From: Pontibacter harenae
GTDB taxonomy: Bacteria > Bacteroidota > Bacteroidia > Cytophagales > Hymenobacteraceae
Reading direction: 5' to 3'
Length of the DNA stretch: 64,000 nt
Assembly (NCBI RefSeq): GCF_020907245.1
Contig: NZ_JAJJWH010000002.1
Coordinates: 1 to 64,000, forward strand
In this document: positions 1 through 64,000 of the stretch, piece after piece
Position numbering within the stretch: the stretch's first letter is position 1
Layout: the number at the start of each line of letters is the position of its first letter
The notes under the pieces: model-generated
Told to the model about the DNA's origin: nothing
The model's input: the letters and a program-made list of their open reading frames with translations, nothing else
Database searches by the model: none
Translations under genes and position numbers: made by a program

Positions 1-578
1 TAGGTTTATACGAACTAAGAACCTTAAGTTGACGGCATTGCGCGTTACTCCCCCTTCTACTCTATTATTAATTGCACCAAACGCTCACCATAACACCTTG
101 CATATTCTGCCTTACGGATCAACATCTATTAGGTTGCAAAAAAATTATTTTTTTAGATAAAACCATTTAGTAATACCTCAACACACCTAATTGCTTAGCT
201 AGCAACTTTTTTTAGAACATCATTTCAGAGAACTAGGTGCTTAGCACTTGATGTAATATTGTTTCTTTCATCTGTTGCTTTTTGGACATGTAAGGATTGG
301 CAACGACTAGTTCTTATACCAACAAATTTTTACAGAATTACTTTTTTAAGTAATCCTACAATATGAAATTTTTGAAAGAAAAATTTTGAACAGAATTTTT
401 ATTGACTCATTTAAATTGTACTTATCTTTTAAAATAATATGTTAAAACACTAATCCACGTACTGAGCAGCTACTACATACACGCTGTGTTTAGAGTGAGG
501 ACTCTGATTCGCTTTTTACATCCTAAATAATTCTCTCCCTTTCTTCAAAAGAGAATTAAGATTTTCATATGAATAAGG
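1..578. other. AT-rich region without a recognisable gene
   Basis: I see no convincing reading frame, RNA gene or strong terminator here. The stretch is AT-rich with long A and T runs. Together with the relic at 579-761 and the following short spacer it forms an 877-base leader before the TonB receptor. Confidence 0.5.
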
Positions 579-761
579 CTATTCCCGAAGCTTCATCTGT
601 GCTTGTAGCAAAACCCCATAGTCGGCAAAAATTTTTAATAGTTTGTCGATTATATCTCTGGATTGGTTGGTTTTAAACTCCAGTTCATCTAATGTCAGAA
701 AAGGCCGAGCAACCATCCCCCACCAGAAAGCATCATAATGGTAAAAGTCAGGCAGATATGT
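579..761 (-). pseudogene. Possible relic of a protein-coding gene (about 60 codons)
   Basis: Reading the minus strand from the TAA at 764-762 gives 60 open codons ending at a TAG (581-579). The conceptual peptide has the composition of a real globular protein: it starts with aromatic residues (DFYHYDAFWWG), then an acidic, Leu-rich helical part (LTLDELEF) and a second helix (DIIDKLLKIFADYG). No ATG is available near the beginning of the open stretch; the first is codon 16 at 716, which would leave 45 residues. I do not recognise the family. It may be the C-terminal remnant of a decayed gene or chance. Confidence is low because the piece is short. Confidence 0.3.
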
Positions 762-877
762 TTAACAGCACTTAAATTTTTTAGACTTACATATATAAGC
801 AACGCATTAGCCTACACAGTAAAACCATGAAAATAAATCCGATGCCTAATTCTACCACTCATTCACAAAATAAAACC

Positions 878-3316
878 ATGAAAAACCTATACCATTTCCT
901 CCTCAGCATAATTTTCCTATCTGTTTCCATGCAAGCTGCTTCTGCGCAGTCAGATCCTATGCTAACAGGTATCATAGTAGACGATAAAGCCCAGGGCGTG
1001 GGCTTTGCCAACATTGCTGTGTTAGATGCCAGTACTAAAAATGTGGTAACAGGCACTATAGCAGACATAGACGGCAAGTTTGAGTTAAAAGCACTGCCAA
1101 AAGGTAACTACCTGCTCAGCCTAACAGGTCTCGGCTATTTACCTACGCAAACAGAGGCTTTTGTAGTAGATGATCTTTCCTTTAAGAAAGACTTTGGCAA
1201 ACTCATGCTAATGCCAGACGTGAAAACACTAAAAGAAGTGACTGTGCAGACAATGCGCCCTACCATTGTAAACGAAGCCGATAAAATGGTGGTGAGCGTG
1301 GAAGGCACTGCGCTAGCCTCTGGTAGCACAGCCTTCGAAGTGCTGGCCAAATCGCCTGGCGTTTGGGTAGACCAGGATGGGAATATTCAGCTAAATGGTA
1401 AAGCAGGTGTGCAAGTTATGATTAACGGAAGGCCATCCTACCTATCAGGTAAGGACCTTCAGAACCTGCTGCAAGGCATGTCCGCTGAAAACCTGAAAGA
1501 CCTGGAGATCATCACGAATCCTTCTTCCAAGTATGATGCGGAGGGAGCATCTGGCATCATTAACATCAACCTGAAGAAGAACACCTTGTTTGGCATGAAT
1601 GGCAGTGCTTATGCTGGTTACCAATATAACAAGTTAAGTTCTTACAATGCAGGAGCCGACATTAGCCACAAGAAAGGCAAGTGGAATTCATTTGGCAACT
1701 TGGACATGGCCAAACGGATGAACTACCGCGACATGACGATGGACAGAATCTTAAACGTTGATAACGGGAAAGTCTACCTCGAACAGGAAAGCTATGAAGA
1801 AGTTGAGCGTTATACTCCGAGCCTGCGCCTTGGAACAGACTATGATATAAACGATAAACATAGCATAGGTGCTGTGGCAAGGCTTAGCTATACCGACTAT
1901 AACAATTTCTTTTTAACAGACTCTTACTTAAGAGATGGCAACGCAGCCAACGATTTATACATAGATGCCAACAACGCATCAGAAAGTGCTACTACAAATG
2001 GCACCTTTAATCTGCACTACACTGGTAAGCTAGATACAGTTGGAACCACACTATCTGCCGATCTGGATTATGCCCAGGTAAACAGCAAAGAACACTATAA
2101 TTTTCTGAATACTATAGATAGCCTTGGTAACAACGCTCCTACTCAGCGTATGCTGCTCAAAAGCAACAACCCAAACAGATACAGCATTTATGCTGCTAAA
2201 ACCGATTTTACCACTGCCGTAGGCAAAAAGAGTAAACTTGAAGTAGGTTTAAAAGCCAGCTATGTTGTCTCTGATAATGAACTACGCTTCTACAAATCGT
2301 CGGACGGTATAGATGTACTGGACCCTACAAGAAGCAACCACTTTATTTACAAAGAAAATATTTATGCCGCCTATACCAGCTTCTCAACCAAATTCGGGGA
2401 AAACTGGAGCCTGAAAGCTGGTTTGCGAGCAGAACAAACTGAATCTAGAGGAAGATCGGTTACCCTTAACCAAGAAACCAAAAGAAGTTACCTGGACCTT
2501 TTCCCTACTTTCTTTCTACAGCAAAAAGTAAGCGATAACTACCAGCTCAGCTATAAGTATAGCCGAAGGATTAACCGTCCTTACTACGAGTCCCTGAACC
2601 CGTTTATCTTTTTCCTCGACCCCTATACTTGGTCACAGGGCAACCCTTACCTGAGGCCACAGTACACAAACAATTTTGAAGTGACTCAGACTATAAAGCA
2701 AAGTTATAATCTGGTATTGGGCTATGCTGTTACAAAAGGCTTTATGGCCGAGGTGCCCACCTACAACAGCGAGGACAATACAACGGTGTTTCAGCAGCAA
2801 AACGTTGACGAAATGATAAATGCCAGCGCCACTTTGGTAGCACCAGTAAGCATTTCAGACAAATGGCAGATGAATAATACGGTTACTTCTTATTACCAGA
2901 AGTTCACAAAAGTTATAGATGATCAACCTGTACTAAATGAACAGTTTGCAGTTGTAGCACAATCTAATCAGAACATCCAACTCCCACACGGTATCAAAAT
3001 GGAAGTGAATGCTGGCTATCAAAGTCCTACGGTTTACGGCTTGTATACTGTGGGTGACCAGTGGTGGGTTGATGCAGGTTTTAAAAAGTCTTTCATGAAC
3101 GACAAGCTGGACCTGACGCTCAATTTCACCGATATATTCAGAAGCCGTTTGTTATTTGTAGAGACTGTACTTGACGGAAATGTAAACTCTATAAACCAAT
3201 ACCAAGGAGCACAAGGCGTAAGGCTGAATCTGCGCTACAGATTCAGCAAAGGCAAAGAGTTTACAACCAAAAAACGGAATGTTAACCTCGAAGAGCTAGA
3301 CCGTACAGGTAATTAA
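878..3316 (+). CDS. TonB-dependent receptor-like outer membrane beta-barrel protein
   Basis: An outer membrane protein of the outer-membrane-beta-barrel (OMP_b-brl_3-like) group. An ATG exists at 827, but the ATG at 878 is preferred because it begins directly with a Sec signal peptide (MKNLYHFLLSIIF, cleavage after the SAQ at about residue 24). Order in the 812-residue product: a carboxypeptidase-regulatory-like beta-sandwich (about 28-110, with the typical DIDGKFEL turn), a plug-like domain (about 120-235, with NGKAGVQVMINGRP and GASGIININ), then a long barrel rich in aromatic strands. The C-terminus does not end in Phe or Trp. There is no SusD-like partner, so the ligand cannot be told. A strong hairpin follows the stop, so it is probably monocistronic. 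Confidence 0.85.
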   Translation: MKNLYHFLLSIIFLSVSMQAASAQSDPMLTGIIVDDKAQGVGFANIAVLDASTKNVVTGTIADIDGKFELKALPKGNYLLSLTGLGYLPTQTEAFVVDDLSFKKDFGKLMLMPDVKTLKEVTVQTMRPTIVNEADKMVVSVEGTALASGSTAFEVLAKSPGVWVDQDGNIQLNGKAGVQVMINGRPSYLSGKDLQNLLQGMSAENLKDLEIITNPSSKYDAEGASGIININLKKNTLFGMNGSAYAGYQYNKLSSYNAGADISHKKGKWNSFGNLDMAKRMNYRDMTMDRILNVDNGKVYLEQESYEEVERYTPSLRLGTDYDINDKHSIGAVARLSYTDYNNFFLTDSYLRDGNAANDLYIDANNASESATTNGTFNLHYTGKLDTVGTTLSADLDYAQVNSKEHYNFLNTIDSLGNNAPTQRMLLKSNNPNRYSIYAAKTDFTTAVGKKSKLEVGLKASYVVSDNELRFYKSSDGIDVLDPTRSNHFIYKENIYAAYTSFSTKFGENWSLKAGLRAEQTESRGRSVTLNQETKRSYLDLFPTFFLQQKVSDNYQLSYKYSRRINRPYYESLNPFIFFLDPYTWSQGNPYLRPQYTNNFEVTQTIKQSYNLVLGYAVTKGFMAEVPTYNSEDNTTVFQQQNVDEMINASATLVAPVSISDKWQMNNTVTSYYQKFTKVIDDQPVLNEQFAVVAQSNQNIQLPHGIKMEVNAGYQSPTVYGLYTVGDQWWVDAGFKKSFMNDKLDLTLNFTDIFRSRLLFVETVLDGNVNSINQYQGAQGVRLNLRYRFSKGKEFTTKKRNVNLEELDRTGN

Positions 3317-3332
3317 AAACTTTAAATTTAAA

Positions 3333-3379
3333 ATACAAAGAAGCCCTTGCTACAGCGTGTAGCAGGGGCTTCTTTGTAT
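3333..3379 (+). terminator. Rho-independent terminator after the TonB-receptor-like gene
   Basis: Two 22-base arms (3333-3354 and 3358-3379) pair around a GCG loop; the core pairs AAGCCC with GGGCTT. It lies 17 bases after the stop and ends in a T-rich arm. Confidence 0.85.
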
Positions 3380-3496
3380 AAATCAGGAGCTAATATCTGT
3401 TCTGACAAATGACAAATGTCAGTATGTAAAAGAAGGTTCATCATCTGGAACCAAATGCTTGTAGCCGTACTTTGTAAGGTTATAGAGTTTAGTTTT

Positions 3497-4588
3497 ATGC
3501 AACATAAGAATTTAGATAAACCCATAGTGCTGTGGCTGCTCAGCAGTGTGCTGCTCATCCTGGCAATGGTGGTTATTGGTGGAATAACAAGGCTGACGGG
3601 TTCAGGCCTTTCAATAGTGGAATGGAACGTTATTTCTGGAACCCTGCCTCCGCTTTCCGAAGCTGAATGGCTGATTACGTTTCAGAAATACCAACAGTTT
3701 CCTGAATACCAGAAGCTCAATACCACCATGACTCTTTCTGGATTCAAACAGATTTTTTGGTGGGAATACCTGCATCGGCTTCTAGGGAGAGCCATCGGTG
3801 TGGTATTTATACTGCCATTCCTGTACTTTCTGGCTAAAAGAAGAATTGCGCCGTGGTTGTTTAAAAGGCTCCTGTTTATACTGCTGCTAGGGGCAACCCA
3901 AGGGCTGATGGGTTGGCTTATGGTAAAAAGCGGCCTGGTAGATATGCCGCATGTGAGCCACTACAGACTAGCTGCGCACCTGTGCTTGGCACTTGCGCTT
4001 ATCTCCACCATCCTTTGGACAGTGGCAGACGTGGTGCAGCTAAGGCCTAAGCAAAACGGCTCAACTCCAAAACTACAAATGCTTTCGAAGCTAGTGCTGG
4101 CTCTGCTCCTGCTGCAGATTATACTAGGAGCTTTTGTGGCTGGCCTGAAAGCTGGTTTCTACTACAACACCTATCCACTTATGAATGGCGAAATTTTCCC
4201 TTCGCAACTGTGGCCTTACCTTAGCTGGACAAGCCTATGGTCTCATGGCACCGTTGTGCAGTTTTTGCACCGCTGGATAGCTATTGTAGCCTTTGCAGCT
4301 ATCGTGCATTTATGGCGGGTTTCGAGGCGTGGTAATCTTAACTACTATAGCCAAAACCTGATCACGCTGTTGCTGCTTACCACGCTCTTGCAGGTTGCAT
4401 TGGGTATCACAACCTTAATGCTGGCGGTTCCTCTGGCTTTAGGAGTGCTACACCAGGTGGTGGCGTTTGTGCTTTTCTCAGTAGCTGTGTTGGCAACGCA
4501 TAGCCTACGAAATAAGAATGTACAAAAAACACCTGATCCACTCTCTGCATTCCATAATCAACAGGAGAGGCAGGTGGCAATAAGGTAA
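3497..4588 (+). CDS. ctaA: Haem A synthase (COX15/CtaA family)
   Basis: Converts haem O to haem A for cytochrome oxidase, in the cytoplasmic membrane. The frame is open from 3416, but the ATG at 3497 fits best: the protein then begins MQHKNLDKPIVLW, immediately before TM1, and a TA-rich TTTG-type -7 box lies just upstream (about 3468). The 363-residue product has about eight membrane segments. Visible motifs are GGITRLTGSGLS in the first loop, the Glu and His of WWEYLHRLLGR, HYRLAAHL, FLHRW and LHQVV, which supply the haem-ligand histidines expected in the family. It stands alone: no cta/cox genes or haem O synthase adjoin it in this window. A shared hairpin follows. Confidence 0.93.
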   Translation: MQHKNLDKPIVLWLLSSVLLILAMVVIGGITRLTGSGLSIVEWNVISGTLPPLSEAEWLITFQKYQQFPEYQKLNTTMTLSGFKQIFWWEYLHRLLGRAIGVVFILPFLYFLAKRRIAPWLFKRLLFILLLGATQGLMGWLMVKSGLVDMPHVSHYRLAAHLCLALALISTILWTVADVVQLRPKQNGSTPKLQMLSKLVLALLLLQIILGAFVAGLKAGFYYNTYPLMNGEIFPSQLWPYLSWTSLWSHGTVVQFLHRWIAIVAFAAIVHLWRVSRRGNLNYYSQNLITLLLLTTLLQVALGITTLMLAVPLALGVLHQVVAFVLFSVAVLATHSLRNKNVQKTPDPLSAFHNQQERQVAIR

Positions 4589-4590
4589 TC

Positions 4591-4628
4591 AAATCGGCAG
4601 TTGCTTTCAAGAAAGCAACTGCCGATTT
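4591..4628. terminator. Bidirectional terminator between ctaA and the thioesterase gene
   Basis: Perfect 18-base arms at 4591-4608 and 4611-4628 with an AA loop. The arms start and end in A/T runs, so it can act in both directions between the convergent genes. Confidence 0.88.
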
Positions 4629-4630
4629 AT

Positions 4631-5068
4631 TTAGGCCGAGAGCTCTTCGTAGTCTTTGCTCTTTGTCAAGTGCGAAAACTTCTCAGCTAGATCTTCAGGT
4701 AATTGTGCCAGCTTTCTTTTTACAATGTCTATCCAGGCACCGTCAACGTTTACAACAGCGGCCTTTACGCCATCACCTCTGTAAATTTCGTGCCTGATAG
4801 ACCAGCGGGAACCATCAGGCCTGCTTTTGGTTAGCTCCAGCGTCACTTTTATGTTATCGTTAATTCCTACTTCGCGCAGATATACCAACTCCTCCCGAAA
4901 CAGGATTGGTCCGATCTGCAGTTTCTGGAAAACTTTAAAATCAAGCCCCAAGCTATCCAGTACAGCAATACGCGCTTGAGCGGCAAAGTCGGCATAGGCA
5001 GAATGACGAAGGTGCATGTTCGCATCCAAGTGCGACCACATCACCTTGCCTTCATAAGTGTTGTTCAT
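4631..5068 (-). CDS. Acyl-CoA thioesterase, hotdog fold (4HBT family)
   Basis: A 145-residue single hotdog domain of the 4-hydroxybenzoyl-CoA thioesterase-like superfamily, likely hydrolysing an acyl-CoA in the cytoplasm. The N-terminal signature is HLDANMHLRHSAYADF, with Asp and His/Asn-like positions matching the active-site loop of the YbgC/FadM-like group; the central helix (ARIAVLDSLGL) and the long beta-sheet (VYLREVGINDNIKVTLEL) follow. Length is normal. It converges with ctaA. The substrate cannot be deduced from sequence. Confidence 0.8.
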   Translation of the reverse strand: MNNTYEGKVMWSHLDANMHLRHSAYADFAAQARIAVLDSLGLDFKVFQKLQIGPILFREELVYLREVGINDNIKVTLELTKSRPDGSRWSIRHEIYRGDGVKAAVVNVDGAWIDIVKRKLAQLPEDLAEKFSHLTKSKDYEELSA

Positions 5069-5122
5069 AGTGTTTATTTATGTTATCTAATTTAACTTTT
5101 AGGATTTTGAAGCATATTTGCA

Positions 5123-5560
5123 TTAAACACCTATATCCTCATTCCACAGGCTTGGCTTTTCCTTTATAAACTGCTGCATCAGGTTATAGCACTCTTCGCT
5201 GTCCACCACCTGCACATCTACACCTCTTGATTTCAGCAGTTCCTCCTCACCCAAAAATGTTTTATTTTCACCAATTACAACTCTCGGTATTCCATAAAGC
5301 AGCATAGTTCCAGAGCACATCGGGCAGGGAGAAAGAGTCGTGTACATCGTGCATTCCTGGTACACTGAGGCTGGCTGGCGTCCCGCATTTTCCAAGGCAT
5401 CCATTTCACCGTGCAGCACTACGCTTCCTTCCTGCACACGCTTGTTATGGCCTCTGCCAATTATTTTGCCCTTGTGAACCAGCACCGATCCAATCGGAAT
5501 CCCTCCTTCTTCGTAACCTTTTCTTGCCTCCTCTATGGCAACTTGCATAAATTCATCCAT
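5123..5560 (-). CDS. Cytosine deaminase of the fungal (Fcy1) type
   Basis: A zinc-dependent deaminase expected to turn cytosine into uracil for pyrimidine salvage. The frame is open to 5641, but the ATG at 5560 gives a 145-residue protein that starts where family members do. Counting from there, His50-Gly-Glu52 and Pro-Cys79-x2-Cys82 supply zinc ligands and the proton-shuttle Glu. Asn39 in GRGHNKR and Asp142 in the C-terminal EDIG correspond to yeast substrate-binding residues Asn51 and Asp155. The sequence resembles yeast Fcy1 over its whole length as I remember it (VPIG-like N-terminus, LENxGR, YTTLSPC, VVGEN-like, FIxExP, WxEDIG). This distinguishes it from TadA and guanine deaminase, which lack the last block, and from unrelated E. 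coli CodA. Confidence 0.82.
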   Translation of the reverse strand: MDEFMQVAIEEARKGYEEGGIPIGSVLVHKGKIIGRGHNKRVQEGSVVLHGEMDALENAGRQPASVYQECTMYTTLSPCPMCSGTMLLYGIPRVVIGENKTFLGEEELLKSRGVDVQVVDSEECYNLMQQFIKEKPSLWNEDIGV

Positions 5561-5755
5561 ATCTGTTTTTTCTTTAAAAGCTTGAAGTTTAGGTCTAGAA
5601 GATAATATACAGATTTCTAAGCAGAGAAGGTACAGGTTCAAGATACATATATAGACATTCTGTATCGCAAAAGCCTCAATTACCTGAAAATGAAGCCCTA
5701 GTTTAACAAATTATTTCTGTGGTTTATAAAAAGCCATCATCTATAGCTTATCAGG

Positions 5756-6472
5756 TTACCGAGAAACCTTTGATTTTATCTTGCTTACTTTACCCACTTT
5801 AGGTTTCAATTTAGCTAGAAAAACAACCAGAATGACACTGAAAGCAATGATTGGAAGCCTTAGGTAAAGCATGCTTTCAAGGTTGCTCAGGTACATGGTG
5901 TGAATGTTGGTAACAGCTGTAAAAAAGCCACTGCCCTGCTCGTTAAAGACATGGTGCTGTATAAAATACCAACCCCAGTGCAAACCAATCGGTAAAGCCA
6001 GAGAACCCGTTCTGGAGTAGGCATAGGCAAGCATCAGTCCCCACAGCCCCATGTAAAACAACACCCATAGCATCAGTAAAGGATTGCCGAACACACCAAA
6101 GCTAAACCAGTGATACATACCAAAGGCAACCGCACTGAGCATGTTTGCTTTTCTATCCCCTAGAAGTGTGATGGCTTTATAAAGCAAGTAGCCTCTAAAC
6201 AAAAGCTCTTCGTAGAAGACAGTTTGGAAGCTGTTGAACAAGTCACGAAAGACAATGGAATTAAGCATACTTTCATTTGGCAACCACACAAATTGCGCGA
6301 CAAAGGCAAGCAGCAGTGCTAGTAATATTGCCAAGAAAGCCGTCACTAAGAAACCTAGTAAAATCTCAAAACCTCTTTCTACTGTAGGAGAAAGCCCTAG
6401 GACACGCAGGTTCTTCTTCTCCAGCCGAAGCAAAAGCCAGGAAGCGAGCAGTAGTAGGAAGTTTCCAATCAT
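5756..6472 (-). CDS. CPBP-family intramembrane metalloprotease (CAAX protease-like)
   Basis: A polytopic membrane protein of 238 residues with the ABI/CPBP signature: Glu-Glu-x3-Arg in EELLFRGY (about residues 80-87), a His in MYHWFSFG and a second His in LHWGWYF. The family includes prenyl-CAAX-like proteases and many bacterial members of unknown role. The N-terminus is odd: in the same frame upstream of the first ATG there are 13 hydrophobic codons (ending ATISFIAP) bounded by a TAA, with no ATG, GTG or TTG among them. The first membrane helix may therefore be shortened, or a start has been lost. The family assignment is secure, the substrate unknown. Confidence 0.82.
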   Translation of the reverse strand: MIGNFLLLLASWLLLRLEKKNLRVLGLSPTVERGFEILLGFLVTAFLAILLALLLAFVAQFVWLPNESMLNSIVFRDLFNSFQTVFYEELLFRGYLLYKAITLLGDRKANMLSAVAFGMYHWFSFGVFGNPLLMLWVLFYMGLWGLMLAYAYSRTGSLALPIGLHWGWYFIQHHVFNEQGSGFFTAVTNIHTMYLSNLESMLYLRLPIIAFSVILVVFLAKLKPKVGKVSKIKSKVSR

Positions 6473-6624
6473 GGGTGCTATGAATGATATTGTGGCAGCA
6501 GCTAGTACCCTTTAAGTAAAACAAAAATTCAGTTTACTCCTACTCTTTCATCCCCTAGTTAAATCTCTTTCCAAAATAAGCATATCTTAATACAACCTAT
6601 AACAGTATGAGAAGGAACTGAAAA

Positions 6625-6888
6625 ATGTTTAGACAAATGAAGCAACGTGAAGTAACAGACGAAAATGCTACAACTTGGGTTTGTGTGCAGGCCTATAGTG
6701 GTGGTTTAGGAGGTGAGAAAACAAAAGATCAGGCTGAGAAATTAACTGAAGATACGGATGGCAAAGTACCTGTAGTTTGCACACCAGATGGTGGCGCGCA
6801 AAGCATCAGGCTAAAGCTGCCAAAAAACTGGCTGGAAGAACTGAACGACGACAGTCTGCTGAGGGCGATTTCCGCCGCTAAAGATTAA
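6625..6888 (+). CDS. Small conserved-looking protein of unknown function
   Basis: An 87-residue soluble protein without a signal peptide. It has a central Gly-rich part (AYSGGLGGEK), a beta-like stretch (VPVVCTPDGGAQSIRLKLP) and a helical C-terminus. I do not recognise the family. The codon use resembles its neighbours and it sits clear of other genes, so it is likely real. It converges with the gene ending at 6975; an interleaved repeat structure lies between them. Confidence 0.6.
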   Translation: MFRQMKQREVTDENATTWVCVQAYSGGLGGEKTKDQAEKLTEDTDGKVPVVCTPDGGAQSIRLKLPKNWLEELNDDSLLRAISAAKD

Positions 6889-6912
6889 CCATTTTGAAGA
6901 ATAGTCTACAAC

Positions 6913-6969
6913 TTCTGCTGTATAGCTCGCAGCAAAGTTCTTCTTCGTAAACAGCAGAATTTACTGCGA
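6913..6969. repeat. Interleaved inverted repeats (pseudoknot-like) between convergent genes
   Basis: TTCTGCTGT at 6913-6921 is complementary to ACAGCAGAA at 6951-6959. TCGCAGCAAA at 6927-6936 is complementary with one mismatch to TTTACTGCGA at 6960-6969. The order A-B-A'-B' is that of an H-type pseudoknot rather than of nested hairpins. It occupies the spot where the other convergent pairs have a simple terminator. Confidence 0.45.
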
Positions 6970-6974
6970 ACTGT

Positions 6975-7520
6975 TTAGTCATGAGGTTTATTTATGTAGT
7001 CATAGAATAAACCCGCCGCAATGGCATAAACGCTGTGATGGAATACATCCGTCGCTATTTGCTTAGGTGTCCAGTTAGTTATAGGCTCTGAAGCATTGGC
7101 CGCAGGTAGTATAACCTGAGCAGCACCCCATACGGCTGCAAAATGTATTGCTGTGGCAGGGCATCCCGTAACGCCAGCAACGGAAAGTAATCCGCGGGGC
7201 ATACCCCATGAAGTGCCGTACTGCCAGTGTATCATTTGCGTAAAGCGAGCAGTATGCTCCTCTTTTACTTCTTTGTTTGTTTTGTCAGGCGCAACAGGTT
7301 CGCCCTTCAATTCTGAAGCTTCCTCTTTATCGCTTGGTACAACTCCTAGTACCTGCCCAGCTACCGTTGCTGGAGATGAACTTTGCTGTCGCTTCGTAAG
7401 CTGCATCTCGATCATCTGTGAAATTGTAATGGCTGCCGTGCCCACTAGTCCTGCCAGTATACCTTTCCCGATGGCATCTCCTACTGTAGCCAATGCCTGC
7501 TGTACTTTGTCGTTTTTCAT
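6975..7520 (-). CDS. Membrane protein of unknown function
   Basis: A 181-residue protein with a Gly/Ala-rich hydrophobic segment near the N-terminus (GKGILAGLVGTAAITISQM, about 18-37), a charged middle (about 60-92, rich in Lys and Glu) and two more hydrophobic segments (about 108-140 and 160-175). It resembles YagU/DUF1440-like inner membrane proteins in pattern, but I cannot be sure of that. Conserved-looking features are the QYGTSWGMPRG block and FHHSVYAIAAG near the end. It lies among other small proteins that could belong to a general stress set, which is only a guess from context. Confidence 0.6.
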   Translation of the reverse strand: MKNDKVQQALATVGDAIGKGILAGLVGTAAITISQMIEMQLTKRQQSSSPATVAGQVLGVVPSDKEEASELKGEPVAPDKTNKEVKEEHTARFTQMIHWQYGTSWGMPRGLLSVAGVTGCPATAIHFAAVWGAAQVILPAANASEPITNWTPKQIATDVFHHSVYAIAAGLFYDYINKPHD

Positions 7521-7716
7521 AGCTTATTTTGGATGAAGCAGTGTTAGTTGCCGCTGCTATATGTTATACATATTCAATCTTATACGGCAGTCCCTTAGCT
7601 TGTGGTTCTCCTTCCTCAGGTTAAACCTAAGAATCTCTTAACGCTATTCATAAAAGTTGGCAGACACTAAAGCAGGTTTTAGATTTTATATTCAGAAGGA
7701 AATACATATAGCGCAA

Positions 7717-7992
7717 CTATTTGCCTATATCACATTTAAAGTACACTTCATCATAACCTGGCGCAGGCTTATCATCAATTCTGGCAATTCTGTCCAGCCT
7801 TATTTCTTCGCCTGTGGTAAGCACCAAATACTCCTCCTCTTCTTTTGTTACCAGCTCTTTTAAAGTAGCATGTCTGGTAAAAAACTCGTTTATGTCGCTG
7901 AAGAACTGGATACGTGCTGCGGCTCGTTTGGCTGCCAAGGCCTTTAGTTCTTCATGAAAAGTAGTATCAATTGGTTTATAGGAAGTGCTCAT
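7717..7992 (-). CDS. Rof-like (Rho-binding antiterminator-type) small protein
   Basis: A 91-residue cytoplasmic protein. It begins YKPIDTTFHEELKAL and ends with TTGEEIRLDRIARIDDK, the layout of Rof/YaeO proteins (Tyr-x-Pro-Ile, a helix with Glu/Leu, then beta strands closing on a Gly-Glu-x-Ile-Arg-Leu-Asp motif). Known Rof binds Rho and inhibits termination. The resemblance is from memory and rests on the two ends; the middle (FFSDINEFFTRHATLKELV) is divergent. It could instead be another Sm-like small protein. It is divergent from the DUF4126 gene at 8162. Confidence 0.55.
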   Translation of the reverse strand: MSTSYKPIDTTFHEELKALAAKRAAARIQFFSDINEFFTRHATLKELVTKEEEEYLVLTTGEEIRLDRIARIDDKPAPGYDEVYFKCDIGK

Positions 7993-8161
7993 GTGTCAGA
8001 GTCTTTTATTTCTTAATTTCAAAATATTATCCTGGTGCTTATACGTGACCTACTGCGTATTATGATGCTTCACTTTAAAATAAGGTTTCTTTCTATGCCA
8101 GGTATACCTACAGAACAAAGGAAACTTTTAACGTATACAGGTATAGCTAAACAAGTATACT

Positions 8162-8647
8162 ATGAAAACAAATATAAAAAATTATCAATGGAAGGCGCTT
8201 GGATTAGGCGCAGTGGCAGGTATGCGATCTTTGACAGCACCCGCTATTCTAAGTCATCAGCTAAGCTTGGCTCCAGCTGGTGGATTGCAGAACAGCCCGC
8301 TTAAATATTTACAAAAAGGACCCGTTGCTACGGGGCTTAAACTTTTGGCTGCTTCTGAAATGGCAGGAGACAAACTTCCTGATGTTCCTGATAGAATTAC
8401 CTTAGCCCCCATCCTGTTTCGAACCGCAGCAGGTAGTGCAGTAGGTGCAGCCGTGTTTATAGCAAATCAGGATCGTGCGGTTACAGGTGCTGTATTAGGT
8501 GGCCTAGCCGCCATAGCAGCAACATACGGAAGCTTTTACCTGCGCAGGTTTTTAAACAGAAATGTAAAGCTGCCAAATGTTTTGTCTGGTGCAGTAGAAG
8601 ATGCAATTACGATTGGTAGTGGTATAGTTGTGACTAAATTCAGCTAA
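8162..8647 (+). CDS. DUF4126-like membrane protein
   Basis: A 161-residue membrane protein that I assign to the DUF4126 group from its pattern: GAVAGMRSLTAPAILSH at the start, the DKLPDVPDRI motif in the middle, a Gly/Ala-rich helix (AGSAVGAAVFIA), a second one (GAVLGGLAAIAATYGSFYLRR) and a C-terminal AVEDAITIGSGI segment. Function is unknown in the family. The ATG at 8162 precedes a Lys/Asn-rich leader and then the first helix. It converges with the desaturase and shares its terminator. Confidence 0.7.
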   Translation: MKTNIKNYQWKALGLGAVAGMRSLTAPAILSHQLSLAPAGGLQNSPLKYLQKGPVATGLKLLAASEMAGDKLPDVPDRITLAPILFRTAAGSAVGAAVFIANQDRAVTGAVLGGLAAIAATYGSFYLRRFLNRNVKLPNVLSGAVEDAITIGSGIVVTKFS

Positions 8648-8686
8648 AAACCTTCCTCTCCCGATAAACCCAAAATGGTAAAAACT

Positions 8687-8723
8687 ATAAAAGCCGCTAC
8701 AGCAAAACTGTAGCGGCTTTTAT
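8687..8723. terminator. Bidirectional terminator
   Basis: Perfect 16-base arms (8687-8702 and 8708-8723) around a CAAAA loop, with the GC core AGCCGCTACAG, lie between the DUF4126-like gene and the convergent desaturase gene. Confidence 0.88.
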
Positions 8724-8741
8724 GTTGAACAAGGTTTCTCT

Positions 8742-9809
8742 CTATGCTCTAGCCAGATGCCTTAAATGAGCCACATGCGAGGCTACAGCTAAACGCATTT
8801 TGGGAAATTCGTTATAGGTAACGCCATAATCAGCACAAGCTTGCTTTATAATCTTGCTTATGGCTGGATAATGTATATGCGATATTTTTGGGAAAAGGTG
8901 GTGCTCAATTTGAAAGTTCAAACCGCCTGCCAACCAAGTAATTAATTTGTTATTTGTAGCGAAATTCGCTGTCGTTTTAAGTTGGTGAATCGCCCACTCG
9001 TCTTCTAATCTGTTCGTGTCGATTAAAGGAACTGGAAAGCTTGTTACCTCTACTGTATGCGCCAACTGAAAAACAATACTCATGACGAACCCTGCAAAAA
9101 AGCCGTAGAGCAAAAAACCTAACAGCCAAGGCAGAAAACCAACCATGAATATAGGTAGTACTACGAAGAACCCTGCATGCAAAGCCTTAAATCCCCAGAA
9201 CGAAATATGATCATTCCGCTGCATTTTTTTAAGCGGTAGCGCTCCTACTCTTTTCGTAAAGTATTTCTGATAATCAGAGAAGAACACCCAATAAAAGAAC
9301 AGCATGGAGTAAGCTAACCAAAAATACAGATGTTGGTAGCGGTGAAAAAACAGACGTTTTTGGCTTTCGCAAAGTCGCAACATAGGTCCTGCATCAATAT
9401 CATCGTCAATGCCATCGACGTTGGTATAGGCATGATGGATCACGTTGTGCTTTGTGTTCCACATAAACACATTGGCTCCAAGTACATTTAGCGATAAGCC
9501 AGCCAGTTCATTTATCTTTTTAAACTTACTAAAGCTGCCGTGCGAACCATCGTGCATAATGTTAAAACCTATGGCTGAAGTTAAACCTCCCAGCACAATG
9601 CATTCCAGCAAAGCAAGCCACCCTACGGGCGTAAAAAATACCAAATGCACATATATACCAATCAAGCTTAGCGACAACACAATTGCTTTGGTGTATAATT
9701 TATAGTTACCAGTGGTAGGAATTTGCGCCTCCTCAAAATAAAGGTTGATGCGTTTTTTAAGTTCAGCGTGAAATGACTGTTGCTGTACAGAGAATTTTGG
9801 TGCAGCCAT
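8742..9809 (-). CDS. Membrane fatty acid desaturase (acyl-CoA/acyl-lipid type)
   Basis: A 355-residue di-iron desaturase of the cytoplasmic membrane that introduces a double bond into an acyl chain. The three histidine boxes are visible: HDGSH (about 107-111), HNVIHH (about 121-126) and QIEHH followed by LFP (about 302-306). The Gln at the head of the third box is typical of front-end desaturases, but no cytochrome b5 domain is fused, so an external electron donor is needed. Four hydrophobic segments flank the boxes in the usual 2+2 arrangement. Length is normal. Regiospecificity cannot be told. No two-component sensor of the DesK type is next to it. Confidence 0.9.
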   Translation of the reverse strand: MAAPKFSVQQQSFHAELKKRINLYFEEAQIPTTGNYKLYTKAIVLSLSLIGIYVHLVFFTPVGWLALLECIVLGGLTSAIGFNIMHDGSHGSFSKFKKINELAGLSLNVLGANVFMWNTKHNVIHHAYTNVDGIDDDIDAGPMLRLCESQKRLFFHRYQHLYFWLAYSMLFFYWVFFSDYQKYFTKRVGALPLKKMQRNDHISFWGFKALHAGFFVVLPIFMVGFLPWLLGFLLYGFFAGFVMSIVFQLAHTVEVTSFPVPLIDTNRLEDEWAIHQLKTTANFATNNKLITWLAGGLNFQIEHHLFPKISHIHYPAISKIIKQACADYGVTYNEFPKMRLAVASHVAHLRHLARA

Positions 9810-10223
9810 GCAAAAATATTAGGTATGAACTGTTAGTACTGCCAAAACTATGCCACAGGGATTTATTCAGCAGATATAGCAAAGTTAACGTAATAAATAC
9901 CTATCTCGTTATTAAAATAGCTAATAAAACAGTGAAATTTTTTCTTCAGTACATGTCGCTAAATAACAGCCCCTAACGCTTAGAAGCCTTAGTTTGCTAG
10001 ACAACGAGCTAATCTCATGTATATCATTGCTTTGATTAAACAAAATCAGGTACCAAAAACGCTTTACACTTTTCTTATAAACAAATGTTTTTTGTATCAT
10101 TAAAAGCACCTAAATACAGGTTTTAACCAGTGCTTTCATCCATTCTAAGAAGGTAATATATCTATAGTAGTCTTCCTCCGTACATAAAACTGTTTTCCCG
10201 AAATAGTATTAACCACAAATTGA
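9810..10223. other. Intergenic region between divergent desaturase and glucosidase genes
   Basis: AT-rich, 414 bases, expected to hold the promoters of both divergent genes. I see no long inverted repeat, no RNA gene and no convincing coding stretch. Confidence 0.5.
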
Positions 10224-11825
10224 ATGATGGAACAACAGTATCTCTGGTGGCAAAAAGAAGTTATATATCAAATTTACCCGCGCTCATTTCAGGATAGTAC
10301 TGGCGACGGTGTAGGTGATTTGAAAGGTATTATAAGCCGTTTAGATTATCTGCAGTGGCTCGGTATAAAGGCTGTGTGGCTATCGCCTATATACCCTTCT
10401 CCAATGGCCGACTTCGGATACGATGTTTCAGACTATTGCGGCATACATCCGCTTTTCGGCACTATGGAAGACTTTGATGAACTGTTACAGGAAATCCATA
10501 AGCGGGGCATGAAGCTGATTCTGGACCTGGTACCTAATCACTCTTCTAACGAACATCCGTGGTTTCTGGAGTCAAAATCCTCGCGCGACAACCCTAAAAG
10601 AGATTGGTATATATGGAAAGATGCTGCTGAAGATGGGGGTGAGCCGAACAACTGGCTCAGTGTTTTTGGCGGTAGCGGCTGGGAATGGGACGAGCATACG
10701 CAGCAGTACTACTACCATGCTTTTCTGAAAGAGCAGCCCGACCTGAACTGGCGAAACCCTGAGGTGCAGGAAGCCATGATGGGTGTAATGCGATTTTGGC
10801 TTGAGAAGGGAGTAGATGGTTTTAGGGTTGACGTTATTTACCACATCATTAAGGATGATAAGTTTAGGGACAACCCGCCCAACCCAGACTACAAGCCTAG
10901 CATGTCTACTTACGAACAGCAACTGGCCTCCTATTCTACCGACCAGCCTGAGGTTCATGATATCGTTAAAATGATGCGTAACCTGCTAAATCAGTATGAC
11001 GAGCGGCTGCTAATTGGCGAGATTTACCTGCCTATCCACCGCCTTGTAACCTATTATGGAAATGAGCTGGACGGCGCGCACCTGCCTTTCAACTTTGTGC
11101 TGATAAACATTGACTGGAACGCTACCAAAATAGCTTCTGTGATAAATGAATATGAGGGAGCTTTACCAGAGGGTGGTTGGCCTAACTGGGTAATCGGAAA
11201 CCACGACCAGCCCCGCATTACCAGCAGGGTGGGCAACGAACAGGCGAAAATAGCTGCCATGCTGCTACTTACGCTCAGAGGCACGCCAACCATGTACTAT
11301 GGCGACGAATTAGGCATGCGCGATGTACCAATTCCGCAGGATGAGGTGCAAGACCCGCAAGGGCTTAATATGCCCGACCTGGACCTTAGCCGCGATCCTG
11401 CCCGCACTCCCATGCAGTGGAACGATAGTGAGAATGCTGGTTTCACCGAAGGTAAACCTTGGCTGCGCCTAGCCAAAAACTATAAGCGTGTAAATGTAGC
11501 GAAGCAAAAAGACGATGAATATTCCATGCTCAGCTATTACAAGCGTTTAATCGAGCTGCGTCAGCAGGAACCAGCTTTGCATGTAGGCGCTTTCGAACCA
11601 GTCTTTACCAATAGCAGCATCATCAGCTATATCCGAAAGCATGAGCAAACGCAGTTCCTGGTAATACTAAACCTTAGCCACAAGCCTTGCAAGTTTGCAC
11701 CTGAGCATCATCACTACAAAGGAACAGTCGTTTTAGCAACAGATCCAGAGCAAGAAGGAAGCACACTAGACAAAACCATTGCACTCGCTGGCGATGAAGG
11801 ATTGATCGTTCAGCTGGATGCTTAA
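10224..11825 (+). CDS. GH13 alpha-glucosidase
   Basis: A 533-residue glycoside hydrolase family 13 enzyme acting on alpha-glucosides (maltose, isomaltose or sucrose-like substrates). It opens with WWQKEVIYQIYPRSFQDS, the classical alpha-glucosidase beginning. Conserved regions are DLVPNHSS (region I), GFRVDVI with the nucleophile Asp (II, about 202-208), IGEIYLP with the acid/base Glu (III, about 256) and IGNHDQPR with the transition-state Asp (IV, about 324). There is no signal peptide, so it acts in the cytoplasm. Length matches single-domain oligo-1,6-/alpha-glucosidases with a C-terminal beta domain. A second ATG follows at codon 2. No transporter or regulator adjoins it, so the substrate is open. 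Confidence 0.9.
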   Translation: MMEQQYLWWQKEVIYQIYPRSFQDSTGDGVGDLKGIISRLDYLQWLGIKAVWLSPIYPSPMADFGYDVSDYCGIHPLFGTMEDFDELLQEIHKRGMKLILDLVPNHSSNEHPWFLESKSSRDNPKRDWYIWKDAAEDGGEPNNWLSVFGGSGWEWDEHTQQYYYHAFLKEQPDLNWRNPEVQEAMMGVMRFWLEKGVDGFRVDVIYHIIKDDKFRDNPPNPDYKPSMSTYEQQLASYSTDQPEVHDIVKMMRNLLNQYDERLLIGEIYLPIHRLVTYYGNELDGAHLPFNFVLINIDWNATKIASVINEYEGALPEGGWPNWVIGNHDQPRITSRVGNEQAKIAAMLLLTLRGTPTMYYGDELGMRDVPIPQDEVQDPQGLNMPDLDLSRDPARTPMQWNDSENAGFTEGKPWLRLAKNYKRVNVAKQKDDEYSMLSYYKRLIELRQQEPALHVGAFEPVFTNSSIISYIRKHEQTQFLVILNLSHKPCKFAPEHHHYKGTVVLATDPEQEGSTLDKTIALAGDEGLIVQLDA

Positions 11826-12129
11826 TCATGAGAAAGGATTGATAAAATTAAAAATGTTTATAGCTGAGTATAAGGCAATGTGAATTGTCTCTTTATCATG
11901 TGGGCTCCTTTAGCTTTGCCTGAGCTTGTATATTTACAAGCAATGCTCAGTCAATAGATACTTCCCACGGCTGGTTTAGAGTAAGGCCGTTTATAACATA
12001 TTTCCTGCTTCCTTAGCTTCAGCATAAGCTGTATACCTAACAAAGAACTTTATGAATGTGTACTTTTCACAAGAAGTGAATTTTTACTACTATTTTTATA
12101 ATTTCTGATTCTGTTTTTTGATAATAATG
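11826..12129. other. Intergenic region upstream of amt
   Basis: About 300 AT-rich bases with no reading frame of note. The downstream edge runs into the inverted repeat at 12130-12175. I see no clear terminator for the glucosidase gene. Confidence 0.4.
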
Positions 12130-12175
12130 AAAAGGTGTGTTAAATTTCGCTATTCAAGCTCTTAACTCACCTTTT
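12130..12175. promoter_or_regulatory. Inverted repeat immediately before the amt start codon
   Basis: AAAAGGTGTGTTAA (12130-12143) and TTAACTCACCTTTT (12162-12175) are complementary at 13 of 14 positions. The second arm ends two bases before the ATG at 12178. As RNA it would fold into a hairpin that buries the ribosome entry region; as DNA it could be an operator. A TAAATTTCG -7-like sequence overlaps the first arm, so which applies depends on where transcription starts. Confidence 0.55.
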
Positions 12176-12177
12176 AT

Positions 12178-13536
12178 ATGACTAAAAATCTATCTAAAAT
12201 TCCTTTTCTCCTGCTGATGGCCATAGTAGTGGCTACGTTTTTTTTACCCTCTGTACCTAGCACGACAGAAAATGGAGAGATTAACGGGGCAGACACTGCC
12301 TGGATGCTGACTGCCGCCGCGTTAGTATTAATCATGACACCAGGCCTGGCTTTTTTCTACGGCGGCATGGTGAACAAAAAGAATGTTCTGTCTACTATGC
12401 TACAGAGTTTTATCTGTATGGCTGTTGTAACGGTTATCTGGGTGGTATTTGGTTTCAGCCTTGCCTTCGGAGATTCTATAGGAGGTATTTTTGGTGACCC
12501 AAGAACCTTCTTTATGATGAATGGCGTGATTGATGGTGCTCCATGGGTGGCCGCTCCAACTATCCCCCTAGTGCTGTTCGCTATGTTTCAGCTAAAGTTT
12601 GCCATCATAACACCTGCCCTTATCACCGGAGCATTTGCTGAACGTATTCGGTTCATATCATATGTTCTCTTTATCGGTTTATTTATCGTTTTCATTTATA
12701 CGCCACTGGCACACGCCACCTGGCACCCCGACGGCCTTTTGTTTAACTACGGTGTATTAGATTTTGCAGGAGGTACTGTTGTACACATGTCGGCTGGCTG
12801 GGCTGCTTTGGCCTCTGCTTTGTACATGAAAAAGCGTAACGATACGAATCATGCACCTGCACACATCTCATATGTATTATTAGGAACAGGTTTACTTTGG
12901 TTTGGCTGGTTCGGCTTTAATGCAGGGTCTGCTATGGGCGCAAACTCATTAGCTGCGATAGCACTTGCTACAACTACAACAGCTTCGGCATCAGCTGCTA
13001 TTGCCTGGGTATTTTTCGATGCAGTAAAAGGCCGTAAGCCATCTGCGATGGGTACTTGTATTGGTGCTGTGGTAGGCTTGGTTGCTATAACACCTGCTGC
13101 TGGTTTTGTTACCATTCCTCACTCTATCGCTATCGGTGTCATTGCTTCTATCATCAGTAACTTGGTAGTTGACTGGCGTACCAGAACAAATATAATAGAT
13201 GACACACTGGATGTTTTCCCTTGCCATGGTGTAGGTGGTATGGTAGGTATGCTTTTAACAGGCGTGTTTGCAAACCAAGCCATCAATGGTGGCAACGAAA
13301 CAGGCAATGGTTTAATTTTTGGAGAAACCACTTTATTCCTGGTGCACCTAATTGCATTAGTTGGGGTTTCTATCTTTGCCTTCTTCGGTTCGCTGCTCCT
13401 ACTTAAAATAACAGATCTGATCACTCCACTGCGTGTAACACCTGCTGAAGAAGTAGAAGGACTGGATTTGAGCCAGCACGACGAAACTATGTCTTATGAA
13501 GAGATAAAGAAACCAGAGCATGCTGTAGCCTATTAA
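12178..13536 (+). CDS. amt: Ammonium transporter (Amt family)
   Basis: A 452-residue Amt/Rh ammonium channel of the cytoplasmic membrane with about eleven segments. It has a hydrophobic leader (KIPFLLLMAIVVATFF) that may be cleaved, then GLAFFYGGMVNKKNVL after TM1. The twin pore histidines sit in GTVVHMSAGWAAL (about 205) and FPCHGVGGMVG (about 350); the Trp and Phe residues of the periplasmic gate are present. The tail is acidic (EEVEGLDLSQHDE). No glnK/PII gene adjoins it, unlike many bacterial amt loci, although the C-terminal region could still bind PII. The inverted repeat touching the start codon suggests regulated expression. Confidence 0.95.
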   Translation: MTKNLSKIPFLLLMAIVVATFFLPSVPSTTENGEINGADTAWMLTAAALVLIMTPGLAFFYGGMVNKKNVLSTMLQSFICMAVVTVIWVVFGFSLAFGDSIGGIFGDPRTFFMMNGVIDGAPWVAAPTIPLVLFAMFQLKFAIITPALITGAFAERIRFISYVLFIGLFIVFIYTPLAHATWHPDGLLFNYGVLDFAGGTVVHMSAGWAALASALYMKKRNDTNHAPAHISYVLLGTGLLWFGWFGFNAGSAMGANSLAAIALATTTTASASAAIAWVFFDAVKGRKPSAMGTCIGAVVGLVAITPAAGFVTIPHSIAIGVIASIISNLVVDWRTRTNIIDDTLDVFPCHGVGGMVGMLLTGVFANQAINGGNETGNGLIFGETTLFLVHLIALVGVSIFAFFGSLLLLKITDLITPLRVTPAEEVEGLDLSQHDETMSYEEIKKPEHAVAY

Positions 13537-13564
13537 CCACAGCTGTTCATCTTAGACTATACAA

Positions 13565-13602
13565 AAAAAGCGCCTCAGGAATAATCTCCTGAGGCGCTTT
13601 TT
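13565..13602. terminator. Bidirectional terminator between amt and the ABC-F gene
   Basis: Perfect 16-base arms at 13565-13580 and 13587-13602 around ATAATC, core GCGCCTCAGGA, with A and T runs at the outer ends. Confidence 0.9.
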
Positions 13603-13623
13603 ACTTGTACGAGTTGCTGAAAC

Positions 13624-15561
13624 TTAATCAGCCAATTTTCCTTCTAAATCCTCAACCTCTAGCATAAGCTCTTCCCACTTCTCCTGTTTTGCATTCAGTT
13701 CTTTCTGAACAGTCTGAAATTTAAGCGAGGTTTCCTGTAGCAGATTTACATTACTATAAACTTTCGGATCAGCAATTTGAGTCTCGTAGGCTGCTAACTC
13801 CTGTTCCAGTCTTTGTATAGCTTTCTCAACCTCATTTAGCTTCTTGTTCGCCTGCTTCAACTGGTTGTTCAGCGCGTTATATTCAGAAGTATCTCGTTGC
13901 TGCTTTGGTTTAACCTCTTCCTGCTTTGCAGCAGGCGCGTTGACTGCTTCTTTTTTAGCCTCTTTCTCTCGTTTCTCCTGGAAAGCTTCATACTCGTGGT
14001 AAGTACCAGGATATTCCTTCAGCTGATAATCCTCGATGTACCATATTTTGGTTGCCACATTCTCTACAAAGTAGCGGTCGTGCGAAATCACGATAAAGGT
14101 ACCTTCATACTGCTCCAGCGCCTGAATCAGTATGTTAACCGACTGCATGTCCAAGTGGTTGGTAGGTTCATCGAGCATCAGGAAGTTGGCTTCTGATATA
14201 AGCGTTTTCGCCAGCGCCACCCGCGACTTTTCACCTCCCGACAGCACCTTGATCTTCTTGAAAACAGTTTCGCCTGTAAAAAGGAAAGAACCAAGTAAGG
14301 TTCGCAGTTCTACCTCCGACTTGCCAGAACCTGCCTGCTGTAGTTCCTGTAGTATCTCGTTGTCTACTGAAAGCGACTCCAACTGGTGCTGTGCATAAAA
14401 CGACATGATCACGTTGTGGCCCAGTTCACGCTTCCCTTTGATTGGCTCGGTACCCGCAATAATTCTTAATAGTGTAGATTTACCTTTACCGTTACCACCG
14501 ACTAGAGCTATTTTATCGCCTCGCTCCACATGCACGTTGGTGTCTCTAAAAATGAGCTTATTGCCGTAGCTCTTACTCATGTGCTCCAATCGAAATATAT
14601 GACGACCTGGCTGGGTGCTGAATTTAAAGCTAAAATTCACCTTAGCTGCATCAGGAGCTACGTCCTCAATACGATCCATGCGCTCCAGTTGCTTCATACG
14701 GCTTTGGGCTTGCTTTGCCTTGGTCGCCTTCGCTTTAAATCGTTCTATGAAGCGTTCTGTTTGCTTTATATGGGCCTGCTGGTTTTCGTAAGCTCCTTTT
14801 TGAATTTCATTTCGAAGTGCTTTCTCTTCTATATAAAAACTATAGTTGCCTGCATACACATTCAGTTTAGCGTTGGCTACCTCTACCGTTATATTGGTGG
14901 TTTTATCAAGAAACTCACGGTCGTGCGATACCACCACTACAGCACCTTCAAATCGCTCCAAATATGTCTCTAGCCATTTGATAGAAGGTAAGTCCAAGTG
15001 GTTAGTAGGCTCATCGAGCAAGAGTAGCGAAGGCTTTTGCAGTAGAATTTTTGCCAACATCACGCGCATGCGCCATCCACCAGAAAAAGAGGCTAACGGC
15101 TGTTGCAACTCCTCTGTCGTAAAGCCCAGACCTTCCAAAATGGCTTCGGCACTTGCTTGCATGGAGTAACCTCCAAGTGCTTCAAAACGCTCCTGCAGTC
15201 CCGCCAGTTTGTCAACCAACTCATCCCGATAATCAGTTTCAAACTCTACCAGAACCTTCTCTATCTCCTGTTGCAGAATTAGTGCCTCTTCAAAGGCTTG
15301 CATGGCTACCGAAAGTATACTTTCATGCGTTTCGTAACTCAGCAAATCCTGGTTCAGAAACCCAATAGTGGTTTCCTTACTCATTTGTATACTACCACTA
15401 TCAGGAGTATATTCTCCTACAATAATGCGCAGCAGCGTAGATTTACCTGTGCCGTTTAAGCCAATTAAACCAATTTTATCTTTAGGTTTTATATGAAGGT
15501 TGGCATCCTCGTACATCGGGCGGCTGCCAAAATGGAAATTCAGGTTATTGATAGAAATCAT
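13624..15561 (-). CDS. ABC-F family ATPase
   Basis: A 645-residue soluble protein with two ABC ATPase domains and no membrane segments, the ABC-F layout of ribosome-associated translation factors. Domain 1 has the Walker A GLNGTGKST (about 34-42), the signature FSGGW and Walker B LLLLDEPTNHLD. A Lys/Ala/Gln-rich linker (about 255-295, RFKAKATKAKQAQSRMKQL) follows. Domain 2 has GGNGKGKST, LSGGEKS and FLMLDEPTNHLD. The last 110 residues form a Lys/Glu-rich coiled coil, as in Uup/YheS-type members. Such proteins act at the ribosomal E site; some give antibiotic resistance, but nothing here singles that out. Confidence 0.9.
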   Translation of the reverse strand: MISINNLNFHFGSRPMYEDANLHIKPKDKIGLIGLNGTGKSTLLRIIVGEYTPDSGSIQMSKETTIGFLNQDLLSYETHESILSVAMQAFEEALILQQEIEKVLVEFETDYRDELVDKLAGLQERFEALGGYSMQASAEAILEGLGFTTEELQQPLASFSGGWRMRVMLAKILLQKPSLLLLDEPTNHLDLPSIKWLETYLERFEGAVVVVSHDREFLDKTTNITVEVANAKLNVYAGNYSFYIEEKALRNEIQKGAYENQQAHIKQTERFIERFKAKATKAKQAQSRMKQLERMDRIEDVAPDAAKVNFSFKFSTQPGRHIFRLEHMSKSYGNKLIFRDTNVHVERGDKIALVGGNGKGKSTLLRIIAGTEPIKGKRELGHNVIMSFYAQHQLESLSVDNEILQELQQAGSGKSEVELRTLLGSFLFTGETVFKKIKVLSGGEKSRVALAKTLISEANFLMLDEPTNHLDMQSVNILIQALEQYEGTFIVISHDRYFVENVATKIWYIEDYQLKEYPGTYHEYEAFQEKREKEAKKEAVNAPAAKQEEVKPKQQRDTSEYNALNNQLKQANKKLNEVEKAIQRLEQELAAYETQIADPKVYSNVNLLQETSLKFQTVQKELNAKQEKWEELMLEVEDLEGKLAD

Positions 15562-15941
15562 GTGCTCTGGTAACTATAAGCTGCAATTTACTTAATTTTT
15601 TGCGCAAAGACAGGAGATGGCTACAGATATAGCTTATGTAAGCTCACACTCATATATTTTAAACGATGTATAAGCAACTTAAATAGTCAAACGCTAAGCA
15701 TGAAGCAAGCTTGAAAACAAACTAATACTGGAGAAATTGATTATATTTAGTTGTAGAGTATTTGCCCCTACTAAACATTATGCCTGCCGCCACGTTTCAT
15801 AGTTTTGTGTGTCAGCTTTGGGAGAAGCCTTCTTTCAGTAAATTTGATTTGTGCTTTACCCGATTTGATAGATAAAGATTATACAGCTAATGCCAGAGCT
15901 TTTCATGCTGAAAACTCAACGAAAAGGGGCCAATCTGTTTA
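15562..15941. other. Intergenic region between divergent genes
   Basis: 380 bases between the ABC-F gene and the 2H phosphoesterase gene. A TATATTTAG sequence (around 15748) resembles a Bacteroidota -7 box on the plus strand. I see no RNA gene or inverted repeat. Confidence 0.4.
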
Positions 15942-16514
15942 TTGGCTAAAACTAAACGTTTCATGATTGCAATTACATCGCTATTAGATCGGGTGCATTC
16001 TGATCGAGTTTTAGAACTTATCAACCAGTTAGAGACAAACTTCGGCTTGAAGGGGGTTAAAATTACGCCTTACCCACACCTAACCCTGATGATGGCAGAG
16101 GTACCAGATATTGAAGAGATGAAGACCTATCTGGACCAGGTCTGTTTCGAAACAGCTCCCTTCTCCATACGCACTACAGGTTTGGGTATCTTCCCTGGCG
16201 AGACTCCTGTGATTTTTATTCCTGTACTACGAACAGCCCAGCTTAACCAACTGCATGCCCGCTTGCACCGCGACATTGCCGAAATGAGTAGTGAAATGGG
16301 CGTATATTATAACCCTAATTTGTGGCTACCACATATTACACTGGCCCTTGGCGATACTTCGCCAGAAGTGCTGGGACCAATTCTAACCTTTTTAGGACAG
16401 TACAACTTTAATTGGGAGATTAAACTCGATAACCTTACGCTGCTGCAGAAATGCGGTGATTATTACCTAAAAGAAGAGCATTTTAAATTCGGTAGAGCTG
16501 AGCTGATCAGCTAA
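15942..16514 (+). CDS. 2H phosphoesterase (2'-5' RNA ligase-like)
   Basis: A 190-residue member of the LigT/2H superfamily. The two signature motifs are His-Leu-Thr (in PYPHLTLMM, about 45-52) and His-Ile-Thr (in LWLPHITLAL, about 126-135), which line the catalytic cleft of RNA ligases and cyclic phosphodiesterases. The chosen start is a TTG at 15942 because it completes the first beta strand (KRFMIAITSLL); the first ATG, at 15963, would begin inside that strand and cannot be excluded. It stands alone. Its substrate (a cyclic phosphate of RNA or of a nucleotide) is not evident. Confidence 0.78.
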   Translation: MAKTKRFMIAITSLLDRVHSDRVLELINQLETNFGLKGVKITPYPHLTLMMAEVPDIEEMKTYLDQVCFETAPFSIRTTGLGIFPGETPVIFIPVLRTAQLNQLHARLHRDIAEMSSEMGVYYNPNLWLPHITLALGDTSPEVLGPILTFLGQYNFNWEIKLDNLTLLQKCGDYYLKEEHFKFGRAELIS

Positions 16515-17034
16515 GAATTTGTTTAGAGCGAAACTTCAACGCAGCAAAAGGTCTACGTAACCTTACCCATAGTTTTGTAGCCAAATTTTTTTTCTTAGCT
16601 GCAAGAATTTGCTTTTCTAGTGTTTTACAGGCTTCAACACAGCATAATTCTTCCTCCTCTTTTTTATTTCACTTTCCAGTACAGAAATTCCGATTTGTTT
16701 CATAAAAAATGAAGGTGCATTTATTGGCTCCTATCAAAAACTTTACAAATCTGAGGGAACCCAATCTACTCATCTACAAGTTCCGCTTCCTTTATTAGTC
16801 CTAACCTATATTCTATTTTAAGAAGAAACAGCACATAAACCTATAGTAGATACAATTTGAATATTGGTTTAATTTTATTTTTTAGAGATTAAATCAAACT
16901 TTTCTAAAATTTGCTCCGTAACCTTCCTAGGAAGATACCCCCTATATATCTTACTGTTCTTCTGCATTTTATAAAAAGGCATCATTTTTTTAAGCTAAAC
17001 TATACATACTATACCAAAGCATTATCTACAAACT
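16515..17034. other. Intergenic region upstream of the catalase gene
   Basis: 520 AT-rich bases. No reading frame, RNA gene or terminator that I can support. It should hold the catalase promoter, but no -7 box stands out and I see no clear OxyR- or PerR-type site. Confidence 0.4.
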
Positions 17035-19242
17035 ATGGACAACGAAGAAATGAAAGGAAAAGGTGAGAAGTCATCTGTAAATGTAAACGAGAACAGCAAA
17101 AACGAGCAACTAGAGCAGTACAGAGCTGACGCAAAAGACCAGTATATGACAACGGACCAGGGTGTTCGCGTTAGTCATACTGAGGATTCACTGAAGGCAG
17201 GATCGAGAGGCCCTTTGCTGATGGAGGACTTCCACTTCCGTGAAAAAATGACTCACTTCGATCATGAGTCTATCCCAGAAAGAATAGTGCATGCTAGAGG
17301 TTCTGGAGCACATGGTTATTTCCAACCCTACGACGATACATTGAAGGAATTTACAAAAGCTAAATTCCTGACAGACCCCAACACTAAAACCCCCGTGTTT
17401 GTGCGCTTCTCCACAGTAGTGGGTTCCAGAGGTTCGGCCGACACGGTACGAGATGTGAGAGGATTTGCTACGAAGTTCTATACCGAGCAAGGTAACTATG
17501 ATTTAGTGGGAAACAATATGCCTCCATTCTTTATACAGGATGCAAATAAATTTGCAGACCTGGTGCATGCTATAAAGCCAGATCCTGATAACGAAATTCC
17601 ACAGGCATCTGCTGCACACGATACTTTCTGGGATTTTGCTTCCCTTATGCCAGAGTCCATGCACATGATTATGTGGGTGCTGTCTGATCGTGCTATACCA
17701 AGAAGCTTTCGGATGATGGATGGCTTTGGCGTGCATACCTTCCGTTTGATAAATGAAGCTGGCAAAGCGCGTTTTGTTAAATTCCATTGGCGCTCTAAGC
17801 TTGGTGCACACTCGCTTGTGTGGGATGAAGCTCAGAAACTGGCAGGTAAAGATGCTGACTGGTTGCGACGCGACCTTTGGGAAGCCGTTGAGATGGGCCA
17901 TTATCCTGAATATGAACTTAGCGTACAAATTGTAGAAGAGGAAGATGAGTTTAAGTTTGACTTTGATCTGCTAGACGCTACGAAGCTAATACCCGAAGAA
18001 CTGGTGCCATTAAGACCAATAGGTAAGATGGTACTAAACCGCAATCCAGAAAATTTCTTTGCAGAAACAGAACAAGTGGCCTTCCACCCTGGCAACTTTG
18101 TACCAGGTATTGATGTTACAAATGACCCTCTGCTACAAGGTCGCCTTTTCTCCTACATCGATACACAGTTAAACCGCTTCCATAGTGCAAACTTTGGGGA
18201 GTTACCAATAAACAGCCCTCTTGCTAGAACACATAATAATCAAGGAGCTGGGTTTATGCGCCACACCATTAATAAGGGTAAGGTAAATTATTGGCCAAAT
18301 ACCCTTGGCGGAGGCTGCCCTATGATGGCCCCAGAAAACATGGGCGGCTATGTGCATTATATGGAGAAAGTTGATGGCAGAAAGATACGTGCCCGCAGCG
18401 AAAGCTTTAACGACCACTATAGCCAGGCTACGTTGTTCTGGAACTCCATGACAGAGCCAGAAAAGAAACACATTGTGAAAGCCGCTCATTTTGAACTAGG
18501 CAAAGTGATGTCGAAGGAAATACGGCAGCGCATGTTAGGCCACTTCTCTAAAATATCGATGGAACTAGCCGAGATGGTGTCTGAAGGTATTGGTGTGGAG
18601 GTGCCGAAAAACTTCAATCAGGAGTCTACAGGCAATTATGAAAACAACGAGGCTTCTAAAACAATGAAGAAAGGAAAATCTGTAAAGGAAACGCAGTTTG
18701 TGAGTATGGAGAAAAACAAAATTGAAACAGCCGTTTCAAGAAAAGTAGCCATACTACTGGAAGACGGATATGACTACTGCGAAGTAAAACAGGTAAAGGA
18801 TGCACTAGAGAAAGCTGGTGCCAGTGCCAAAATCGTGTCTAAGTTCCATGGCATGCGCAAATCTAGCACAGGCGAAGAACTGGAAACAGACAAGAGCCAT
18901 ATTACAACAGGCTCCATAATGTACGATGCCATTTATATTCCTGATGGAGAAAAGAGTATAGAAGCTCTCTTAAAAGAAGGTGATGCTATTCATTTTGTAA
19001 ACGAAGCTTTTAAGCACTGCAAACCCATCGGCACCTCAGGTGGCGGAATCAGACTTCTTGAAAAAGCCGAAGTTTTAGGTGTTGAGTTTGCAGATAAAAC
19101 TTCTGGTAATGTAATATCCAATAAAGGTGTGGTAACAGCAGGAAGCGACGCTGAGGCTAGTGAGTTTACGGCACAATTCATCGTGGCTATTTCCAAGCAT
19201 CGCCACTGGGACCGTGAAGAAAAAATGATGGTTCCAGCTTAA
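17035..19242 (+). CDS. katE: Large-subunit (clade 2) catalase with DJ-1-like C-terminal domain
   Basis: Breaks hydrogen peroxide down to water and oxygen. The 735-residue length and the extra C-terminal domain place it with E. coli KatE (HPII). The catalytic His lies in VHARGSGAHGYF (about 85-96), the Asn in NNMPPFFIQDA (about 160) and the proximal haem-ligand Tyr in RLFSYIDTQLNRF (about 370). A DJ-1/PfpI-like flavodoxin-fold domain occupies about 570-730 (VAILLEDGYDYCEV, then GGGIRLL). The N-terminus carries a polar arm rich in Lys, Glu and Asn, usual for the large enzymes. No neighbouring oxidative stress gene or regulator is present. Confidence 0.95.
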   Translation: MDNEEMKGKGEKSSVNVNENSKNEQLEQYRADAKDQYMTTDQGVRVSHTEDSLKAGSRGPLLMEDFHFREKMTHFDHESIPERIVHARGSGAHGYFQPYDDTLKEFTKAKFLTDPNTKTPVFVRFSTVVGSRGSADTVRDVRGFATKFYTEQGNYDLVGNNMPPFFIQDANKFADLVHAIKPDPDNEIPQASAAHDTFWDFASLMPESMHMIMWVLSDRAIPRSFRMMDGFGVHTFRLINEAGKARFVKFHWRSKLGAHSLVWDEAQKLAGKDADWLRRDLWEAVEMGHYPEYELSVQIVEEEDEFKFDFDLLDATKLIPEELVPLRPIGKMVLNRNPENFFAETEQVAFHPGNFVPGIDVTNDPLLQGRLFSYIDTQLNRFHSANFGELPINSPLARTHNNQGAGFMRHTINKGKVNYWPNTLGGGCPMMAPENMGGYVHYMEKVDGRKIRARSESFNDHYSQATLFWNSMTEPEKKHIVKAAHFELGKVMSKEIRQRMLGHFSKISMELAEMVSEGIGVEVPKNFNQESTGNYENNEASKTMKKGKSVKETQFVSMEKNKIETAVSRKVAILLEDGYDYCEVKQVKDALEKAGASAKIVSKFHGMRKSSTGEELETDKSHITTGSIMYDAIYIPDGEKSIEALLKEGDAIHFVNEAFKHCKPIGTSGGGIRLLEKAEVLGVEFADKTSGNVISNKGVVTAGSDAEASEFTAQFIVAISKHRHWDREEKMMVPA

Positions 19243-19304
19243 GAAGTACCATATACTTAATAAAGCTTTTCCATTTCAAAAAGTTGTTTGTGATTAATTG
19301 TACT

Positions 19305-19337
19305 GTCGGAGCCGCAACATTGCGGCTCCGACTTTTT
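19305..19337 (+). terminator. Rho-independent terminator after katE
   Basis: Perfect 12-base GC-rich arms (GTCGGAGCCGCA at 19305-19316 and its complement at 19321-19332), ACAT loop, followed by TTTTT. Confidence 0.92.
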
Positions 19338-19420
19338 ACTGTGCACCCAATGAGTTGACAGGTTTTCTAATGCTCAGGCAAATAATGTATCTTTAGTCTT
19401 TGTATACATGTTGTCTTAAA

Positions 19421-22015
19421 ATGATCAAAAAGATAAACCTCTATTTACAAGCCAGTGCATTTACTCTTTCTCTGGTTTCTTTCGCTGCCTGTCATAACAA
19501 GCTGGTTTCAACTACTCCTGCTGTTCCCATAGAAACTGGCGTTTCTCAGGCCTTAGCGGAGCATCGGGCACAAGTACTGTCTCAGGTAGCTTATAAGATA
19601 GATCTTGATATTCCAGTGCAGAAAGCGGCACCGATTCAGGCGAATGAAACTATCAGCTTCATCTTACAAGAAAACAGAGATCCTTTACAAATCGATTTCA
19701 AAGAGCAGCCTGACCACTTACAAAAGGTTTGGGTAAATGGAAGAGAGGTCGCCATCGTTCATACAAAAGAGCACTTGGTTATTTCGCCTCAGCATCTGAG
19801 AAAGGGAAAGAATGAGGTAAAAATTCAGTTTATAGCAGGGGATTTATCATTGAACCGCAACGAAAACTACCTCTACACCTTGCTGGTGCCCGACAGAGCC
19901 CGCACTGTTTTCCCCTGCTTCGATCAGCCAAACCTAAAGGCAACATACCAATTATCGTTGACTATTCCAGAGGATTGGATAGCAATTGCCAACGCGCCAT
20001 TACAGGACTCTGTACTGGCAGGTCAGCGCAAAACCTATCATTACGCCAACTCCGATACTATCAGCACTTACCTTTTCTCGTTTGCGGCAGGAGAGTTCAA
20101 AGCTGTAACTAGACAGTTAAATGGCAGAACCATGCGCTTCCTGCATCGGGAAACAGACGCTGAAAAGCTGGCGCATAGCCTGGAGCCGATATTTCAACTT
20201 CACGCCGATGCCTTGTCGTTTATGGAGGATTACACGGGTATACCCTACCCTTTCCAGAAGTTTGATTTTGTAGCCATACCTGATTTTCAGTACGGCGGCA
20301 TGGAGCACGTCGGGGCTATACAATACAAAGCCTCTTCCCTATTTTTAGATGAGGGCGCTACCAAAGACCAGGAAGTATCGCGTGGGAACCTGATTGCCCA
20401 TGAGACCGCCCACATGTGGTTTGGTGACCTGGTAACGATGAAGTGGTTTAACGATGTGTGGACAAAAGAAGTGTTTGCCAACTTCATGGCTGATAAAGCC
20501 TCCCAAACAGCAGGCGTAGTATCTAACAACGATCTCAAGTTCCTGATCGACCATTTTCCAGCGGCCTATGGTGTTGACCGCACGGCAGGTGCCAATCCAA
20601 TCCGTCAGCCACTGGACAATTTACAGGATGCGGGAACGCTTTACGGCAGCATCATCTACCATAAAGCACCCATTATGATGCGCCAACTGGAAAGGCTGAT
20701 GGGAGAAGGCGCTTTTAGAGCAGGGCTGCAAGAGTACCTTAAAACTTATGCTTTCGGCAATGCCACCTGGCCAAACCTAATTGAGATACTGGACAAAAGA
20801 ACGGAAAAGGACCTGCAGGCATGGAACAAAGTATGGGTAAATGAACCAGGTCGTCCAACATTTAACTATGAACTAAAAACAGAAGACGGTAAATTATCAA
20901 ACTTCACCATAACCCAACAAGCTGAAGATGGTTCTGATCGCCTCTGGCCTCAGTTGTTCGAAATTGCCTTGGTATACAAAGATCGTGTAGAGGAGCTAAC
21001 TGTAAACATGGATGAAAAGCAGGAGGTTGTTGCAGAGGCTGTTGGTAAAGAAAAGCCGCTGTTCGTGCTTTTCAACTCCTCGGGGCAAGGCTATGGCCAG
21101 TTTCCAATTAGCCAGGAAGGTTTAGCTTTGGTATACACATTGAAAGATCCTGTAATGCGAGCTTCAGCTTACATCAACCTATACGAAAGTATGCTGAACC
21201 AAAAAGACATCTCGCCTGATATCTTGTTGCTGAACTCCTTAACCGAACTAGCAAGGGAGCCAGAGGAGCTAAACCTGAAACTGCTGACAGGACAATTGAA
21301 TGAAGTATACTGGAAATTTATTCCGACAGCTTCTAGAGACTCTATCACAACATTTGTTGAAGAAAAGCTGTGGCAAGCTGTGCAGAGAAGAGAAGCTGCT
21401 AACGAAAAGAAACTGCTCTTCAAGGCTTACCAGAACGTAGCCCTCAGCCAAAAAGCACAGGACAAACTATACCAGATATGGGAGTCACAACAGGCTCCTG
21501 ATGGCGTTAAACTTTCTGAGGATGACTATACTTCTCTGGCCTTAGCCATGGCAGTTCGAGACTATAAAAGCGACATTCTGGTAAAACAACTAGCACGCAT
21601 TAAAAATCCTGACCGCCAGAAACGCCTGCAGTTTATCATGCCAGCTCTTTCTGCTGATGTAGCGGTACGTGATGCCTTCTTTGCCTCACTTAGCAAGCAG
21701 GAGAACAGGGAAAAAGAGGCATGGGTGGCAGCGGCCCTAAGTTACCTGCACCATCCGCTTCGCGCTGAAACCTCTGAAAAATACTTGCAACAAAGCTTAG
21801 AACTGCTGGAAGAGATACAATTAACTGGCGATATCTTTTTCCCTACCAACTGGCTAATGGCCACCTTCAGCTCTTACCGCAGCCCAGGTGCCGCAGAAAC
21901 TGTAAGAACATTTTTAGAGCAGCACCCAAGCTACAACCCAAAACTGAAAGGGAAGATTTTACAGGCAGCAGACGATGTTTTTAGAGCAGAAGAACTGCTC
22001 GAGAAGCAAAATTAA
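19421..22015 (+). CDS. M1-family metallo-aminopeptidase, lipoprotein
   Basis: A zinc aminopeptidase of about 864 residues. The ATG at 19421 is chosen over 19400 because it starts a lipoprotein signal (MIKKINLYLQASAFTLSL, then FAAC). The N-terminal beta domain is followed by the substrate motif GGMEH (in place of GAMEN) and the zinc site HETAH with the third ligand Glu 18 residues on, in WTKEVFANF (most M1 enzymes have WLNEGFA). The C-terminal half is the helical ERAP1-like domain. It is probably anchored to a membrane facing the periplasm or outside and trims peptides for nutrition. A TATCTTTA -7-like box lies at 19388-19395. Confidence 0.92.
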   Translation: MIKKINLYLQASAFTLSLVSFAACHNKLVSTTPAVPIETGVSQALAEHRAQVLSQVAYKIDLDIPVQKAAPIQANETISFILQENRDPLQIDFKEQPDHLQKVWVNGREVAIVHTKEHLVISPQHLRKGKNEVKIQFIAGDLSLNRNENYLYTLLVPDRARTVFPCFDQPNLKATYQLSLTIPEDWIAIANAPLQDSVLAGQRKTYHYANSDTISTYLFSFAAGEFKAVTRQLNGRTMRFLHRETDAEKLAHSLEPIFQLHADALSFMEDYTGIPYPFQKFDFVAIPDFQYGGMEHVGAIQYKASSLFLDEGATKDQEVSRGNLIAHETAHMWFGDLVTMKWFNDVWTKEVFANFMADKASQTAGVVSNNDLKFLIDHFPAAYGVDRTAGANPIRQPLDNLQDAGTLYGSIIYHKAPIMMRQLERLMGEGAFRAGLQEYLKTYAFGNATWPNLIEILDKRTEKDLQAWNKVWVNEPGRPTFNYELKTEDGKLSNFTITQQAEDGSDRLWPQLFEIALVYKDRVEELTVNMDEKQEVVAEAVGKEKPLFVLFNSSGQGYGQFPISQEGLALVYTLKDPVMRASAYINLYESMLNQKDISPDILLLNSLTELAREPEELNLKLLTGQLNEVYWKFIPTASRDSITTFVEEKLWQAVQRREAANEKKLLFKAYQNVALSQKAQDKLYQIWESQQAPDGVKLSEDDYTSLALAMAVRDYKSDILVKQLARIKNPDRQKRLQFIMPALSADVAVRDAFFASLSKQENREKEAWVAAALSYLHHPLRAETSEKYLQQSLELLEEIQLTGDIFFPTNWLMATFSSYRSPGAAETVRTFLEQHPSYNPKLKGKILQAADDVFRAEELLEKQN

Positions 22016-22074
22016 CTTCTCAACCTATAATTATTCTATAGCTGGCTTCTGTATTTTAAGACAGCTTTGATATA

Positions 22075-22665
22075 TTAAAAAGAGGCGCCAACTGTAATTG
22101 AAAGATTACGGTACTTGCCACCTGAATTGTTGTTATTCATCACTTCAGTAAAACCATGACTATACATTAGATCCGCTTCTAATATCCACAAGTTTATGCC
22201 AATACCAGCATTTAGTGCAAACTGTGCTTTCGTAATATCGTCCCTTCGTATACCGATTGTATTGTCTGCTACACCTAATGCATAAGCGAAAGATGGCCCA
22301 GCCATATAGCGCATACCTGACAAAAAGCTGTTATTTGCTTCAGTCTGGATGCCGAATAAAACTGGCACACGCAGATAACGCACCCTTAATGCATCTCTGT
22401 CTCTTGTTGCTGGCTGCATAGTCCTAATGAGATTTACTTTATTTGTAACGAAGTCAAGGCCTGGCTGTACATAAAAAAAATCTCCAATTCTGCCGTATAC
22501 ACCAAATTCGGTTCCTACAGCCGCATCAGATTCCGAGACAGTGGCATCATTACTCAAATTTGCCATATTAAGTCCTATTTTAGCGCCCAAACGAAGATTA
22601 TCGGTTTGCGCCTGCGCTCCTACATATGTAAGTAAAGCGATAAGTATGATGAAGATTCTTTTCAT
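22075..22665 (-). CDS. Small outer membrane beta-barrel protein (porin/PorT-like family)
   Basis: A 196-residue secreted protein: signal peptide MKRIFIILIALLTYVGAQAQ, then LRLGAKIGLNMANLS, the usual opening of the Bacteroidota outer membrane beta-barrel (OMP_b-brl_2) domain. Alternating hydrophobic strands continue to the C-terminal Phe (SITVGASF), a barrel-assembly signature. The family holds PorT-like assembly proteins and many of unknown role; this one has no secretion gene nearby, so no specific function is proposed. Confidence 0.8.
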   Translation of the reverse strand: MKRIFIILIALLTYVGAQAQTDNLRLGAKIGLNMANLSNDATVSESDAAVGTEFGVYGRIGDFFYVQPGLDFVTNKVNLIRTMQPATRDRDALRVRYLRVPVLFGIQTEANNSFLSGMRYMAGPSFAYALGVADNTIGIRRDDITKAQFALNAGIGINLWILEADLMYSHGFTEVMNNNNSGGKYRNLSITVGASF

Positions 22666-22764
22666 GTATATTTTTTATAGTTTATACTGTTATTTCAGAA
22701 TTTTAACTCAATTCTTAAGCAGAAACTTTATCAGCATATACTTATTTAGAATTTATGAGCCATA

Positions 22765-22800
22765 AAAAAGCAGCAGCTGGAAAACCAACTGCTGCTTTTT
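22765..22800 (-). terminator. Terminator after the deoxyhypusine-synthase-like gene
   Basis: 16-base arms at 22765-22780 and 22785-22800 pair with one wobble. Read on the minus strand the hairpin ends in a T run, downstream of the gene ending at 22839. Confidence 0.85.
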
Positions 22801-22838
22801 GCTTTATAGTACAGAATCTAACTTTTAGTAGCTAGAAC

Positions 22839-23816
22839 CTACATATCTAGTACAATCGCGAAGATCAAAGGCGCTACAATTGTAGCATCTGATTCGATCA
22901 TGTATTTTGGAGTGTCTTTTCCTAACTTACCCCAAGTAATCTTCTCATTTGGCACAGCGCCAGAATAAGAGCCGTAGCTAGTAGTAGAGTCAGAGATCTG
23001 TGCAAAGTAGCCCCAAAGCGGAACGCCTGTGCGCTGCAAATCCTGGTGAAGCATTGGTACCACGCAAATTGGGAAGTCACCTGCTATACCACCGCCAATC
23101 TGGAAGAAACCGATTTTAGATTCTTCTCTAGCAGTTTCAGTATACCAATCAGCTAGTTGCATCATATACTGTATACCAGTTTTCATGGTATGCACATTCT
23201 TAATATCACCGCTGATAACGTGACCTGCATAAATATTACCAAGGGTTGAGTCTTCCCATCCTGGGCAAATGATCGGCAGGTTTTTCTTGGCTGCTTCTAA
23301 CATCCAGCTGTTCTTTGGGTCGATTTGGTAATACTGCTCCAAATCACCAGATAATAGCATTTGGTAGAAGAACTCGTGCGGGAAATAAGCCTCTCCTGCT
23401 TTATCTGCTTTCTCCCAGTACTTCAACACCACGTGCTCCAAACGGCGCATCGCCTCTTCTTCTGGTATGCAAGTATCTGTTACACGGTTTAAGTGACGGC
23501 TTAATAAAGCTTCTTCATCAGCAGCAGAAAGCTCGCGGTAATGCGGTACACGCTCATAAAAATCGTGGGCAACCAGGTTGAAGATATCCTCTTCCAGGTT
23601 GGCACCAGTACAAGAAATAGCATGCACTTTATCCTGACGAATCATCTCGGCCAGAATAATACCTAATTCAGCTGTAGACATGGCGCCTGCCAATGTAACC
23701 AGCATTTTACCACCTTCGTTAAGGTGCGTTTTGTATCCTTCGGCAGCATCAATTAAAGAGGCCGCGTTAAAGTGTTTGTAGTGTTTCTTTAAAAAATTTG
23801 TTACTTCCATTTTCAT
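22839..23816 (-). CDS. Deoxyhypusine-synthase-like protein
   Basis: A 325-residue NAD-dependent aminobutyl transferase-like protein. The eukaryotic enzyme moves the aminobutyl group of spermidine onto a lysine of eIF5A, which bacteria lack; bacterial relatives are thought to act on small amines (homospermidine or other polyamines). Visible are TLAGAMSTAELG, ISCTGANLEEDIFNL (NAD-site Gly-rich loop), PIICPGWEDSTLG, the GGGIAGDFP block and the WGKLG segment near the end, whose Lys matches the catalytic Lys of the human enzyme (EAVSWGKI). The C-terminus VAPLIFAIVL is also family-like. It is monocistronic, with no other polyamine gene in the window. The reaction is not fixed by sequence. Confidence 0.88.
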   Translation of the reverse strand: MKMEVTNFLKKHYKHFNAASLIDAAEGYKTHLNEGGKMLVTLAGAMSTAELGIILAEMIRQDKVHAISCTGANLEEDIFNLVAHDFYERVPHYRELSAADEEALLSRHLNRVTDTCIPEEEAMRRLEHVVLKYWEKADKAGEAYFPHEFFYQMLLSGDLEQYYQIDPKNSWMLEAAKKNLPIICPGWEDSTLGNIYAGHVISGDIKNVHTMKTGIQYMMQLADWYTETAREESKIGFFQIGGGIAGDFPICVVPMLHQDLQRTGVPLWGYFAQISDSTTSYGSYSGAVPNEKITWGKLGKDTPKYMIESDATIVAPLIFAIVLDM

Positions 23817-24017
23817 TGGTTTAAAGCCTGCCCCAATAGGACAGCTTGAGTCCGCAAGTTATGAATTATTATGATTTATACTTTACGGAGCATAAACTGC
23901 AGCAGTTCAAACCAGAAAGGCCTGGCGAATTCCTAATGACAGAATATCATCCTTTTCATTCGAGTACATAACAAGTATGGGGCCATAAAATTCCACCACT
24001 ACAAAAAATATTTTACC

Positions 24018-24557
24018 CTAAACAGGCTTCTCTATAACCAAATTATGGTTGGTGTAAATACAAATATCAGCAGCTATCGTTAAACTTTCGCGTACCATTT
24101 CTTCGGCAGTTAAATGTGGCGCATGCTTCTTCAGAGCTAAGGCAGCAGAGTGGGCAAACATACTTCCAGAACCAATGGCAGCAATTTGACTGTCTGGCTC
24201 CAGCACATCACCTGTACCAGAGATGATCAGCAATTCTTCTTTGTTAGCTACTACCATCATTGCCTCTAACTTGCGCAGGTACTGGTCTTTGCGCCAGTCT
24301 TTTGCCAACTCAATGGCAGCACGTTTCATGTTGCTGTTATAGGCATTTAGTTTCTCTTCGAAACGCTCTAACAATGTGAAAGCGTCCGCAGTTGAACCGG
24401 CAAAACCTGTTACCACTTTACCGTCTAGCAGTTTGCGTATTTTCTTCACATTGCTTTTAGCAATGTGCTTGTCCATGGTTGCCTGTCCGTCGGCTCCAAG
24501 AGCTACTTCTCCGTTGTGGTAAACGCCTAATACCGTAGTTGATCTTATCTTCGTCAT
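24018..24557 (-). CDS. hslV: ATP-dependent protease subunit HslV
   Basis: The proteasome-like peptidase of the HslUV (ClpQY) protease, 179 residues. After removal of the first residues the mature chain starts at the Thr-Thr of STTVLGVYHNGEVALGADGQ, Thr being the nucleophile. The GFAGSTADAFTLLERFE block, LRKLEAMMV and IAAIGSGSMFAHSAA match the family; the Gly-Ser-Gly near the end belongs to the cation site. The N-terminal leader of six residues is typical. The partner hslU is not in this window. Confidence 0.95.
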   Translation of the reverse strand: MTKIRSTTVLGVYHNGEVALGADGQATMDKHIAKSNVKKIRKLLDGKVVTGFAGSTADAFTLLERFEEKLNAYNSNMKRAAIELAKDWRKDQYLRKLEAMMVVANKEELLIISGTGDVLEPDSQIAAIGSGSMFAHSAALALKKHAPHLTAEEMVRESLTIAADICIYTNHNLVIEKPV

Positions 24558-24963
24558 GAATTATCTGTTTTATCTATTCAGCTTATCGTTATACTTTCTT
24601 TTCTTCTGTAAAACTACGTTATCTCCAAAGAAAAAGCCAAAGCAGTAGAATGCGCCATATTGTCTGTTTATTAGAGGAAGTAAAGTTGCGTTAGTTGCTA
24701 CACCATTTTTGAATGCTTATTTAAAGCAGCTTAAATATAGTAGTATCAGTACATGCAACCATTGTGACAGCATTAGGGTCAGTATTATGTATGATGCAAT
24801 AGTAGATCAGCTGTTTTACTGGCTAGTTATTTGATTAAAAAGCAGCATAAGAACTATGATCTTCTTTTATTTGCTATCTGCATGATAAAAGAAGGCAGTA
24901 CTAAAGGGGCATAATAGCCTTTTCTTTTAAATTCATTTTAATATTTTACATCAATTCCATCCC
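24558..24963. other. Intergenic region between hslV and a divergent lipoprotein gene
   Basis: 406 AT-rich bases; both flanking genes read outward. I see no reading frame, RNA gene or strong inverted repeat. Confidence 0.4.
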
Positions 24964-25680
24964 ATGAAAAAAAGTTTTTCCAGCTTTTCATTAAAAAAAG
25001 TAACCCTTATGTTATGCGGCGCTTTAGCGCTGACATTTACAGGATGTATAGACAAAGAAGAAGAGGCTTCGCCCATCTATCCTGCTGTAGCTTCTGTTTA
25101 TCATGCTTCTCCAGATGCACCCGACTTCGACGTTTACTTAAATAACTATAAAATAAATACGCAGGCTTTCAAGTACTCGAACTACGCTTCGTATTTCAAT
25201 ATTGGGTCAGGTTCAAAAAGTTTAAAGTTAACACCTTTTAATGATGATAATGCGCTTCTTGACACCGCTATCACTTTCCAGCAGGACCAGGCGTATTCAC
25301 TCTTCGCAACAAACGCGGTGCAGAATCTGGAACTTTTAGTGGTGAAAGATAGCCTTGTCGTACCTAATGGAGGAAAGTCTAGTATCCGTTTTATTCACTT
25401 GTCCCCTGATGCCCCTGCAGTAGAAATAAATGCAACAGGTACATCAAGCACAACATTGGAATTGGGTGCAGCTTATAAAGAAAACACCGCCTACAGCGAA
25501 ATAACATCTAACACTTACGGCTTTGTAGTTCGCGATGCCGCAACAGATGAAGAACTTCTGACAGTACAGAATATCAGTTTGAGTTCTGGAAGAATTTACA
25601 CCTTTGTTCTTCGTGGCTACACTACGCCTCCAGAAGGAAATTCCAATACGCTAAACCTGCAGGTTGTCACCAATTACTAG
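24964..25680 (+). CDS. DUF4397 domain lipoprotein
   Basis: A 238-residue protein with a lipoprotein signal (FTGC lipobox at about residues 25-28, preceded by the hydrophobic stretch LMLCGALALT). The mature part begins with acidic residues (IDKEEEA), then two beta-rich repeats, each carrying the DUF4397 hallmark His-x-Ser-Pro-Asp-Ala-Pro: YHASPDAPDFDVYLN (about 47) and IHLSPDAPAVEIN (about 145). The family has Ig-like or related beta domains and is common on the Bacteroidota surface. No enzymatic residue pattern is visible. It may be co-transcribed with the next lipoprotein. Confidence 0.85.
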   Translation: MKKSFSSFSLKKVTLMLCGALALTFTGCIDKEEEASPIYPAVASVYHASPDAPDFDVYLNNYKINTQAFKYSNYASYFNIGSGSKSLKLTPFNDDNALLDTAITFQQDQAYSLFATNAVQNLELLVVKDSLVVPNGGKSSIRFIHLSPDAPAVEINATGTSSTTLELGAAYKENTAYSEITSNTYGFVVRDAATDEELLTVQNISLSSGRIYTFVLRGYTTPPEGNSNTLNLQVVTNY

Positions 25681-25786
25681 AGTATTGCAATACGGTAGCT
25701 TGTTTTGTTTGATAGTTAACCTTATTTTTAGTTAAGCAAGCTACTGTAAAACTATCTATACAAAATCCTCAACAGCCTAACCTTCT

Positions 25787-26386
25787 ATGAAGACCTGTAC
25801 TACCTTTCGACACCTCAGCCTCGCCATCATTCTTGTTACCCTTCTCAGTTCTTGTAAAAAAGAAAAAGTAGGCGTAGTAGCCATGTCTGATTCTACGAAA
25901 GCGTGGTTGCATGAAACGAACGGGAAAATTAGCTTTTCAACGTTTGCAGGTGACCAGCAAGAACTTACTGTGAAGGTGAAAGAGGAGGTGAAAGTTCGGC
26001 CTCCTTCATTTGGAAATGGCTATGAAGAAGTCCAGACGCGGGAGGTATTATTCGAAGCAAATCATTCGAATCTGAAGATTTTGATAATGGCTGAGCGTAG
26101 TTTTGTTTATTTCAGAAGCACTGCTCCATACTACCACGATGATACTTATGCTGCACTATTTACCAGTAGCAATCCTATACAGGAATATGTAAACGAATAC
26201 AGAGTTGCTGCTGAGCTTATAGATAATGTATCGCTCGGTGGTAAAAATTACGACCGTGTAGTTCATATCCGTTTTCCTTACTATCCAGATTTTCCAGATA
26301 GCTTGCGCGAACTTTTCTATAGTAAGCAAGATGGTCTGATAGCATATACCACCGTTGACAATAGAATGTGGTATCTTGATGAATAG
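25787..26386 (+). CDS. Lipoprotein of unknown function
   Basis: A 199-residue protein with a lipoprotein signal (HLSLAIILVTLLSSC, Cys at about 23) and a Lys-rich mature start (KKEKVG). The rest looks beta-rich with many aromatic residues; the C-terminal half (NYDRVVHIRFPYYPDFPDS, then FYSKQDGLIAYTT) resembles lipoproteins that end in a conserved hydrolysis-free beta barrel or lipocalin-like fold, but I do not recognise a named family. It follows the DUF4397 gene by 106 bases. Confidence 0.65.
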   Translation: MKTCTTFRHLSLAIILVTLLSSCKKEKVGVVAMSDSTKAWLHETNGKISFSTFAGDQQELTVKVKEEVKVRPPSFGNGYEEVQTREVLFEANHSNLKILIMAERSFVYFRSTAPYYHDDTYAALFTSSNPIQEYVNEYRVAAELIDNVSLGGKNYDRVVHIRFPYYPDFPDSLRELFYSKQDGLIAYTTVDNRMWYLDE

Positions 26387-26474
26387 TAATTGAAGACTAC
26401 GTTTAGGCATTCAAGTAAAGGCCGTCGGTTGTTTCGGTTAACTCAGAAAAAGTCGGACTGATAAAAGGACCAAC

Positions 26475-26756
26475 TTAATACAATTTACTTAATTGCGCTT
26501 CCCCGTATTCAGAAACTGAAAGAATGATGCTGTATGACACTTCATCGGATTCTGCAAGTTGAACGCTACCAGATCCGTTACTGACAAGGACAACAGAAAC
26601 AACAAGCTCATCTGCATGAAAAGTCTTGAAAGACTCAACAGATGACAGAACCTTAACAAGAGATTTGTCTTTTACCTGCGCTACCTGAGGCTTTAGATTT
26701 TGCCCAAATGTGAGGGGGGAATGCAAGAAGAGAGCTACTAGAAACAGATATTTCAT
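26475..26756 (-). CDS. Small secreted protein of unknown function
   Basis: A 93-residue product with a short Sec signal (MKYLFLVALFLHSPLTFG, likely cleavage before QNLKPQ). The mature part, about 75 residues, alternates hydrophobic and polar residues and may be beta-rich (ADELVVSVVLVSNGSGSV). No motif is recognised. It is convergent with the lipoprotein gene ending at 26386. It might be a surface or periplasmic helper; the evidence that it is real is the signal peptide and the free space around it. Confidence 0.5.
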   Translation of the reverse strand: MKYLFLVALFLHSPLTFGQNLKPQVAQVKDKSLVKVLSSVESFKTFHADELVVSVVLVSNGSGSVQLAESDEVSYSIILSVSEYGEAQLSKLY

Positions 26757-26815
26757 ATCACATCATTTAGATCAACATCATCATGTCTGAAGATAATTAA
26801 AAGTAGCAAGCATAA

Positions 26816-26845
26816 AAAAGCCTCTCCGTTTCCGAAGAGGCTTTT
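26816..26845 (-). terminator. Terminator after the pyruvate dehydrogenase E2 gene
   Basis: Ten-base arms AAAAGCCTCT (26816-26825) and AGAGGCTTTT (26836-26845) with a ten-base loop, flanked by an A run that reads as T on the minus strand. Confidence 0.82.
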
Positions 26846-26866
26846 CTTTATTTATACTGAAAGGAA

Positions 26867-28552
26867 TTAAACCAAGATTCTTACTGGGTTCTCCAACAGG
26901 TTCTTGAATGTTTGCAGGAAGGCAGAACCCACGGCTCCGTCTACCACGCGGTGGTCGCAAGACAACGTAACTTTCATGATGTTACCGATCTTAATTTCAC
27001 CGTTCTTCACCACAGGTACCTGCGAAATACCACCTACTGCCAAAATACAAGCATTTGGCGGGTTGATGATAGCTGTGAACTCGTCTATGCCGAACATTCC
27101 TAAGTTAGAGATAGAGAACGTGCTACCTTCCATTTGCGCAGGCTGCAGTTTCTTGCTCTTCGCCTTGCCACCTAAGTCTTTTACTTCCGCAGAGATAGCA
27201 GAAAGCGACTTGAAGTCAGCGTTTTTCACAACTGGTACCAGCAGGCCTTCTTCTACCGCTACAGCCACACCAATATGTACGTGCTTGTTATAACGAATCT
27301 TATCGCCTAACCATGATGAATTAACAGCAGGGTGCTGACGTAAGGCAGCAGCAGCAGCTTTAATCACCAAGTCGTTAAAAGAGATCTTAACAGGAGAAAT
27401 TTCATTCATGCTGGCACGAGCTTCCATCGCTTTGTCCATATCAATAGACATGGTCAGGTAGAAGTGTGGAGCAGTAAATAAGCTTTCACCCAAACGACGC
27501 GCTATTACTTTACGCATCTGAGATACATTTACCTCTTCGTAGTCTTCTGTAGCAGTACCAGGCATAATGCTTGGAGCCGGCGTTGCAGCTGGACTAGCGG
27601 CAGCTTGTTGTTGCGGTGCAGCAGATGGCGTGAAGCTTTCTACATCTCGCAGTACAATACGGCCACCTTCGCCAGAACCTTGCACCTGAGAAAGGCTGAT
27701 GCCTTTTTCCTGTGCTACTTTCTTAGCAAGCGGAGAAGCTTTAATTCTTCCGCCTTCATCTGTTGTAGAAGATGAAGTTTCTGTTGCGCCTGGCACAGTG
27801 GTATTTACTGCACTTTCGTTCATAGAAGACGCTGCACGAGACTGGATATCTTCATCTGTCTTCGCGTTCTCCTCACGTGAATCTAGGTTAGCTTCGCCAC
27901 CACCGCTTAACAAAGCCTGATAGTTAGCACCTTGCTCACCGATTACGGCAATTACAGCATCAACTGGTACAGAACTTCCTGCGTCTACACCAATGTGTAG
28001 CAACGTTCCGTCTTCGTACGCTTCCAGTTCCATTGTAGCTTTGTCTGTTTCAACTTCAGCCAGTATGTCGCCAGACTTAACTTTGTCGCCCACTTTCTTC
28101 AGCCACGAAACAAGCACACCTTCTGTCATGGTGTCGCTCATTTTTGGCATGCGGATAACAGAAGCCTTGATGTTGCTGGTATCTACTTTAGCACTTGCAG
28201 CAGGAGCCTCTTGCTTGGCAGGAGCCGCAGCTGGTGCCTCTTCTTTTTTCTCTTCCTGAGGAGCAGCAATGCCACCGCCTTTTGCTTGGTTCACCAAGTC
28301 AGAGATATCATCTCCTTCTTTACCAATGATAGCGATTACTGCATCAACTGGTACCGAGTCGCCTTTTTTAGGACCGATGTATAAAAGAGTGCCATCGTTG
28401 TAGGACTCTAGTTCCATGGTGGCTTTATCAGTTTCTACCTCTGCCAGTACGTCGCCAGAGCTAACCTTATCACCAACACTTTTGAGCCAAGATGCAATTA
28501 CCCCTTCGGTCATCGTATCACTCATCTTTGGCATTCGAATAACTTCAGCCAT
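26867..28552 (-). CDS. Pyruvate dehydrogenase complex dihydrolipoyl acetyltransferase (E2)
   Basis: The core acyltransferase of a 2-oxo acid dehydrogenase complex, 561 residues. Two lipoyl domains (about 1-80 and 130-210), each with the lipoylated Lys in VETDKATMELE, are joined by Ala/Pro/Glu linkers. The peripheral-subunit-binding domain is at about 268-302 (KASPLAKKVAQEKGI, GSGEGGRIV). The catalytic domain (about 340-561) ends with the DHRVVDGAVG active-site motif (His and Asp). The SPMIGTATEDYEE-like linker and opening MAEVIRMPKMSDTM are those of the pyruvate type rather than the 2-oxoglutarate type. E1 and E3 genes are absent here, so assignment to pyruvate is by similarity. Confidence 0.9.
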   Translation of the reverse strand: MAEVIRMPKMSDTMTEGVIASWLKSVGDKVSSGDVLAEVETDKATMELESYNDGTLLYIGPKKGDSVPVDAVIAIIGKEGDDISDLVNQAKGGGIAAPQEEKKEEAPAAAPAKQEAPAASAKVDTSNIKASVIRMPKMSDTMTEGVLVSWLKKVGDKVKSGDILAEVETDKATMELEAYEDGTLLHIGVDAGSSVPVDAVIAVIGEQGANYQALLSGGGEANLDSREENAKTDEDIQSRAASSMNESAVNTTVPGATETSSSTTDEGGRIKASPLAKKVAQEKGISLSQVQGSGEGGRIVLRDVESFTPSAAPQQQAAASPAATPAPSIMPGTATEDYEEVNVSQMRKVIARRLGESLFTAPHFYLTMSIDMDKAMEARASMNEISPVKISFNDLVIKAAAAALRQHPAVNSSWLGDKIRYNKHVHIGVAVAVEEGLLVPVVKNADFKSLSAISAEVKDLGGKAKSKKLQPAQMEGSTFSISNLGMFGIDEFTAIINPPNACILAVGGISQVPVVKNGEIKIGNIMKVTLSCDHRVVDGAVGSAFLQTFKNLLENPVRILV

Positions 28553-28655
28553 ATTATCTTGTTTTATGTCGCCTAATTTCGTCTAATGTATCGTAGCCCA
28601 AAATTAGATTTAAAAATATTTTATTCAAACTATACTTGTTATTTATTGTTGGCGC

Positions 28656-29300
28656 TTAGCCTTTCGTTTGTGCATCTTCGTTAAATTTAGCCAGATGCTC
28701 CACATCGCAGTAGCTCTTTACCTGAAACATAGTCCCTGTATAGTCAAGTCTGTAGAGGCACAGATTCTGGTGCTCAAACTCCTCCATGCAGCTTAATGGA
28801 TAATTCAACAACACACAAAGCAGAATACGCATCGCGCGGCCATGCATACAAATTAAAATTGTTTCTTCTTCTGGTCTGCTCAATATTAGATCTACCACAG
28901 GCCTTTGCCGTGCAGCCACTACCTCAGGGCTCTCCCCTCCTTCTATGCATACACTTGTTTCGCCGTTAGTCCAGCGTTGCAGCATGTCAAAGTAATAGGC
29001 ATCCTCCTCTGGCGTCATGCGTGTGCCCTCACGTGTACCCCAGCTTATTTCGTTCAGCCCCGCATGTTTTTCGTGTGGAATACCCAAATCAATAAAACCC
29101 TGCACCGACTGCACACTGCGCTGCAAGGCAGAAGTATAAACTTTATCGAAGGGAACATCTTTGTACTGCTCAAAAAACAGTTCTGCCTGGCGCTGCCCTG
29201 TAGAGTTAAGCACAGAATCGATTCCACTGCCTTGTACTACGCCTCTAAGGTTATAGTCGGTCTGTCCGTGGCGGACAAGGTATATTTTCTTAATACTCAA
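28656..29300 (-). CDS. Histidine phosphatase family protein (phosphoglycerate mutase-like)
   Basis: A 214-residue branch-1 histidine phosphatase. The phospho-acceptor His is in YLVRHGQTDYN (about 8-18); the second Arg/Glu are in SALQRSVQSV and NEISWGTREG, and the second His in ICMHGRAMRILL (about 152). The residues favour a broad-specificity phosphatase over a glycolytic mutase, since the typical mutase insertion is missing. It is divergent from the menaquinone genes at 29363; nothing ties it to their pathway. Confidence 0.88.
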   Translation of the reverse strand: MSIKKIYLVRHGQTDYNLRGVVQGSGIDSVLNSTGQRQAELFFEQYKDVPFDKVYTSALQRSVQSVQGFIDLGIPHEKHAGLNEISWGTREGTRMTPEEDAYYFDMLQRWTNGETSVCIEGGESPEVVAARQRPVVDLILSRPEEETILICMHGRAMRILLCVLLNYPLSCMEEFEHQNLCLYRLDYTGTMFQVKSYCDVEHLAKFNEDAQTKG

Positions 29301-29362
29301 AATTCTTCTACTTTTGTCTTGTTATCATTTCTATTCCGCAATAAATATAGGAATCGCAGCGT

Positions 29363-29782
29363 ATGCATAAAAACAATAGTACGGTAGAGCGTGTAAAAGA
29401 GTGGTGTAAAAATACCATGATGGAGCATATTGGCATCGAAATAACTGAGATTGGCGATAAATACATCTGTGGTAAAATGCCTGTAGACCATCGTACACAC
29501 CAGCCGATGGGCCTTTTGCACGGAGGAGCTTCTGTTGTTCTGGCAGAGTCTTTAGCCAGTATGGGAGCTGCCTTGCAGGTAGACCTGGAGAAGAAAGCCT
29601 GTGTGGGCCTGGAAATAAACGCCAACCACATGCGGGGCATACGAGAAGGCTGGGCATACGGCAAAGCTTCGGCTATACATGTGGGGCAGACAACGCAGGT
29701 TTGGGAAACGAAAATTACAAATGAGGCGGGCGACCTGATCTGCATCAGCCGCATGACGGTAGCCGTGATCGACAAAAAATAA
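29363..29782 (+). CDS. Hotdog thioesterase, probably 1,4-dihydroxy-2-naphthoyl-CoA hydrolase (MenI-like)
   Basis: A 139-residue PaaI/YdiI-type hotdog enzyme. The motif HQPMGLLHGGASVVLAESLAS (about 46-66) is the active-site loop and helix; the Glu in this helix is the catalytic residue of the YdiI/MenI group. The gene is four bases ahead of menF and near menD and menB, which supports hydrolysis of DHNA-CoA in menaquinone synthesis. By sequence alone another acyl-CoA would be possible. Confidence 0.78.
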   Translation: MHKNNSTVERVKEWCKNTMMEHIGIEITEIGDKYICGKMPVDHRTHQPMGLLHGGASVVLAESLASMGAALQVDLEKKACVGLEINANHMRGIREGWAYGKASAIHVGQTTQVWETKITNEAGDLICISRMTVAVIDKK

Positions 29783-29786
29783 AACT

Positions 29787-31001
29787 ATGGCACAAGCATC
29801 TGCCCCTGAAGAAGCGGCAAGAGGTGCAGCAGCACACAACTATACCTTAGAACAAACTATTCATACGGCCCTTAAGCTAGGTAAAGCAGTAGCCGCCTGG
29901 CGGCTACCCAATACATCCGAAGCTCACGTAGCAGTTTCTTTACAGGACAAGTATACGACGACACCACCTACATTAGAGAACAGCCCCTTCGGTTTCCTCT
30001 TCTGCCCTTTTCAAGAGTCTGAATCAATGCAGAACCTTTTCATAAAAGCTGATTTATACTTCAGTCAGGTAGCAGGTATTCATAAAGCTGCCACCGATGC
30101 GCCTGCACAAGAAGTGGCAGAATTTGAAAAGGCGCTGACGCAGGATGATAGTAATTCAACCTGGCACACCTCCTCTTCTAAACAATCTCATGAGCAGCAA
30201 TCGGATGAGTATTTTCAGCAAAAGGTAGCGCACGCCGTTAGTGCTATACAGGCTGAAGAGATGGAGAAAGTTGTTCTATCTCGATCAAACATTGTAGCCC
30301 TTCCAAAAAATTTTGACTTGGCCGCAGCTTTCCAGCTTATGTGCCAGAAGCATCCGCGAGCTTTTGTTTCTGTAGTTTCGGCACCTGGTGTGGGCACTTG
30401 GGCTGGCGCTTCCCCAGAAATTTTAGTTAGCATTAACGAGCAGCAGATTTTTCATACTGTTGCCTTAGCAGGCACACAGCCTGCTACTGAAAGTGTAGCA
30501 GATGCCATTTGGCGGCAGAAAGAAATTGAGGAGCAGGCCATGGTGGAGCGTTATATTCTGCTTTGTTTTAAAAGCCTGCGCCTGCGTGAGTATACAGAAG
30601 TTGGCCCTCGCACCGTGATAGCCGGAAACCTAATGCACCTCCGCACCGACTTCAAAGTTGATTTAAAAGAAGTAGATTTTCCGAGCCTAGGCACCGAAAT
30701 GCTGCGACTGCTGCACCCCACTTCTGCCGTTTGCGGTTTACCGAAAGCACCTGCCCTTAAGTTTATACTGGAACATGAAGGTTATAATCGCAGCTATTAC
30801 AGCGGTTTTTTAGGGCCAGTAAACAGCAAGGCTGGAACACATCTTTTCGTGAACCTGCGCTGTATGCAAATTTTACAAGAGCAAGCCATTATCTACGCTG
30901 GTGCTGGCATTACCGCCGAATCGGATCCAGCCAAAGAGTGGGTGGAAACACAGCATAAGATGTACGCCATGCAACATGTTTTAGAACTGATTCAGGATTA
31001 A
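29787..31001 (+). CDS. menF: Isochorismate synthase
   Basis: Isomerises chorismate to isochorismate, the first step of menaquinone synthesis. The 404-residue protein has the chorismate-binding fold in its C-terminal 260 residues: EEMEKVVLSRS, GAGASPE-like segment WAGASPEIL (about 211), TVALAGTQ (the AGT motif), HLRTDF, LHPTSAVCGLPK (His and Pro-rich turn) and the Tyr/Gly-rich YYSGFLGPVN. The start follows the thioesterase stop by four bases, so the two are translationally close. The N-terminal 90 residues are variable and Ala-rich. Entry into siderophore synthesis is less likely given the flanking men genes. Confidence 0.92.
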   Translation: MAQASAPEEAARGAAAHNYTLEQTIHTALKLGKAVAAWRLPNTSEAHVAVSLQDKYTTTPPTLENSPFGFLFCPFQESESMQNLFIKADLYFSQVAGIHKAATDAPAQEVAEFEKALTQDDSNSTWHTSSSKQSHEQQSDEYFQQKVAHAVSAIQAEEMEKVVLSRSNIVALPKNFDLAAAFQLMCQKHPRAFVSVVSAPGVGTWAGASPEILVSINEQQIFHTVALAGTQPATESVADAIWRQKEIEEQAMVERYILLCFKSLRLREYTEVGPRTVIAGNLMHLRTDFKVDLKEVDFPSLGTEMLRLLHPTSAVCGLPKAPALKFILEHEGYNRSYYSGFLGPVNSKAGTHLFVNLRCMQILQEQAIIYAGAGITAESDPAKEWVETQHKMYAMQHVLELIQD

Positions 31002-31011
31002 AATTTGAAGA

Positions 31012-31075
31012 TGAGGATATTTGAAGATGCAAAAATTGGAGATGTGGAGATGTGGAGATATGAAAGATAATGAAT
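31012..31075 (+). repeat. Degenerate purine-rich short tandem repeats
   Basis: The words GAAGATG, GGAGATG and GTGGAGAT recur with small changes on a 7-10 base rhythm directly after menF. It is non-coding by position and looks like a simple-sequence tract that is drifting. It precedes the large inverted repeat. Confidence 0.6.
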
Positions 31076-31120
31076 GGTTTGGAAAATCTGAATGACTACA
31101 TGCTCCTTGTAGAAGCCTCC

Positions 31121-31229
31121 GCCGTTGTTGCGTGTTTACACCAACAACTCCAAGCACAGCAGGAGTAGCAAAGAGCCCTCATTTCTCTCAAACATATTAT
31201 GGTTGTTGGTCAAAAGACGCAACAACGGC
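31121..31229. repeat. Long imperfect inverted repeat between menF and menD
   Basis: A 28-base arm at 31121-31148 (outer GCCGTTGTTGC, inner CCAACAAC) is complementary at 25 of 28 positions to 31202-31229; the three mismatches sit together in the middle. The arms enclose 53 bases. Transcribed, this makes one long stem ahead of menD, ending 59 bases before its start codon. It is not followed by a T run, so it is not an ordinary terminator. It may be an RNA control element or a small miniature transposable element. Confidence 0.7.
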
Positions 31230-31288
31230 AACCGATCTTGCACAATCAATATTTAATCATTCAAAATCCAGTTATTCAAAATTAACTT

Positions 31289-32986
31289 ATGATCATACAG
31301 CCTGTTGTAAATATAGCCGAGATTTGTGCTCAGAAAGGTGTGGAGCAGGTAGTACTGTCTCCTGGTTCGCGTTGTGCGCCTCTGACCATTGCTTTCGCAA
31401 GACACCCGAAGCTGAATGTGCGGACAGTAACAGATGAACGTGCCGCTGCTTTCATTGCTTTGGGCATGGCCCTTACAACAGGAAAACCAACGGTACTAAT
31501 TTGTACTTCGGGCACAGCGGCGCTTAACTATGCGCCAGCCGTGGCAGAGGCTTATTTCCAGCAGGTACCTTTACTAATTCTTACCGCCGACCGTCCTCCT
31601 GAATGGATAGACCAACTGGACGGGCAGACGATTCGGCAGCAAAACGTATATGGGCAGCACATAAAGCAGAGATATACTTTTCCAGTAGATTTTTCGCACA
31701 AGGATGCCGTTTGGCATAGCGAACGCATGGTTTCGGAAGCTTTAAACGAAACTGTGGCTTTTCCTGCTGGGCCTGTGCATATCAATATACCGTTGCGCGA
31801 GCCTTTCTATCCTGCCCCAGGCGAGGAAATAAGCTTTGATGCGCAGGTGAAAGTAATTGCGGAAGAGCCTAATTCCTATGATCTTAGTGCGTCTCAACTG
31901 CATAAACTTCAGCAGGAAATACAGCAGTACAAACGAATTTTAGTAGTAGCAGGTCAGGATATATATAACCCCCAACTACTGCAAAGTTTAGAGGCATTTT
32001 CGGAAGCTACAGGTGCTGTGGTGGTAGGTGATATTATCAGCAATATTCAGGATCTGCCGTCGGTGGTACGGTACCAGGATGCGCTTCTCTCCTGCCCTGA
32101 CGAAGAAAAGCTGAAAGCTTTCCAACCTGATTTACTCATCACCTTCGGCAAGTCTATCATTTCTAAAAGCCTTAAACTGCACCTGCGCAAATACAAACCA
32201 AAGGGGCAATGGCATGTGCAGCCAGCTGGTCAGGTAGCAGATACTTTTCAGGCTTTAACAAAGATTGTGCGCTGTGCTCCAGAAAATTTCTTTTCTACTT
32301 TGGCTGGTAGTACAGAAACTGATGCAACGTATGCGAAAGCCTGGGCTGAAATGAATGCGATAGCAGGCAATTTCTTACAACAGTATTTGTCAGACGCAAC
32401 GTATAGCGAACTTTCTATTGTGGCAAAAGTGGTGGCAGCATTACCCCAACACAGCAACCTAAATCTGGCCAACAGCATGGCAGTGCGCTATGCAAATATC
32501 ATTGCGCTACAGCCTGAGCAACAGGTGCAAGTATACGCCAACCGCGGCACCAGTGGCATAGATGGCAGCAATAGTACGGCTGTTGGCTGCGCCCTTAGCA
32601 GCCAACAAATCACCACATTAATCACAGGCGATCTAGCTTTCTTTTATGACCGCAACGGTTTATGGCACAACTACCTGCCGCAGAACTTGCGCATTGTGCT
32701 TTTAAACAATCATGCAGGCGGCATTTTTAGATTAATAGATGGGCCAAAGCAACAACCTGAACTGGAGCCGTTTTTCGAAACTAAACAAACTTTAAGTGCT
32801 GAAAACACAGCCAAGGATTTCGGCATGAACTATAAAGCCATCAATTCTTTAGAAGAACTGGAACAGGTCCTGCCTTTATTTTTCTCAGAAAAAGAAGGTG
32901 TAAGCATTCTCGAAGTCTTTACCGATAGCAAAGAAAATGCAGCTTTGTTTGCCACCTATAAACAGGCGTTAAGAAAGGCATTTTAA
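31289..32986 (+). CDS. menD: MenD, SEPHCHC synthase
   Basis: A thiamine-diphosphate enzyme joining isochorismate with 2-oxoglutarate. The 565-residue chain has the three-domain ThDP fold: the N-terminal Pyr domain begins QPVVNIAEICAQKGVEQVVLSPGSRCAPL with the cofactor-activating Glu in TVTDERAAAF (about 47-56); the C-terminal PP domain has the NRGTSGIDGSNSTAVG block (about 419-434) and the GDLAFFYDRNGLW motif with the ThDP site. It continues the men unit, although the inverted repeat stands between it and menF. Confidence 0.95.
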   Translation: MIIQPVVNIAEICAQKGVEQVVLSPGSRCAPLTIAFARHPKLNVRTVTDERAAAFIALGMALTTGKPTVLICTSGTAALNYAPAVAEAYFQQVPLLILTADRPPEWIDQLDGQTIRQQNVYGQHIKQRYTFPVDFSHKDAVWHSERMVSEALNETVAFPAGPVHINIPLREPFYPAPGEEISFDAQVKVIAEEPNSYDLSASQLHKLQQEIQQYKRILVVAGQDIYNPQLLQSLEAFSEATGAVVVGDIISNIQDLPSVVRYQDALLSCPDEEKLKAFQPDLLITFGKSIISKSLKLHLRKYKPKGQWHVQPAGQVADTFQALTKIVRCAPENFFSTLAGSTETDATYAKAWAEMNAIAGNFLQQYLSDATYSELSIVAKVVAALPQHSNLNLANSMAVRYANIIALQPEQQVQVYANRGTSGIDGSNSTAVGCALSSQQITTLITGDLAFFYDRNGLWHNYLPQNLRIVLLNNHAGGIFRLIDGPKQQPELEPFFETKQTLSAENTAKDFGMNYKAINSLEELEQVLPLFFSEKEGVSILEVFTDSKENAALFATYKQALRKAF

Positions 32987-33099
32987 ACCTCTGTTTAGAA
33001 GAAGCGAGACATTGTTAGTTACCGCTCACTTAACAAGTGTTGTAAATATTTCGTATCTTAAACAAATAGCTATATATGTTTCATTTAAAGCTTTTTGTT

Positions 33100-33567
33100 A
33101 TGGATATTCTTCACCACGCGCAGCAAAAGTCACGAGTTTCCAGTGCTAATAATCCTGTATGGATGGATGCTCTCCGAATTGCTCTGGGGCTATTCCTCTT
33201 CATCAAAGGGGTGCTGTTTCTTCAAAACACTGTAGATGTTTTTGCCTTACTCAGCATGCAAACTGACGCCGAGGATCTGAGAAGGGCAAACATGTTTTTC
33301 AGCTTCGTACATATGATCGGTGGTTTGATGATTGCCTTTGGTGCACTTACACGCCTGGCGCTTCTTTTACAGATTCCTATACTTGTTGGAGCAGCGTTAT
33401 TGGTAAACCCTCAGAATGGCTTCTACCTCGAAAACACCGAACTTTGGCTGTCTTTTATTGTGCTTGGCCTGCTACTCTTTTTCATGATTATTGGCCCAGG
33501 CCGCTACTCCGTCGATAACCTGGTGCTGCGCCCGAGGCCCGAGCAAGTGGAAGAAAATTCATTTTAG
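33100..33567 (+). CDS. DoxX-like membrane protein
   Basis: A four-helix membrane protein. I take the ATG at 33100 (MDILHHAQQKS); one at 33076 adds eight residues. Helices lie at about 20-38 (LRIALGLFLFIKGVLFL), 62-85 (VHMIGGLMIAFGALTRLALLL) and 110-130 (LSFIVLGLLLFFMIIGP), in the DoxX/DUF4870-like arrangement, with a conserved PGRYSVDNLV end. It lies between menD and menB. DoxX-type proteins have been tied to redox or quinone functions in other bacteria; that link here is only suggested by position. Confidence 0.7.
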   Translation: MDILHHAQQKSRVSSANNPVWMDALRIALGLFLFIKGVLFLQNTVDVFALLSMQTDAEDLRRANMFFSFVHMIGGLMIAFGALTRLALLLQIPILVGAALLVNPQNGFYLENTELWLSFIVLGLLLFFMIIGPGRYSVDNLVLRPRPEQVEENSF

Positions 33568-33674
33568 AGCTCCCTGTACCTAAAATTGCCTTTTTACTTA
33601 GAACAAATGCGGCAATATCGTACTTTTACATGGAGAGCGGTATTGCCGCATATGTTTAACTGACGATCGTTTAA

Positions 33675-34499
33675 ATGGAAAGTAAGTATAACTGGACCAC
33701 ATTAAAAGAGTACAAAGAGATTCTTTTTCAATTTTATAACGGCATTGCTAAAATCAGCATCAACCGTCCGCAGGTACACAATGCCTTTACCCCACGCACC
33801 GTAACAGAAATGAGCGAAGCGATGGAACTGGCGCGCCAGAACCCTGATATAGGTGCCATCATTTTAACTGGTGAAGGCGGAAAAGCCTTCTGCAGTGGCG
33901 GCGACCAGAGTGTACGCGGACACGGTGGATACATTGGTGAAGACACCGTACCACGCCTGAACGTGCTAGACCTGCAGATGCAGATTCGCCGCATACCAAA
34001 GCCAGTAGTGGCTATGGTGGCAGGTTGGGCCATTGGTGGTGGACACGTATTGCACGTGGTATGCGACTTAACCATTGCTGCTGAGAATGCACGCTTCGGA
34101 CAGACGGGACCTAAAGTTGGTTCATTCGACGGTGGTTTCGGAGCATCTTACCTGGCACGCATTGTTGGTCAGAAAAAAGCCAGAGAAATATGGTTCCTTT
34201 GTGACCAGTACGACGCGCAGGAAGCTAAGGAAATGGGCTTGGTGAATAAAGTTGTGCCGTTGGAGCAGCTAGAGGAAACAACAGTAGCCTGGTGCGAGAA
34301 AATGCTGGAGCGCAGTCCGCTGGCGTTACGTATGTTGAAAGCATCGTTTAATGCTGAGTTAGACGGTCAGGCTGGTATACAGCAACTGGCAGGTGATGCT
34401 ACGTTACTTTACTATTTATCAGAAGAAGCCAAAGAAGGTAAGAATGCTTTCCTGGAGAAGCGCAAACCCGATTTTTCTAAGTACCCGAAATTCCCTTGA
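33675..34499 (+). CDS. menB: 1,4-dihydroxy-2-naphthoyl-CoA synthase
   Basis: Closes the second ring of the naphthoquinone by a Dieckmann-type reaction. The 274-residue crotonase-fold protein has the MenB features: [39 protein letters not shown] (oxyanion hole Gly-Gly), [21 protein letters not shown] and the DHNA-CoA-synthase-specific [18 protein letters not shown], whose Asp is catalytic. Length is normal. It is followed by a strong hairpin, so menE further on must have its own promoter or be reached by readthrough. Confidence 0.96.
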
Positions 34500-34541
34500 T
34501 ATACTAGGCAAAAGCGGGTCTAGAATCAGCAAATAAATATA

Positions 34542-34587
34542 CAAGATGAGCAGGGAAGATACTATACTTTTCTGCTCATCTTGTTTT
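34542..34587 (+). terminator. Rho-independent terminator after menB
   Basis: Perfect 12-base arms CAAGATGAGCAG (34542-34553) and its complement (34572-34583), 18-base loop, then TTTT. Confidence 0.85.
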
Positions 34588-34695
34588 ACAACCAAAGCTC
34601 CTTTTGAAGTTTCTAACCAAACATATTCAGCAAAAAGTTAATATATTTCGTAGTCTGATAAAGCAAGAAACAATCAGCAGCAAAATTCAGATTCT

Positions 34696-35805
34696 ATGTC
34701 AGAAAAGCACCTCTTTCTCAATGGCAAAAAATTTTACTACGACGAGCTGGTAAACTACTCATTCAGAAACAGCATTCCTTTAAACGGCTATGAAAGTAAA
34801 ACACTGGAGTTTTGCCGCAACTGGCTCAATGGCGTGCAGGAGTTCCCGATGCAGACTTCAGGCTCCACAGGCCCCCCTCAAACCATAAACCTGACAAGAA
34901 AGCAACTGGAGGCAAGTGCCCGCCGCACCATTAAACTACTGAACCTACAAGCTGGCGACACCATGCTGGTGTGCCTGAACACCGAATATATTGCAGGCAT
35001 TATGATGCTAGTCCGCGGGTTTATAGCAGACATGGCAATGATAGTAGTTGAGCCAAGCAGCCATCCGTTTTCAGAGGTACCAGCCGAGGTGAATATTGAT
35101 TTTGCCTCTTTTGTACCCCTGCAACTACAGACAATGCTGGAGCAAACGCCCGATCTGCTCCCACGACTTAACCAGATGAAGGGCATGCTGGTAGGTGGCG
35201 CACCTGTTAGCACAACATTACAACGCGAGCTGCAACGTGTTACCGCTCCTGTTTACCACACCTATGGCATGACGGAAACTGCCTCACATATTGCGGTTCG
35301 ATTGCTGAACGGCCCTGATGCAGCAGCCTATTATACTGTTTTTGATGGCATAAAAGTAGGAATAGATAACCGTGGTTGCCTAACCATAAGAGGCGATGTG
35401 ACAAATAATGAGGAGCAGAAGACAAATGATATCGTGGAGCTCCTCACTCCCACCAGCTTTCGCTGGGTTGGCCGAGCCGATAATACCATTAACACGGGTG
35501 GCGTTAAAGTGCAGCTGGAAAAAGTAGAAGTAGCTATTGCCGAAGTACTAGCCAATACTCAAAATAACCGTCGCTTCTTTGTGAATTCACAGCCAGATGA
35601 ATTCTTGGGCGACAAACTAATTCTCATCATAGAAGGTGAAAAGTTAACACCAGAAGAAGAAAAGCAGCTGCTACAAGAAGTTCGATCTAGATTAACCAAA
35701 TTTGAAATGCCACGCGTGGTATATTATTCACCAAAATTCTCTGAGACTGCCACAGGTAAAATTTCAAAGCAGCGAACGATGCAGAAGCTTGGCCTACCCA
35801 CCTAA
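34696..35805 (+). CDS. menE: MenE-like acyl-CoA ligase (o-succinylbenzoate-CoA ligase)
   Basis: An AMP-forming ligase of 369 residues, shorter than the roughly 450-500 of most MenE, with a compact N-terminal part as in other Bacteroidota. The phosphate-binding loop is TSGSTGPPQTI (about 55-65), followed by GMTETASH (about 190) and VGRADNTINTGG (about 257), and the hinge and catalytic Lys near the end in the TATGKISKQ motif. It should activate o-succinylbenzoate for MenB. MenC and MenA genes are not next to it, which is unusual for a men unit that otherwise holds I, F, D, B and E. Confidence 0.88.
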   Translation: MSEKHLFLNGKKFYYDELVNYSFRNSIPLNGYESKTLEFCRNWLNGVQEFPMQTSGSTGPPQTINLTRKQLEASARRTIKLLNLQAGDTMLVCLNTEYIAGIMMLVRGFIADMAMIVVEPSSHPFSEVPAEVNIDFASFVPLQLQTMLEQTPDLLPRLNQMKGMLVGGAPVSTTLQRELQRVTAPVYHTYGMTETASHIAVRLLNGPDAAAYYTVFDGIKVGIDNRGCLTIRGDVTNNEEQKTNDIVELLTPTSFRWVGRADNTINTGGVKVQLEKVEVAIAEVLANTQNNRRFFVNSQPDEFLGDKLILIIEGEKLTPEEEKQLLQEVRSRLTKFEMPRVVYYSPKFSETATGKISKQRTMQKLGLPT

Positions 35806-35866
35806 TTCAGCCATTACAACAGGTGTTATCTGTAACCGTACACATGTATAAATCAAATTTGAAATC

Positions 35867-36736
35867 ATGAAGAAATTGTTACTACATGTCTTTATTGCCT
35901 CGCTATTATTAACATTTGCTAGCTGCAGTGGTTCACGCAGTTCCAGAGCCCCCGTCACTCTTACAGAGGCTTGGTCAACAGACAACACTCTTCGCACCCC
36001 AGAGTCTACTGTTTATGACGAGAATCGAGACATACTGTATGTAAGCAACATCAACAAAGTATCAGAAAACCGTAAAGACGGAGATGGCTTTATTTCCAGA
36101 GTCTCTACCAGCGGAGAGGTAGAAGAATTATATTGGGTCTCAGGCCTAAACGACCCGAAGGGGATCGCGCTTTACAACAACGTGCTGTATGTGGCAGATG
36201 TAGATGAGGTAGTTGCCATCTCTACACAATCTGGGTCTATATTGGGCCGCTACAGTGCAGAAAATGCAGGTATGTTGAATGACATAGCTATAGACAATAA
36301 CGGTACTGTCTTTATTTCAGACTCGAAAAACAAACATATATACCAGCTACGCAACGGACGTGTAAGTATGTGGGTAGAGAACACGAACAACGAAAGGCCT
36401 AATGGTCTATACTTGGAAGGCAATCGGATGGTGGTAGCCTTTTCTAGCAACGGCGATGTGCAGCTGCTGGACCCAGAAACAAGACGTTTCACTAGTTTTA
36501 CGAACGGTGTAGGTGCGGGAGACGGCATAGCTGCTACTGGCGACGGTAATTATTTTGTATCGAACTGGAACGGTGAAATATTCTACATTAACAGCGAAGC
36601 CAGGCAATGGAAGGTACTAGACACGAAAGACCAGAAGAAAAACACAGCCGACATCACTTATTCACCAAGGCTGGGACTACTTTTAGTACCTACCTTCTTT
36701 GATAACCGTTTAGTAGCGTACAGAATAAATTACTAA
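35867..36736 (+). CDS. Beta-propeller lipoprotein (SMP-30/gluconolactonase-like)
   Basis: A 289-residue lipoprotein (LTFASC lipobox at about 15-20, then SGSRSSRAP) with a six-bladed propeller of the SMP-30/NHL kind. Repeats of the type PESTVYDENRDILYVSN, DPKGIALYNNVLYVAD and NDIAIDNNGTVFISDSKN are visible, each ending in Asp/Asn-rich strands. The metal-binding pattern of true gluconolactonases (Glu, Asn, Asp) is partly present (PEST, NGL, DGIAAT), but the substrate is unknown. A clear terminator follows. Confidence 0.78.
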   Translation: MKKLLLHVFIASLLLTFASCSGSRSSRAPVTLTEAWSTDNTLRTPESTVYDENRDILYVSNINKVSENRKDGDGFISRVSTSGEVEELYWVSGLNDPKGIALYNNVLYVADVDEVVAISTQSGSILGRYSAENAGMLNDIAIDNNGTVFISDSKNKHIYQLRNGRVSMWVENTNNERPNGLYLEGNRMVVAFSSNGDVQLLDPETRRFTSFTNGVGAGDGIAATGDGNYFVSNWNGEIFYINSEARQWKVLDTKDQKKNTADITYSPRLGLLLVPTFFDNRLVAYRINY

Positions 36737-36752
36737 GAAATAGTATCAAATT

Positions 36753-36785
36753 AAAAAGGCAGCCCTAAATCAAGGCTGCCTTTTT
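36753..36785 (+). terminator. Rho-independent terminator after the propeller lipoprotein gene
   Basis: Perfect 12-base arms AAAAAGGCAGCC (36753-36764) and its complement (36774-36785) with a nine-base loop, ending in TTTTT. Confidence 0.88.
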
Positions 36786-36817
36786 AATGATGTAAGATTA
36801 AACTGGATGTACGGCAA

Positions 36818-37750
36818 ATGAAAAAACTCTCCACGCTACACATACTTAATGGAGATGCCTCTCTTAAAGCTTTCAAAGAGGCATCTATACCTGGGCACGT
36901 AATGGTTTGGCGAGAAGTACTTTCTGAAGGACCTGCTATTGATGCTTTACCCGAGAAGGAATTTTGGGAACGGCGCCAAAAGTTTATTTCTTCCGCTTAT
37001 TCAGTTCCTGAAACTGACTATAAAGAAAAGGTACTGGATGAGTTGCAAAAACTAGAGACAGCTTCCTCATTCTTTGAGGTAGTACTGTGGTTCGACAGGG
37101 ATATGATGTGCCAGATAAACCTATTATACATCCTGCACCGCCTGCACCAGAAAGCACCCAATATTGTTTCGATTTGTTCGCCACCTGCTGGCCAATCCAT
37201 AGCTTTAAAACAAAAAGAGGAACTAGGGCAGCTTTTCGAGAACCGACAGCAATTTAACGCAGAAAGCCTGGCACAGGCACATCAGTTATGGAAGCTTTAT
37301 GCTGGGCCTAACCCACTTCAGCTTCAAGCGTTTGTTCAAAAACAAGAACTCGTTTTTCCTGCCATGCAACAGGCACTTCGCCTGCACTTCCAGCGTTTTA
37401 CTTGTTGCACCAATGGTCTAAGCTCGCCACAACAGCTACTACTACAGCTAGTTTGCCAAGGCTACGACACTGAAGAAAAACTCATGCAGCAGTTTTGGAA
37501 AGAAGCTCCTGGCTACGGATATGGCGATTGGCAAATTCAATTACTTGTTTCACAGTTACAGCCAACGCTTATTATACAGCAGGCTCCATTTAAGCTGACT
37601 ACCGAAGGAACAGCTGTGCTGCAGCAACAGAGCGTATATACAGCATGGCTAGGCACAGGAATGTGGCTGGGTGGCGTAATGTTAAAACCAGATACCCCTT
37701 GGTGTTTTGATGCTGAGGAAGGTATACTGATAAGCAGAATAGAAAAATAA
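36818..37750 (+). CDS. DUF1835 domain protein
   Basis: A 310-residue cytoplasmic protein. It begins STLHILNGDASLKAF and continues with PGHVMVWREVLSEGPAID and FWERRQKFI, the three elements by which I recognise DUF1835 (a family often next to RNA polymerase-related or stress genes in Firmicutes, function unknown). The middle has VVLWFDRDMMCQINLLYILHRL; a C-terminal region (about 200-310) matches the companion DUF3658-type helical part. It stands alone between two terminators. Function not known. Confidence 0.75.
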   Translation: MKKLSTLHILNGDASLKAFKEASIPGHVMVWREVLSEGPAIDALPEKEFWERRQKFISSAYSVPETDYKEKVLDELQKLETASSFFEVVLWFDRDMMCQINLLYILHRLHQKAPNIVSICSPPAGQSIALKQKEELGQLFENRQQFNAESLAQAHQLWKLYAGPNPLQLQAFVQKQELVFPAMQQALRLHFQRFTCCTNGLSSPQQLLLQLVCQGYDTEEKLMQQFWKEAPGYGYGDWQIQLLVSQLQPTLIIQQAPFKLTTEGTAVLQQQSVYTAWLGTGMWLGGVMLKPDTPWCFDAEEGILISRIEK

Positions 37751-37821
37751 CGATTAGCTAAAAAGATTGGCCCCAAAAATGCATTTAAGGAGCTATACCT
37801 ATACTTTAACCGAGAAGACCT

Positions 37822-38229
37822 ATGATGAAGACGACGCAAAAGTATGTACTGGCTCTTGTTGCAACCATTCCGTTAGCCGCTTTTTCCATTACAGCATCAG
37901 CCCAAACAACACCTGTACCTCCTCAAATAAACGAGCACATTATAATTGCAGCTGAACGTGATTACGATGCTGGTTTAGAAACACTTTCAGGAATTAATCT
38001 GCACCCTGCAAAAAAGGGAACATTCCAGCTTGATTTTGATCAGCCCTTGAAGGAGGACGGTGTACTGGAAATTTCTAATGAGGCTGGTCAGTTAGTATAT
38101 CAAAAGCCTGTTAGCAACACTAAAAAAGCTAGGAGTTACAACGTTGGGAAGTTAAAACCAGACACTTATCTTATTGAAGTGAAAACCACCGATACCACTT
38201 ACTGGACACGTTTCAGGATTGGAAAATAA
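37822..38229 (+). CDS. Small secreted protein with a type IX secretion C-terminal-like domain
   Basis: A 135-residue product: a Sec signal (YVLALVATIPLAAFSITASAQ, cleaved at about residue 28), a short linker, and from about 55 to the end a domain of the T9SS sorting type A pattern. It has a Leu-His-Pro-Ala segment in place of the usual Tyr-Pro-Asn-Pro, then GTFQLDFDQPL, ISNEAGQLVYQK, LKPDTYLIEVKT and TRFRIGK. Nothing else is present: there is no cargo domain. Either it is a self-standing Ig-like protein that only resembles the sorting domain, or the domain has been detached from a larger secreted protein. Confidence 0.6.
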   Translation: MMKTTQKYVLALVATIPLAAFSITASAQTTPVPPQINEHIIIAAERDYDAGLETLSGINLHPAKKGTFQLDFDQPLKEDGVLEISNEAGQLVYQKPVSNTKKARSYNVGKLKPDTYLIEVKTTDTTYWTRFRIGK

Positions 38230-38251
38230 ATGAATGTATAGATACCTAACA

Positions 38252-38289
38252 CAAAAGCGGCTCCTGCCATAAGAGAGGAGCCGCTTTTG
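38252..38289. terminator. Bidirectional terminator at the end of the 3-keto-sugar-like operon
   Basis: Perfect 14-base arms at 38252-38265 and 38276-38289, core AGCGGCTCCT, with CAAA/TTTG at the ends. It closes both the small secreted gene and the nine-gene minus-strand operon. Confidence 0.9.
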
Positions 38290-38304
38290 GTTTTTTTGCT
38301 AAGA

Positions 38305-39186
38305 CTACAACAGGTTGTTTTTTACATAACTGCTGCTTTGCGAGATACTTTCATAAGGATCCATGGCAAAGTTTTCCTGCTCTACGAAAATTCGCTTCAC
38401 GCCAGAAACATCTGCCTGCTCAAATATTGGTTTATAATCGATTGTTCCGCTTCCTACTTCTGTGTTCAAGGTGCGGGCGGCTTTGTCCATGTCTTTTACA
38501 TGCCACATCACGTATCGGCCCACATTTTGCTTAAACATAGCGATAGGATCTTTTCCTGCTCTTACCACCCAGTATAAATCTAGTTCAAACTTTACTAGTT
38601 CGGGGTCTGTTTCAGAAAGCAATATGTCGTAACCAGTGGTGCCATTATGGTTCTGAAACTCAAAATCGTGGTTGTGGTAAGCCAGTTTCATGTTTCCCTC
38701 CTGGCACATTTGAGCCGCTCTGTTAAGCCTTTCAGCTACTTTTCTATAGTCGTCTGCGCTCTGGCGAAGTGGTTCGATAATGTAAGGCGCCACAATATAC
38801 TCCTGCCCTATAGCAGAACCACCGTCAATGTAAGCCTTGATAATGTCTTCGTTGCCGCTTCTGATAAATTCGTTAAAATCGTAATGTCCGCTTGATGATT
38901 TCAGTCCGTTGTCATCCAAAATCTGCTTGAAATCCTTTGGCGCCACCCCAAAGAAATGGCTTTCGGGAGAGTATCCATAAGTTTCAACATCTTTATATCC
39001 TGCCTCCGACACTTTAGCTAATACACCTTTTACATCCTTACCTATGTACTCCCTTAAGGTATAAAGCTGTAAACCAATTTCACCTGTACTGCCAGCCGAC
39101 TCACTACATCCGATAAGAGAAGGAGCTAAAAACAAACCAGCTGAAACTAATCCAGCCTGTTGTATAAATGATCGTCTTGTTGTCAT
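38305..39186 (-). CDS. Exported TIM-barrel sugar isomerase/epimerase-like lipoprotein
   Basis: A 293-residue xylose-isomerase-like barrel with a Tat-type lipoprotein signal (MTTRRSFIQQAGLVSAG, then SLIGC, Cys at about 27). Putative metal ligands are visible: Glu in VETYGYSP, His in YHNHDFEF (about 173), Asp in ELDLYWV, His in WHVKDMDKA and Glu in VEQENF. Similar proteins sit beside DUF1080 proteins in other Bacteroidota; one is described as a hydratase of the 3-keto-2-hydroxyglucal formed by a 3-keto-glucoside lyase (recalled, not checked). It is the last gene of the operon and its product probably works in the periplasm. Confidence 0.78.
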   Translation of the reverse strand: MTTRRSFIQQAGLVSAGLFLAPSLIGCSESAGSTGEIGLQLYTLREYIGKDVKGVLAKVSEAGYKDVETYGYSPESHFFGVAPKDFKQILDDNGLKSSSGHYDFNEFIRSGNEDIIKAYIDGGSAIGQEYIVAPYIIEPLRQSADDYRKVAERLNRAAQMCQEGNMKLAYHNHDFEFQNHNGTTGYDILLSETDPELVKFELDLYWVVRAGKDPIAMFKQNVGRYVMWHVKDMDKAARTLNTEVGSGTIDYKPIFEQADVSGVKRIFVEQENFAMDPYESISQSSSYVKNNLL

Positions 39187-39308
39187 TGTTTATATTTTGA
39201 TACGGTTTTATGTAGTAAACTTAAACTTTATGTAGAGCATGGTATTTTGAAAAGGTTAGCCATGGCTGTTGTTGAACTAAAACAGATCATGCAGTTTAGT
39301 CAGATTGA

Positions 39309-40193
39309 TCAGACATCACAAATTTGAACGGCTTGTCTGAATGAGGCAATTTTATCTTTATGTGCAGGCAGAAACTCGTGGGCAACATATCCTTTGAAGC
39401 CTGTTGCCAATATTGCTTTCATAATAGCAGGATAGTTTAACTCCTGCGTGTGGTCTATTTCACGACGACCTGGCACTCCAGCCGTGTGGTAATGCGCAAT
39501 GTAAGGATGATACTCCTGTATAGTACGGATCACATCCCCCTCATCAATTTGCATGTGGTAAATGTCGTACAGCAGCTTAAAGTTATCTGATCCTAATCTT
39601 TTAGCAAGTTCGGCTCCCCACTTTGTATGATTGCACTGGTAGTCGGGGTGGTTAACCTTACTGTTAAGCAGTTCCATCACGAGTACTACGTTATGCTTTT
39701 CGGCTAGCGGCATAATTTGCTTCAAGCCCTCCACGCAATTTCGCAGGCCTGTTTCATCGTCTTTGCCATTGCGGTTACCACTAAAACAAATCAAGTTTTG
39801 ATAGCCAGCCTTAGCTACCATCGGAATCATGTCAGTGTAATTCTTTATGAGTACTGCATGATGTTTGGGATCATTCCAGCCTTCACTAAGACCGATTTCA
39901 GCCCCATTACACATCGTGGAGACTAAACCATACTTCTGCAGTATAGGCCAGTCACTTGGCCCCACAAGATCTACCCCTACCATACCTAAATCTTTAGCGG
40001 CTTTACACACCTCCTCCACAGAAAGGTCATTTAGGCACCAACGGCAAACAGAATGATTGATGTTACCCTTCGGTTTGTATGCTTCAGACTGATTTTTAGA
40101 GCTAAAAGATGTTAAAAGCCCTGTAGTGGTAACGGCTGCAGCACTTGCTAGCACACTTTTCACAGCTGTTCTCCGATTATGTTTTTGCGCCAT
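39309..40193 (-). CDS. TIM-barrel, hydroxypyruvate-isomerase-like protein
   Basis: A 294-residue xylose-isomerase-like barrel of the Hyi type with a twin-Arg leader (HNRRTAVKSVLASAAAV, cleaved near residue 30), so probably exported folded. Putative metal ligands are the Glu in LVMELLNSK (about 160-175), Asp in LLYDIYHMQ, His in YHTAGVPGR and Glu in AHEFLP near the end. Its opening HSVCRWCLNDLSVEEVC matches hydroxypyruvate isomerase-like proteins. It lies 33 bases after the DUF1080 gene in the operon; isomerisation of a keto-sugar intermediate is the plausible role. Confidence 0.75.
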   Translation of the reverse strand: MAQKHNRRTAVKSVLASAAAVTTTGLLTSFSSKNQSEAYKPKGNINHSVCRWCLNDLSVEEVCKAAKDLGMVGVDLVGPSDWPILQKYGLVSTMCNGAEIGLSEGWNDPKHHAVLIKNYTDMIPMVAKAGYQNLICFSGNRNGKDDETGLRNCVEGLKQIMPLAEKHNVVLVMELLNSKVNHPDYQCNHTKWGAELAKRLGSDNFKLLYDIYHMQIDEGDVIRTIQEYHPYIAHYHTAGVPGRREIDHTQELNYPAIMKAILATGFKGYVAHEFLPAHKDKIASFRQAVQICDV

Positions 40194-40226
40194 AAAGCTA
40201 TTTTAAAATTTGTAGCACTTTCTACG

Positions 40227-40931
40227 CTAGAGCCTCTTAATCATGATGTTTTTAAACCACACGTCATCGCCGTGGTCTTGCAGGGCTATCTTACCTGTTT
40301 TATAAGTGCCAAAGTCTGGCATAGAGCTGAACTTACTTTCTGCCACCATCTTTTTCCAGTTATCGTCCCAAAGCGTTGTGGTTACTACCTTAGTACCATT
40401 TAGGTAAAGCTCAAGTAAGCCATTGTTGCTGATAATCTCAGCCTGGTTCCACTCTCCTGCTGGTTTTACTGTTTCTTCGCTGCTAGAAATTAAGTCATAC
40501 AAATCACCAGCGCGATGCTTAGGTATTTTAGCATCTGGATGACCTTCATTGTCCAACACCTGCATTTCCAGCCCCGTCTCCCAAGTTTGCTGATATTGCG
40601 CAGGTTCATCTTTCAAATAGAAGATGATGCCGCTATTGCCATTCTGCGAAATTTTCCAATCCAGTTTCAGGTGAAAATTCTCATAAGAATCATCAGTCAA
40701 AAGATCGCCACCCTCCTTTGCTGAAGCAGCGTCTAATCGAAGAACGCCATCTTCCACTTTCCAGGCTTCGCCAGCAGTGCTTTTCCCGTAGCTGTGCCAA
40801 CCAGTCAGTGATTTCCCATCAAACAAAGAAATCCAGTTACCTTGCGCAACAGCACTAGAAGCGATTATATTTTCTGGTTTGTCTGTTTCTGAACTCACTG
40901 TTGTTTTGTTACATGCTGAACCAGCCAACAT
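40227..40931 (-). CDS. DUF1080 protein (3-keto-glycoside hydrolase/lyase-like), start region frameshifted
   Basis: A beta-jelly-roll protein of the family named 3-keto-disaccharide hydrolase, recently described as including 3-keto-glucoside 1,2-lyases. Visible: SLFDGKSLTGWHSYGKS (about 34-50), DWKISQNGNSGIIFYL, the EMQVLDNEGHPDA block with DLYDLI, and the C-terminal KTGKIALQDHGDDVWFKNI, all family hallmarks. In the open frame the first ATG is at 40931 and gives only MLAGSACNK before the mature protein, which is half a lipoprotein signal. The missing half is encoded 46 bases upstream in another frame (next entry), so the export signal is broken. The gene lies three bases after the cytochrome c gene. 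Confidence 0.85.
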   Translation of the reverse strand: MLAGSACNKTTVSSETDKPENIIASSAVAQGNWISLFDGKSLTGWHSYGKSTAGEAWKVEDGVLRLDAASAKEGGDLLTDDSYENFHLKLDWKISQNGNSGIIFYLKDEPAQYQQTWETGLEMQVLDNEGHPDAKIPKHRAGDLYDLISSSEETVKPAGEWNQAEIISNNGLLELYLNGTKVVTTTLWDDNWKKMVAESKFSSMPDFGTYKTGKIALQDHGDDVWFKNIMIKRL

Positions 40932-40977
40932 AATGAATGGCTAGCACTACTGCAGGAAAAGCCCTTTTGCTGTGCAT
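40932..40977 (-). pseudogene. Out-of-frame signal-peptide start of the DUF1080 gene
   Basis: An ATG at 40977 (three bases after the cytochrome c stop) starts MHSKRAFPAVVLAI, a normal lipoprotein signal n-region and h-region, but it then runs out of frame and stops at 40909. At the junction the minus strand reads GC-CATT-CATT-ATG: a direct CATT duplication (40932-40939). Removing one copy joins the two frames as MHSKRAFPAVVLAIMLAGSAC, that is, a full lipoprotein signal. A one-base change would do the same. This is a recent slippage, a sequencing error or an on/off switch. Confidence 0.7.
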
Positions 40978-40980
40978 GAA

Positions 40981-41412
40981 TTATTGATTCAAAGACAAAA
41001 TGTACTTAGCCATTTCGTTAGCATCTTCCTTACTAAGATCTGGATGCGGAGACATAGGTATTTCGCCCCAAACGCCGCTACCACCTTTAATAATTTTCTG
41101 TGCCAGGTAGTCTACATTCTGATCATTTAGCTCGTATTTTTCAGCAACCTCGTTATAGCCTGGACCAACTAACCTACCTTCAGCTTTGTGGCAAGAAAGG
41201 CAATCCGAATTAGCTATTAGCTTTTCACCTTTTTCGTAAGGATTTTGCTCGGCATCTACCACAGGCTCAGGCTGCTGTTGTTCAGGAGCAGTTGCTGTTG
41301 TCTCTGTGGCCCCACCGCCTTCGTATACATCTTCATACTCAGAAGAATTACTATTGCCACCGCATGCAGCCATAAATGCCACACATGCTGCAGCCAGGAA
41401 TATTTTTTTCAT
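40981..41412 (-). CDS. Lipoprotein cytochrome c (class I)
   Basis: A 143-residue protein with a lipoprotein signal (MKKIFLAAACVAFMAAC) and a Glu/Gln/Pro/Thr-rich spacer (about 22-58) that puts the haem domain away from the membrane. The haem motif is DCLSCHK (about 70-76). The sixth ligand is likely the Met in EIPMSPHPDL. It is an electron-carrier domain of about 80 residues. Beside a GMC flavoprotein and a gluconate-dehydrogenase subunit-3 homologue it most likely accepts electrons from the flavoprotein, the arrangement of the periplasmic LacABC sugar 3-dehydrogenase type. Confidence 0.9.
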   Translation of the reverse strand: MKKIFLAAACVAFMAACGGNSNSSEYEDVYEGGGATETTATAPEQQQPEPVVDAEQNPYEKGEKLIANSDCLSCHKAEGRLVGPGYNEVAEKYELNDQNVDYLAQKIIKGGSGVWGEIPMSPHPDLSKEDANEMAKYILSLNQ

Positions 41413-41435
41413 GTCAGTTTTATCATTTATAAGTT

Positions 41436-42491
41436 TTACTTTATGCCTAGTATGGCTTTATTGAATGCTTCGTCGGCACCTGCAGAAGCAAAGTCGTCAA
41501 ATGCTTTTTCTGTCACTCTAATAATGTGGTCCTGGATGAACTGAGCACCTTCACGGGCACCATCTTCGGGATGCTTAAGGGCACACTCCCACTCCAACAC
41601 TGCCCATCCTTTAAAATCATAAGCTGTAAGCTTACTAAATATAGACTTGAAATCAACCTGGCCATCGCCTAAAGAACGGAAGCGACCTGCACGATCTACC
41701 CAGTTTTGGTAGCCGCCGTATACGCCCTGCTTCCCAGATGGATTGAACTCCGCATCCTTTACATGGAACATTTTAATGCGCTCATGATAATGATCGATAT
41801 AGGAAAGGTAATCGAGGCACTGCAGCACAAAGTGAGACGGATCATACAGCAGGCAGGCACGCGGATGGTTATTTACCTTCTCCAGGAACATCTCGTACGT
41901 CACGCCATCGTGTAAATCCTCTCCTGGGTGAATCTCATAGCACAGGTCTACGCCAGACTCATCGAAAGCATTAAGTATAGGCAACCAACGGTCAGCTAAT
42001 TCTTTGAAGCCAGTATCTACCAAACCAGCAGGACGCTGTGGCCATGGATAAACCGTGTGCCATAAAAGGGCTCCGCTAAAAGTGGCATGAGCATTCAATC
42101 CTAAGTTCTGCGATGCCTTAGCCGCATACTTTAGCTGCTGCACAGCCCACTCTGTTCTGGCTTTAGGGTTATTGTGGTACTGCTCAGGGGCAAAACCATC
42201 AAAAAGTTTATCGTAAGCAGGGTTTACAGCAACAAGTTGGCCGTGCAGGTGTGAGGATAGTTCGGTAATTTGAAGCCCCAGGCCTTCCACCATACCCTTT
42301 ATTTCATCGGCATAAGTTTTGCTTTCCGCAGCTTTCTGAACATCAAAGTAATTGCTGTTCCAGGTCGGAATCTGTACTCCTTTGTAGCCAAGGCTTTTGG
42401 CCCATTTGCAAATGTTTTCTAGTGTATCAAACGGAGCCTGGTCGCCCAGAAACTGAGCCAGGAAAATAGCTGGTCCTTGTATAGTTGTCAT
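41436..42491 (-). CDS. TIM-barrel sugar isomerase/epimerase-like protein (cytoplasmic)
   Basis: A 351-residue xylose-isomerase-like barrel without a signal peptide, so the member of the trio that works in the cytoplasm. Candidate metal ligands: Glu in CYEIHPGEDLHDG (about 180-190), Asp in LLYDPSHFVLQ, His in MFHVKDAEFN and Glu in VLEWECALK. HPGEDLHDG and the SHLHGQLVAVNP loop are strongly conserved in sugar-phosphate-isomerase-like proteins seen with Gfo/Idh genes. It lies eight bases downstream of the Gfo/Idh gene (same strand), so the two are probably co-translated. The sugar is not determined. Confidence 0.8.
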   Translation of the reverse strand: MTTIQGPAIFLAQFLGDQAPFDTLENICKWAKSLGYKGVQIPTWNSNYFDVQKAAESKTYADEIKGMVEGLGLQITELSSHLHGQLVAVNPAYDKLFDGFAPEQYHNNPKARTEWAVQQLKYAAKASQNLGLNAHATFSGALLWHTVYPWPQRPAGLVDTGFKELADRWLPILNAFDESGVDLCYEIHPGEDLHDGVTYEMFLEKVNNHPRACLLYDPSHFVLQCLDYLSYIDHYHERIKMFHVKDAEFNPSGKQGVYGGYQNWVDRAGRFRSLGDGQVDFKSIFSKLTAYDFKGWAVLEWECALKHPEDGAREGAQFIQDHIIRVTEKAFDDFASAGADEAFNKAILGIK

Positions 42492-42499
42492 AGTTTAAA

Positions 42500-43657
42500 T
42501 TAGATTTTAAAGTCGATCCATTTTTGTTCGGATTTGCCAGAGGCAATCACGTTTTCGATAAAGGCCATGCCTCGCACGCCATCCTGTATTCCTGGGTAGT
42601 CCTGCCACTCAGGCTGCGCTACGATGCCTTCTAGTTTGGCCTGCACGCACAGTGCAAAATTGCGGTACAGGTTTGCAAAAGCTTCTAAGTAACCTTCAGG
42701 GTGACCAGCAGGTGTACGGGTGTTATGCTGAGCATAGCTACTATTGTAACCTCCGCCTGTACGTAAAATCTCTGCAGGACGATCGAGCCATTTGCATAAA
42801 AGCGTATTGGCATCCTCCTGTTTCCATTCCAAGCCTCCCTCTTCGCCGTACACTCTTATCTTGACGTTATTTTCTTCGCCAGCCGCTATCTGCGTTGCAA
42901 ACAGCACACCAGTAGCCCCGTTGTTAAACTTCAGGAAAGAAGCGCCGTCATCATCCAGTTTACGTCCTTCTACTACTATGTTGATATCGGCACAAAGCTG
43001 CGTTACTTCCAGCCCTGTCACATACTCCGCCAGGTTGAAGGCATGCGTACCGATATCGCCCATAGCACCTGCGATACCGCTTTGGCTCGGGTCAGTTCTC
43101 CAGGAGGCTTGCTTATTATCGCCACCCTCTTCAAAAGTGCTCAGCCAGCCTTGCGGATACTCCACATAAACTTTGCGAATTTTACCGAGCTTACCAGAGG
43201 CTACTAGCTGTTTTGCCTCTTTCACCATTGGGTAGCCAGTGTAGGTGTGCGTAAGGCAGAATAAATTGCCTGTTCTTTCCACTACGTTTTGCAGTTCAAG
43301 GGCTTCCTCCAAAGAGAAAGTCATGGGTTTGTCTAATACTACATGGAAGCCGCTTTCTAGAGCCAGTTTAGTGGGCTCGAAGTGAACGTGGTTTGGCGTA
43401 ACGATACTGATAACCTGTACCCGCTCATCCACAGGAAGCTGCTGCTCTTTCTCAAACAATTCCTGATAAGAGGCATAGACCCTCTCTGGCTTTAGCCCCA
43501 GCAGTTCGCCGCTGGCCTTAGACTTTTCTGGATTGCTACTGAAGGCGCCGCAAACAAGGTCGTAAGCACCATCAATTTGTGCGGCAATGCGATGCACAGC
43601 GCCAATAAATGCGCCTTGGCCACCGCCAATCATGCCTAATCTTAGTTTTTTGTTCAT
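42500..43657 (-). CDS. Gfo/Idh/MocA oxidoreductase (cytoplasmic)
   Basis: An NAD(P)-dependent sugar oxidoreductase of 385 residues. The frame is open to 43723 but MNKKLRLGMIGGGQG at 43657 fits the usual start: the Rossmann GGGxG lies a few residues in. Further marks are SIVTPNHVHFEPTKLALESGFHVVLDKPMTF (Lys-Pro of the EKP motif in DKP form) and the WRTDPSQSGIAGAMGDIGTHAFNLAEYVTG block with the catalytic Asp/His. No signal peptide is present, in contrast to the other Gfo/Idh member of the operon. It probably reduces or oxidises a sugar intermediate after import. Confidence 0.87.
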   Translation of the reverse strand: MNKKLRLGMIGGGQGAFIGAVHRIAAQIDGAYDLVCGAFSSNPEKSKASGELLGLKPERVYASYQELFEKEQQLPVDERVQVISIVTPNHVHFEPTKLALESGFHVVLDKPMTFSLEEALELQNVVERTGNLFCLTHTYTGYPMVKEAKQLVASGKLGKIRKVYVEYPQGWLSTFEEGGDNKQASWRTDPSQSGIAGAMGDIGTHAFNLAEYVTGLEVTQLCADINIVVEGRKLDDDGASFLKFNNGATGVLFATQIAAGEENNVKIRVYGEEGGLEWKQEDANTLLCKWLDRPAEILRTGGGYNSSYAQHNTRTPAGHPEGYLEAFANLYRNFALCVQAKLEGIVAQPEWQDYPGIQDGVRGMAFIENVIASGKSEQKWIDFKI

Positions 43658-43773
43658 AGTAAAGTGTTCATCAGAATATTGATTTTTGAAAATAGGATTA
43701 TGCTTTAACATTCCCAAACTCAAAACCAGATTCTGTTGGTGTAACAGTAATTAGGGTTTAAAAGATTTTCTTC

Positions 43774-44349
43774 TTAAGAAGTGGCCCATGCCCTGTCTCC
43801 TTTTTTGTAGGGCATGCTACCGTCGTAGCGGCCTGGTACTGCCACGTGCCGAAGCGCCTGAGTAGCCCCAACTTCAGAGGTGAAGAAGCCAAGCAAGGTC
43901 AATTCTTTCATCATTCGGAAGTAGTGGCTAGGTTCCTCTGCTTTTTTTGTATGCATGTACGCCTTCTGCTCTTGATCTAAGCTGGTGAGGAGCTCTTTGC
44001 GTTGCTTAGCATCGCATTTTAAGAAGCTTTTGCCGTACTTTTCTTCACAAGCCTCCTCTAGTTTGCCTAAGCCCTCTGTGAATACACGTTGCTCTGCAGG
44101 AGTGTAGCAATCCTTAACCATAACGGCCATAAATGGCCCCACCTCAGCGGCTTTGGCACTAGGTGTGTTTGTTTCAGGAAGTATAGTGTCGGCTATTTCA
44201 TCTAACATTAAAACCTGCTCCTGCTTGAAAAGATCTTCAACATTTACCTGCTGCCTGTTGGGCGTACAAGCCACCAGTAAGTCGGCTCCTACAATAGTAC
44301 CGCCCAGTAACCAGGCAACTGCCGACATGGCTTCTCTTCTATTCATCAT
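43774..44349 (-). CDS. Gluconate 2-dehydrogenase subunit 3-like protein (Tat lipoprotein)
   Basis: The small subunit that escorts a GMC flavoprotein out of the cell. The 191-residue product has a Tat motif (MMNRREAMSAVAWLLGG) and a lipobox (DLLVAC, Cys at about 29). The mature domain has the family features: LDEIADTILPETNTPSAKAAEVGPFM (about 50-75), CYTPAEQRVFTEGL and the C-terminal RYDGSMPYKKGDRAW. Because the GMC protein has no signal of its own, this subunit probably carries it through the Tat pore. Confidence 0.9.
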   Translation of the reverse strand: MMNRREAMSAVAWLLGGTIVGADLLVACTPNRQQVNVEDLFKQEQVLMLDEIADTILPETNTPSAKAAEVGPFMAVMVKDCYTPAEQRVFTEGLGKLEEACEEKYGKSFLKCDAKQRKELLTSLDQEQKAYMHTKKAEEPSHYFRMMKELTLLGFFTSEVGATQALRHVAVPGRYDGSMPYKKGDRAWATS

Positions 44350-44486
44350 AATAGTATACAGTTTAACAATAGCTGCAATTCATGGTTTAAAACTGCTGCA
44401 TCGGCTTTCCTTTAAAGCTTAGATGCATAATGGAACAGTTAAGTAATTAAGTATTATCCTTAGTTTCAGAACTTGATAAATTAAAC

Positions 44487-45959
44487 TTAAACTCCTAAGC
44501 TCCAGCCACTGCGGTAGTCACGTTTCACAAACTGGTTTACTTCGTCTAAGTTTGTTACCCGCATGTTTTCGTTATCCCAAAGCAGTTTTACATAACGGCC
44601 AGGGTAGTCAAAACCTTCTCCGTTTTCTCTCGCTTTCCGAATATCAAAACCACGAATAGCCAGATTTGCCATCAGCAAAGCTTCAGTCAGCGGACCAGCT
44701 ATTTCGAAAGGAGAACTGACCTCCATGTTGCCATGCCCTGCTATACAAGCCTCTACCCATTGCGCATAATGTCCTTCGGCACCACCTGGTACGCGCACCA
44801 CTTGGTGCTTTTTCTTAACTTTAAATTCTTCTGTGCGAGCAGTGGGCAATAGTCTAGGATTTGCGCCATAGGTACTGGCCATCATCTTACCTTTTGTACC
44901 GATAAATAACGTACCGTTGCCGCCATCACCAAACTTTTCGTTGGGGCCAAGTTCTTCTGGTCGTTCAGGCTGAATGCCTCCGTCCATCCAATGCACCGTA
45001 ACAGGGCCTTTGGTTTTATCTGTTTCAGGAAAAGTTAACGTAACGTGACTTGAGGGTGGGCATGCTTCAGGGAAATAGCCGCGTTTAAACTCATCTACAT
45101 ACACACTTCCAACACTCGCTTGCACATCGGTGGCATATTTTAAACCAAGTACACTAAATGGTGCTTCCAATAGATGGCAGCCCATATCTCCTAGCGCGCC
45201 TGTGCCGTAGTCCCACCAGCCGCGCCAATTAAACGGCACCAGCTTGTCTACATACTCTTTATAAGGAGCTGTTCCTAACCATAAATCCCAATCCAGCTCT
45301 TGCGGAACGCTGCCTTTAGAGGTTGGCCAGGCAATGCCTTGTGGCCATACAGGGCGGTCGGTCCAGGCGTAAATGGTATGTACATCGCCGATGGCCTTGG
45401 AGCCATACCATTCCTTCAGTTGTCGCACCCCGTCGCCAGAAGCGCCTTGATTACCCATTTGGGTTACAACTTTGTAGCGTTTAGCAGCCTCGGTCAGCAT
45501 TCTGGCTTCGTAGATGTCGTGCGTCAGCGGCTTTTGTACATACACGTGTTTGCCCAACTGCATAGCAGCCATGGTTTGTACGGCATGGTTATGGTCTGGC
45601 GTAGAAACTGAAACAGCATCAAAATGCTTGGCTTCCTTCTCAAACATTTCGCGCCAGTCTTTGTAATATTTTGCTTTCGGGAATTTGGCTCTTGTAGCTG
45701 CTGCTCTACGATCATCTACATCGCAGAGAAAGGCAATATCGGCTTTACCTGATTCAAAAAAACTGTTTAAGTCAGTAGCGCCTTTGCCACCTACGCCTAT
45801 ACCAGCCACGGTTAACCTGTCGCTGGGAGCGAGAAAACCTTTGCCTCCCAGCACATGGCGTGGCACAATCATAAAGCCTGCAGCTGCCAACGCACCCGTT
45901 TTAAGGAAGGTTCTCCTGGAGTTGCTGTTGGTGTTTAGAGTCGGTTTTATTTCAGACAT
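44487..45959 (-). CDS. Gfo/Idh/MocA oxidoreductase with Tat signal
   Basis: A 490-residue Gfo/Idh protein with a long twin-arginine leader (SNSRRTFLKTGALAAAGF, cleaved near 38), as in the exported Bacteroidota members of this family. The Rossmann motif is GIGVGGKG (about 54-61), followed by VSTPDHNHAVQTMAAMQLGKHVYVQKPLTHD with the EKP-like QKP motif, and MGCHLLEAPF with the catalytic His. It lies 33 bases downstream of the GMC gene. An exported member would have to bring its nucleotide with it, folded and loaded, as in glucose-fructose oxidoreductase. Confidence 0.88.
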   Translation of the reverse strand: MSEIKPTLNTNSNSRRTFLKTGALAAAGFMIVPRHVLGGKGFLAPSDRLTVAGIGVGGKGATDLNSFFESGKADIAFLCDVDDRRAAATRAKFPKAKYYKDWREMFEKEAKHFDAVSVSTPDHNHAVQTMAAMQLGKHVYVQKPLTHDIYEARMLTEAAKRYKVVTQMGNQGASGDGVRQLKEWYGSKAIGDVHTIYAWTDRPVWPQGIAWPTSKGSVPQELDWDLWLGTAPYKEYVDKLVPFNWRGWWDYGTGALGDMGCHLLEAPFSVLGLKYATDVQASVGSVYVDEFKRGYFPEACPPSSHVTLTFPETDKTKGPVTVHWMDGGIQPERPEELGPNEKFGDGGNGTLFIGTKGKMMASTYGANPRLLPTARTEEFKVKKKHQVVRVPGGAEGHYAQWVEACIAGHGNMEVSSPFEIAGPLTEALLMANLAIRGFDIRKARENGEGFDYPGRYVKLLWDNENMRVTNLDEVNQFVKRDYRSGWSLGV

Positions 45960-45992
45960 ACTTGAATGTTGCTATCGGAATAACAGGTAAGG

Positions 45993-47672
45993 CTATACAT
46001 TCATTTTTTTCATTTCACTTACGACATGGTCTACCGCACGGGCTGTTAGGGCCATGTACGTCAGCGATGGGTTCTGGCAAGCCGCAGAGGTCATACAAGC
46101 ACCATCTGTTACATACACGTTCTTCGCATCCCACACCTGGTTCCACTCATTCAGGACAGAGGTTTTTGGATCTCTTCCCATTCGCGCTGTTCCCATTTCA
46201 TGAATACCCATACCCATGGCATACTCAGAATCATGAGCTTTCACATCTTTCAAACCAGCTATCTCCAACATTTCTCTGGCATCTTCCATCATGTCTTTGC
46301 GCATCTTCTTCTCATTTTCCTTTATCTCGCAATCTATCGCCAGCACCGGAAGCCCCCACTTATCTTTTTTCTCTTTGTCTAAAGTTACTTTATTATCATG
46401 GTAAGGTAGCGTCTCACCAAATCCCGTAATGCCCAACGCCCAATCTCCTGGCTCGGTTAAAGCGTCTTTGAAGTCTGCGCCTATGTTCATTTCGGCAATT
46501 TCTCTGCTCCACCCATCACGACTGGCCCTACCCTGGTAGCCAAAACCGCGTATATAACCGCGCTTCTCACCGTTCATGTTTCGGAAACGCGGTATATATA
46601 TGCCATTCGGACGGCGGCCATAGTAGTACTTATCCTCATAGCCCTCGGCTATACCTGAAGCGCCTACTCTAAAGTGGTGGTCCATCAGGTTATGCCCTAG
46701 TTCACCGCTGCTGCTGCCTAAGCCTCCTTCCCACACATCAGTGGCCGAGTTCATCAAAATCCAGGTGGTGTTGAGCGTAGATGCATTCAAGAACACTACT
46801 TTAGCAAAGTACTCGTAAGTCTGGTTTGTCTCAGCATCAAGCACCTCCACGCCTTTGGCTTTTTTGGTGTCTTTATCATAGATAACTTTTGTTACTATAG
46901 AATGCGGACGAACCGTTAAGTTACCTGTAGCCAAAGCCGCTGGCAATGTGGAGGATTGTGTACTAAAATAGCCTCCGAACGGACAGCCAAGGCGGCATTT
47001 GTTGCGGTATTGGCAGTTTGTTCTGCTATGAATAGGCGAAGTAATGTTTGCAACACGGCCAATAATCATGTGCCTGTTGCCTTTGTAGTGCGATTTTAAG
47101 CGGGCAGCCACATCTTTCTCAACGCAATTCAAATCCATAGGCGGCATAAAATCACCATCGGGCAAATGCGCTATACCTTCTTTTGAGCCGCTTATACCAG
47201 CAAAACGCTCCACATGGCCGTACCACTTTTCCAGGTCCTTGTAACGGATAGGCCAATCCACGGCCACACCATCTTTGGCGTTTGCATCAAAATCTAAATC
47301 GCTGAGCCTGTAGCTCTGGCGCCCCCACATAAGCGAACGGCCACCCACATGGTAACCACGGTACCAGTCGAAACGCTTTGTTTCTGTATAAGGGCTTTCC
47401 TTTTCATTTACCCAAAAATCCAGGTTGTTTTCAGATAAAGCATAGTCTCTTTTTAAGACAGGATAATCTGCAATCATTTGTTGGGTACGGCCACCTCTAT
47501 GGGCGTATTCCCAAGGCTCTTTAGTGGCATTCACATAGTCTTTTACATGTTCTATGTTACGGCCTCGCTCCAACATAATGGTTTTTAAGCCTTTCTCTGT
47601 TAATCCTTTAGCAGCCCAGCCTCCAGAGATACCCGAACCTACAACAATAGCATCATAAACATTCTCAGCCAT
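45993..47672 (-). CDS. GMC oxidoreductase (sugar/glycoside dehydrogenase flavoprotein)
   Basis: An FAD-dependent enzyme of 559 residues, first gene of the nine-gene operon. FAD site: VVGSGISGGWAAKGLTEKG with the Glu of MLERG (about 10-36). The C-terminal GMC motif carries the catalytic His/Asn in MGIHEMGTARMG (about 488-499) and QNPSLTYMALTARA. A Cys-rich loop (CQYRNKCRLGCPFGG, about 225-239) is a mark of the gluconate/sugar dehydrogenase subset. No signal peptide is seen; export with the subunit-3 partner is the expected mechanism. Together with cytochrome c this resembles the LacA-type large subunit that oxidises sugars at C3. Confidence 0.92.
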   Translation of the reverse strand: MAENVYDAIVVGSGISGGWAAKGLTEKGLKTIMLERGRNIEHVKDYVNATKEPWEYAHRGGRTQQMIADYPVLKRDYALSENNLDFWVNEKESPYTETKRFDWYRGYHVGGRSLMWGRQSYRLSDLDFDANAKDGVAVDWPIRYKDLEKWYGHVERFAGISGSKEGIAHLPDGDFMPPMDLNCVEKDVAARLKSHYKGNRHMIIGRVANITSPIHSRTNCQYRNKCRLGCPFGGYFSTQSSTLPAALATGNLTVRPHSIVTKVIYDKDTKKAKGVEVLDAETNQTYEYFAKVVFLNASTLNTTWILMNSATDVWEGGLGSSSGELGHNLMDHHFRVGASGIAEGYEDKYYYGRRPNGIYIPRFRNMNGEKRGYIRGFGYQGRASRDGWSREIAEMNIGADFKDALTEPGDWALGITGFGETLPYHDNKVTLDKEKKDKWGLPVLAIDCEIKENEKKMRKDMMEDAREMLEIAGLKDVKAHDSEYAMGMGIHEMGTARMGRDPKTSVLNEWNQVWDAKNVYVTDGACMTSAACQNPSLTYMALTARAVDHVVSEMKKMNV

Positions 47673-48118
47673 ATCAAATTTATTTCTTGAGATAGATCAA
47701 TTTTGAGCAGTACAATTTCATTGACTAGTATTTATAGTGGCTAATGTTATGTCAGCATATAATGTTAAAACACTAAACCTAAATAACACTTTCGCTCAAC
47801 CAGCATCAGTTTGTTCTCTTAAAAGAATGTAAAGTATGTGTGGAATTCCACCGGGTAAAAAAGAAGCCTATGTTAAGTAGTTTTCGAGCAGCTGCCTCGG
47901 CAGGTCAAAAAACGCATACGACTAATTAAACTTTTAAGTTCGCAAACTTAGGTGAGCACACACTTTTATGTTAGCCAATATATAGCTATATCCTATAATA
48001 CCCAAATTAATTTTACTTCTTCTAAGCTAATTCTTATTTCAGATAGCCAACGATAATTACATCCCAAACCACTTAGTTTTGATAGAGGAGCTTTACACAA
48101 TGATGATTGTGTATAAAA
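47673..48118. other. Intergenic region holding the operon promoter
   Basis: 446 bases between the GMC gene (reading leftward) and the alcohol dehydrogenase terminator. AT-rich. On the minus strand a TAAATTTG sequence sits a few bases before the GMC ATG, too close to be sure of as a promoter. I see no operator-like palindrome and no reading frame. Confidence 0.4.
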
Positions 48119-48157
48119 AAGAAAGGGCCGCAGCTATATTAGCCACGGCCCTTTCTT
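48119..48157 (-). terminator. Terminator after the zinc alcohol dehydrogenase gene
   Basis: Perfect 12-base arms AAGAAAGGGCCG (48119-48130) and its complement (48146-48157) around a 15-base loop; on the minus strand it runs into a T-rich tail. Confidence 0.86.
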
Positions 48158-48177
48158 AAAAATAAAGAAAAGTTCTT

Positions 48178-49221
48178 CTACAGTGTTTCCATGTCGATCA
48201 CGAACCTATATTTCACATCGCTGCGCATCATGCGGTCATAGGCTGTATTTATTTCATCCATATTGATTACTTCCACATCAGACATAATATTATGCTCGGA
48301 ACAGAAGTCCAGCATTTCCTGCGTCTCAGCTATACCTCCTATCAAAGAACCCGCCAAGCGACGGCGCTTACCAATCAGGCTGAAGCCTGCTACTGGCGAC
48401 GGCTCTGGTGGTGCTCCTAACAAGATCATGGTGCCATCACGCTTCAGCATGGAAAGGAACAGGTTATAATCGTGCGGAGCAGACACCGTGTTGATAATAA
48501 AGTCGAAGGTGTTATACAGGCTTTTTACTGTTTCTTTGTCTTTGGAAACAGCGAAGTTATGCGCTCCTAAATCACGGGCATCTTTTTCCTTATCAGGCGA
48601 TGTGCTTAATACAGTTACATCGGCACCTTTGGCAGCAGCAATCTTAACGGCCATGTGGCCAAGGCCGCCTAAACCAACTATACCTACCTTGTGTCCTTGG
48701 CCAATTTTCCATTGCATTATAGGAGAATAAGTGGTGATGCCTGCGCACAGCAATGGTGCCACCCGCGACAGATCCAGATTCTCTGGTACTTTTAAAGTAT
48801 AATTCTCGTCTACCACAATCTGCGAAGAATAACCGCCGTAGGTTTTAGTTGTGCCGTCTCGTTCGGTGCCATTATAGGTGCCCACCATGCCTTTTTCGCA
48901 ATACTGCTCCAGCCCTTCCTGGCAGCTGGGGCAAGTACGACAGGAATCTACGAAGCAACCTACGCCTGCCAGATCGCCCTCTTTAAATTTGGTCACCTTG
49001 CTTCCTACTTTTGTAACAGTGCCTACAATTTCGTGCCCAGGTACAAGCGGGTACATTGTTCCACCCCACTCGTTGCGCACCTGATGCAGGTCAGAGTGAC
49101 ATACGCCACAGTAGCGGATAGCAATCTGCACATCATGCTCCCCCACTTCACGACGGTCCAGGTTAAACGGTGCAAGCGGATCGGTAGCATTATATGCTGC
49201 ATAAGCTTTAGCTTCAGCCAT
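48178..49221 (-). CDS. Zinc-dependent alcohol dehydrogenase (YahK/CAD-like)
   Basis: An NADP-type medium-chain dehydrogenase of 347 residues. Catalytic zinc: Cys and His in CGVCHSDLHQVRNEWG (about 38-53) and the HE in PGHEIVG; structural zinc: CRTCPSCQEGLEQYC (about 92-107). The Rossmann motif is GLGGLGHMAVKIA (about 177-189); STSPDKEKDARDLGA follows, where Ser rather than Asp after the second strand suggests NADP. It resembles E. coli YahK, an aldehyde reductase. It is separated by a terminator from the 3-keto-sugar-like operon, so its role there is not implied. Confidence 0.93.
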   Translation of the reverse strand: MAEAKAYAAYNATDPLAPFNLDRREVGEHDVQIAIRYCGVCHSDLHQVRNEWGGTMYPLVPGHEIVGTVTKVGSKVTKFKEGDLAGVGCFVDSCRTCPSCQEGLEQYCEKGMVGTYNGTERDGTTKTYGGYSSQIVVDENYTLKVPENLDLSRVAPLLCAGITTYSPIMQWKIGQGHKVGIVGLGGLGHMAVKIAAAKGADVTVLSTSPDKEKDARDLGAHNFAVSKDKETVKSLYNTFDFIINTVSAPHDYNLFLSMLKRDGTMILLGAPPEPSPVAGFSLIGKRRRLAGSLIGGIAETQEMLDFCSEHNIMSDVEVINMDEINTAYDRMMRSDVKYRFVIDMETL

Positions 49222-49432
49222 AGTTTTATTAGATTAGGTTTAAAATTTAAAAAACGAGAATGACCGAACTTGGTTAAGCTTTATCTGAAATAGGTCTTGC
49301 GATTCAACTACAAGGAAGCTGGTAAGAAGACTAAGGAAGGAAGAATTACCTACCATTAATTACACGAGTGGCCGCATACCTCCAAAAAACTTTATACCTT
49401 TCTAACCTTTTAACTTTCTAACTCCAGAAGCT

Positions 49433-50257
49433 GTGTTTCTGCTATATAATAACCAACTGCTGCACGAAGAGGAACTGCGGCTACCTATTACGAACAGGGC
49501 CTTCCAGTACAATGATGGTTTTTTTGAAACGATGATTGTGCAGGATGGGAAAATACGTTTCTGGCAAGACCACCTGGGCCGTATGGCAAAAGCTACACAT
49601 GCACTTAAGCTTCAATTGTCTTCAGGTTTAGAAAATTTCGAGGCACTGGAAGAGCAACTGCTGCAACTGGCTACCCAAAACAATTGCCAGAACTATGGCA
49701 GACTGAAACTGAAGGTATGGCGTGGTGGAGCAGGTTTGTTTACACCAGAAACAAATACCACAGAATGGCTCGCTACTGTGCAGCCTGCCACTGCCCCGAA
49801 ACATGAACCTATTCATATTGGAGTAGCCCATTCTGTGCATACCAGTTTCTCTCCTTTTTCCCACTTCAAAGGCCCTAACAGCCTGCTATACGTATTGGCT
49901 GGTACAGAGAAAAAAGAGACAAAGTATGATGACCTGCTTCTTTTGAATGATCGTAAAGAAGCTTCGGAATTGATATCTGCTAATTTGTTCTGGTTTAAGC
50001 AAGGTATACTTTATACCCCTGCGTTGGATACAGGATGTGTGAATGGTATTGTGCGGCGGAATATTCTGAGATGGTGCAAAAGCGAAGGCATCAGCGTAAA
50101 AGAAACTTATGCTGAGCCTCCTGAAATAATAAATGCCGAAGCTGTTTTTGCAGGAAATATAGCAGGGCTCAGGCAGGTTAGTAAGCTGCAGGATGCAGAA
50201 ATGACTACTGATGCTACCATAGTGACAACGATACGTGAGGTATTGAAATTAAAATAA
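49433..50257 (+). CDS. Class IV aminotransferase (PabC/IlvE/D-Ala aminotransferase-like)
   Basis: A fold-type IV pyridoxal-phosphate enzyme of 274 residues. The start is a GTG at 49433 (no ATG fits). NRAFQYNDGFFETM (about 20-33) is the usual first motif; the Lys that binds the cofactor is in HFKGPNSLLYVLAG (about 142-155), and the Glu of KEASELISANLFW (about 180-192) plus the phosphate-cup TGCVNGIVRRNIL (about 203-215) follow. Candidates are 4-amino-4-deoxychorismate lyase, branched-chain or D-amino acid transaminase; sequence alone does not settle it. Confidence 0.85.
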   Translation: MFLLYNNQLLHEEELRLPITNRAFQYNDGFFETMIVQDGKIRFWQDHLGRMAKATHALKLQLSSGLENFEALEEQLLQLATQNNCQNYGRLKLKVWRGGAGLFTPETNTTEWLATVQPATAPKHEPIHIGVAHSVHTSFSPFSHFKGPNSLLYVLAGTEKKETKYDDLLLLNDRKEASELISANLFWFKQGILYTPALDTGCVNGIVRRNILRWCKSEGISVKETYAEPPEIINAEAVFAGNIAGLRQVSKLQDAEMTTDATIVTTIREVLKLK

Positions 50258-50402
50258 AATTCTTCGGGTGTTACAACTGCCTAAAAGCACTAAACCTTAT
50301 GCTATTTATTTTAAAACATTACGTCCTTCTGTTTCATTTTATGTAATCCGATGTAAGAGATAAACCTTTCATGTGCCTTAGAATTTATCTTCCCTTATTT
50401 AT

Positions 50403-51851
50403 ATGATTTCATTTTTCCTTTCCATACTAGCCCTCCTGCTCGGTTACTTGTTGTATTCCAAGCTCATCGAGAAAATATTTGGAATAGATACTGCCCGCCC
50501 AACACCAGCCACTACCATGGCTGATGGCGTGAATTATGTACCTCTGCCACAGTGGAAAATTTTCCTCATCCAGTTCCTGAATATTGCGGGCCTGGGGCCA
50601 ATCTTTGGTGCTGTGGCAGGTGCCATGTGGGGACCATCGGCTTTTCTGTGGATTGTGCTGGGTTCTATTTTTGCGGGTGGTGTGCACGATTACTTTTCTG
50701 GAATGCTTTCGCTGCGGCACAACGGCGAGAGTGTAACAGAAACTACAGGCCGTTACCTAGGCACAGGCATGAAGCAACTCATGCGTGTGTTTACAATTAT
50801 CCTGATGATCATGCTGGGAGCTGTGTTTATTATGGGGCCTGCCAAAATTCTGGATGGCATGACACAAGGCATTGGTGGAGGTACAACCATGTGGGTATGG
50901 ATTATCTTTGTCTACTACATACTTTCCACGGTACTACCAATAGACAAACTAATCGGAAAGCTATACCCTGTCTTTGGCGTGGCGCTGCTGTTTATGGCTG
51001 TCGGTATTATGGTGGTAATGTTTGCACAAGGCCTGCCTGTACCTGAACTTACTCTAGCTAACCTGACAAACATGCATAGCAGTCCAGAAAAATTCCCGCT
51101 TTTCCCGATGCTATTTGTTACAGTTGCCTATGGCGCTATTTCAGGCTTTCATTCCTCACAGTCTCCTATGATGGCCCGATGCATGACGAACGAAAAACAA
51201 GGCAGAAGCATTTTTTACGGTGCTATGATAACGGAAGGTGTGGTGGCTTTGATTTGGGCCGCCATCAGCATGAGCTTTTTCGGTGGCGTGCGCGAGCTGA
51301 ACGATACGCTTGTGGAGCAGCAAGGCAATGCGGCATATGTGGTCAGTATAATCTCTAATTCCTTACTCGGTAAGATTGGTGGCATTTTGGCGCTCTTAGG
51401 AGTTGTAGCTGCCCCTATTACCTCAGGTGATACTGCCTTCCGAAGTGCCCGTCTTATAGTGGCTGATTTCACGAAACTGAAGCAAACTACTTTCAAAAAC
51501 AGACTACTGATTAGTATACCATTATTTGCAGCAGGATATAGCCTCACCTTAGTAGATTTCGGTATAGTTTGGCGCTACTTTGCCTAGACAAACCAGACCT
51601 TGGCAACAGTCGTGCTTTGGATGATTACCGCCTACCTGATACAGGAAAGAAAACCATACTGGGTAACGTTGATACCTGCCGTATTTATGTCTGCCGTAGC
51701 TACCTCCTATATATTGGTGGCGCCAGAAGGTTTTAGTTTGTCTACTAATGTTTCTTATGCAGTAGGCATTGCCGTGGCTCTCATGCTGCTGGTAGTCACA
51801 CTGATAAAAGCAAGTAAGAGAAAAGATAAGCCTCAGTTGGAGGCTGTATGA
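50403..51851 (+). pseudogene. CstA-family carbon starvation transporter, split by an in-frame TAG
   Basis: A membrane transporter of the CstA family (peptide or pyruvate uptake in relatives). The reading frame runs from 50403 to the TAG at 51585-51587 (394 codons) and goes on in the same frame, starting TNQTLATVVLWMITAYL, to a TGA at 51849-51851; total 482 codons. The stop replaces the Trp that I expect in the conserved Arg-Tyr-Phe-Ala-Trp-x-Asn-Gln-x-Leu of this region (a single G to A change of TGG). Both halves read as good CstA sequence: VAGAMWGPSAFLWIVLGS, GGVHDYFSGMLSLRH and FHSSQSPMMARC in the first, a membrane helix pair in the second. The downstream part has no ATG and a TTG at 51600. 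Either a fresh nonsense mutation or a sequence error. Confidence 0.85.
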
Positions 51852-52024
51852 TCAAGACTGAAGCTCCAAAGATATCGTTGTTCTACAGAAGCAGGCCTTA
51901 TTGTTTGGCACCGCTGTTGTTATGTAGCAGGCTTAGTACAAGCGGACACTTACGCAAGGGATATAGAGCAGTTTGATTTTCAAGCTTTATAGCAGCCACG
52001 CCAGCCCTTAGTAGAAAAGACTTT

Positions 52025-52744
52025 TTATTCGCCACCATACCTGTTTACAGGATTGCTGTGCACTATTACAACCTCTCCTGACAACACATTTGAATCCTCC
52101 TTAAGTAAGATATCACCAAGATTAACAACCGTTTGTTCATTTAAATCTATAGGCACTTCTGTCCTCTCAAAACCAATATAAGAAGTATCAAGCGTTAAGT
52201 TATCCGTTTTATTTATTGAAAGCCAGAAATAGCCATCCTTATCCGTTAGAGCACCTTTTGTTGTGCCCTTTACCGTTACTGAAACTCCTGGCAAGGGCTC
52301 TTTTGTAGCATTATGAACTACTTTTCCCTGTATAGTTACCAAAGAATCGGCCGCGGCGTGTGTGGCATCTTTTGAAACTATACTTGTTGAGTCTTTCTGG
52401 AGAACATTTACGGGTTGTTGTAGAGTGGGCGTACTGACTGCCGTTGCCACAGCAGGGACCACCAAAGCCGCAGCCGTAGCAAAAAAGGCTTTAACTGCTG
52501 ATAATTTTAAAGGAGAAGCAGATAGTTGCAGCGGGTACTGCTTTAACTGGTCTTCACGAAGCCTCCCACAAAGTCGGCCGCTGTATTCTCTCATGAATTC
52601 TAATAGTTGCTTATCGGTATAATCAGTAAAATCAACCACTTCTTTAGAGCAGGCAGAGCAATACCTACCTTCTTGCGTAGGCTCCATTCCACTCCAGCTT
52701 TCACCGCATGGCTTGTTTATTTTTATCCTGATTTTATCGGCCAT
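52025..52744 (-). CDS. Membrane protein with Cys-rich N-terminus and carboxypeptidase-regulatory-like domain
   Basis: A 239-residue protein in three parts. Residues 1-70 hold a Cys pattern (KPCGESW, GRYCSACSKEVVDFTDYTDKQL, GRLCGRLRE) found ahead of such domains in other Bacteroidota and perhaps metal binding. A hydrophobic segment (about 80-105, AVKAFFATAAALVVPAVATA) is probably membrane-spanning. Residues 130-220 are a beta-sandwich of the CarboxypepD_reg-like kind (IQGKVVHNATKEPLPGVSVTVKGT, then GALTDKDGYFWL). The cytoplasm-to-periplasm orientation with a Cys-rich inner end and a receptor-like outer domain is unusual, and I do not know the function. Confidence 0.75.
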   Translation of the reverse strand: MADKIRIKINKPCGESWSGMEPTQEGRYCSACSKEVVDFTDYTDKQLLEFMREYSGRLCGRLREDQLKQYPLQLSASPLKLSAVKAFFATAAALVVPAVATAVSTPTLQQPVNVLQKDSTSIVSKDATHAAADSLVTIQGKVVHNATKEPLPGVSVTVKGTTKGALTDKDGYFWLSINKTDNLTLDTSYIGFERTEVPIDLNEQTVVNLGDILLKEDSNVLSGEVVIVHSNPVNRYGGE

Positions 52745-52948
52745 ACATGAAACATAGCATTTTCATTTGAATTATAAAAGCCTGAACTTCAATATTATGG
52801 TTATTATCCTGTACTTTAACTTAGAAGCTTTACGTGCCTTAGCCTCTCTACTACTGGCACTTTAGGTGCACTGCCTAGCTATCGTGTAGAGTGATTGTTG
52901 CAGCCGTAATTCTTCAGTTACTTTCCGCTAGGCTATCAAACGTTAGAC

Positions 52949-53878
52949 TTATGGTTTCTTCAGCGTTTCATAAATTTTTCTGTAAGCAGGTGTGGCAACT
53001 CCTAACTTCTCTCCCTCCCGCACAATGTAGCCTGTAAGGTTTTCGAGCTCTGTTTGGTTATTATTTTGATAGTCGCGGTGCATAGAAGAAGTAGTTTCTT
53101 TCGGAAACTTATTCAGGAGCTGGATGTTCTTCTCTACAATATCTTCAGGTAAACGAATGCCTTTTGCCTCGGCAACTGCCTTTAGCTCCCTTATCAGCGT
53201 GCGAAGTTGGTTTGCCAGTTCTTAATTACGCAGTATATTACCTGCGGGCACATTGGTACTAGAAGTAAAGCTACCTAGTGGCGAAATGAAGGAGAACTTC
53301 TCCCATACTTTATCCTTGATGTCTTCATATAGCTCGTTGTGTATGCCAGCCTCATCGAACAACTGCCTGATCTGTGCCAAGTCCTCATTTCGCAACCCAG
53401 GATTTCCCCACACGAGGCGGTTCAGCTTGCCCTGCACCTTTACCTCGCCTGGTGCTGCCACACTGGATATGATATAGGTGCAGCCCCACAAAAGTTTACT
53501 TTTTGGGTAAAGCTGGCTTAGATACTCAATGCTTTCAACGCCATTGAGCAGCGGCAGCAAATAGGTACTCTCATCTATACTTCCCTCTAAAGCTTTTGCT
53601 ACGGTGTTCAGGCTGTAGCTTTTCACGCAGAACAGAATCAGGTCGAGCTTTCCCAGTTCCTCCAAGTTATTCGTTACCAGGTCTGGTTTAATAGCTTCTC
53701 TTGTATCAGCATAATCAAGTACCAGACCCTGTTCTGCTATTTTAGCTTTATGATCTCCCCTGGCAATAAAAATGATTTCGTGGTTTTCAGATGACGCATA
53801 TTGCTGTGCTAGTTTAGCGCCGTAAAAACCTCCTACGCCTCCTATTCCTACTACAGCAATTCTGAATTTCTTTTGCAT
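52949..53878 (-). pseudogene. Ketopantoate-reductase-like gene interrupted by an in-frame TAA
   Basis: A 2-dehydropantoate 2-reductase (PanE/ApbA) family gene. The frame starts at 53878 with MQKKFRIAVVGIGGVGGFYGAKL (GxGxxG site) and has the family blocks FIARGDHKAKI, LLPLLNGVESIEYL and WEKFSFISPLGSF with the catalytic Lys. After GNILRN it meets a TAA at 53224-53222. Translation resumes in the same frame (ELANQLRTLIRELKAVAEAKG, then PKETTSSMHRDYQNN, the typical reductase tail) and ends at a TAA at 52951-52949. Total 310 codons, the normal length. One substitution of Lys, Gln or Glu to stop explains it. It may be pseudogene or sequence error. Confidence 0.85.
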
Positions 53879-54057
53879 GTTGCTAATTTTTGACCAATAC
53901 TACTGCTAAGCATACTCTAATAAGCATCAGTGGGTTATTAGAAACCGCAAGTATATTCATAATTTAAAAAATAATATTTATATTTAAAGTATAAGTATAT
54001 ATTTCCTGATTTCGGTAGTAGCAAACAAATAATTGTTCATTTCACAGATGTTTTCAC

Positions 54058-55161
54058 ATGAAAAGATGGCTTACTTTTAATTTCTTGCTTTGCTGTGGAT
54101 TGGCACTTAATGCACAGGCACAAGCCAAATTTAAAATCGGAGACAAGGTTGAGGTTTTTAGTTCGGGCGACGCAGCACATGGCATTGTGGTGGGCGCCTA
54201 CCGAGACACAGACTTTGGTTACGGCACCTATCAGGTACACCTGGATGGAGAAAAATATTGTAACAACCACGCCTTGGATACCCGCGTGAGTTCGAGTTTT
54301 GTGCAAGCACGCTTTCAACCAAATTCCGAAGTACAGTTTGCTGTTGGTAAGACTGCCGAAGTGCGTCGCTGGGACGGGAAAGTGTACACTGGTCAAATTG
54401 TAGGGAAAGACGAAAACAAATATCAGGTTAAGTACAGCCGCGACGGCATGGAATCCAGCGAGTGGTTTCATGCTTATAACATGCGGAGCACTGCCAAAAC
54501 AAATGCAACAACCGCTCAGACGAAAACAAAAACGAATCCTGTAAACCCGAATTTATCAACTGTAGCCTCCTGGCCTGGACAAAAAGTGAAAGTAGGTGAT
54601 CGCGTAATGTATGACGGCCTCGGTTTTCTTGTAACCAAAGGCTGGGGAACTGTCATCGGTATTGATCCTGAAAAGCGGCTTTATACAGTTAAAGACGAGA
54701 AGGATGCATCTTTAAGATATTCGTACCCTTGCTACCAGGTACTTAATCCGTCTTCAAAAATCGACAACAGCTTTTTTGTAGGAAAATGGGAGGTGCACGT
54801 TGGCGGTGCAACCTCTACTTTTACAAAAAACGGTGATTTATATCGTCGGTTTAGTGGCGGAATGAAACTCCCCCCTCTGGAAATAAAGGCAAATGGCACC
54901 TACACATGGGTGACGTTAGACGGAAAGGTAGTCCGTGGCAAATGGGTGAATAGAGCGGGTGTGCCAGGCATTGTGCTGTTAAAAGCTTTAGATGGCCTAG
55001 ACTACACTCTCTACGAAAAAACAGAAGCATTCGCGACTACTGAAAACACGCGTGATGAAATAGGTTTGCATCACCTACCCAGCAGTACGGGTTACTTTCA
55101 GGCCTATCGTATGGGAGCAAATAAAAGTGAAGTGCTGGCAGGCCGCAATTTTAAGAAGTAA
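54058..55161 (+). CDS. Secreted protein with Agenet/Tudor-like domains
   Basis: A 367-residue secreted protein: Sec signal MKRWLTFNFLLCCGLALNAQAQ, then three small SH3-like barrel segments with the Agenet/Tudor signature (KFKIGDKVEVFSSGDAAHGIVVGAYRD at about 24-50; VGKTAEVRRWDGKVYTGQIVGKDENKYQVKYSRDG at about 98-132; KVGDRVMYDGLGFLVTKGWGTVIGID at about 180-205). A C-terminal beta domain (about 240-365, with FTKNGDLYRRF and TYTWVTLDGKVVRGKWVN) is present. Such domains bind ligands or other proteins; in bacteria they are usually of unknown role. It has a strong shared terminator with the MFS gene. Confidence 0.72.
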   Translation: MKRWLTFNFLLCCGLALNAQAQAKFKIGDKVEVFSSGDAAHGIVVGAYRDTDFGYGTYQVHLDGEKYCNNHALDTRVSSSFVQARFQPNSEVQFAVGKTAEVRRWDGKVYTGQIVGKDENKYQVKYSRDGMESSEWFHAYNMRSTAKTNATTAQTKTKTNPVNPNLSTVASWPGQKVKVGDRVMYDGLGFLVTKGWGTVIGIDPEKRLYTVKDEKDASLRYSYPCYQVLNPSSKIDNSFFVGKWEVHVGGATSTFTKNGDLYRRFSGGMKLPPLEIKANGTYTWVTLDGKVVRGKWVNRAGVPGIVLLKALDGLDYTLYEKTEAFATTENTRDEIGLHHLPSSTGYFQAYRMGANKSEVLAGRNFKK

Positions 55162-55206
55162 AGTCTGCACCCTCTCCTTCTCTTATACATTATAAACAAA
55201 TAAAGT

Positions 55207-55246
55207 AACCGTAACAAATAAGGCAAATGCCTTATTTGTTACGGTT
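55207..55246. terminator. Bidirectional terminator reaching into the MFS coding end
   Basis: Perfect 19-base arms (55207-55225 and 55228-55246) with an AA loop. The right arm covers the last four codons and the stop of the MFS gene (stop at 55232-55234), so the hairpin and the protein end share bases. Confidence 0.88.
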
Positions 55247-56443
55247 TTGTTTTAAAAAACGCAGATGTACCAGTAAGGCCAAAGAAGATAGAACCAGTCC
55301 TACTACTACCACCCCATTCCATTGCCAATGCTGCCAGGCCAGGCTAGCTAAATAAGTACCAGCGGCCCCACCCATAAAATAGGTTACCATATACACCGTA
55401 TTCAGGCGATTCCGTGCTTCTGGTTGTAGCGAAAACACAAGGGTCTGGTTTGCTATATGCGTAGCTTGCACGCCTAAGTCCATTAATATAACTCCGATTA
55501 CTAAACCAATAATACTACTGCTCGATAGGCCGAAGATAATGAAGGAAACCACGATCAGCAGAATAGTAATGGTCGTGACCGCAAAGGCATTGCCTTTGTC
55601 GCTGATGCGGCCCATAAGTGAAGCACCCAAAGCACCAAAGGCACCGACCAAACCGAAAGCTCCCGCCACATCGCTGCCTGTGTAAAAGGGCGGCCCCTCC
55701 AGCAGGAACACCAGCGTTGTCCAGAAGGCACCGAAGCAGGCGTAGCAGAGCGCTCCGCGCATTGCGGCCAGCCGCAGCAACGGCTCCTCCTTTGTTAGCT
55801 GTACCAAAGACCTCATCAGGCTTTTATAATTGCCCTTATAGCTAGGCTCAATTTCGGGAAGCAGGAAGAATAGAGCTGCCCACAGCACGAACATCATACC
55901 AGCCGCAATCAAAAACATAGCGCGCCAGCCAAGATGTTCCCCCACAAAACCACTCACCGTTCTGGAAAGCAGGATGCCGATGAGCAAACCGCTTACCACA
56001 AAACCCACCGTTCGGCCCCGCTCCTCAGGCTTAGACAGATGCGCTGCCATTGGTATCAGAAGTTGCGGAATAACAGATGTCGCTCCTATCAAGAAGCTGA
56101 CTACTATAAGCGAAAAGATGTTGGTGGTAAAGGCTGCTAGCAACAGCGATATTATAATGAGCACAAAATCGATCATTATCAGCCGCTTGCGCTTCAGCAT
56201 ATCGCCTAGTGGAATCACGAAAAACATACCCACGGCATAACCGATTTGTGTTACCATGGCAATGGAGCCAGCCTTTGCCTCTGTTACGCCAAAATCTGCA
56301 GATATTTTGCCCAGCAAAGGCTGGTTATAGTATAAGTTAGCTACCACCATGGCCGAAGCAATAGACATCACCCATAGGTTTAGCCTTGTTAAAGTAGGCG
56401 TAGTGGCAGAGGAAACGGAATTTTGCATGCTGAAAATACTCAT
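55232..56443 (-). CDS. MFS transporter (12-helix, DHA1-like)
   Basis: A 403-residue major facilitator with the typical LNLWVMSIASAMVVANLYYNQPLLG in helix 1, MLKRKRLIMIDFVLI after helix 2 (the GxLaDrxGrkrxl-type loop) and PEERGRTVGFVVSGLLIGILLSRTVSGFVGEHLGWR (motif C region) in helices 4-5. The halves repeat (KPEERG and VISDKGNAFA). Members of this branch (YfcJ/AraJ-like) export sugars or drugs. The substrate is unknown; no regulator adjoins it. Confidence 0.9.
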   Translation of the reverse strand: MSIFSMQNSVSSATTPTLTRLNLWVMSIASAMVVANLYYNQPLLGKISADFGVTEAKAGSIAMVTQIGYAVGMFFVIPLGDMLKRKRLIMIDFVLIIISLLLAAFTTNIFSLIVVSFLIGATSVIPQLLIPMAAHLSKPEERGRTVGFVVSGLLIGILLSRTVSGFVGEHLGWRAMFLIAAGMMFVLWAALFFLLPEIEPSYKGNYKSLMRSLVQLTKEEPLLRLAAMRGALCYACFGAFWTTLVFLLEGPPFYTGSDVAGAFGLVGAFGALGASLMGRISDKGNAFAVTTITILLIVVSFIIFGLSSSSIIGLVIGVILMDLGVQATHIANQTLVFSLQPEARNRLNTVYMVTYFMGGAAGTYLASLAWQHWQWNGVVVVGLVLSSLALLVHLRFLKQNRNK

Positions 56444-56552
56444 ATGTTAACCGCAAAAGTACGTAAGCAGCTACTTAAGTTATAACACAAAGGCATCTTA
56501 TTAAGATTTGTTTGTTACTTTAGCTCTTATACATCCAAAAAATCATCGAACT

Positions 56553-57614
56553 ATGAGTAAAACTATAAAGGTTGGATTAGTTGGTTACGGCATGGCTGGC
56601 AGAGTTTTCCATGCGCCTTTCATCACAAATGTAGAGGGTTTTCAGCTCAAGAAAATAAGAGAAACACGCGAAGAAAACATCAGCGTGGCTACCTCTCTTT
56701 ACCCTGATACAGAAATTGTGAACGATACGCAGGCTATTTTGTCTGATGAAAACATAGATTTTGTAGTACTCGCCACTCCAAATTCCACCCACTATAGTTT
56801 GGTTAAAGAAGTCTTGCAGGCAGGAAAGCACGTGCTTGTAGACAAACCTTTTACGGCCACTACTGCCGAGGCTGATGAGTTGATAGCACTGGCGAAAAAG
56901 CAAAATAAATTGCTGACGGTATTCCAAAATAGACGCTGGGACAGCGACTTTAAAACTGTAAAAAAAGTAGTGGAAAGCCAGCTGCTGGGCAACCTGGTAG
57001 AGTATGAGGCGCACTTTGACCGTTTCCGTAACTTTATTAAACCAGATACCTGGAAAGAAGAAAATCATGCTGCCTCAGGTATAGTTTACGACTTATGCTC
57101 ACACCTGATAGACCAGGCGCTCTACCTGTTTGGACTGCCACAGGAAGTTTATGGAGACCTGCGCGTGCAAAGGCAAGGCTCCCACGTTACTGATAACGCA
57201 GAAATAGTGTTGTATTACGATCAACTGAAAGTAATTCTGAAAGCTGGCATGTTAGTGAAGGAGGCTGGCCCGCATTTCAGGCTGCTTGGCGACCAAGGCT
57301 CATTTACAAAATACGGAATGGATGTGCAGGAAGAGATACTGAAGACAAACCAGTTGCCAAAGCATACGCCAAACTGGGGTGCGGAGCCTGAAGAATTGTG
57401 GGGTAACATCAGCACCAACATAAACGGTGTAGAAGTAAGAGGCAAAGTAGAAAGCGAAATCGGCGACTATACAGGTCTGTACCAGAATGTGTATAAAGCG
57501 TTAGTAGGCGAGGAAGAACTGGTGGTGAAACCAGAGCAGGCACGTGATGTGGTACGGATTATAGAACTGACAACACTGAGCAGCCAAGAAAAGCGAAGAA
57601 TAGCCTTTAGCTAA
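56553..57614 (+). CDS. Gfo/Idh/MocA oxidoreductase (scyllo-inositol dehydrogenase-like)
   Basis: A 353-residue NAD(P) oxidoreductase. The ATG at 56553 is taken because MSKTIKVGLVGYGMAGRVFHAPFI starts directly at the Rossmann GYGMAG; the frame is open from 56508. HYSLVKEVLQAGKHVLVDKPFTATTAEADEL carries the DKP motif, and GIVYDLCSHLIDQALYLFG the catalytic Asp/His. The whole resembles YvaA/YdgJ inositol-type dehydrogenases. It is not part of the 38-47 kb operon and lacks a signal peptide. Confidence 0.88.
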   Translation: MSKTIKVGLVGYGMAGRVFHAPFITNVEGFQLKKIRETREENISVATSLYPDTEIVNDTQAILSDENIDFVVLATPNSTHYSLVKEVLQAGKHVLVDKPFTATTAEADELIALAKKQNKLLTVFQNRRWDSDFKTVKKVVESQLLGNLVEYEAHFDRFRNFIKPDTWKEENHAASGIVYDLCSHLIDQALYLFGLPQEVYGDLRVQRQGSHVTDNAEIVLYYDQLKVILKAGMLVKEAGPHFRLLGDQGSFTKYGMDVQEEILKTNQLPKHTPNWGAEPEELWGNISTNINGVEVRGKVESEIGDYTGLYQNVYKALVGEEELVVKPEQARDVVRIIELTTLSSQEKRRIAFS

Positions 57615-57660
57615 TCTTTCATGCTTTTCGTAATTTCGGCTCCGAAACAAGAAAACAGTC

Positions 57661-58503
57661 ATGGTAATTTGTGTGATCGGTTTGGGCTTACTCGGTGGCT
57701 CCCTGGCTTTAGGAGTAAAGGCGAAGCATCAGGATATTAAAATACTAGGCGTAGATGCAAACGAGGCTAATGCTCAAAAAGCAATTGAACTGGGTATAGC
57801 CGATCAGGTGCTCGCTTTAGAAGAGGCTGTGCCCCAGGCCGACCTGGTGGTACTGGCAACGCCTGTAAGTGTAATAGCCCAACAAATACTTCCTGTGCTT
57901 GATCTGTTACCCGCTGATGCCGCACTTATTGATTTGGGCTCTACAAAAGAGCTGATCTGCAGAACGGTGGAGATCCATCCGAAGCGCGGGCAGTTTGTGG
58001 CCTCCCACCCTATTGCAGGAACAGAGTATTCGGGTCCTGAAGCAGCCTTTGTAAGCCTGCTCCAAAACAAAACCATGATCATCTGTGAAAAGGAAAAGAG
58101 CAACCCAAAAACGCTACAGTTAGTAGAGCAGTTGTGCCTGGACCTGGAGATGAACTTACGCTATATGAGTGCAACAGACCACGACCTGCACCTGGCCTAT
58201 GTTTCGCACCTTAGCCATATTAGCTCCTTTGCACTTGGCATTACGGTGTTAGATAAAGAAAAAGACGAGGAGAATATTTTTGATATGGCAGGCAGTGGTT
58301 TCTCCTCCACCGTTAGATTGGCAAAAAGCTCCCCATCTATGTGGGCACCTATCTTTACACAGAACAGGCAGAATGTTTCGGAGGCATTGGGAAGTTATAT
58401 AGAGCAGCTTCAGAATTTCAAAACTATCATAGACAGCGAAGACGAAGAAAAAGGCAAAGAACTGATGCTGCGCGCCAACGAAATACGCCGTATTCTCGGC
58501 TAA
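57661..58503 (+). CDS. tyrA: Prephenate dehydrogenase
   Basis: Makes 4-hydroxyphenylpyruvate for tyrosine. The 280-residue protein has GLGLLGGSLALG at the NAD site (about 7-18), VVLATPVSVIAQQI, DLGSTKELI and the substrate motif SHPIAGTEYSGP (about 119-130), then HLAYVSHLSHISSFALG with the helix and AGSGFSSTVRLAKS near the end. It starts 46 bases after the Gfo/Idh gene; a TAATTTCG -7-like box lies between. Mono-functional, no chorismate mutase or ACT domain is fused. Confidence 0.9.
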   Translation: MVICVIGLGLLGGSLALGVKAKHQDIKILGVDANEANAQKAIELGIADQVLALEEAVPQADLVVLATPVSVIAQQILPVLDLLPADAALIDLGSTKELICRTVEIHPKRGQFVASHPIAGTEYSGPEAAFVSLLQNKTMIICEKEKSNPKTLQLVEQLCLDLEMNLRYMSATDHDLHLAYVSHLSHISSFALGITVLDKEKDEENIFDMAGSGFSSTVRLAKSSPSMWAPIFTQNRQNVSEALGSYIEQLQNFKTIIDSEDEEKGKELMLRANEIRRILG

Positions 58504-58562
58504 GGCTTCTACTCCACTCACCAAAAATTCCCTTTTCGTTCTTCTAAAACTTCTGTCTGTAG

Positions 58563-58570
58563 TATATTTG
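58563..58570 (+). promoter_or_regulatory. TAnnTTTG -7 promoter box for the SDR gene
   Basis: TATATTTG matches the Bacteroidota -7 consensus exactly and lies 28 bases before the ATG at 58599, after a terminator-free gap. I do not see a clear TTG box at -33. Confidence 0.5.
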
Positions 58571-58598
58571 TAGCTACAAACATTAACGAAGATAAAAC

Positions 58599-59315
58599 AT
58601 GGAATCAATAGCAGGAAAGAACGCTTTGGTAACGGGTGCTGGCAAAGGCATTGGGCGTGCCGTAGCACTGGCACTTGCCAACGAAGGCGTAAACGTGGCG
58701 CTTTTAGCGCGTACCGAGAACCAGTTAGAAGAGGTAGCCGCTGAAGTTAGAGCAACTGGCGTGAAGGCAACCGTAGTTACAGCCGACGTAGCCAACATAG
58801 AAGCCGTAAACGCAGCAGTAGCCAAAGCTATCAATGACCTAGGCTCAATCGATATTCTGATCAACAATGCTGGTACTGCCAAATTCGGAAAGTTCCTGGA
58901 GCTCGAACCAGCAGAGTGGGAAAAAATTATTCAGGTGAACGTGCTGGGTGTTTATTATGCCACCCGTGCCGTTTTGCCAGGTATGATTGAGCACCAGACT
59001 GGCGATATCATTAATATCTCCTCTACCGCAGGCCTGAAAGGTGCGCCTGTTACGAGTGCTTATAGTGCCTCTAAGTTTGCCGTTATGGGCCTAACAGACT
59101 CTCTGATGCAGGAGGTGCGCAAGCATAATATTAGAGTAACAGCGTTAACGCCTAGTACGGTAGTTACAGAGTTAGCTCACAGCGCCAACTTAATTACAGG
59201 AGACCCTGAGCGTGTGATGCACCCAGAGGACCTGGCAGAGTTAATCATAGCACAATTAAAACTGAACCGCCGCGTGTTTGTGAAAGAAGCAGGCATGTGG
59301 TCTACAAATCCATAA
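58599..59315 (+). CDS. SDR-family reductase, FabG-like (3-ketoacyl-ACP reductase type)
   Basis: A 238-residue short-chain dehydrogenase. NADP-binding [10 protein letters not shown] (about 14-23), DV in [14 protein letters not shown] in [12 protein letters not shown] (about 87-98), catalytic Ser in [11 protein letters not shown] (about 136-146) and Tyr-x3-Lys in [10 protein letters not shown] (about 151-160). The arrangement is that of FabG-type reductases, but it may act on another carbonyl; the C-terminus ([10 protein letters not shown]) is family-neutral. It is monocistronic, preceded by a -7 box and closed by a strong hairpin. Confidence 0.88.
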
Positions 59316-59355
59316 AGTAAAAGGCCCGAAGTTTACGCTTCGGGCCTTTTACTTT
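59314..59355. terminator. Bidirectional terminator between the SDR gene and thyA
   Basis: Perfect 18-base arms at 59314-59331 and 59338-59355 with a six-base loop, core AAGGCCCGAAG; the left arm overlaps the SDR stop codon. Confidence 0.9.
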
Positions 59356-59369
59356 ATTTATACTTTAAC

Positions 59370-60164
59370 TTACACCGCCACAGGGGCTTTTATGCCTGGG
59401 TGTGGCTCATAGTTAAGCAGCTCAAAATCCTCGTACTTAAAGTCGAAGATGTTTTTAACATCAGGATTCAGCTTCATCGTAGGCAGCGGCTTTGGCTCCC
59501 TTGTAAGCTGCTTCTGAGCCTGCTCCAGGTGGTTGAGGTATAAATGCGTGTCGCCACCTGTCCAGATAAACTCCCCTGGCTCCAGACCTGTTACCTGCGC
59601 CATCATGAGTACCAGCAAAGCATAAGATGCAATGTTGAAAGGCACGCCTAGGAACACATCGGCTGAACGCTGGTATAGCTGGCACGAAAGTTTACCCTCG
59701 GCTACATAGAACTGGTAGAAGGCATGGCATGGCGGCAGTTTCATGTTCTCGATTTCAGCAACATTCCAAGCACTTACAATAATGCGGCGGGAGTCAGGGT
59801 TGTTTTTCAGCTGATGTACTACCTGTGAAATCTGGTCGATGTGGCGGCCATCTGATGTTGGCCAGCTGCGCCACTGCGAACCGTAAACAGGGCCTAAATC
59901 CCCGTTTTCATCTGCCCACTCATCCCAGATGGTAACGCCGTTTTCCTTAAGGTATTGAATGTTGGTATCGCCTTTCAAAAACCAAAGCAGTTCATGCAAG
60001 ATAGACTTCAGGTGCACCTTTTTAGTTGTGACCATAGGGAAACCATCAGCCAGGTTAAAGCGCATCTGGTAACCAAAAACACTTAATGTACCTGTTCCTG
60101 TTCTATCTTCTTTCTTTACCCCGTTGTCCAGGATGTGCTGCATCAGGTCTAAATATTGCTTCAT
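59370..60164 (-). CDS. thyA: Thymidylate synthase
   Basis: Methylates dUMP with methylene-tetrahydrofolate, making dTMP. The 264-residue enzyme has the E. coli ThyA length and motifs: [36 protein letters not shown] at the start, the nucleophile Cys in [12 protein letters not shown] (about 146), [24 protein letters not shown] (dUMP site), and [11 protein letters not shown]. No dihydrofolate reductase gene follows in this window. Confidence 0.97.
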
Positions 60165-60269
60165 GGTGTAATGTCCTATTTAATGTCGGGTGATAAAGAT
60201 AAGGAGTAAAATTGAAAGGCAGGAAGCTAGCTTCACGTTTTTGAAGAGAAAAGAGCTAAGCAAAAAAAA

Positions 60270-60295
60270 GCTATACTTGCTTGCGCAAGTATAGC
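60270..60295 (-). terminator. Terminator after the pirin gene
   Basis: Perfect 11-base arms (60270-60280 and 60285-60295, GCTATACTTGC) with a four-base loop; eight A bases to the left read as T on the minus strand, just as expected downstream of the pirin stop at 60321. Confidence 0.85.
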
Positions 60296-60320
60296 CAATC
60301 AGTACAAAATATTTCTCTTT

Positions 60321-61040
60321 TTAGTAGTTCACTTCTAAGGCAGGAACGTCTACCAAAATAAAAGAAGAATCGGCTGTGGCATGTATGGCAACAACCTCCT
60401 GGTCCTCTAATCGTACCTGGTCGCTAGCTTCTGTCTCTAAATTATTAATAAGGCAATTGCCGCTGAGCATGTAAATCAACGTCTTGCGTATTTTAAAGGT
60501 TCTGAAGTCTATCTCATCCCCTTGCTTCAGATTAGCATAATATACCGTAGAGTTAGAGTTCATGTAAAGCACATCTTCCAGAACCTTTTGCCCCGTTACC
60601 AGCGGTATAAGTTTATTATCAGCATTCAGGAAGTCTATCGGCATGTGCTCATAAGATGGCGCCAAACCGCGTTTGTTGGGTAAAAACCACAGCTGCAGCA
60701 AATGCGCCTCATCCTCTGTGTCATTGCTTTCGGAATGTGTAATGCCTGTACCAGCCGTTATACGCTGCACCTGACCTGCGGCTATGGTTGTATCATTTCC
60801 TAAGCTGTCTTTATGTGTAAATGTGCCACTCAATACAATCATTACGATTTCCATGTCAGCATGAGGGTGCGACGGAAAACCTGATTTTCCAGCTACATAA
60901 TCATCATTGAAGGCTCGCAGAGGTCCGAACTGCACATTTGCAGGATCGTAGTAGTCCGCGAAAGAGAAAAGATAATTTGACTTTAGCCAGTCATCGATGC
61001 TCGCCTGATGTCTTTCGGCTGCGGTAATGAGTTTTATCAT
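60321..61040 (-). CDS. Pirin-family bicupin protein
   Basis: A 239-residue two-cupin protein. The metal site is formed by FPSHPHADMEIVM (two His, about 56-64) and GITHSESNDTED (His and Glu, about 98-107). The layout YYDPANVQFGPLRAFNDD and LAPSYEHMPI matches YhhW-type pirins. Some members are quercetin dioxygenases, others are transcription cofactors; no distinguishing feature is visible. It has its own terminator and a divergent spacer up to the regulator gene. Confidence 0.9.
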   Translation of the reverse strand: MIKLITAAERHQASIDDWLKSNYLFSFADYYDPANVQFGPLRAFNDDYVAGKSGFPSHPHADMEIVMIVLSGTFTHKDSLGNDTTIAAGQVQRITAGTGITHSESNDTEDEAHLLQLWFLPNKRGLAPSYEHMPIDFLNADNKLIPLVTGQKVLEDVLYMNSNSTVYYANLKQGDEIDFRTFKIRKTLIYMLSGNCLINNLETEASDQVRLEDQEVVAIHATADSSFILVDVPALEVNY

Positions 61041-61149
61041 AGTGCTAGTGGTATAGGTTCAGCTACAGTTATATATCTATAGTTAGTTCTATAGCAATTA
61101 CGAAGAATATCTTTAGTTGTTAGAAAAATGGCTTCTAAGAAGCTAAAAG

Positions 61150-61185
61150 CAAAAGAGCCTGCACATTGCTGCACAGGCTCTTTTG
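61150..61185 (-). terminator. Terminator after the XRE-S24 repressor gene
   Basis: Arms CAAAAGAGCCTG (61150-61161) and its exact complement (61174-61185); on the minus strand it follows the stop of the gene ending at 61284 and runs into a T-rich stretch. Confidence 0.82.
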
Positions 61186-61283
61186 TTGTTTTATAATTCT
61201 TTTTTACCTTAAACAGACACAAGATATAAGGCTAAATGACTGCTGCTTTCAACGAACAACAATCAAAAAACAACGCTTAACGA

Positions 61284-62105
61284 CTATTCCGCCTTTTTAA
61301 GCTTAAGGACTTCTTTCTGAAGATCCAGCACGATTGAAGACAGTTTATCTAAAGACAAATCTGCAATTGGGAAAGTAGAGCTAATGTATGATTTAGCTTC
61401 CCAAATCTCCAGTACATCCTCTACATGCAGCTCGTACGGAGAGTACACGGGGTTATCGGAGTGCAGGCGCAGCACAGCAGCATCTTTGATTTTATTGTAT
61501 AGTCTTTTAAAGACAACGCCTTCTTTCTGGCTCACAATAATACATGGCGTACCGTCTTTTATAGCAGACCATTCTTCGATGAAGCGACCTACGATAACAG
61601 TTCCAGAGGCAATCGGCAGCATAGAGTCACCCGAAATTTCGAAAGCACGATAGGTACCACCACTTCCCAACATCGGCAGGTTGAAGCGAGGCAGTTCCTC
61701 CATAAACTCTGGATCGGCGTAGCCATTTAAATATCCAGCGCTAGCTTTATAAGGAACCAACTCAATATTTTCCTTATCCTCTTTATCAACCGTTATGGCC
61801 AGCACCCGCAGTTTACCGCCTGCCCCAGACGTACCATTACCATCGGAGGATAACGCATTGGTATCGGGCTGTGATAAATCAATTCTGATCAGACTATCCA
61901 GAGAAACATTGAATAGCTGCGCGATATTAACGAGTGTGCTTAGCTTAGGTTCCGCTCTCCCCTCTTCGTAAGCCCCTACTAAAGAGCGTTTTATATCTAA
62001 ACGTTCTGCGAGTTGTGCCTGGGTATAACCAGCATTCTTTCTCAGAAACCTCAAATTTGTAGTTACAGTTTGCAAAATGATGCCAATTGTTTTAGTGTAA
62101 AACAA
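61284..62105 (-). CDS. XRE-family repressor with S24 peptidase-like domain (LexA/CI-like)
   Basis: A 273-residue regulator: helix-turn-helix at about 18-70 (AGYTQAQLAERLDIKRSLVGAYEEG), then a linker with the possible Ala-Gly cleavage site in KASAGYLNGY (about 130), and an S24 self-cleavage domain with the Ser in EISGDSMLPI (about 180) and Lys in VVFKRLY. The chosen start is TTG at 62105; a TTG at 62075 (before QTVTTNLRFLRK) is equally possible since ATG does not occur in the head. It likely represses a DNA-damage response set or itself. No prophage genes lie near. Confidence 0.85.
   Translation of the reverse strand: MFYTKTIGIILQTVTTNLRFLRKNAGYTQAQLAERLDIKRSLVGAYEEGRAEPKLSTLVNIAQLFNVSLDSLIRIDLSQPDTNALSSDGNGTSGAGGKLRVLAITVDKEDKENIELVPYKASAGYLNGYADPEFMEELPRFNLPMLGSGGTYRAFEISGDSMLPIASGTVIVGRFIEEWSAIKDGTPCIIVSQKEGVVFKRLYNKIKDAAVLRLHSDNPVYSPYELHVEDVLEIWEAKSYISSTFPIADLSLDKLSSIVLDLQKEVLKLKKAE
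62089..62103. promoter_or_regulatory. Operator-like palindrome at the XRE-S24 start
   Basis: GTTTTAGTGTAAAAC is a perfect 6-3-6 inverted repeat overlapping the first codons of the gene (minus strand). A related TTTTA-C-TAAAA sequence lies at about 62150-62162. Such sites near a regulator's own start suggest autoregulation. Confidence 0.5.
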
Positions 62106-62112
62106 AAAAATT

Positions 62113-62127
62113 AACCTGCAACAGGTT
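62113..62127. promoter_or_regulatory. Second operator-like palindrome upstream of XRE-S24
   Basis: AACCTGCAACAGGTT is a perfect 6-3-6 palindrome, eight bases upstream of the chosen start (minus strand), in the region where a promoter should lie. Confidence 0.45.
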
Positions 62128-62225
62128 TTTCATTTGTAAATATACGATATTTTACTAAAACAAGCTGTAGTACTACTAATTTATTTAGCATTTTTTTATT
62201 TCCTGTTTTTCCAAGTCCTTCTAAA

Positions 62226-62263
62226 GCAGGAAAGGCTACCTGAGTTAAGGCAGCCTTTCCTGC
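62226..62263 (-). terminator. Terminator after recQ
   Basis: 15-base arms (62226-62240 and 62249-62263, GCAGGAAAGGCT) paired with one mismatch around eight bases; located 15 bases beyond the RecQ stop on the minus strand. Confidence 0.78.
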
Positions 62264-62277
62264 AAAATTATAATGCT

Positions 62278-64000
62278 CTATTGGTGCTCTTTCTTATAAA
62301 CAGCCACTGAAAGCCTTATTTTAAAGTATTCGTACTGCTCTCCTAGCGCCTCAAACAGATCTTTCAGTTTTGCATCCGCCCCAAGTTTTGCAATAGCTTT
62401 GGCTATAGCATTGTATTCAGCCTTCGTCAGGTAGTTATTCAGCGATACATTATACCCCTGCTCATATAGGGTGGCAATATGAGAAAAGATAGTTACCGGG
62501 TTCAGGTTTCGCTGCTGGGCAATCTGCTCTACCGTATGGCCTTGCTGCAGTGCCTCAAACGTAACCAGGTGGGTTGCTCCCTTGATCTTATTCCCTTTCG
62601 ATTGCTCTTCCGTCATAAAGCTCATAATCTCGTTGATGAACTCATGGCCGTAGCGTTCGTACTTCTGCGACCCCACACCAGAAATAGCCAGCATCGCAAT
62701 TCGGTTTGTTGGTTTTTCTGCCGCCATTTCCTGTAGTGTGCTATCGGTAAACACTACATAAGGCGGCACGTTGGCTTCGTCGGCAATGCGTTTGCGCAGC
62801 TGGCGTAGGCGCTCGAACAGCGCATCTTTTACCAGCTCCCGCTTCGGACGTGAACGCACAGTTGCCTCCGCTTCCTGCTGCTTCACTTCCTCAAACTTCA
62901 CAAGCTCTACCTTTTGTCCCTCAAACAGCACCTGCTTACTTTGCTCTGTCAGCTTTAAGGTATAGTTCTGGTCGTAGGCCAGCTCCACTAGCCCCGCATT
63001 CAGCATCTGGTGCAGGTAACGGTTCCAGTCCATGGTACTTATGTCGCGACCTGCGCCGTAGGTCTTGATCTTATCGTAGCCAGCAGACATAACCTGGCTG
63101 TTGCGGGAACCACGTAGCACATCCACTAACAAAGTCATATTCACATTTTCCTGCGTACGGGCAATGGCAGAAAGGGCCTTTTGCACAAGCAAAGTACCAT
63201 CGAAGGTGCTGGGAGGGTTTCGGCAAATGTCGCAGTTGCCACAGTCTTTTGTTAAAGTTTCGCCAAAATACTGCAGCAAAATGCGCCTGCGGCAGGCGGC
63301 CGCTTCGGCAAACTGTTGCATGCGCTCCAGCTTCACCAATTGCAACTCCGACTGGTTTTTAGCAGCATCATTGTCCTGCAGCATGTTGCGCAGGTTCATC
63401 ACGTCGGCAAAAGAATAAAACAACAGCGCATCCGACTGCGCACCGTCACGCCCTGCCCTTCCTATTTCCTGGTAATAACTTTCGATGTTCTTGGGCAGAT
63501 TGTAATGTATTACCCAACGCACATTCGATTTATCGATACCCATACCGAAGGCAATGGTAGCACACACTATCTGCACATCGTCGCGCAGAAAAGCCTCCTG
63601 TGCCTTTGCCCGCTGCTGCGGTGACATACCCGCGTGATAATAGGTAGCACTAAAACCACTTGTCTTCAACTTATTCGCTATAGATTCGGTGGCATTACGG
63701 CTAAGGCAATAAATTATGCCTGGCTGCTTATGGTGCCGCTCCAGAAACTCTGTTATCTTATTAAAACGGTCTCGGCCTGGCTTTACCATCAGGTTTATGT
63801 TCGGCCTATCAAACGAGGAAATAAATACCTTTGGATTCTGGAGATACAGCTGCTCCTGCATATCCTTTTGTGTAAGCTTATCGGCTGTGGCAGTAAGTGC
63901 TACAACGGGAATCTGCGGAAACTGCTGTTTCAGTGCCTTTAGCTGTGTATACTCAGGTCTAAAATCGTGGCCCCAAGCAGAGATACAGTGTGCCTCGTCT
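62278..64000 (-). CDS. recQ: RecQ-type DNA helicase, C-terminal part (runs off the window)
   Basis: A 3'-5' DNA helicase. An ATG at 63861 is internal: the frame stays open to the window edge and reads [17 protein letters not shown] (motif II, Walker B) and VALTATA (motif III) before it. Then follow motif IV ([12 protein letters not shown]), V and VI ([33 protein letters not shown]), the RQC zinc site (CRRRIL, CGNCDIC), an RQC winged-helix part (about 63200-62870), the HRDC domain ([21 protein letters not shown]) and a further C-terminal helix-turn-helix region. The N-terminal motifs 0-I lie beyond 64000. Confidence 0.95.

Follow-up and report, generated by a model that had tools for sequence, protein, structure and literature searches.

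Gene content and boundaries of the locus

The window, that is, the whole 64,000-nucleotide stretch of Pontibacter harenae DNA that was analysed, carries nine open reading frames on the minus strand between 38305 and 47672. Their order and families are those given in the preliminary description, and Pfam agrees for each of them (GMC, Gfo/Idh, Gluconate_2-dh3, Gfo/Idh, AP_endonuc_2, cytochrome c, PF06439, AP_endonuc_2 and AP_endonuc_2, from ORF1 to ORF9). The nine genes, in order of transcription, and the two hairpins at the boundaries are the following:

48119..48157, minus strand: terminator-like hairpin at the upstream boundary (z -7.9)
45993..47672, minus strand: ORF1, GMC flavoprotein (Pfam GMC_oxred_N/C)
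44487..45959, minus strand: ORF2, Tat-signal Gfo/Idh oxidoreductase, BT_2158-like (NF058561; PDB 8tdf, 8tdh)
43774..44349, minus strand: ORF3, Gluconate_2-dh3 small (hitchhiker) subunit with a Tat signal and a lipobox-like cysteine (PF13618, 138.9 bits)
42500..43657, minus strand: ORF4, Gfo/Idh protein (Pfam; best PDB match 3v5n, 387.5 bits)
41436..42491, minus strand: ORF5, 2-hydroxy-3-keto-glucal hydratase-like barrel (PDB 8ro4, 593.8 bits)
40981..41412, minus strand: ORF6, lipoprotein mono-heme cytochrome c (PF00034)
40227..40931, minus strand: ORF7, DUF1080 / 3-keto-disaccharide hydrolase family protein (PF06439)
39309..40193, minus strand: ORF8 (TIMa), Tat-signal hydroxypyruvate-isomerase/ketose-epimerase-like barrel
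38305..39186, minus strand: ORF9 (TIMb), Tat-signal O-glycoside beta-eliminase-like barrel (8bvk, E 2e-19)
38252..38289, minus strand: terminator-like hairpin at the operon end (-25.7 kcal/mol, z -6.0)

From the coordinates, the gaps between ORF1 and ORF9 are 33, 137, 116, 8, 23, 49, 33 and 122 bp, assuming that ORF4 starts at the ATG at 43657; a longer ORF4 frame is possible from a TTG at 43723. The shared terminator proposed for the end of the operon was recovered as the hairpin at 38252-38289, which none of 200 shuffles equalled, though it was missed by a consensus terminator scan that gave 10 hits in the region against 10.5 expected by chance. The upstream hairpin was also found in that scan and follows directly on the alcohol dehydrogenase gene that precedes the operon (48178-49221), and the nine genes between the two hairpins are predicted to be read as a single transcript. 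Matches to sigma-70-type promoters in the region were at chance level (16 against 16.8 expected). In line with the preliminary description, which saw none in the operon, no SusC/SusD pair was found among the nine ORFs, the upstream alcohol dehydrogenase gene and ten further window ORFs that were scanned. We consider it highly probable that the nine genes are a Bacteroidota-type glycoside-utilisation operon for the non-hydrolytic 3-keto pathway.

A putative C3 dehydrogenase complex

ORF1 aligns with the large subunits of fructose and glucose dehydrogenases (about 106 bits over 550 residues), its cysteines align with theirs, and no signal peptide was seen in it. A C-x5-C-x3-C triad (C220, C226, C230) is present in all 66 compared sequences, the window counted, with the same spacing as the 3Fe-4S ligands Cys212/218/222 of BcGDH (PMC6719666). 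Both ORF1 and ORF3 score above the Pfam gathering thresholds. Among the relatives of ORF3 an RR motif occurs in 51 of 71 and a lipobox-like motif in 54 of 71; these and the other signal counts given here are rough, because start codons were picked by length and some signals were thereby shortened. The CxxCH motif of ORF6 is kept in 71 of 71 compared sequences (window counted). The locus thus has sequence features of LacABC and FAD glucoside 3-dehydrogenases, namely GMC and Gluconate_2-dh3 proteins, three spaced cysteines and a c-type cytochrome, and in R. radiobacter a mono-heme c protein takes up electrons from FAD glucoside 3-dehydrogenase (PMC9915066).

Judged by sequence, ORF1 is likely the catalytic subunit of a LacA/GlycDH-like C3 dehydrogenase, and together ORF1, ORF3 and ORF6 resemble a dehydrogenase of the flavin/3Fe-4S/cytochrome c type that has a carrier subunit for Tat export. 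The arrangement resembles the FAD glucose dehydrogenase and fructose dehydrogenase complexes of Burkholderia in its GMC protein with 3Fe-4S-type cysteines, its hitchhiker subunit and its heme c acceptor, but similarity is low and the acceptor here is a small mono-heme lipoprotein in place of their three-heme subunit. The position oxidised by the Burkholderia complexes also differs from that proposed here.

Gfo/Idh proteins and a probable hydratase

ORF2 matches PDB entries 8tdf (E 3.3e-97) and 8tdh (E 6.1e-94) and resembles the BT_2158_fam glycoside 3-dehydrogenases (NF058561), though its score of 490.7 bits is under the NCBIfam equivalog cut-off of 750; its relatives carry an RR motif in 39 of 40 cases. 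ORF7 has the BT2157 domain, and the operon recalls the BT2157/BT2158-type 3-keto-glycoside proteins of B. thetaiotaomicron, but differs in containing a respiratory GMC/cytochrome enzyme; we know of no such enzyme in B. thetaiotaomicron.

Neither ORF4 nor ORF5 has a signal peptide. Over residues 1-350, ORF5 is identical at 244 of 350 positions (about 70%) to 8ro4, which is entitled "2-hydroxy-3-keto-glucal hydratase", and a putative hydratase for this intermediate is therefore present in the locus. ORF4 is likely a 3-keto-glucose reductase, and in 56 of 74 Bacteroidota loci a relative of it is found no more than 150 bp from the hydratase gene. Assignment of ORF4 as a levoglucosan dehydrogenase (NF052479) was rejected at a score of 110 against an equivalog cut-off of 650.

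Two putative lyases and an additional barrel with a Tat signal

The preliminary description spoke of three isomerase-type enzymes. There are indeed three barrels, which are more precisely described as a hydratase (ORF5), a likely eliminase (ORF9) and an isomerase/epimerase-like barrel (ORF8). ORF9 residues H171, H173, E201, D203, H229 and E269 correspond to H132, H134, E161, D163, H189 and E233 of AtOGE, the A. tumefaciens O-glycoside beta-eliminase (PDB 8BVK; PMC10628242), suggesting that ORF9 is likely an eliminase with the metal site and the catalytic histidine of that enzyme. All six residues are kept in 42 of 42 relatives of at least 40% identity (ORFs of 220-420 residues), and the H173 position is His in all 72 homologues, including 30 below 40% identity; among these 30 the E161 position is Gln in six, and there is one gap each at H189 and E233. 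ORF9 scores higher against 8tcd, 8tcs and 8tct than against 8bvk, which we counted against the eliminase reading. The RR motif was seen in 58 of 72 relatives. ORF9 is only 25-29% identical to alphaproteobacterial homologues and differs from four of them (L066, L068, L082, L083) in its Tat signal, as their barrel begins right after the start codon. In L082 the open frame extends further upstream of the barrel.

ORF8 was considered as a further AtOGE-type eliminase and rejected, given that it has S178 at the column of ORF9 H173 and so lacks the catalytic histidine; across 48 relatives of ORF8 this column is Ser in 47 and Gly in one, identically in three MAFFT modes. The ORF8 and ORF9 families are too distant from each other for BLASTP. 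The label hydroxypyruvate-isomerase-like for ORF8 was taken from an NCBIfam match and not from PDB titles, and the match (TIGR03234) scores 100.3 against an equivalog cut-off of 353.45. Fold neighbours of ORF8, at 16-22% identity, include the 3-keto-D-glucoside 4-epimerase YcjR (6wn6) and the hydroxypyruvate-isomerase-like barrels 3ngf and 1k77, from all of which ORF8 differs in carrying a Tat signal.

ORF7 matches PF06439 with 186.7 bits, where the curated Pfam score is 26.8; the family also includes an endo-xanthanase/lichenase (PMC9007349). The open frame of ORF7 begins with a short MLAGSAC stretch, and a signal-peptide-like start lies at 40977 in another frame. Lipoprotein-like signal starts were found in four of the six closest relatives listed, the other two being shortened by the chosen start codon.

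Conservation and comparison with known systems

The hydratase occurs in 17 genomes of the genus, and loci were retrieved from 15 of them. At identity thresholds that we set ourselves, 10 of these 15 contain all nine genes, so that the gene order is conserved beyond chance. At the same thresholds the complete set was found in 9 of the 74 loci from Bacteroidota and, counting just those with full flanks, in 5 of 47; it was seen in none of five loci from other genera of the family and in none of six proteobacterial loci. Across 120 same-family genomes the hydratase and the GMC gene occur together in 63, the hydratase alone in one, the GMC gene alone in eight and neither in 48 (Fisher 7e-24). ORF8 and the GMC gene are associated in the same way, with 69 genomes having both, none ORF8 alone, two the GMC gene alone and 49 neither. 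The Fisher tests exclude genome G102, where the hydratase was matched only by a stretch of 40 residues that contains a stop, leaving the hydratase in 64 of 120; GMC presence was called at E 1e-60, which counts the weak match of G008 (E 4e-68) and the g3 genomes, whose best matches are 63-68% identical. The hydratase is not indispensable, since 8 of the 71 genomes in which GMC was matched do without it.

The rarity of the gene combination had thus been overstated: the whole or partial operon recurs in Bacteroidota, and LacABC clusters with DUF1080 have been published from Caulobacter, where they serve lactose use, with relatives in Pedobacter, Indibacter and Algoriphagus (PMC9007349). The present operon is like the Caulobacter cluster in having LacABC-type genes near a DUF1080 gene, proposed to act in the periplasm, while hydratase and eliminase barrels like those seen here are not discussed in the excerpt of PMC9007349. 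According to that excerpt, lacABC and a DUF1080 gene close by are each important for lactose utilisation in Caulobacter, whereas in Pedobacter GW460 none of the DUF1080 mutants showed a lactose phenotype. In A. tumefaciens, GlycDH, AtOGE, AtHYD and a Gfo form one putative operon (PMC10628242), which likewise unites a GMC dehydrogenase, eliminase and hydratase barrels and a Gfo reductase; its hydratase is highly similar and the eliminase residues are kept, but DUF1080, cytochrome c, the Tat Gfo/Idh and the third barrel are additions here. The operon is therefore common among related bacteria and an example of a known pathway, not a new one. What is distinctive is that a single operon combines two lyase families with no relation to each other, that its cytoplasmic half is able to sit elsewhere and that it includes ORF8, a barrel predicted to be exported.

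Proposed pathway and alternative explanations

The best-supported reading of the operon, in keeping with the preliminary description, is the published route of oxidation, elimination, hydration and reduction, for which the 8RO4 match, the AtOGE residues, PF06439 and the 3Fe-4S-spaced cysteines all argue. Counted against it were the score of ORF2 under its cut-off, the low identity of ORF9 to alphaproteobacterial homologues, the endo-xanthanase/lichenase in PF06439, the Pedobacter GW460 mutants and the genomes that match GMC but lack the hydratase. ORF1, carried to the periplasm by the Tat subunit ORF3, would oxidise C3 of a glucosyl unit, and electrons would pass from FAD to the 3Fe-4S cluster and then to the lipoprotein cytochrome c, ORF6, while ORF2 could be a second periplasmic C3 oxidoreductase of the NAD(P) type. 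The aglycone or second sugar may then be removed through elimination by ORF9, ORF7 or both, which would leave 2-hydroxy-3-keto-glucal or 3-keto-glucose. The probable role of ORF8 is to isomerise or epimerise 3-keto sugars. The keto product would enter the cytoplasm, in relatives probably by an MFS symporter of the same operon and here by a carrier encoded elsewhere, where ORF5 would hydrate it and ORF4 would reduce 3-keto-glucose to glucose. The operon would thus in all likelihood strip sugars from glycosides by oxidation, splitting and reduction back to sugar. Oxidative stripping of this kind has been described recently, as an alternative to the action of ordinary glycosidases.

An MFS gene is found in 11 of 15 same-genus loci and is missing from the P. 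harenae operon, an operon copy without a transporter being something that we counted against the pathway reading. The PF03825 symporter was not found in the assembly by a search that in a control recovered it in only 4 of 14 known genomes. Together with the signal-peptide-like start of ORF7 that is out of frame, and the lipoprotein-like signals of its closest relatives, this could mean that the copy has decayed in this strain, a frame break having abolished export of the DUF1080 protein and a deletion having removed the transporter, so that only part of the pathway is left. We regard this as unlikely: apart from ORF7, every frame is open and has the full length of its family, the symporter is also absent from L134 and L137, two loci of the genus that contain most of the operon, and C2 carries another MFS gene, which shares 37% identity with a second type of carrier that occurs near such loci. 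Furthermore, assembly completeness is 87.65% and there are 112 contigs, so errors in the sequence or gaps may account for both the frame break and the missing transporter. The preliminary description mentioned neither the ORF7 start nor the absent MFS gene.

The operon could also consist of two separate halves, a periplasmic module for electron harvest or disaccharide splitting (GMC, subunit 3, cytochrome c, DUF1080 and the barrels) and a cytoplasmic hydratase-reductase pair for some other imported sugar, e.g. an anhydrosugar. In this regard, one genome from another genus of the family (G006) has GMC, Tat Gfo, subunit 3, DUF1080 and both barrels at L159 and Gfo-hydratase at L140, the operons of G081 and G105 lack the hydratase, and in the stretch shown of an Azospirillum plasmid the hydratase and Gfo have a sugar ABC transporter and xylA as neighbours but no gene named GMC. 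Against this stand the strong hydratase-GMC co-occurrence across genomes, the presence of both genes in 13 of the 15 loci from the genus and the joining of the same four functions in the operon of A. tumefaciens, and we find such a division quite improbable. Action on another polyol, inositol or keto-sugar, with the 3-keto-glycoside likeness being superfamily-level only, would fit the matches of the barrels and Gfo/Idh proteins to iolE, iolG and hydroxypyruvate isomerase models, all of which fall far under the curated cut-offs. It appears very improbable, as ORF5 is about 70% identical over 350 residues to a hydratase named for this step, PF06439 is far above its cut-off and the full pathway set lies together.

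The 3-keto-glycoside reading makes the oxidise-eliminate route a conserved unit in Bacteroidota with two adjoining lyase families, and the operon a source of enzymes for 3-keto-glycoside chemistry; ORF8 and transport are the questions that it raises. A more specific and rather doubtful proposal is that the two unrelated exported lyases are divided by anomer, ORF9 acting on beta- and DUF1080 on alpha-3-keto-glucosides, with ORF8 as an exported 3-keto-sugar epimerase that brings epimeric keto-sugars into a single pool, cleavage being periplasmic and hydration and reduction cytoplasmic. If true, this would amount to a broad, anomer-blind de-glycosylation machine that feeds electrons straight into the respiratory chain.

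Gene content of the operon

In the window, nine ORFs fill 38305-47672 on the minus strand, in the families and order given by the preliminary description and each backed by Pfam:

45993-47672, minus strand: ORF1, GMC protein
44487-45959, minus strand: ORF2, Tat Gfo/Idh protein
43774-44349, minus strand: ORF3, Gluconate_2-dh3 small subunit
42500-43657, minus strand: ORF4, Gfo/Idh protein
41436-42491, minus strand: ORF5, barrel 1, hydratase-like
40981-41412, minus strand: ORF6, cytochrome c
40227-40931, minus strand: ORF7, DUF1080 protein
39309-40193, minus strand: ORF8, barrel 2 (TIMa)
38305-39186, minus strand: ORF9, barrel 3 (TIMb), eliminase-like

The hairpin expected at the operon end was found 3' of the last ORF, and a second one lies 3' of the upstream alcohol dehydrogenase (ADH) gene. 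In two same-genus loci (L130 and L138) a relative of this ADH (84% and 80%) sits downstream of TIMb, so the ADH of the window may share the function of the operon.

Steps of the probable 3-keto pathway

The proposed 3-keto glycoside route, in which C3 oxidation would be followed by elimination, hydration and reduction, was supported and sharpened by the GMC cysteine triad, the AtOGE residues, PF06439 and the 8RO4 match. The GMC protein can be aligned nearly over its full length with the large subunits of fructose and glucose dehydrogenases, and its triad (C220, C226, C230) coincides with theirs in the alignment and is kept in all 66 GMC sequences compared. An RR motif was present in none of 77 GMC relatives vs 51 of 71 small-subunit relatives, the pattern that hitchhiking predicts. 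CxxCH was found in 71/71 cytochrome sequences compared and, by analogy, the predicted mono-heme lipoprotein ORF6 would be the natural electron acceptor; in R. radiobacter, according to the available part of PMC9915066, glucoside 3-dehydrogenase passes electrons to a mono-heme c protein.

For cleavage, sequence comparison gives two candidates, TIMb and the DUF1080 protein. TIMb matches 8BVK (E 2e-19), deposited as the A. tumefaciens O-glycoside beta-eliminase AtOGE. It carries equivalents of the AtOGE metal ligands His132 (H171), Asp163 (D203), His189 (H229) and Glu233 (E269) of one subunit, of Glu161 (E201), among the ligands of the other subunit, and of the catalytic His134 (H173), as these are described in the available part of PMC10628242. 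This matching was made via alphaproteobacterial homologues (in L066: H125, H127, E154, D156, H182, E227, numbered 6-7 behind AtOGE) and not from a direct 8BVK alignment row. All six residues are present in 42/42 TIMb relatives with at least 40% identity. The DUF1080 protein matches PF06439 in Pfam at 186.7 bits; in the portion of PMC9007349 available, BT2157, with a PF06439 domain, is named 3-ketotrehalose hydrolase, and the Caulobacter 3'-ketolactose hydrolase is proposed to be a DUF1080 protein. AtOGE cuts 3'-keto-cellobiose and leaves 3'-keto-maltose uncut (PMC10628242, available part). Because of this range, an alpha-specific partner would make sense. Presumably the DUF1080 protein is that partner. 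Not every result fits so simple a scheme: the window-type DUF1080 is missing at numerous loci of Hymenobacter and Mucilaginibacter, a 23-26% relative taking its place in several of them, and among the DUF1080 mutants of Pedobacter GW460 none showed a lactose phenotype (PMC9007349, available part).

Barrel 1 matches the 2-hydroxy-3-keto-glucal hydratase 8RO4 at 593.8 bits over residues 1-350 (244/350 identical). In this regard, the available text of PMC10628242 gives preliminary evidence for such a hydratase role of AtHYD, from the same putative operon as AtOGE, and for 3-keto-glucose reduction by the Gfo protein of that operon.

Distribution and layout in other genomes

A genome contig scan with the hydratase query gave at least 592 confirmed relatives, and the 80 highest-scoring were retained; going by the record titles, 74 come from Bacteroidota and 6 from Proteobacteria. 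Among these 74 Bacteroidota loci, 27 of which have short flanks, the genes near the hydratase were GMC (47), TIMa (50), TIMb (43), DUF1080 (42), cytochrome (61), a PF03825-type MFS gene (35) and Tat Gfo (23), and an ORF4 relative lies no more than 150 bp from the hydratase in 56. The comparison of gene order across Bacteroidota, as earlier suggested, found all nine genes together in 9 of these 74 best-scoring loci and in 10 of the 15 same-genus loci fetched (17 available). Furthermore, the 120 same-family genomes held the hydratase in 64, GMC in 71, TIMa in 69 and Tat Gfo in 60. The same-genus and hydratase counts do not support the supposed rarity of the combination; judged from sequence, the operon is a conserved Bacteroidota layout of an already known kind of pathway.

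In PLSDB, 309 plasmid records match the hydratase at E 1e-100; among the 25 listed, one is from Bacteroidota. It is the Hymenobacter volaticus plasmid NZ_CP095062.1 (L162), which carries most of the operon genes near genes for GH65 and SusD, a location that hints at disaccharide substrates and transfer. Locus L164, on Azospirillum argentinense plasmid p4, has the hydratase and Gfo beside a sugar ABC transporter, a ROK regulator and xylA, and no gene named GMC was found within the stretch shown. Also at odds with a simple scheme, the operon halves are separated in one genome (G006), at L140 and L159, and the hydratase is missing in G081 and G105, though the operon is present; the loci of these two genomes (L161 and L160) are without hydratase and Tat Gfo and have another ORF of 374-377 aa directly upstream of GMC, which in L160 is a PF01261 barrel and a possible replacement. 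Additionally, a TIMa paralogue at 58% occurs in a second cluster of the window's own genome (L156, contig C56, 9338-19002), together with a Gfo/Idh-like protein, a further barrel and ThuA/DUF7133 proteins.

Features particular to this strain

The ORF of the DUF1080 protein opens with MLAGSAC, with two stops directly upstream in its frame. A signal-peptide-like start lies at 40977 (40909-40977), MHSKRAFPAVVLAIHYVGWFSM (MHSKRAFPAVV...), out of frame with ORF7, an arrangement that may be genuine or stem from an error in the assembly; 4 of the 6 closest DUF1080 relatives listed have a lipoprotein-like signal, in frame, at the N-terminus. An MFS gene stands between DUF1080 and TIMa in 9/10 complete same-genus loci (PF03825 confirmed for L064) and is absent between them in the window (40193-40227); the PF03825 symporter was not found in the whole assembly, by a search whose control was positive in 4 of 14 known genomes. 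Both the ORF7 frame and the missing MFS gene may be matters of the assembly (4.85 Mb, 112 contigs, 87.65% complete). A gene on contig C2, with 37% identity to another MFS type seen near related loci, may serve as a substitute transporter.

Lastly, elsewhere in the window, a RecQ-like ORF at 62278-63861, close to the window edge and with no N-terminal DEAD domain reported by the domain scan, carries Helicase_C, zinc, RQC and HRDC domains.
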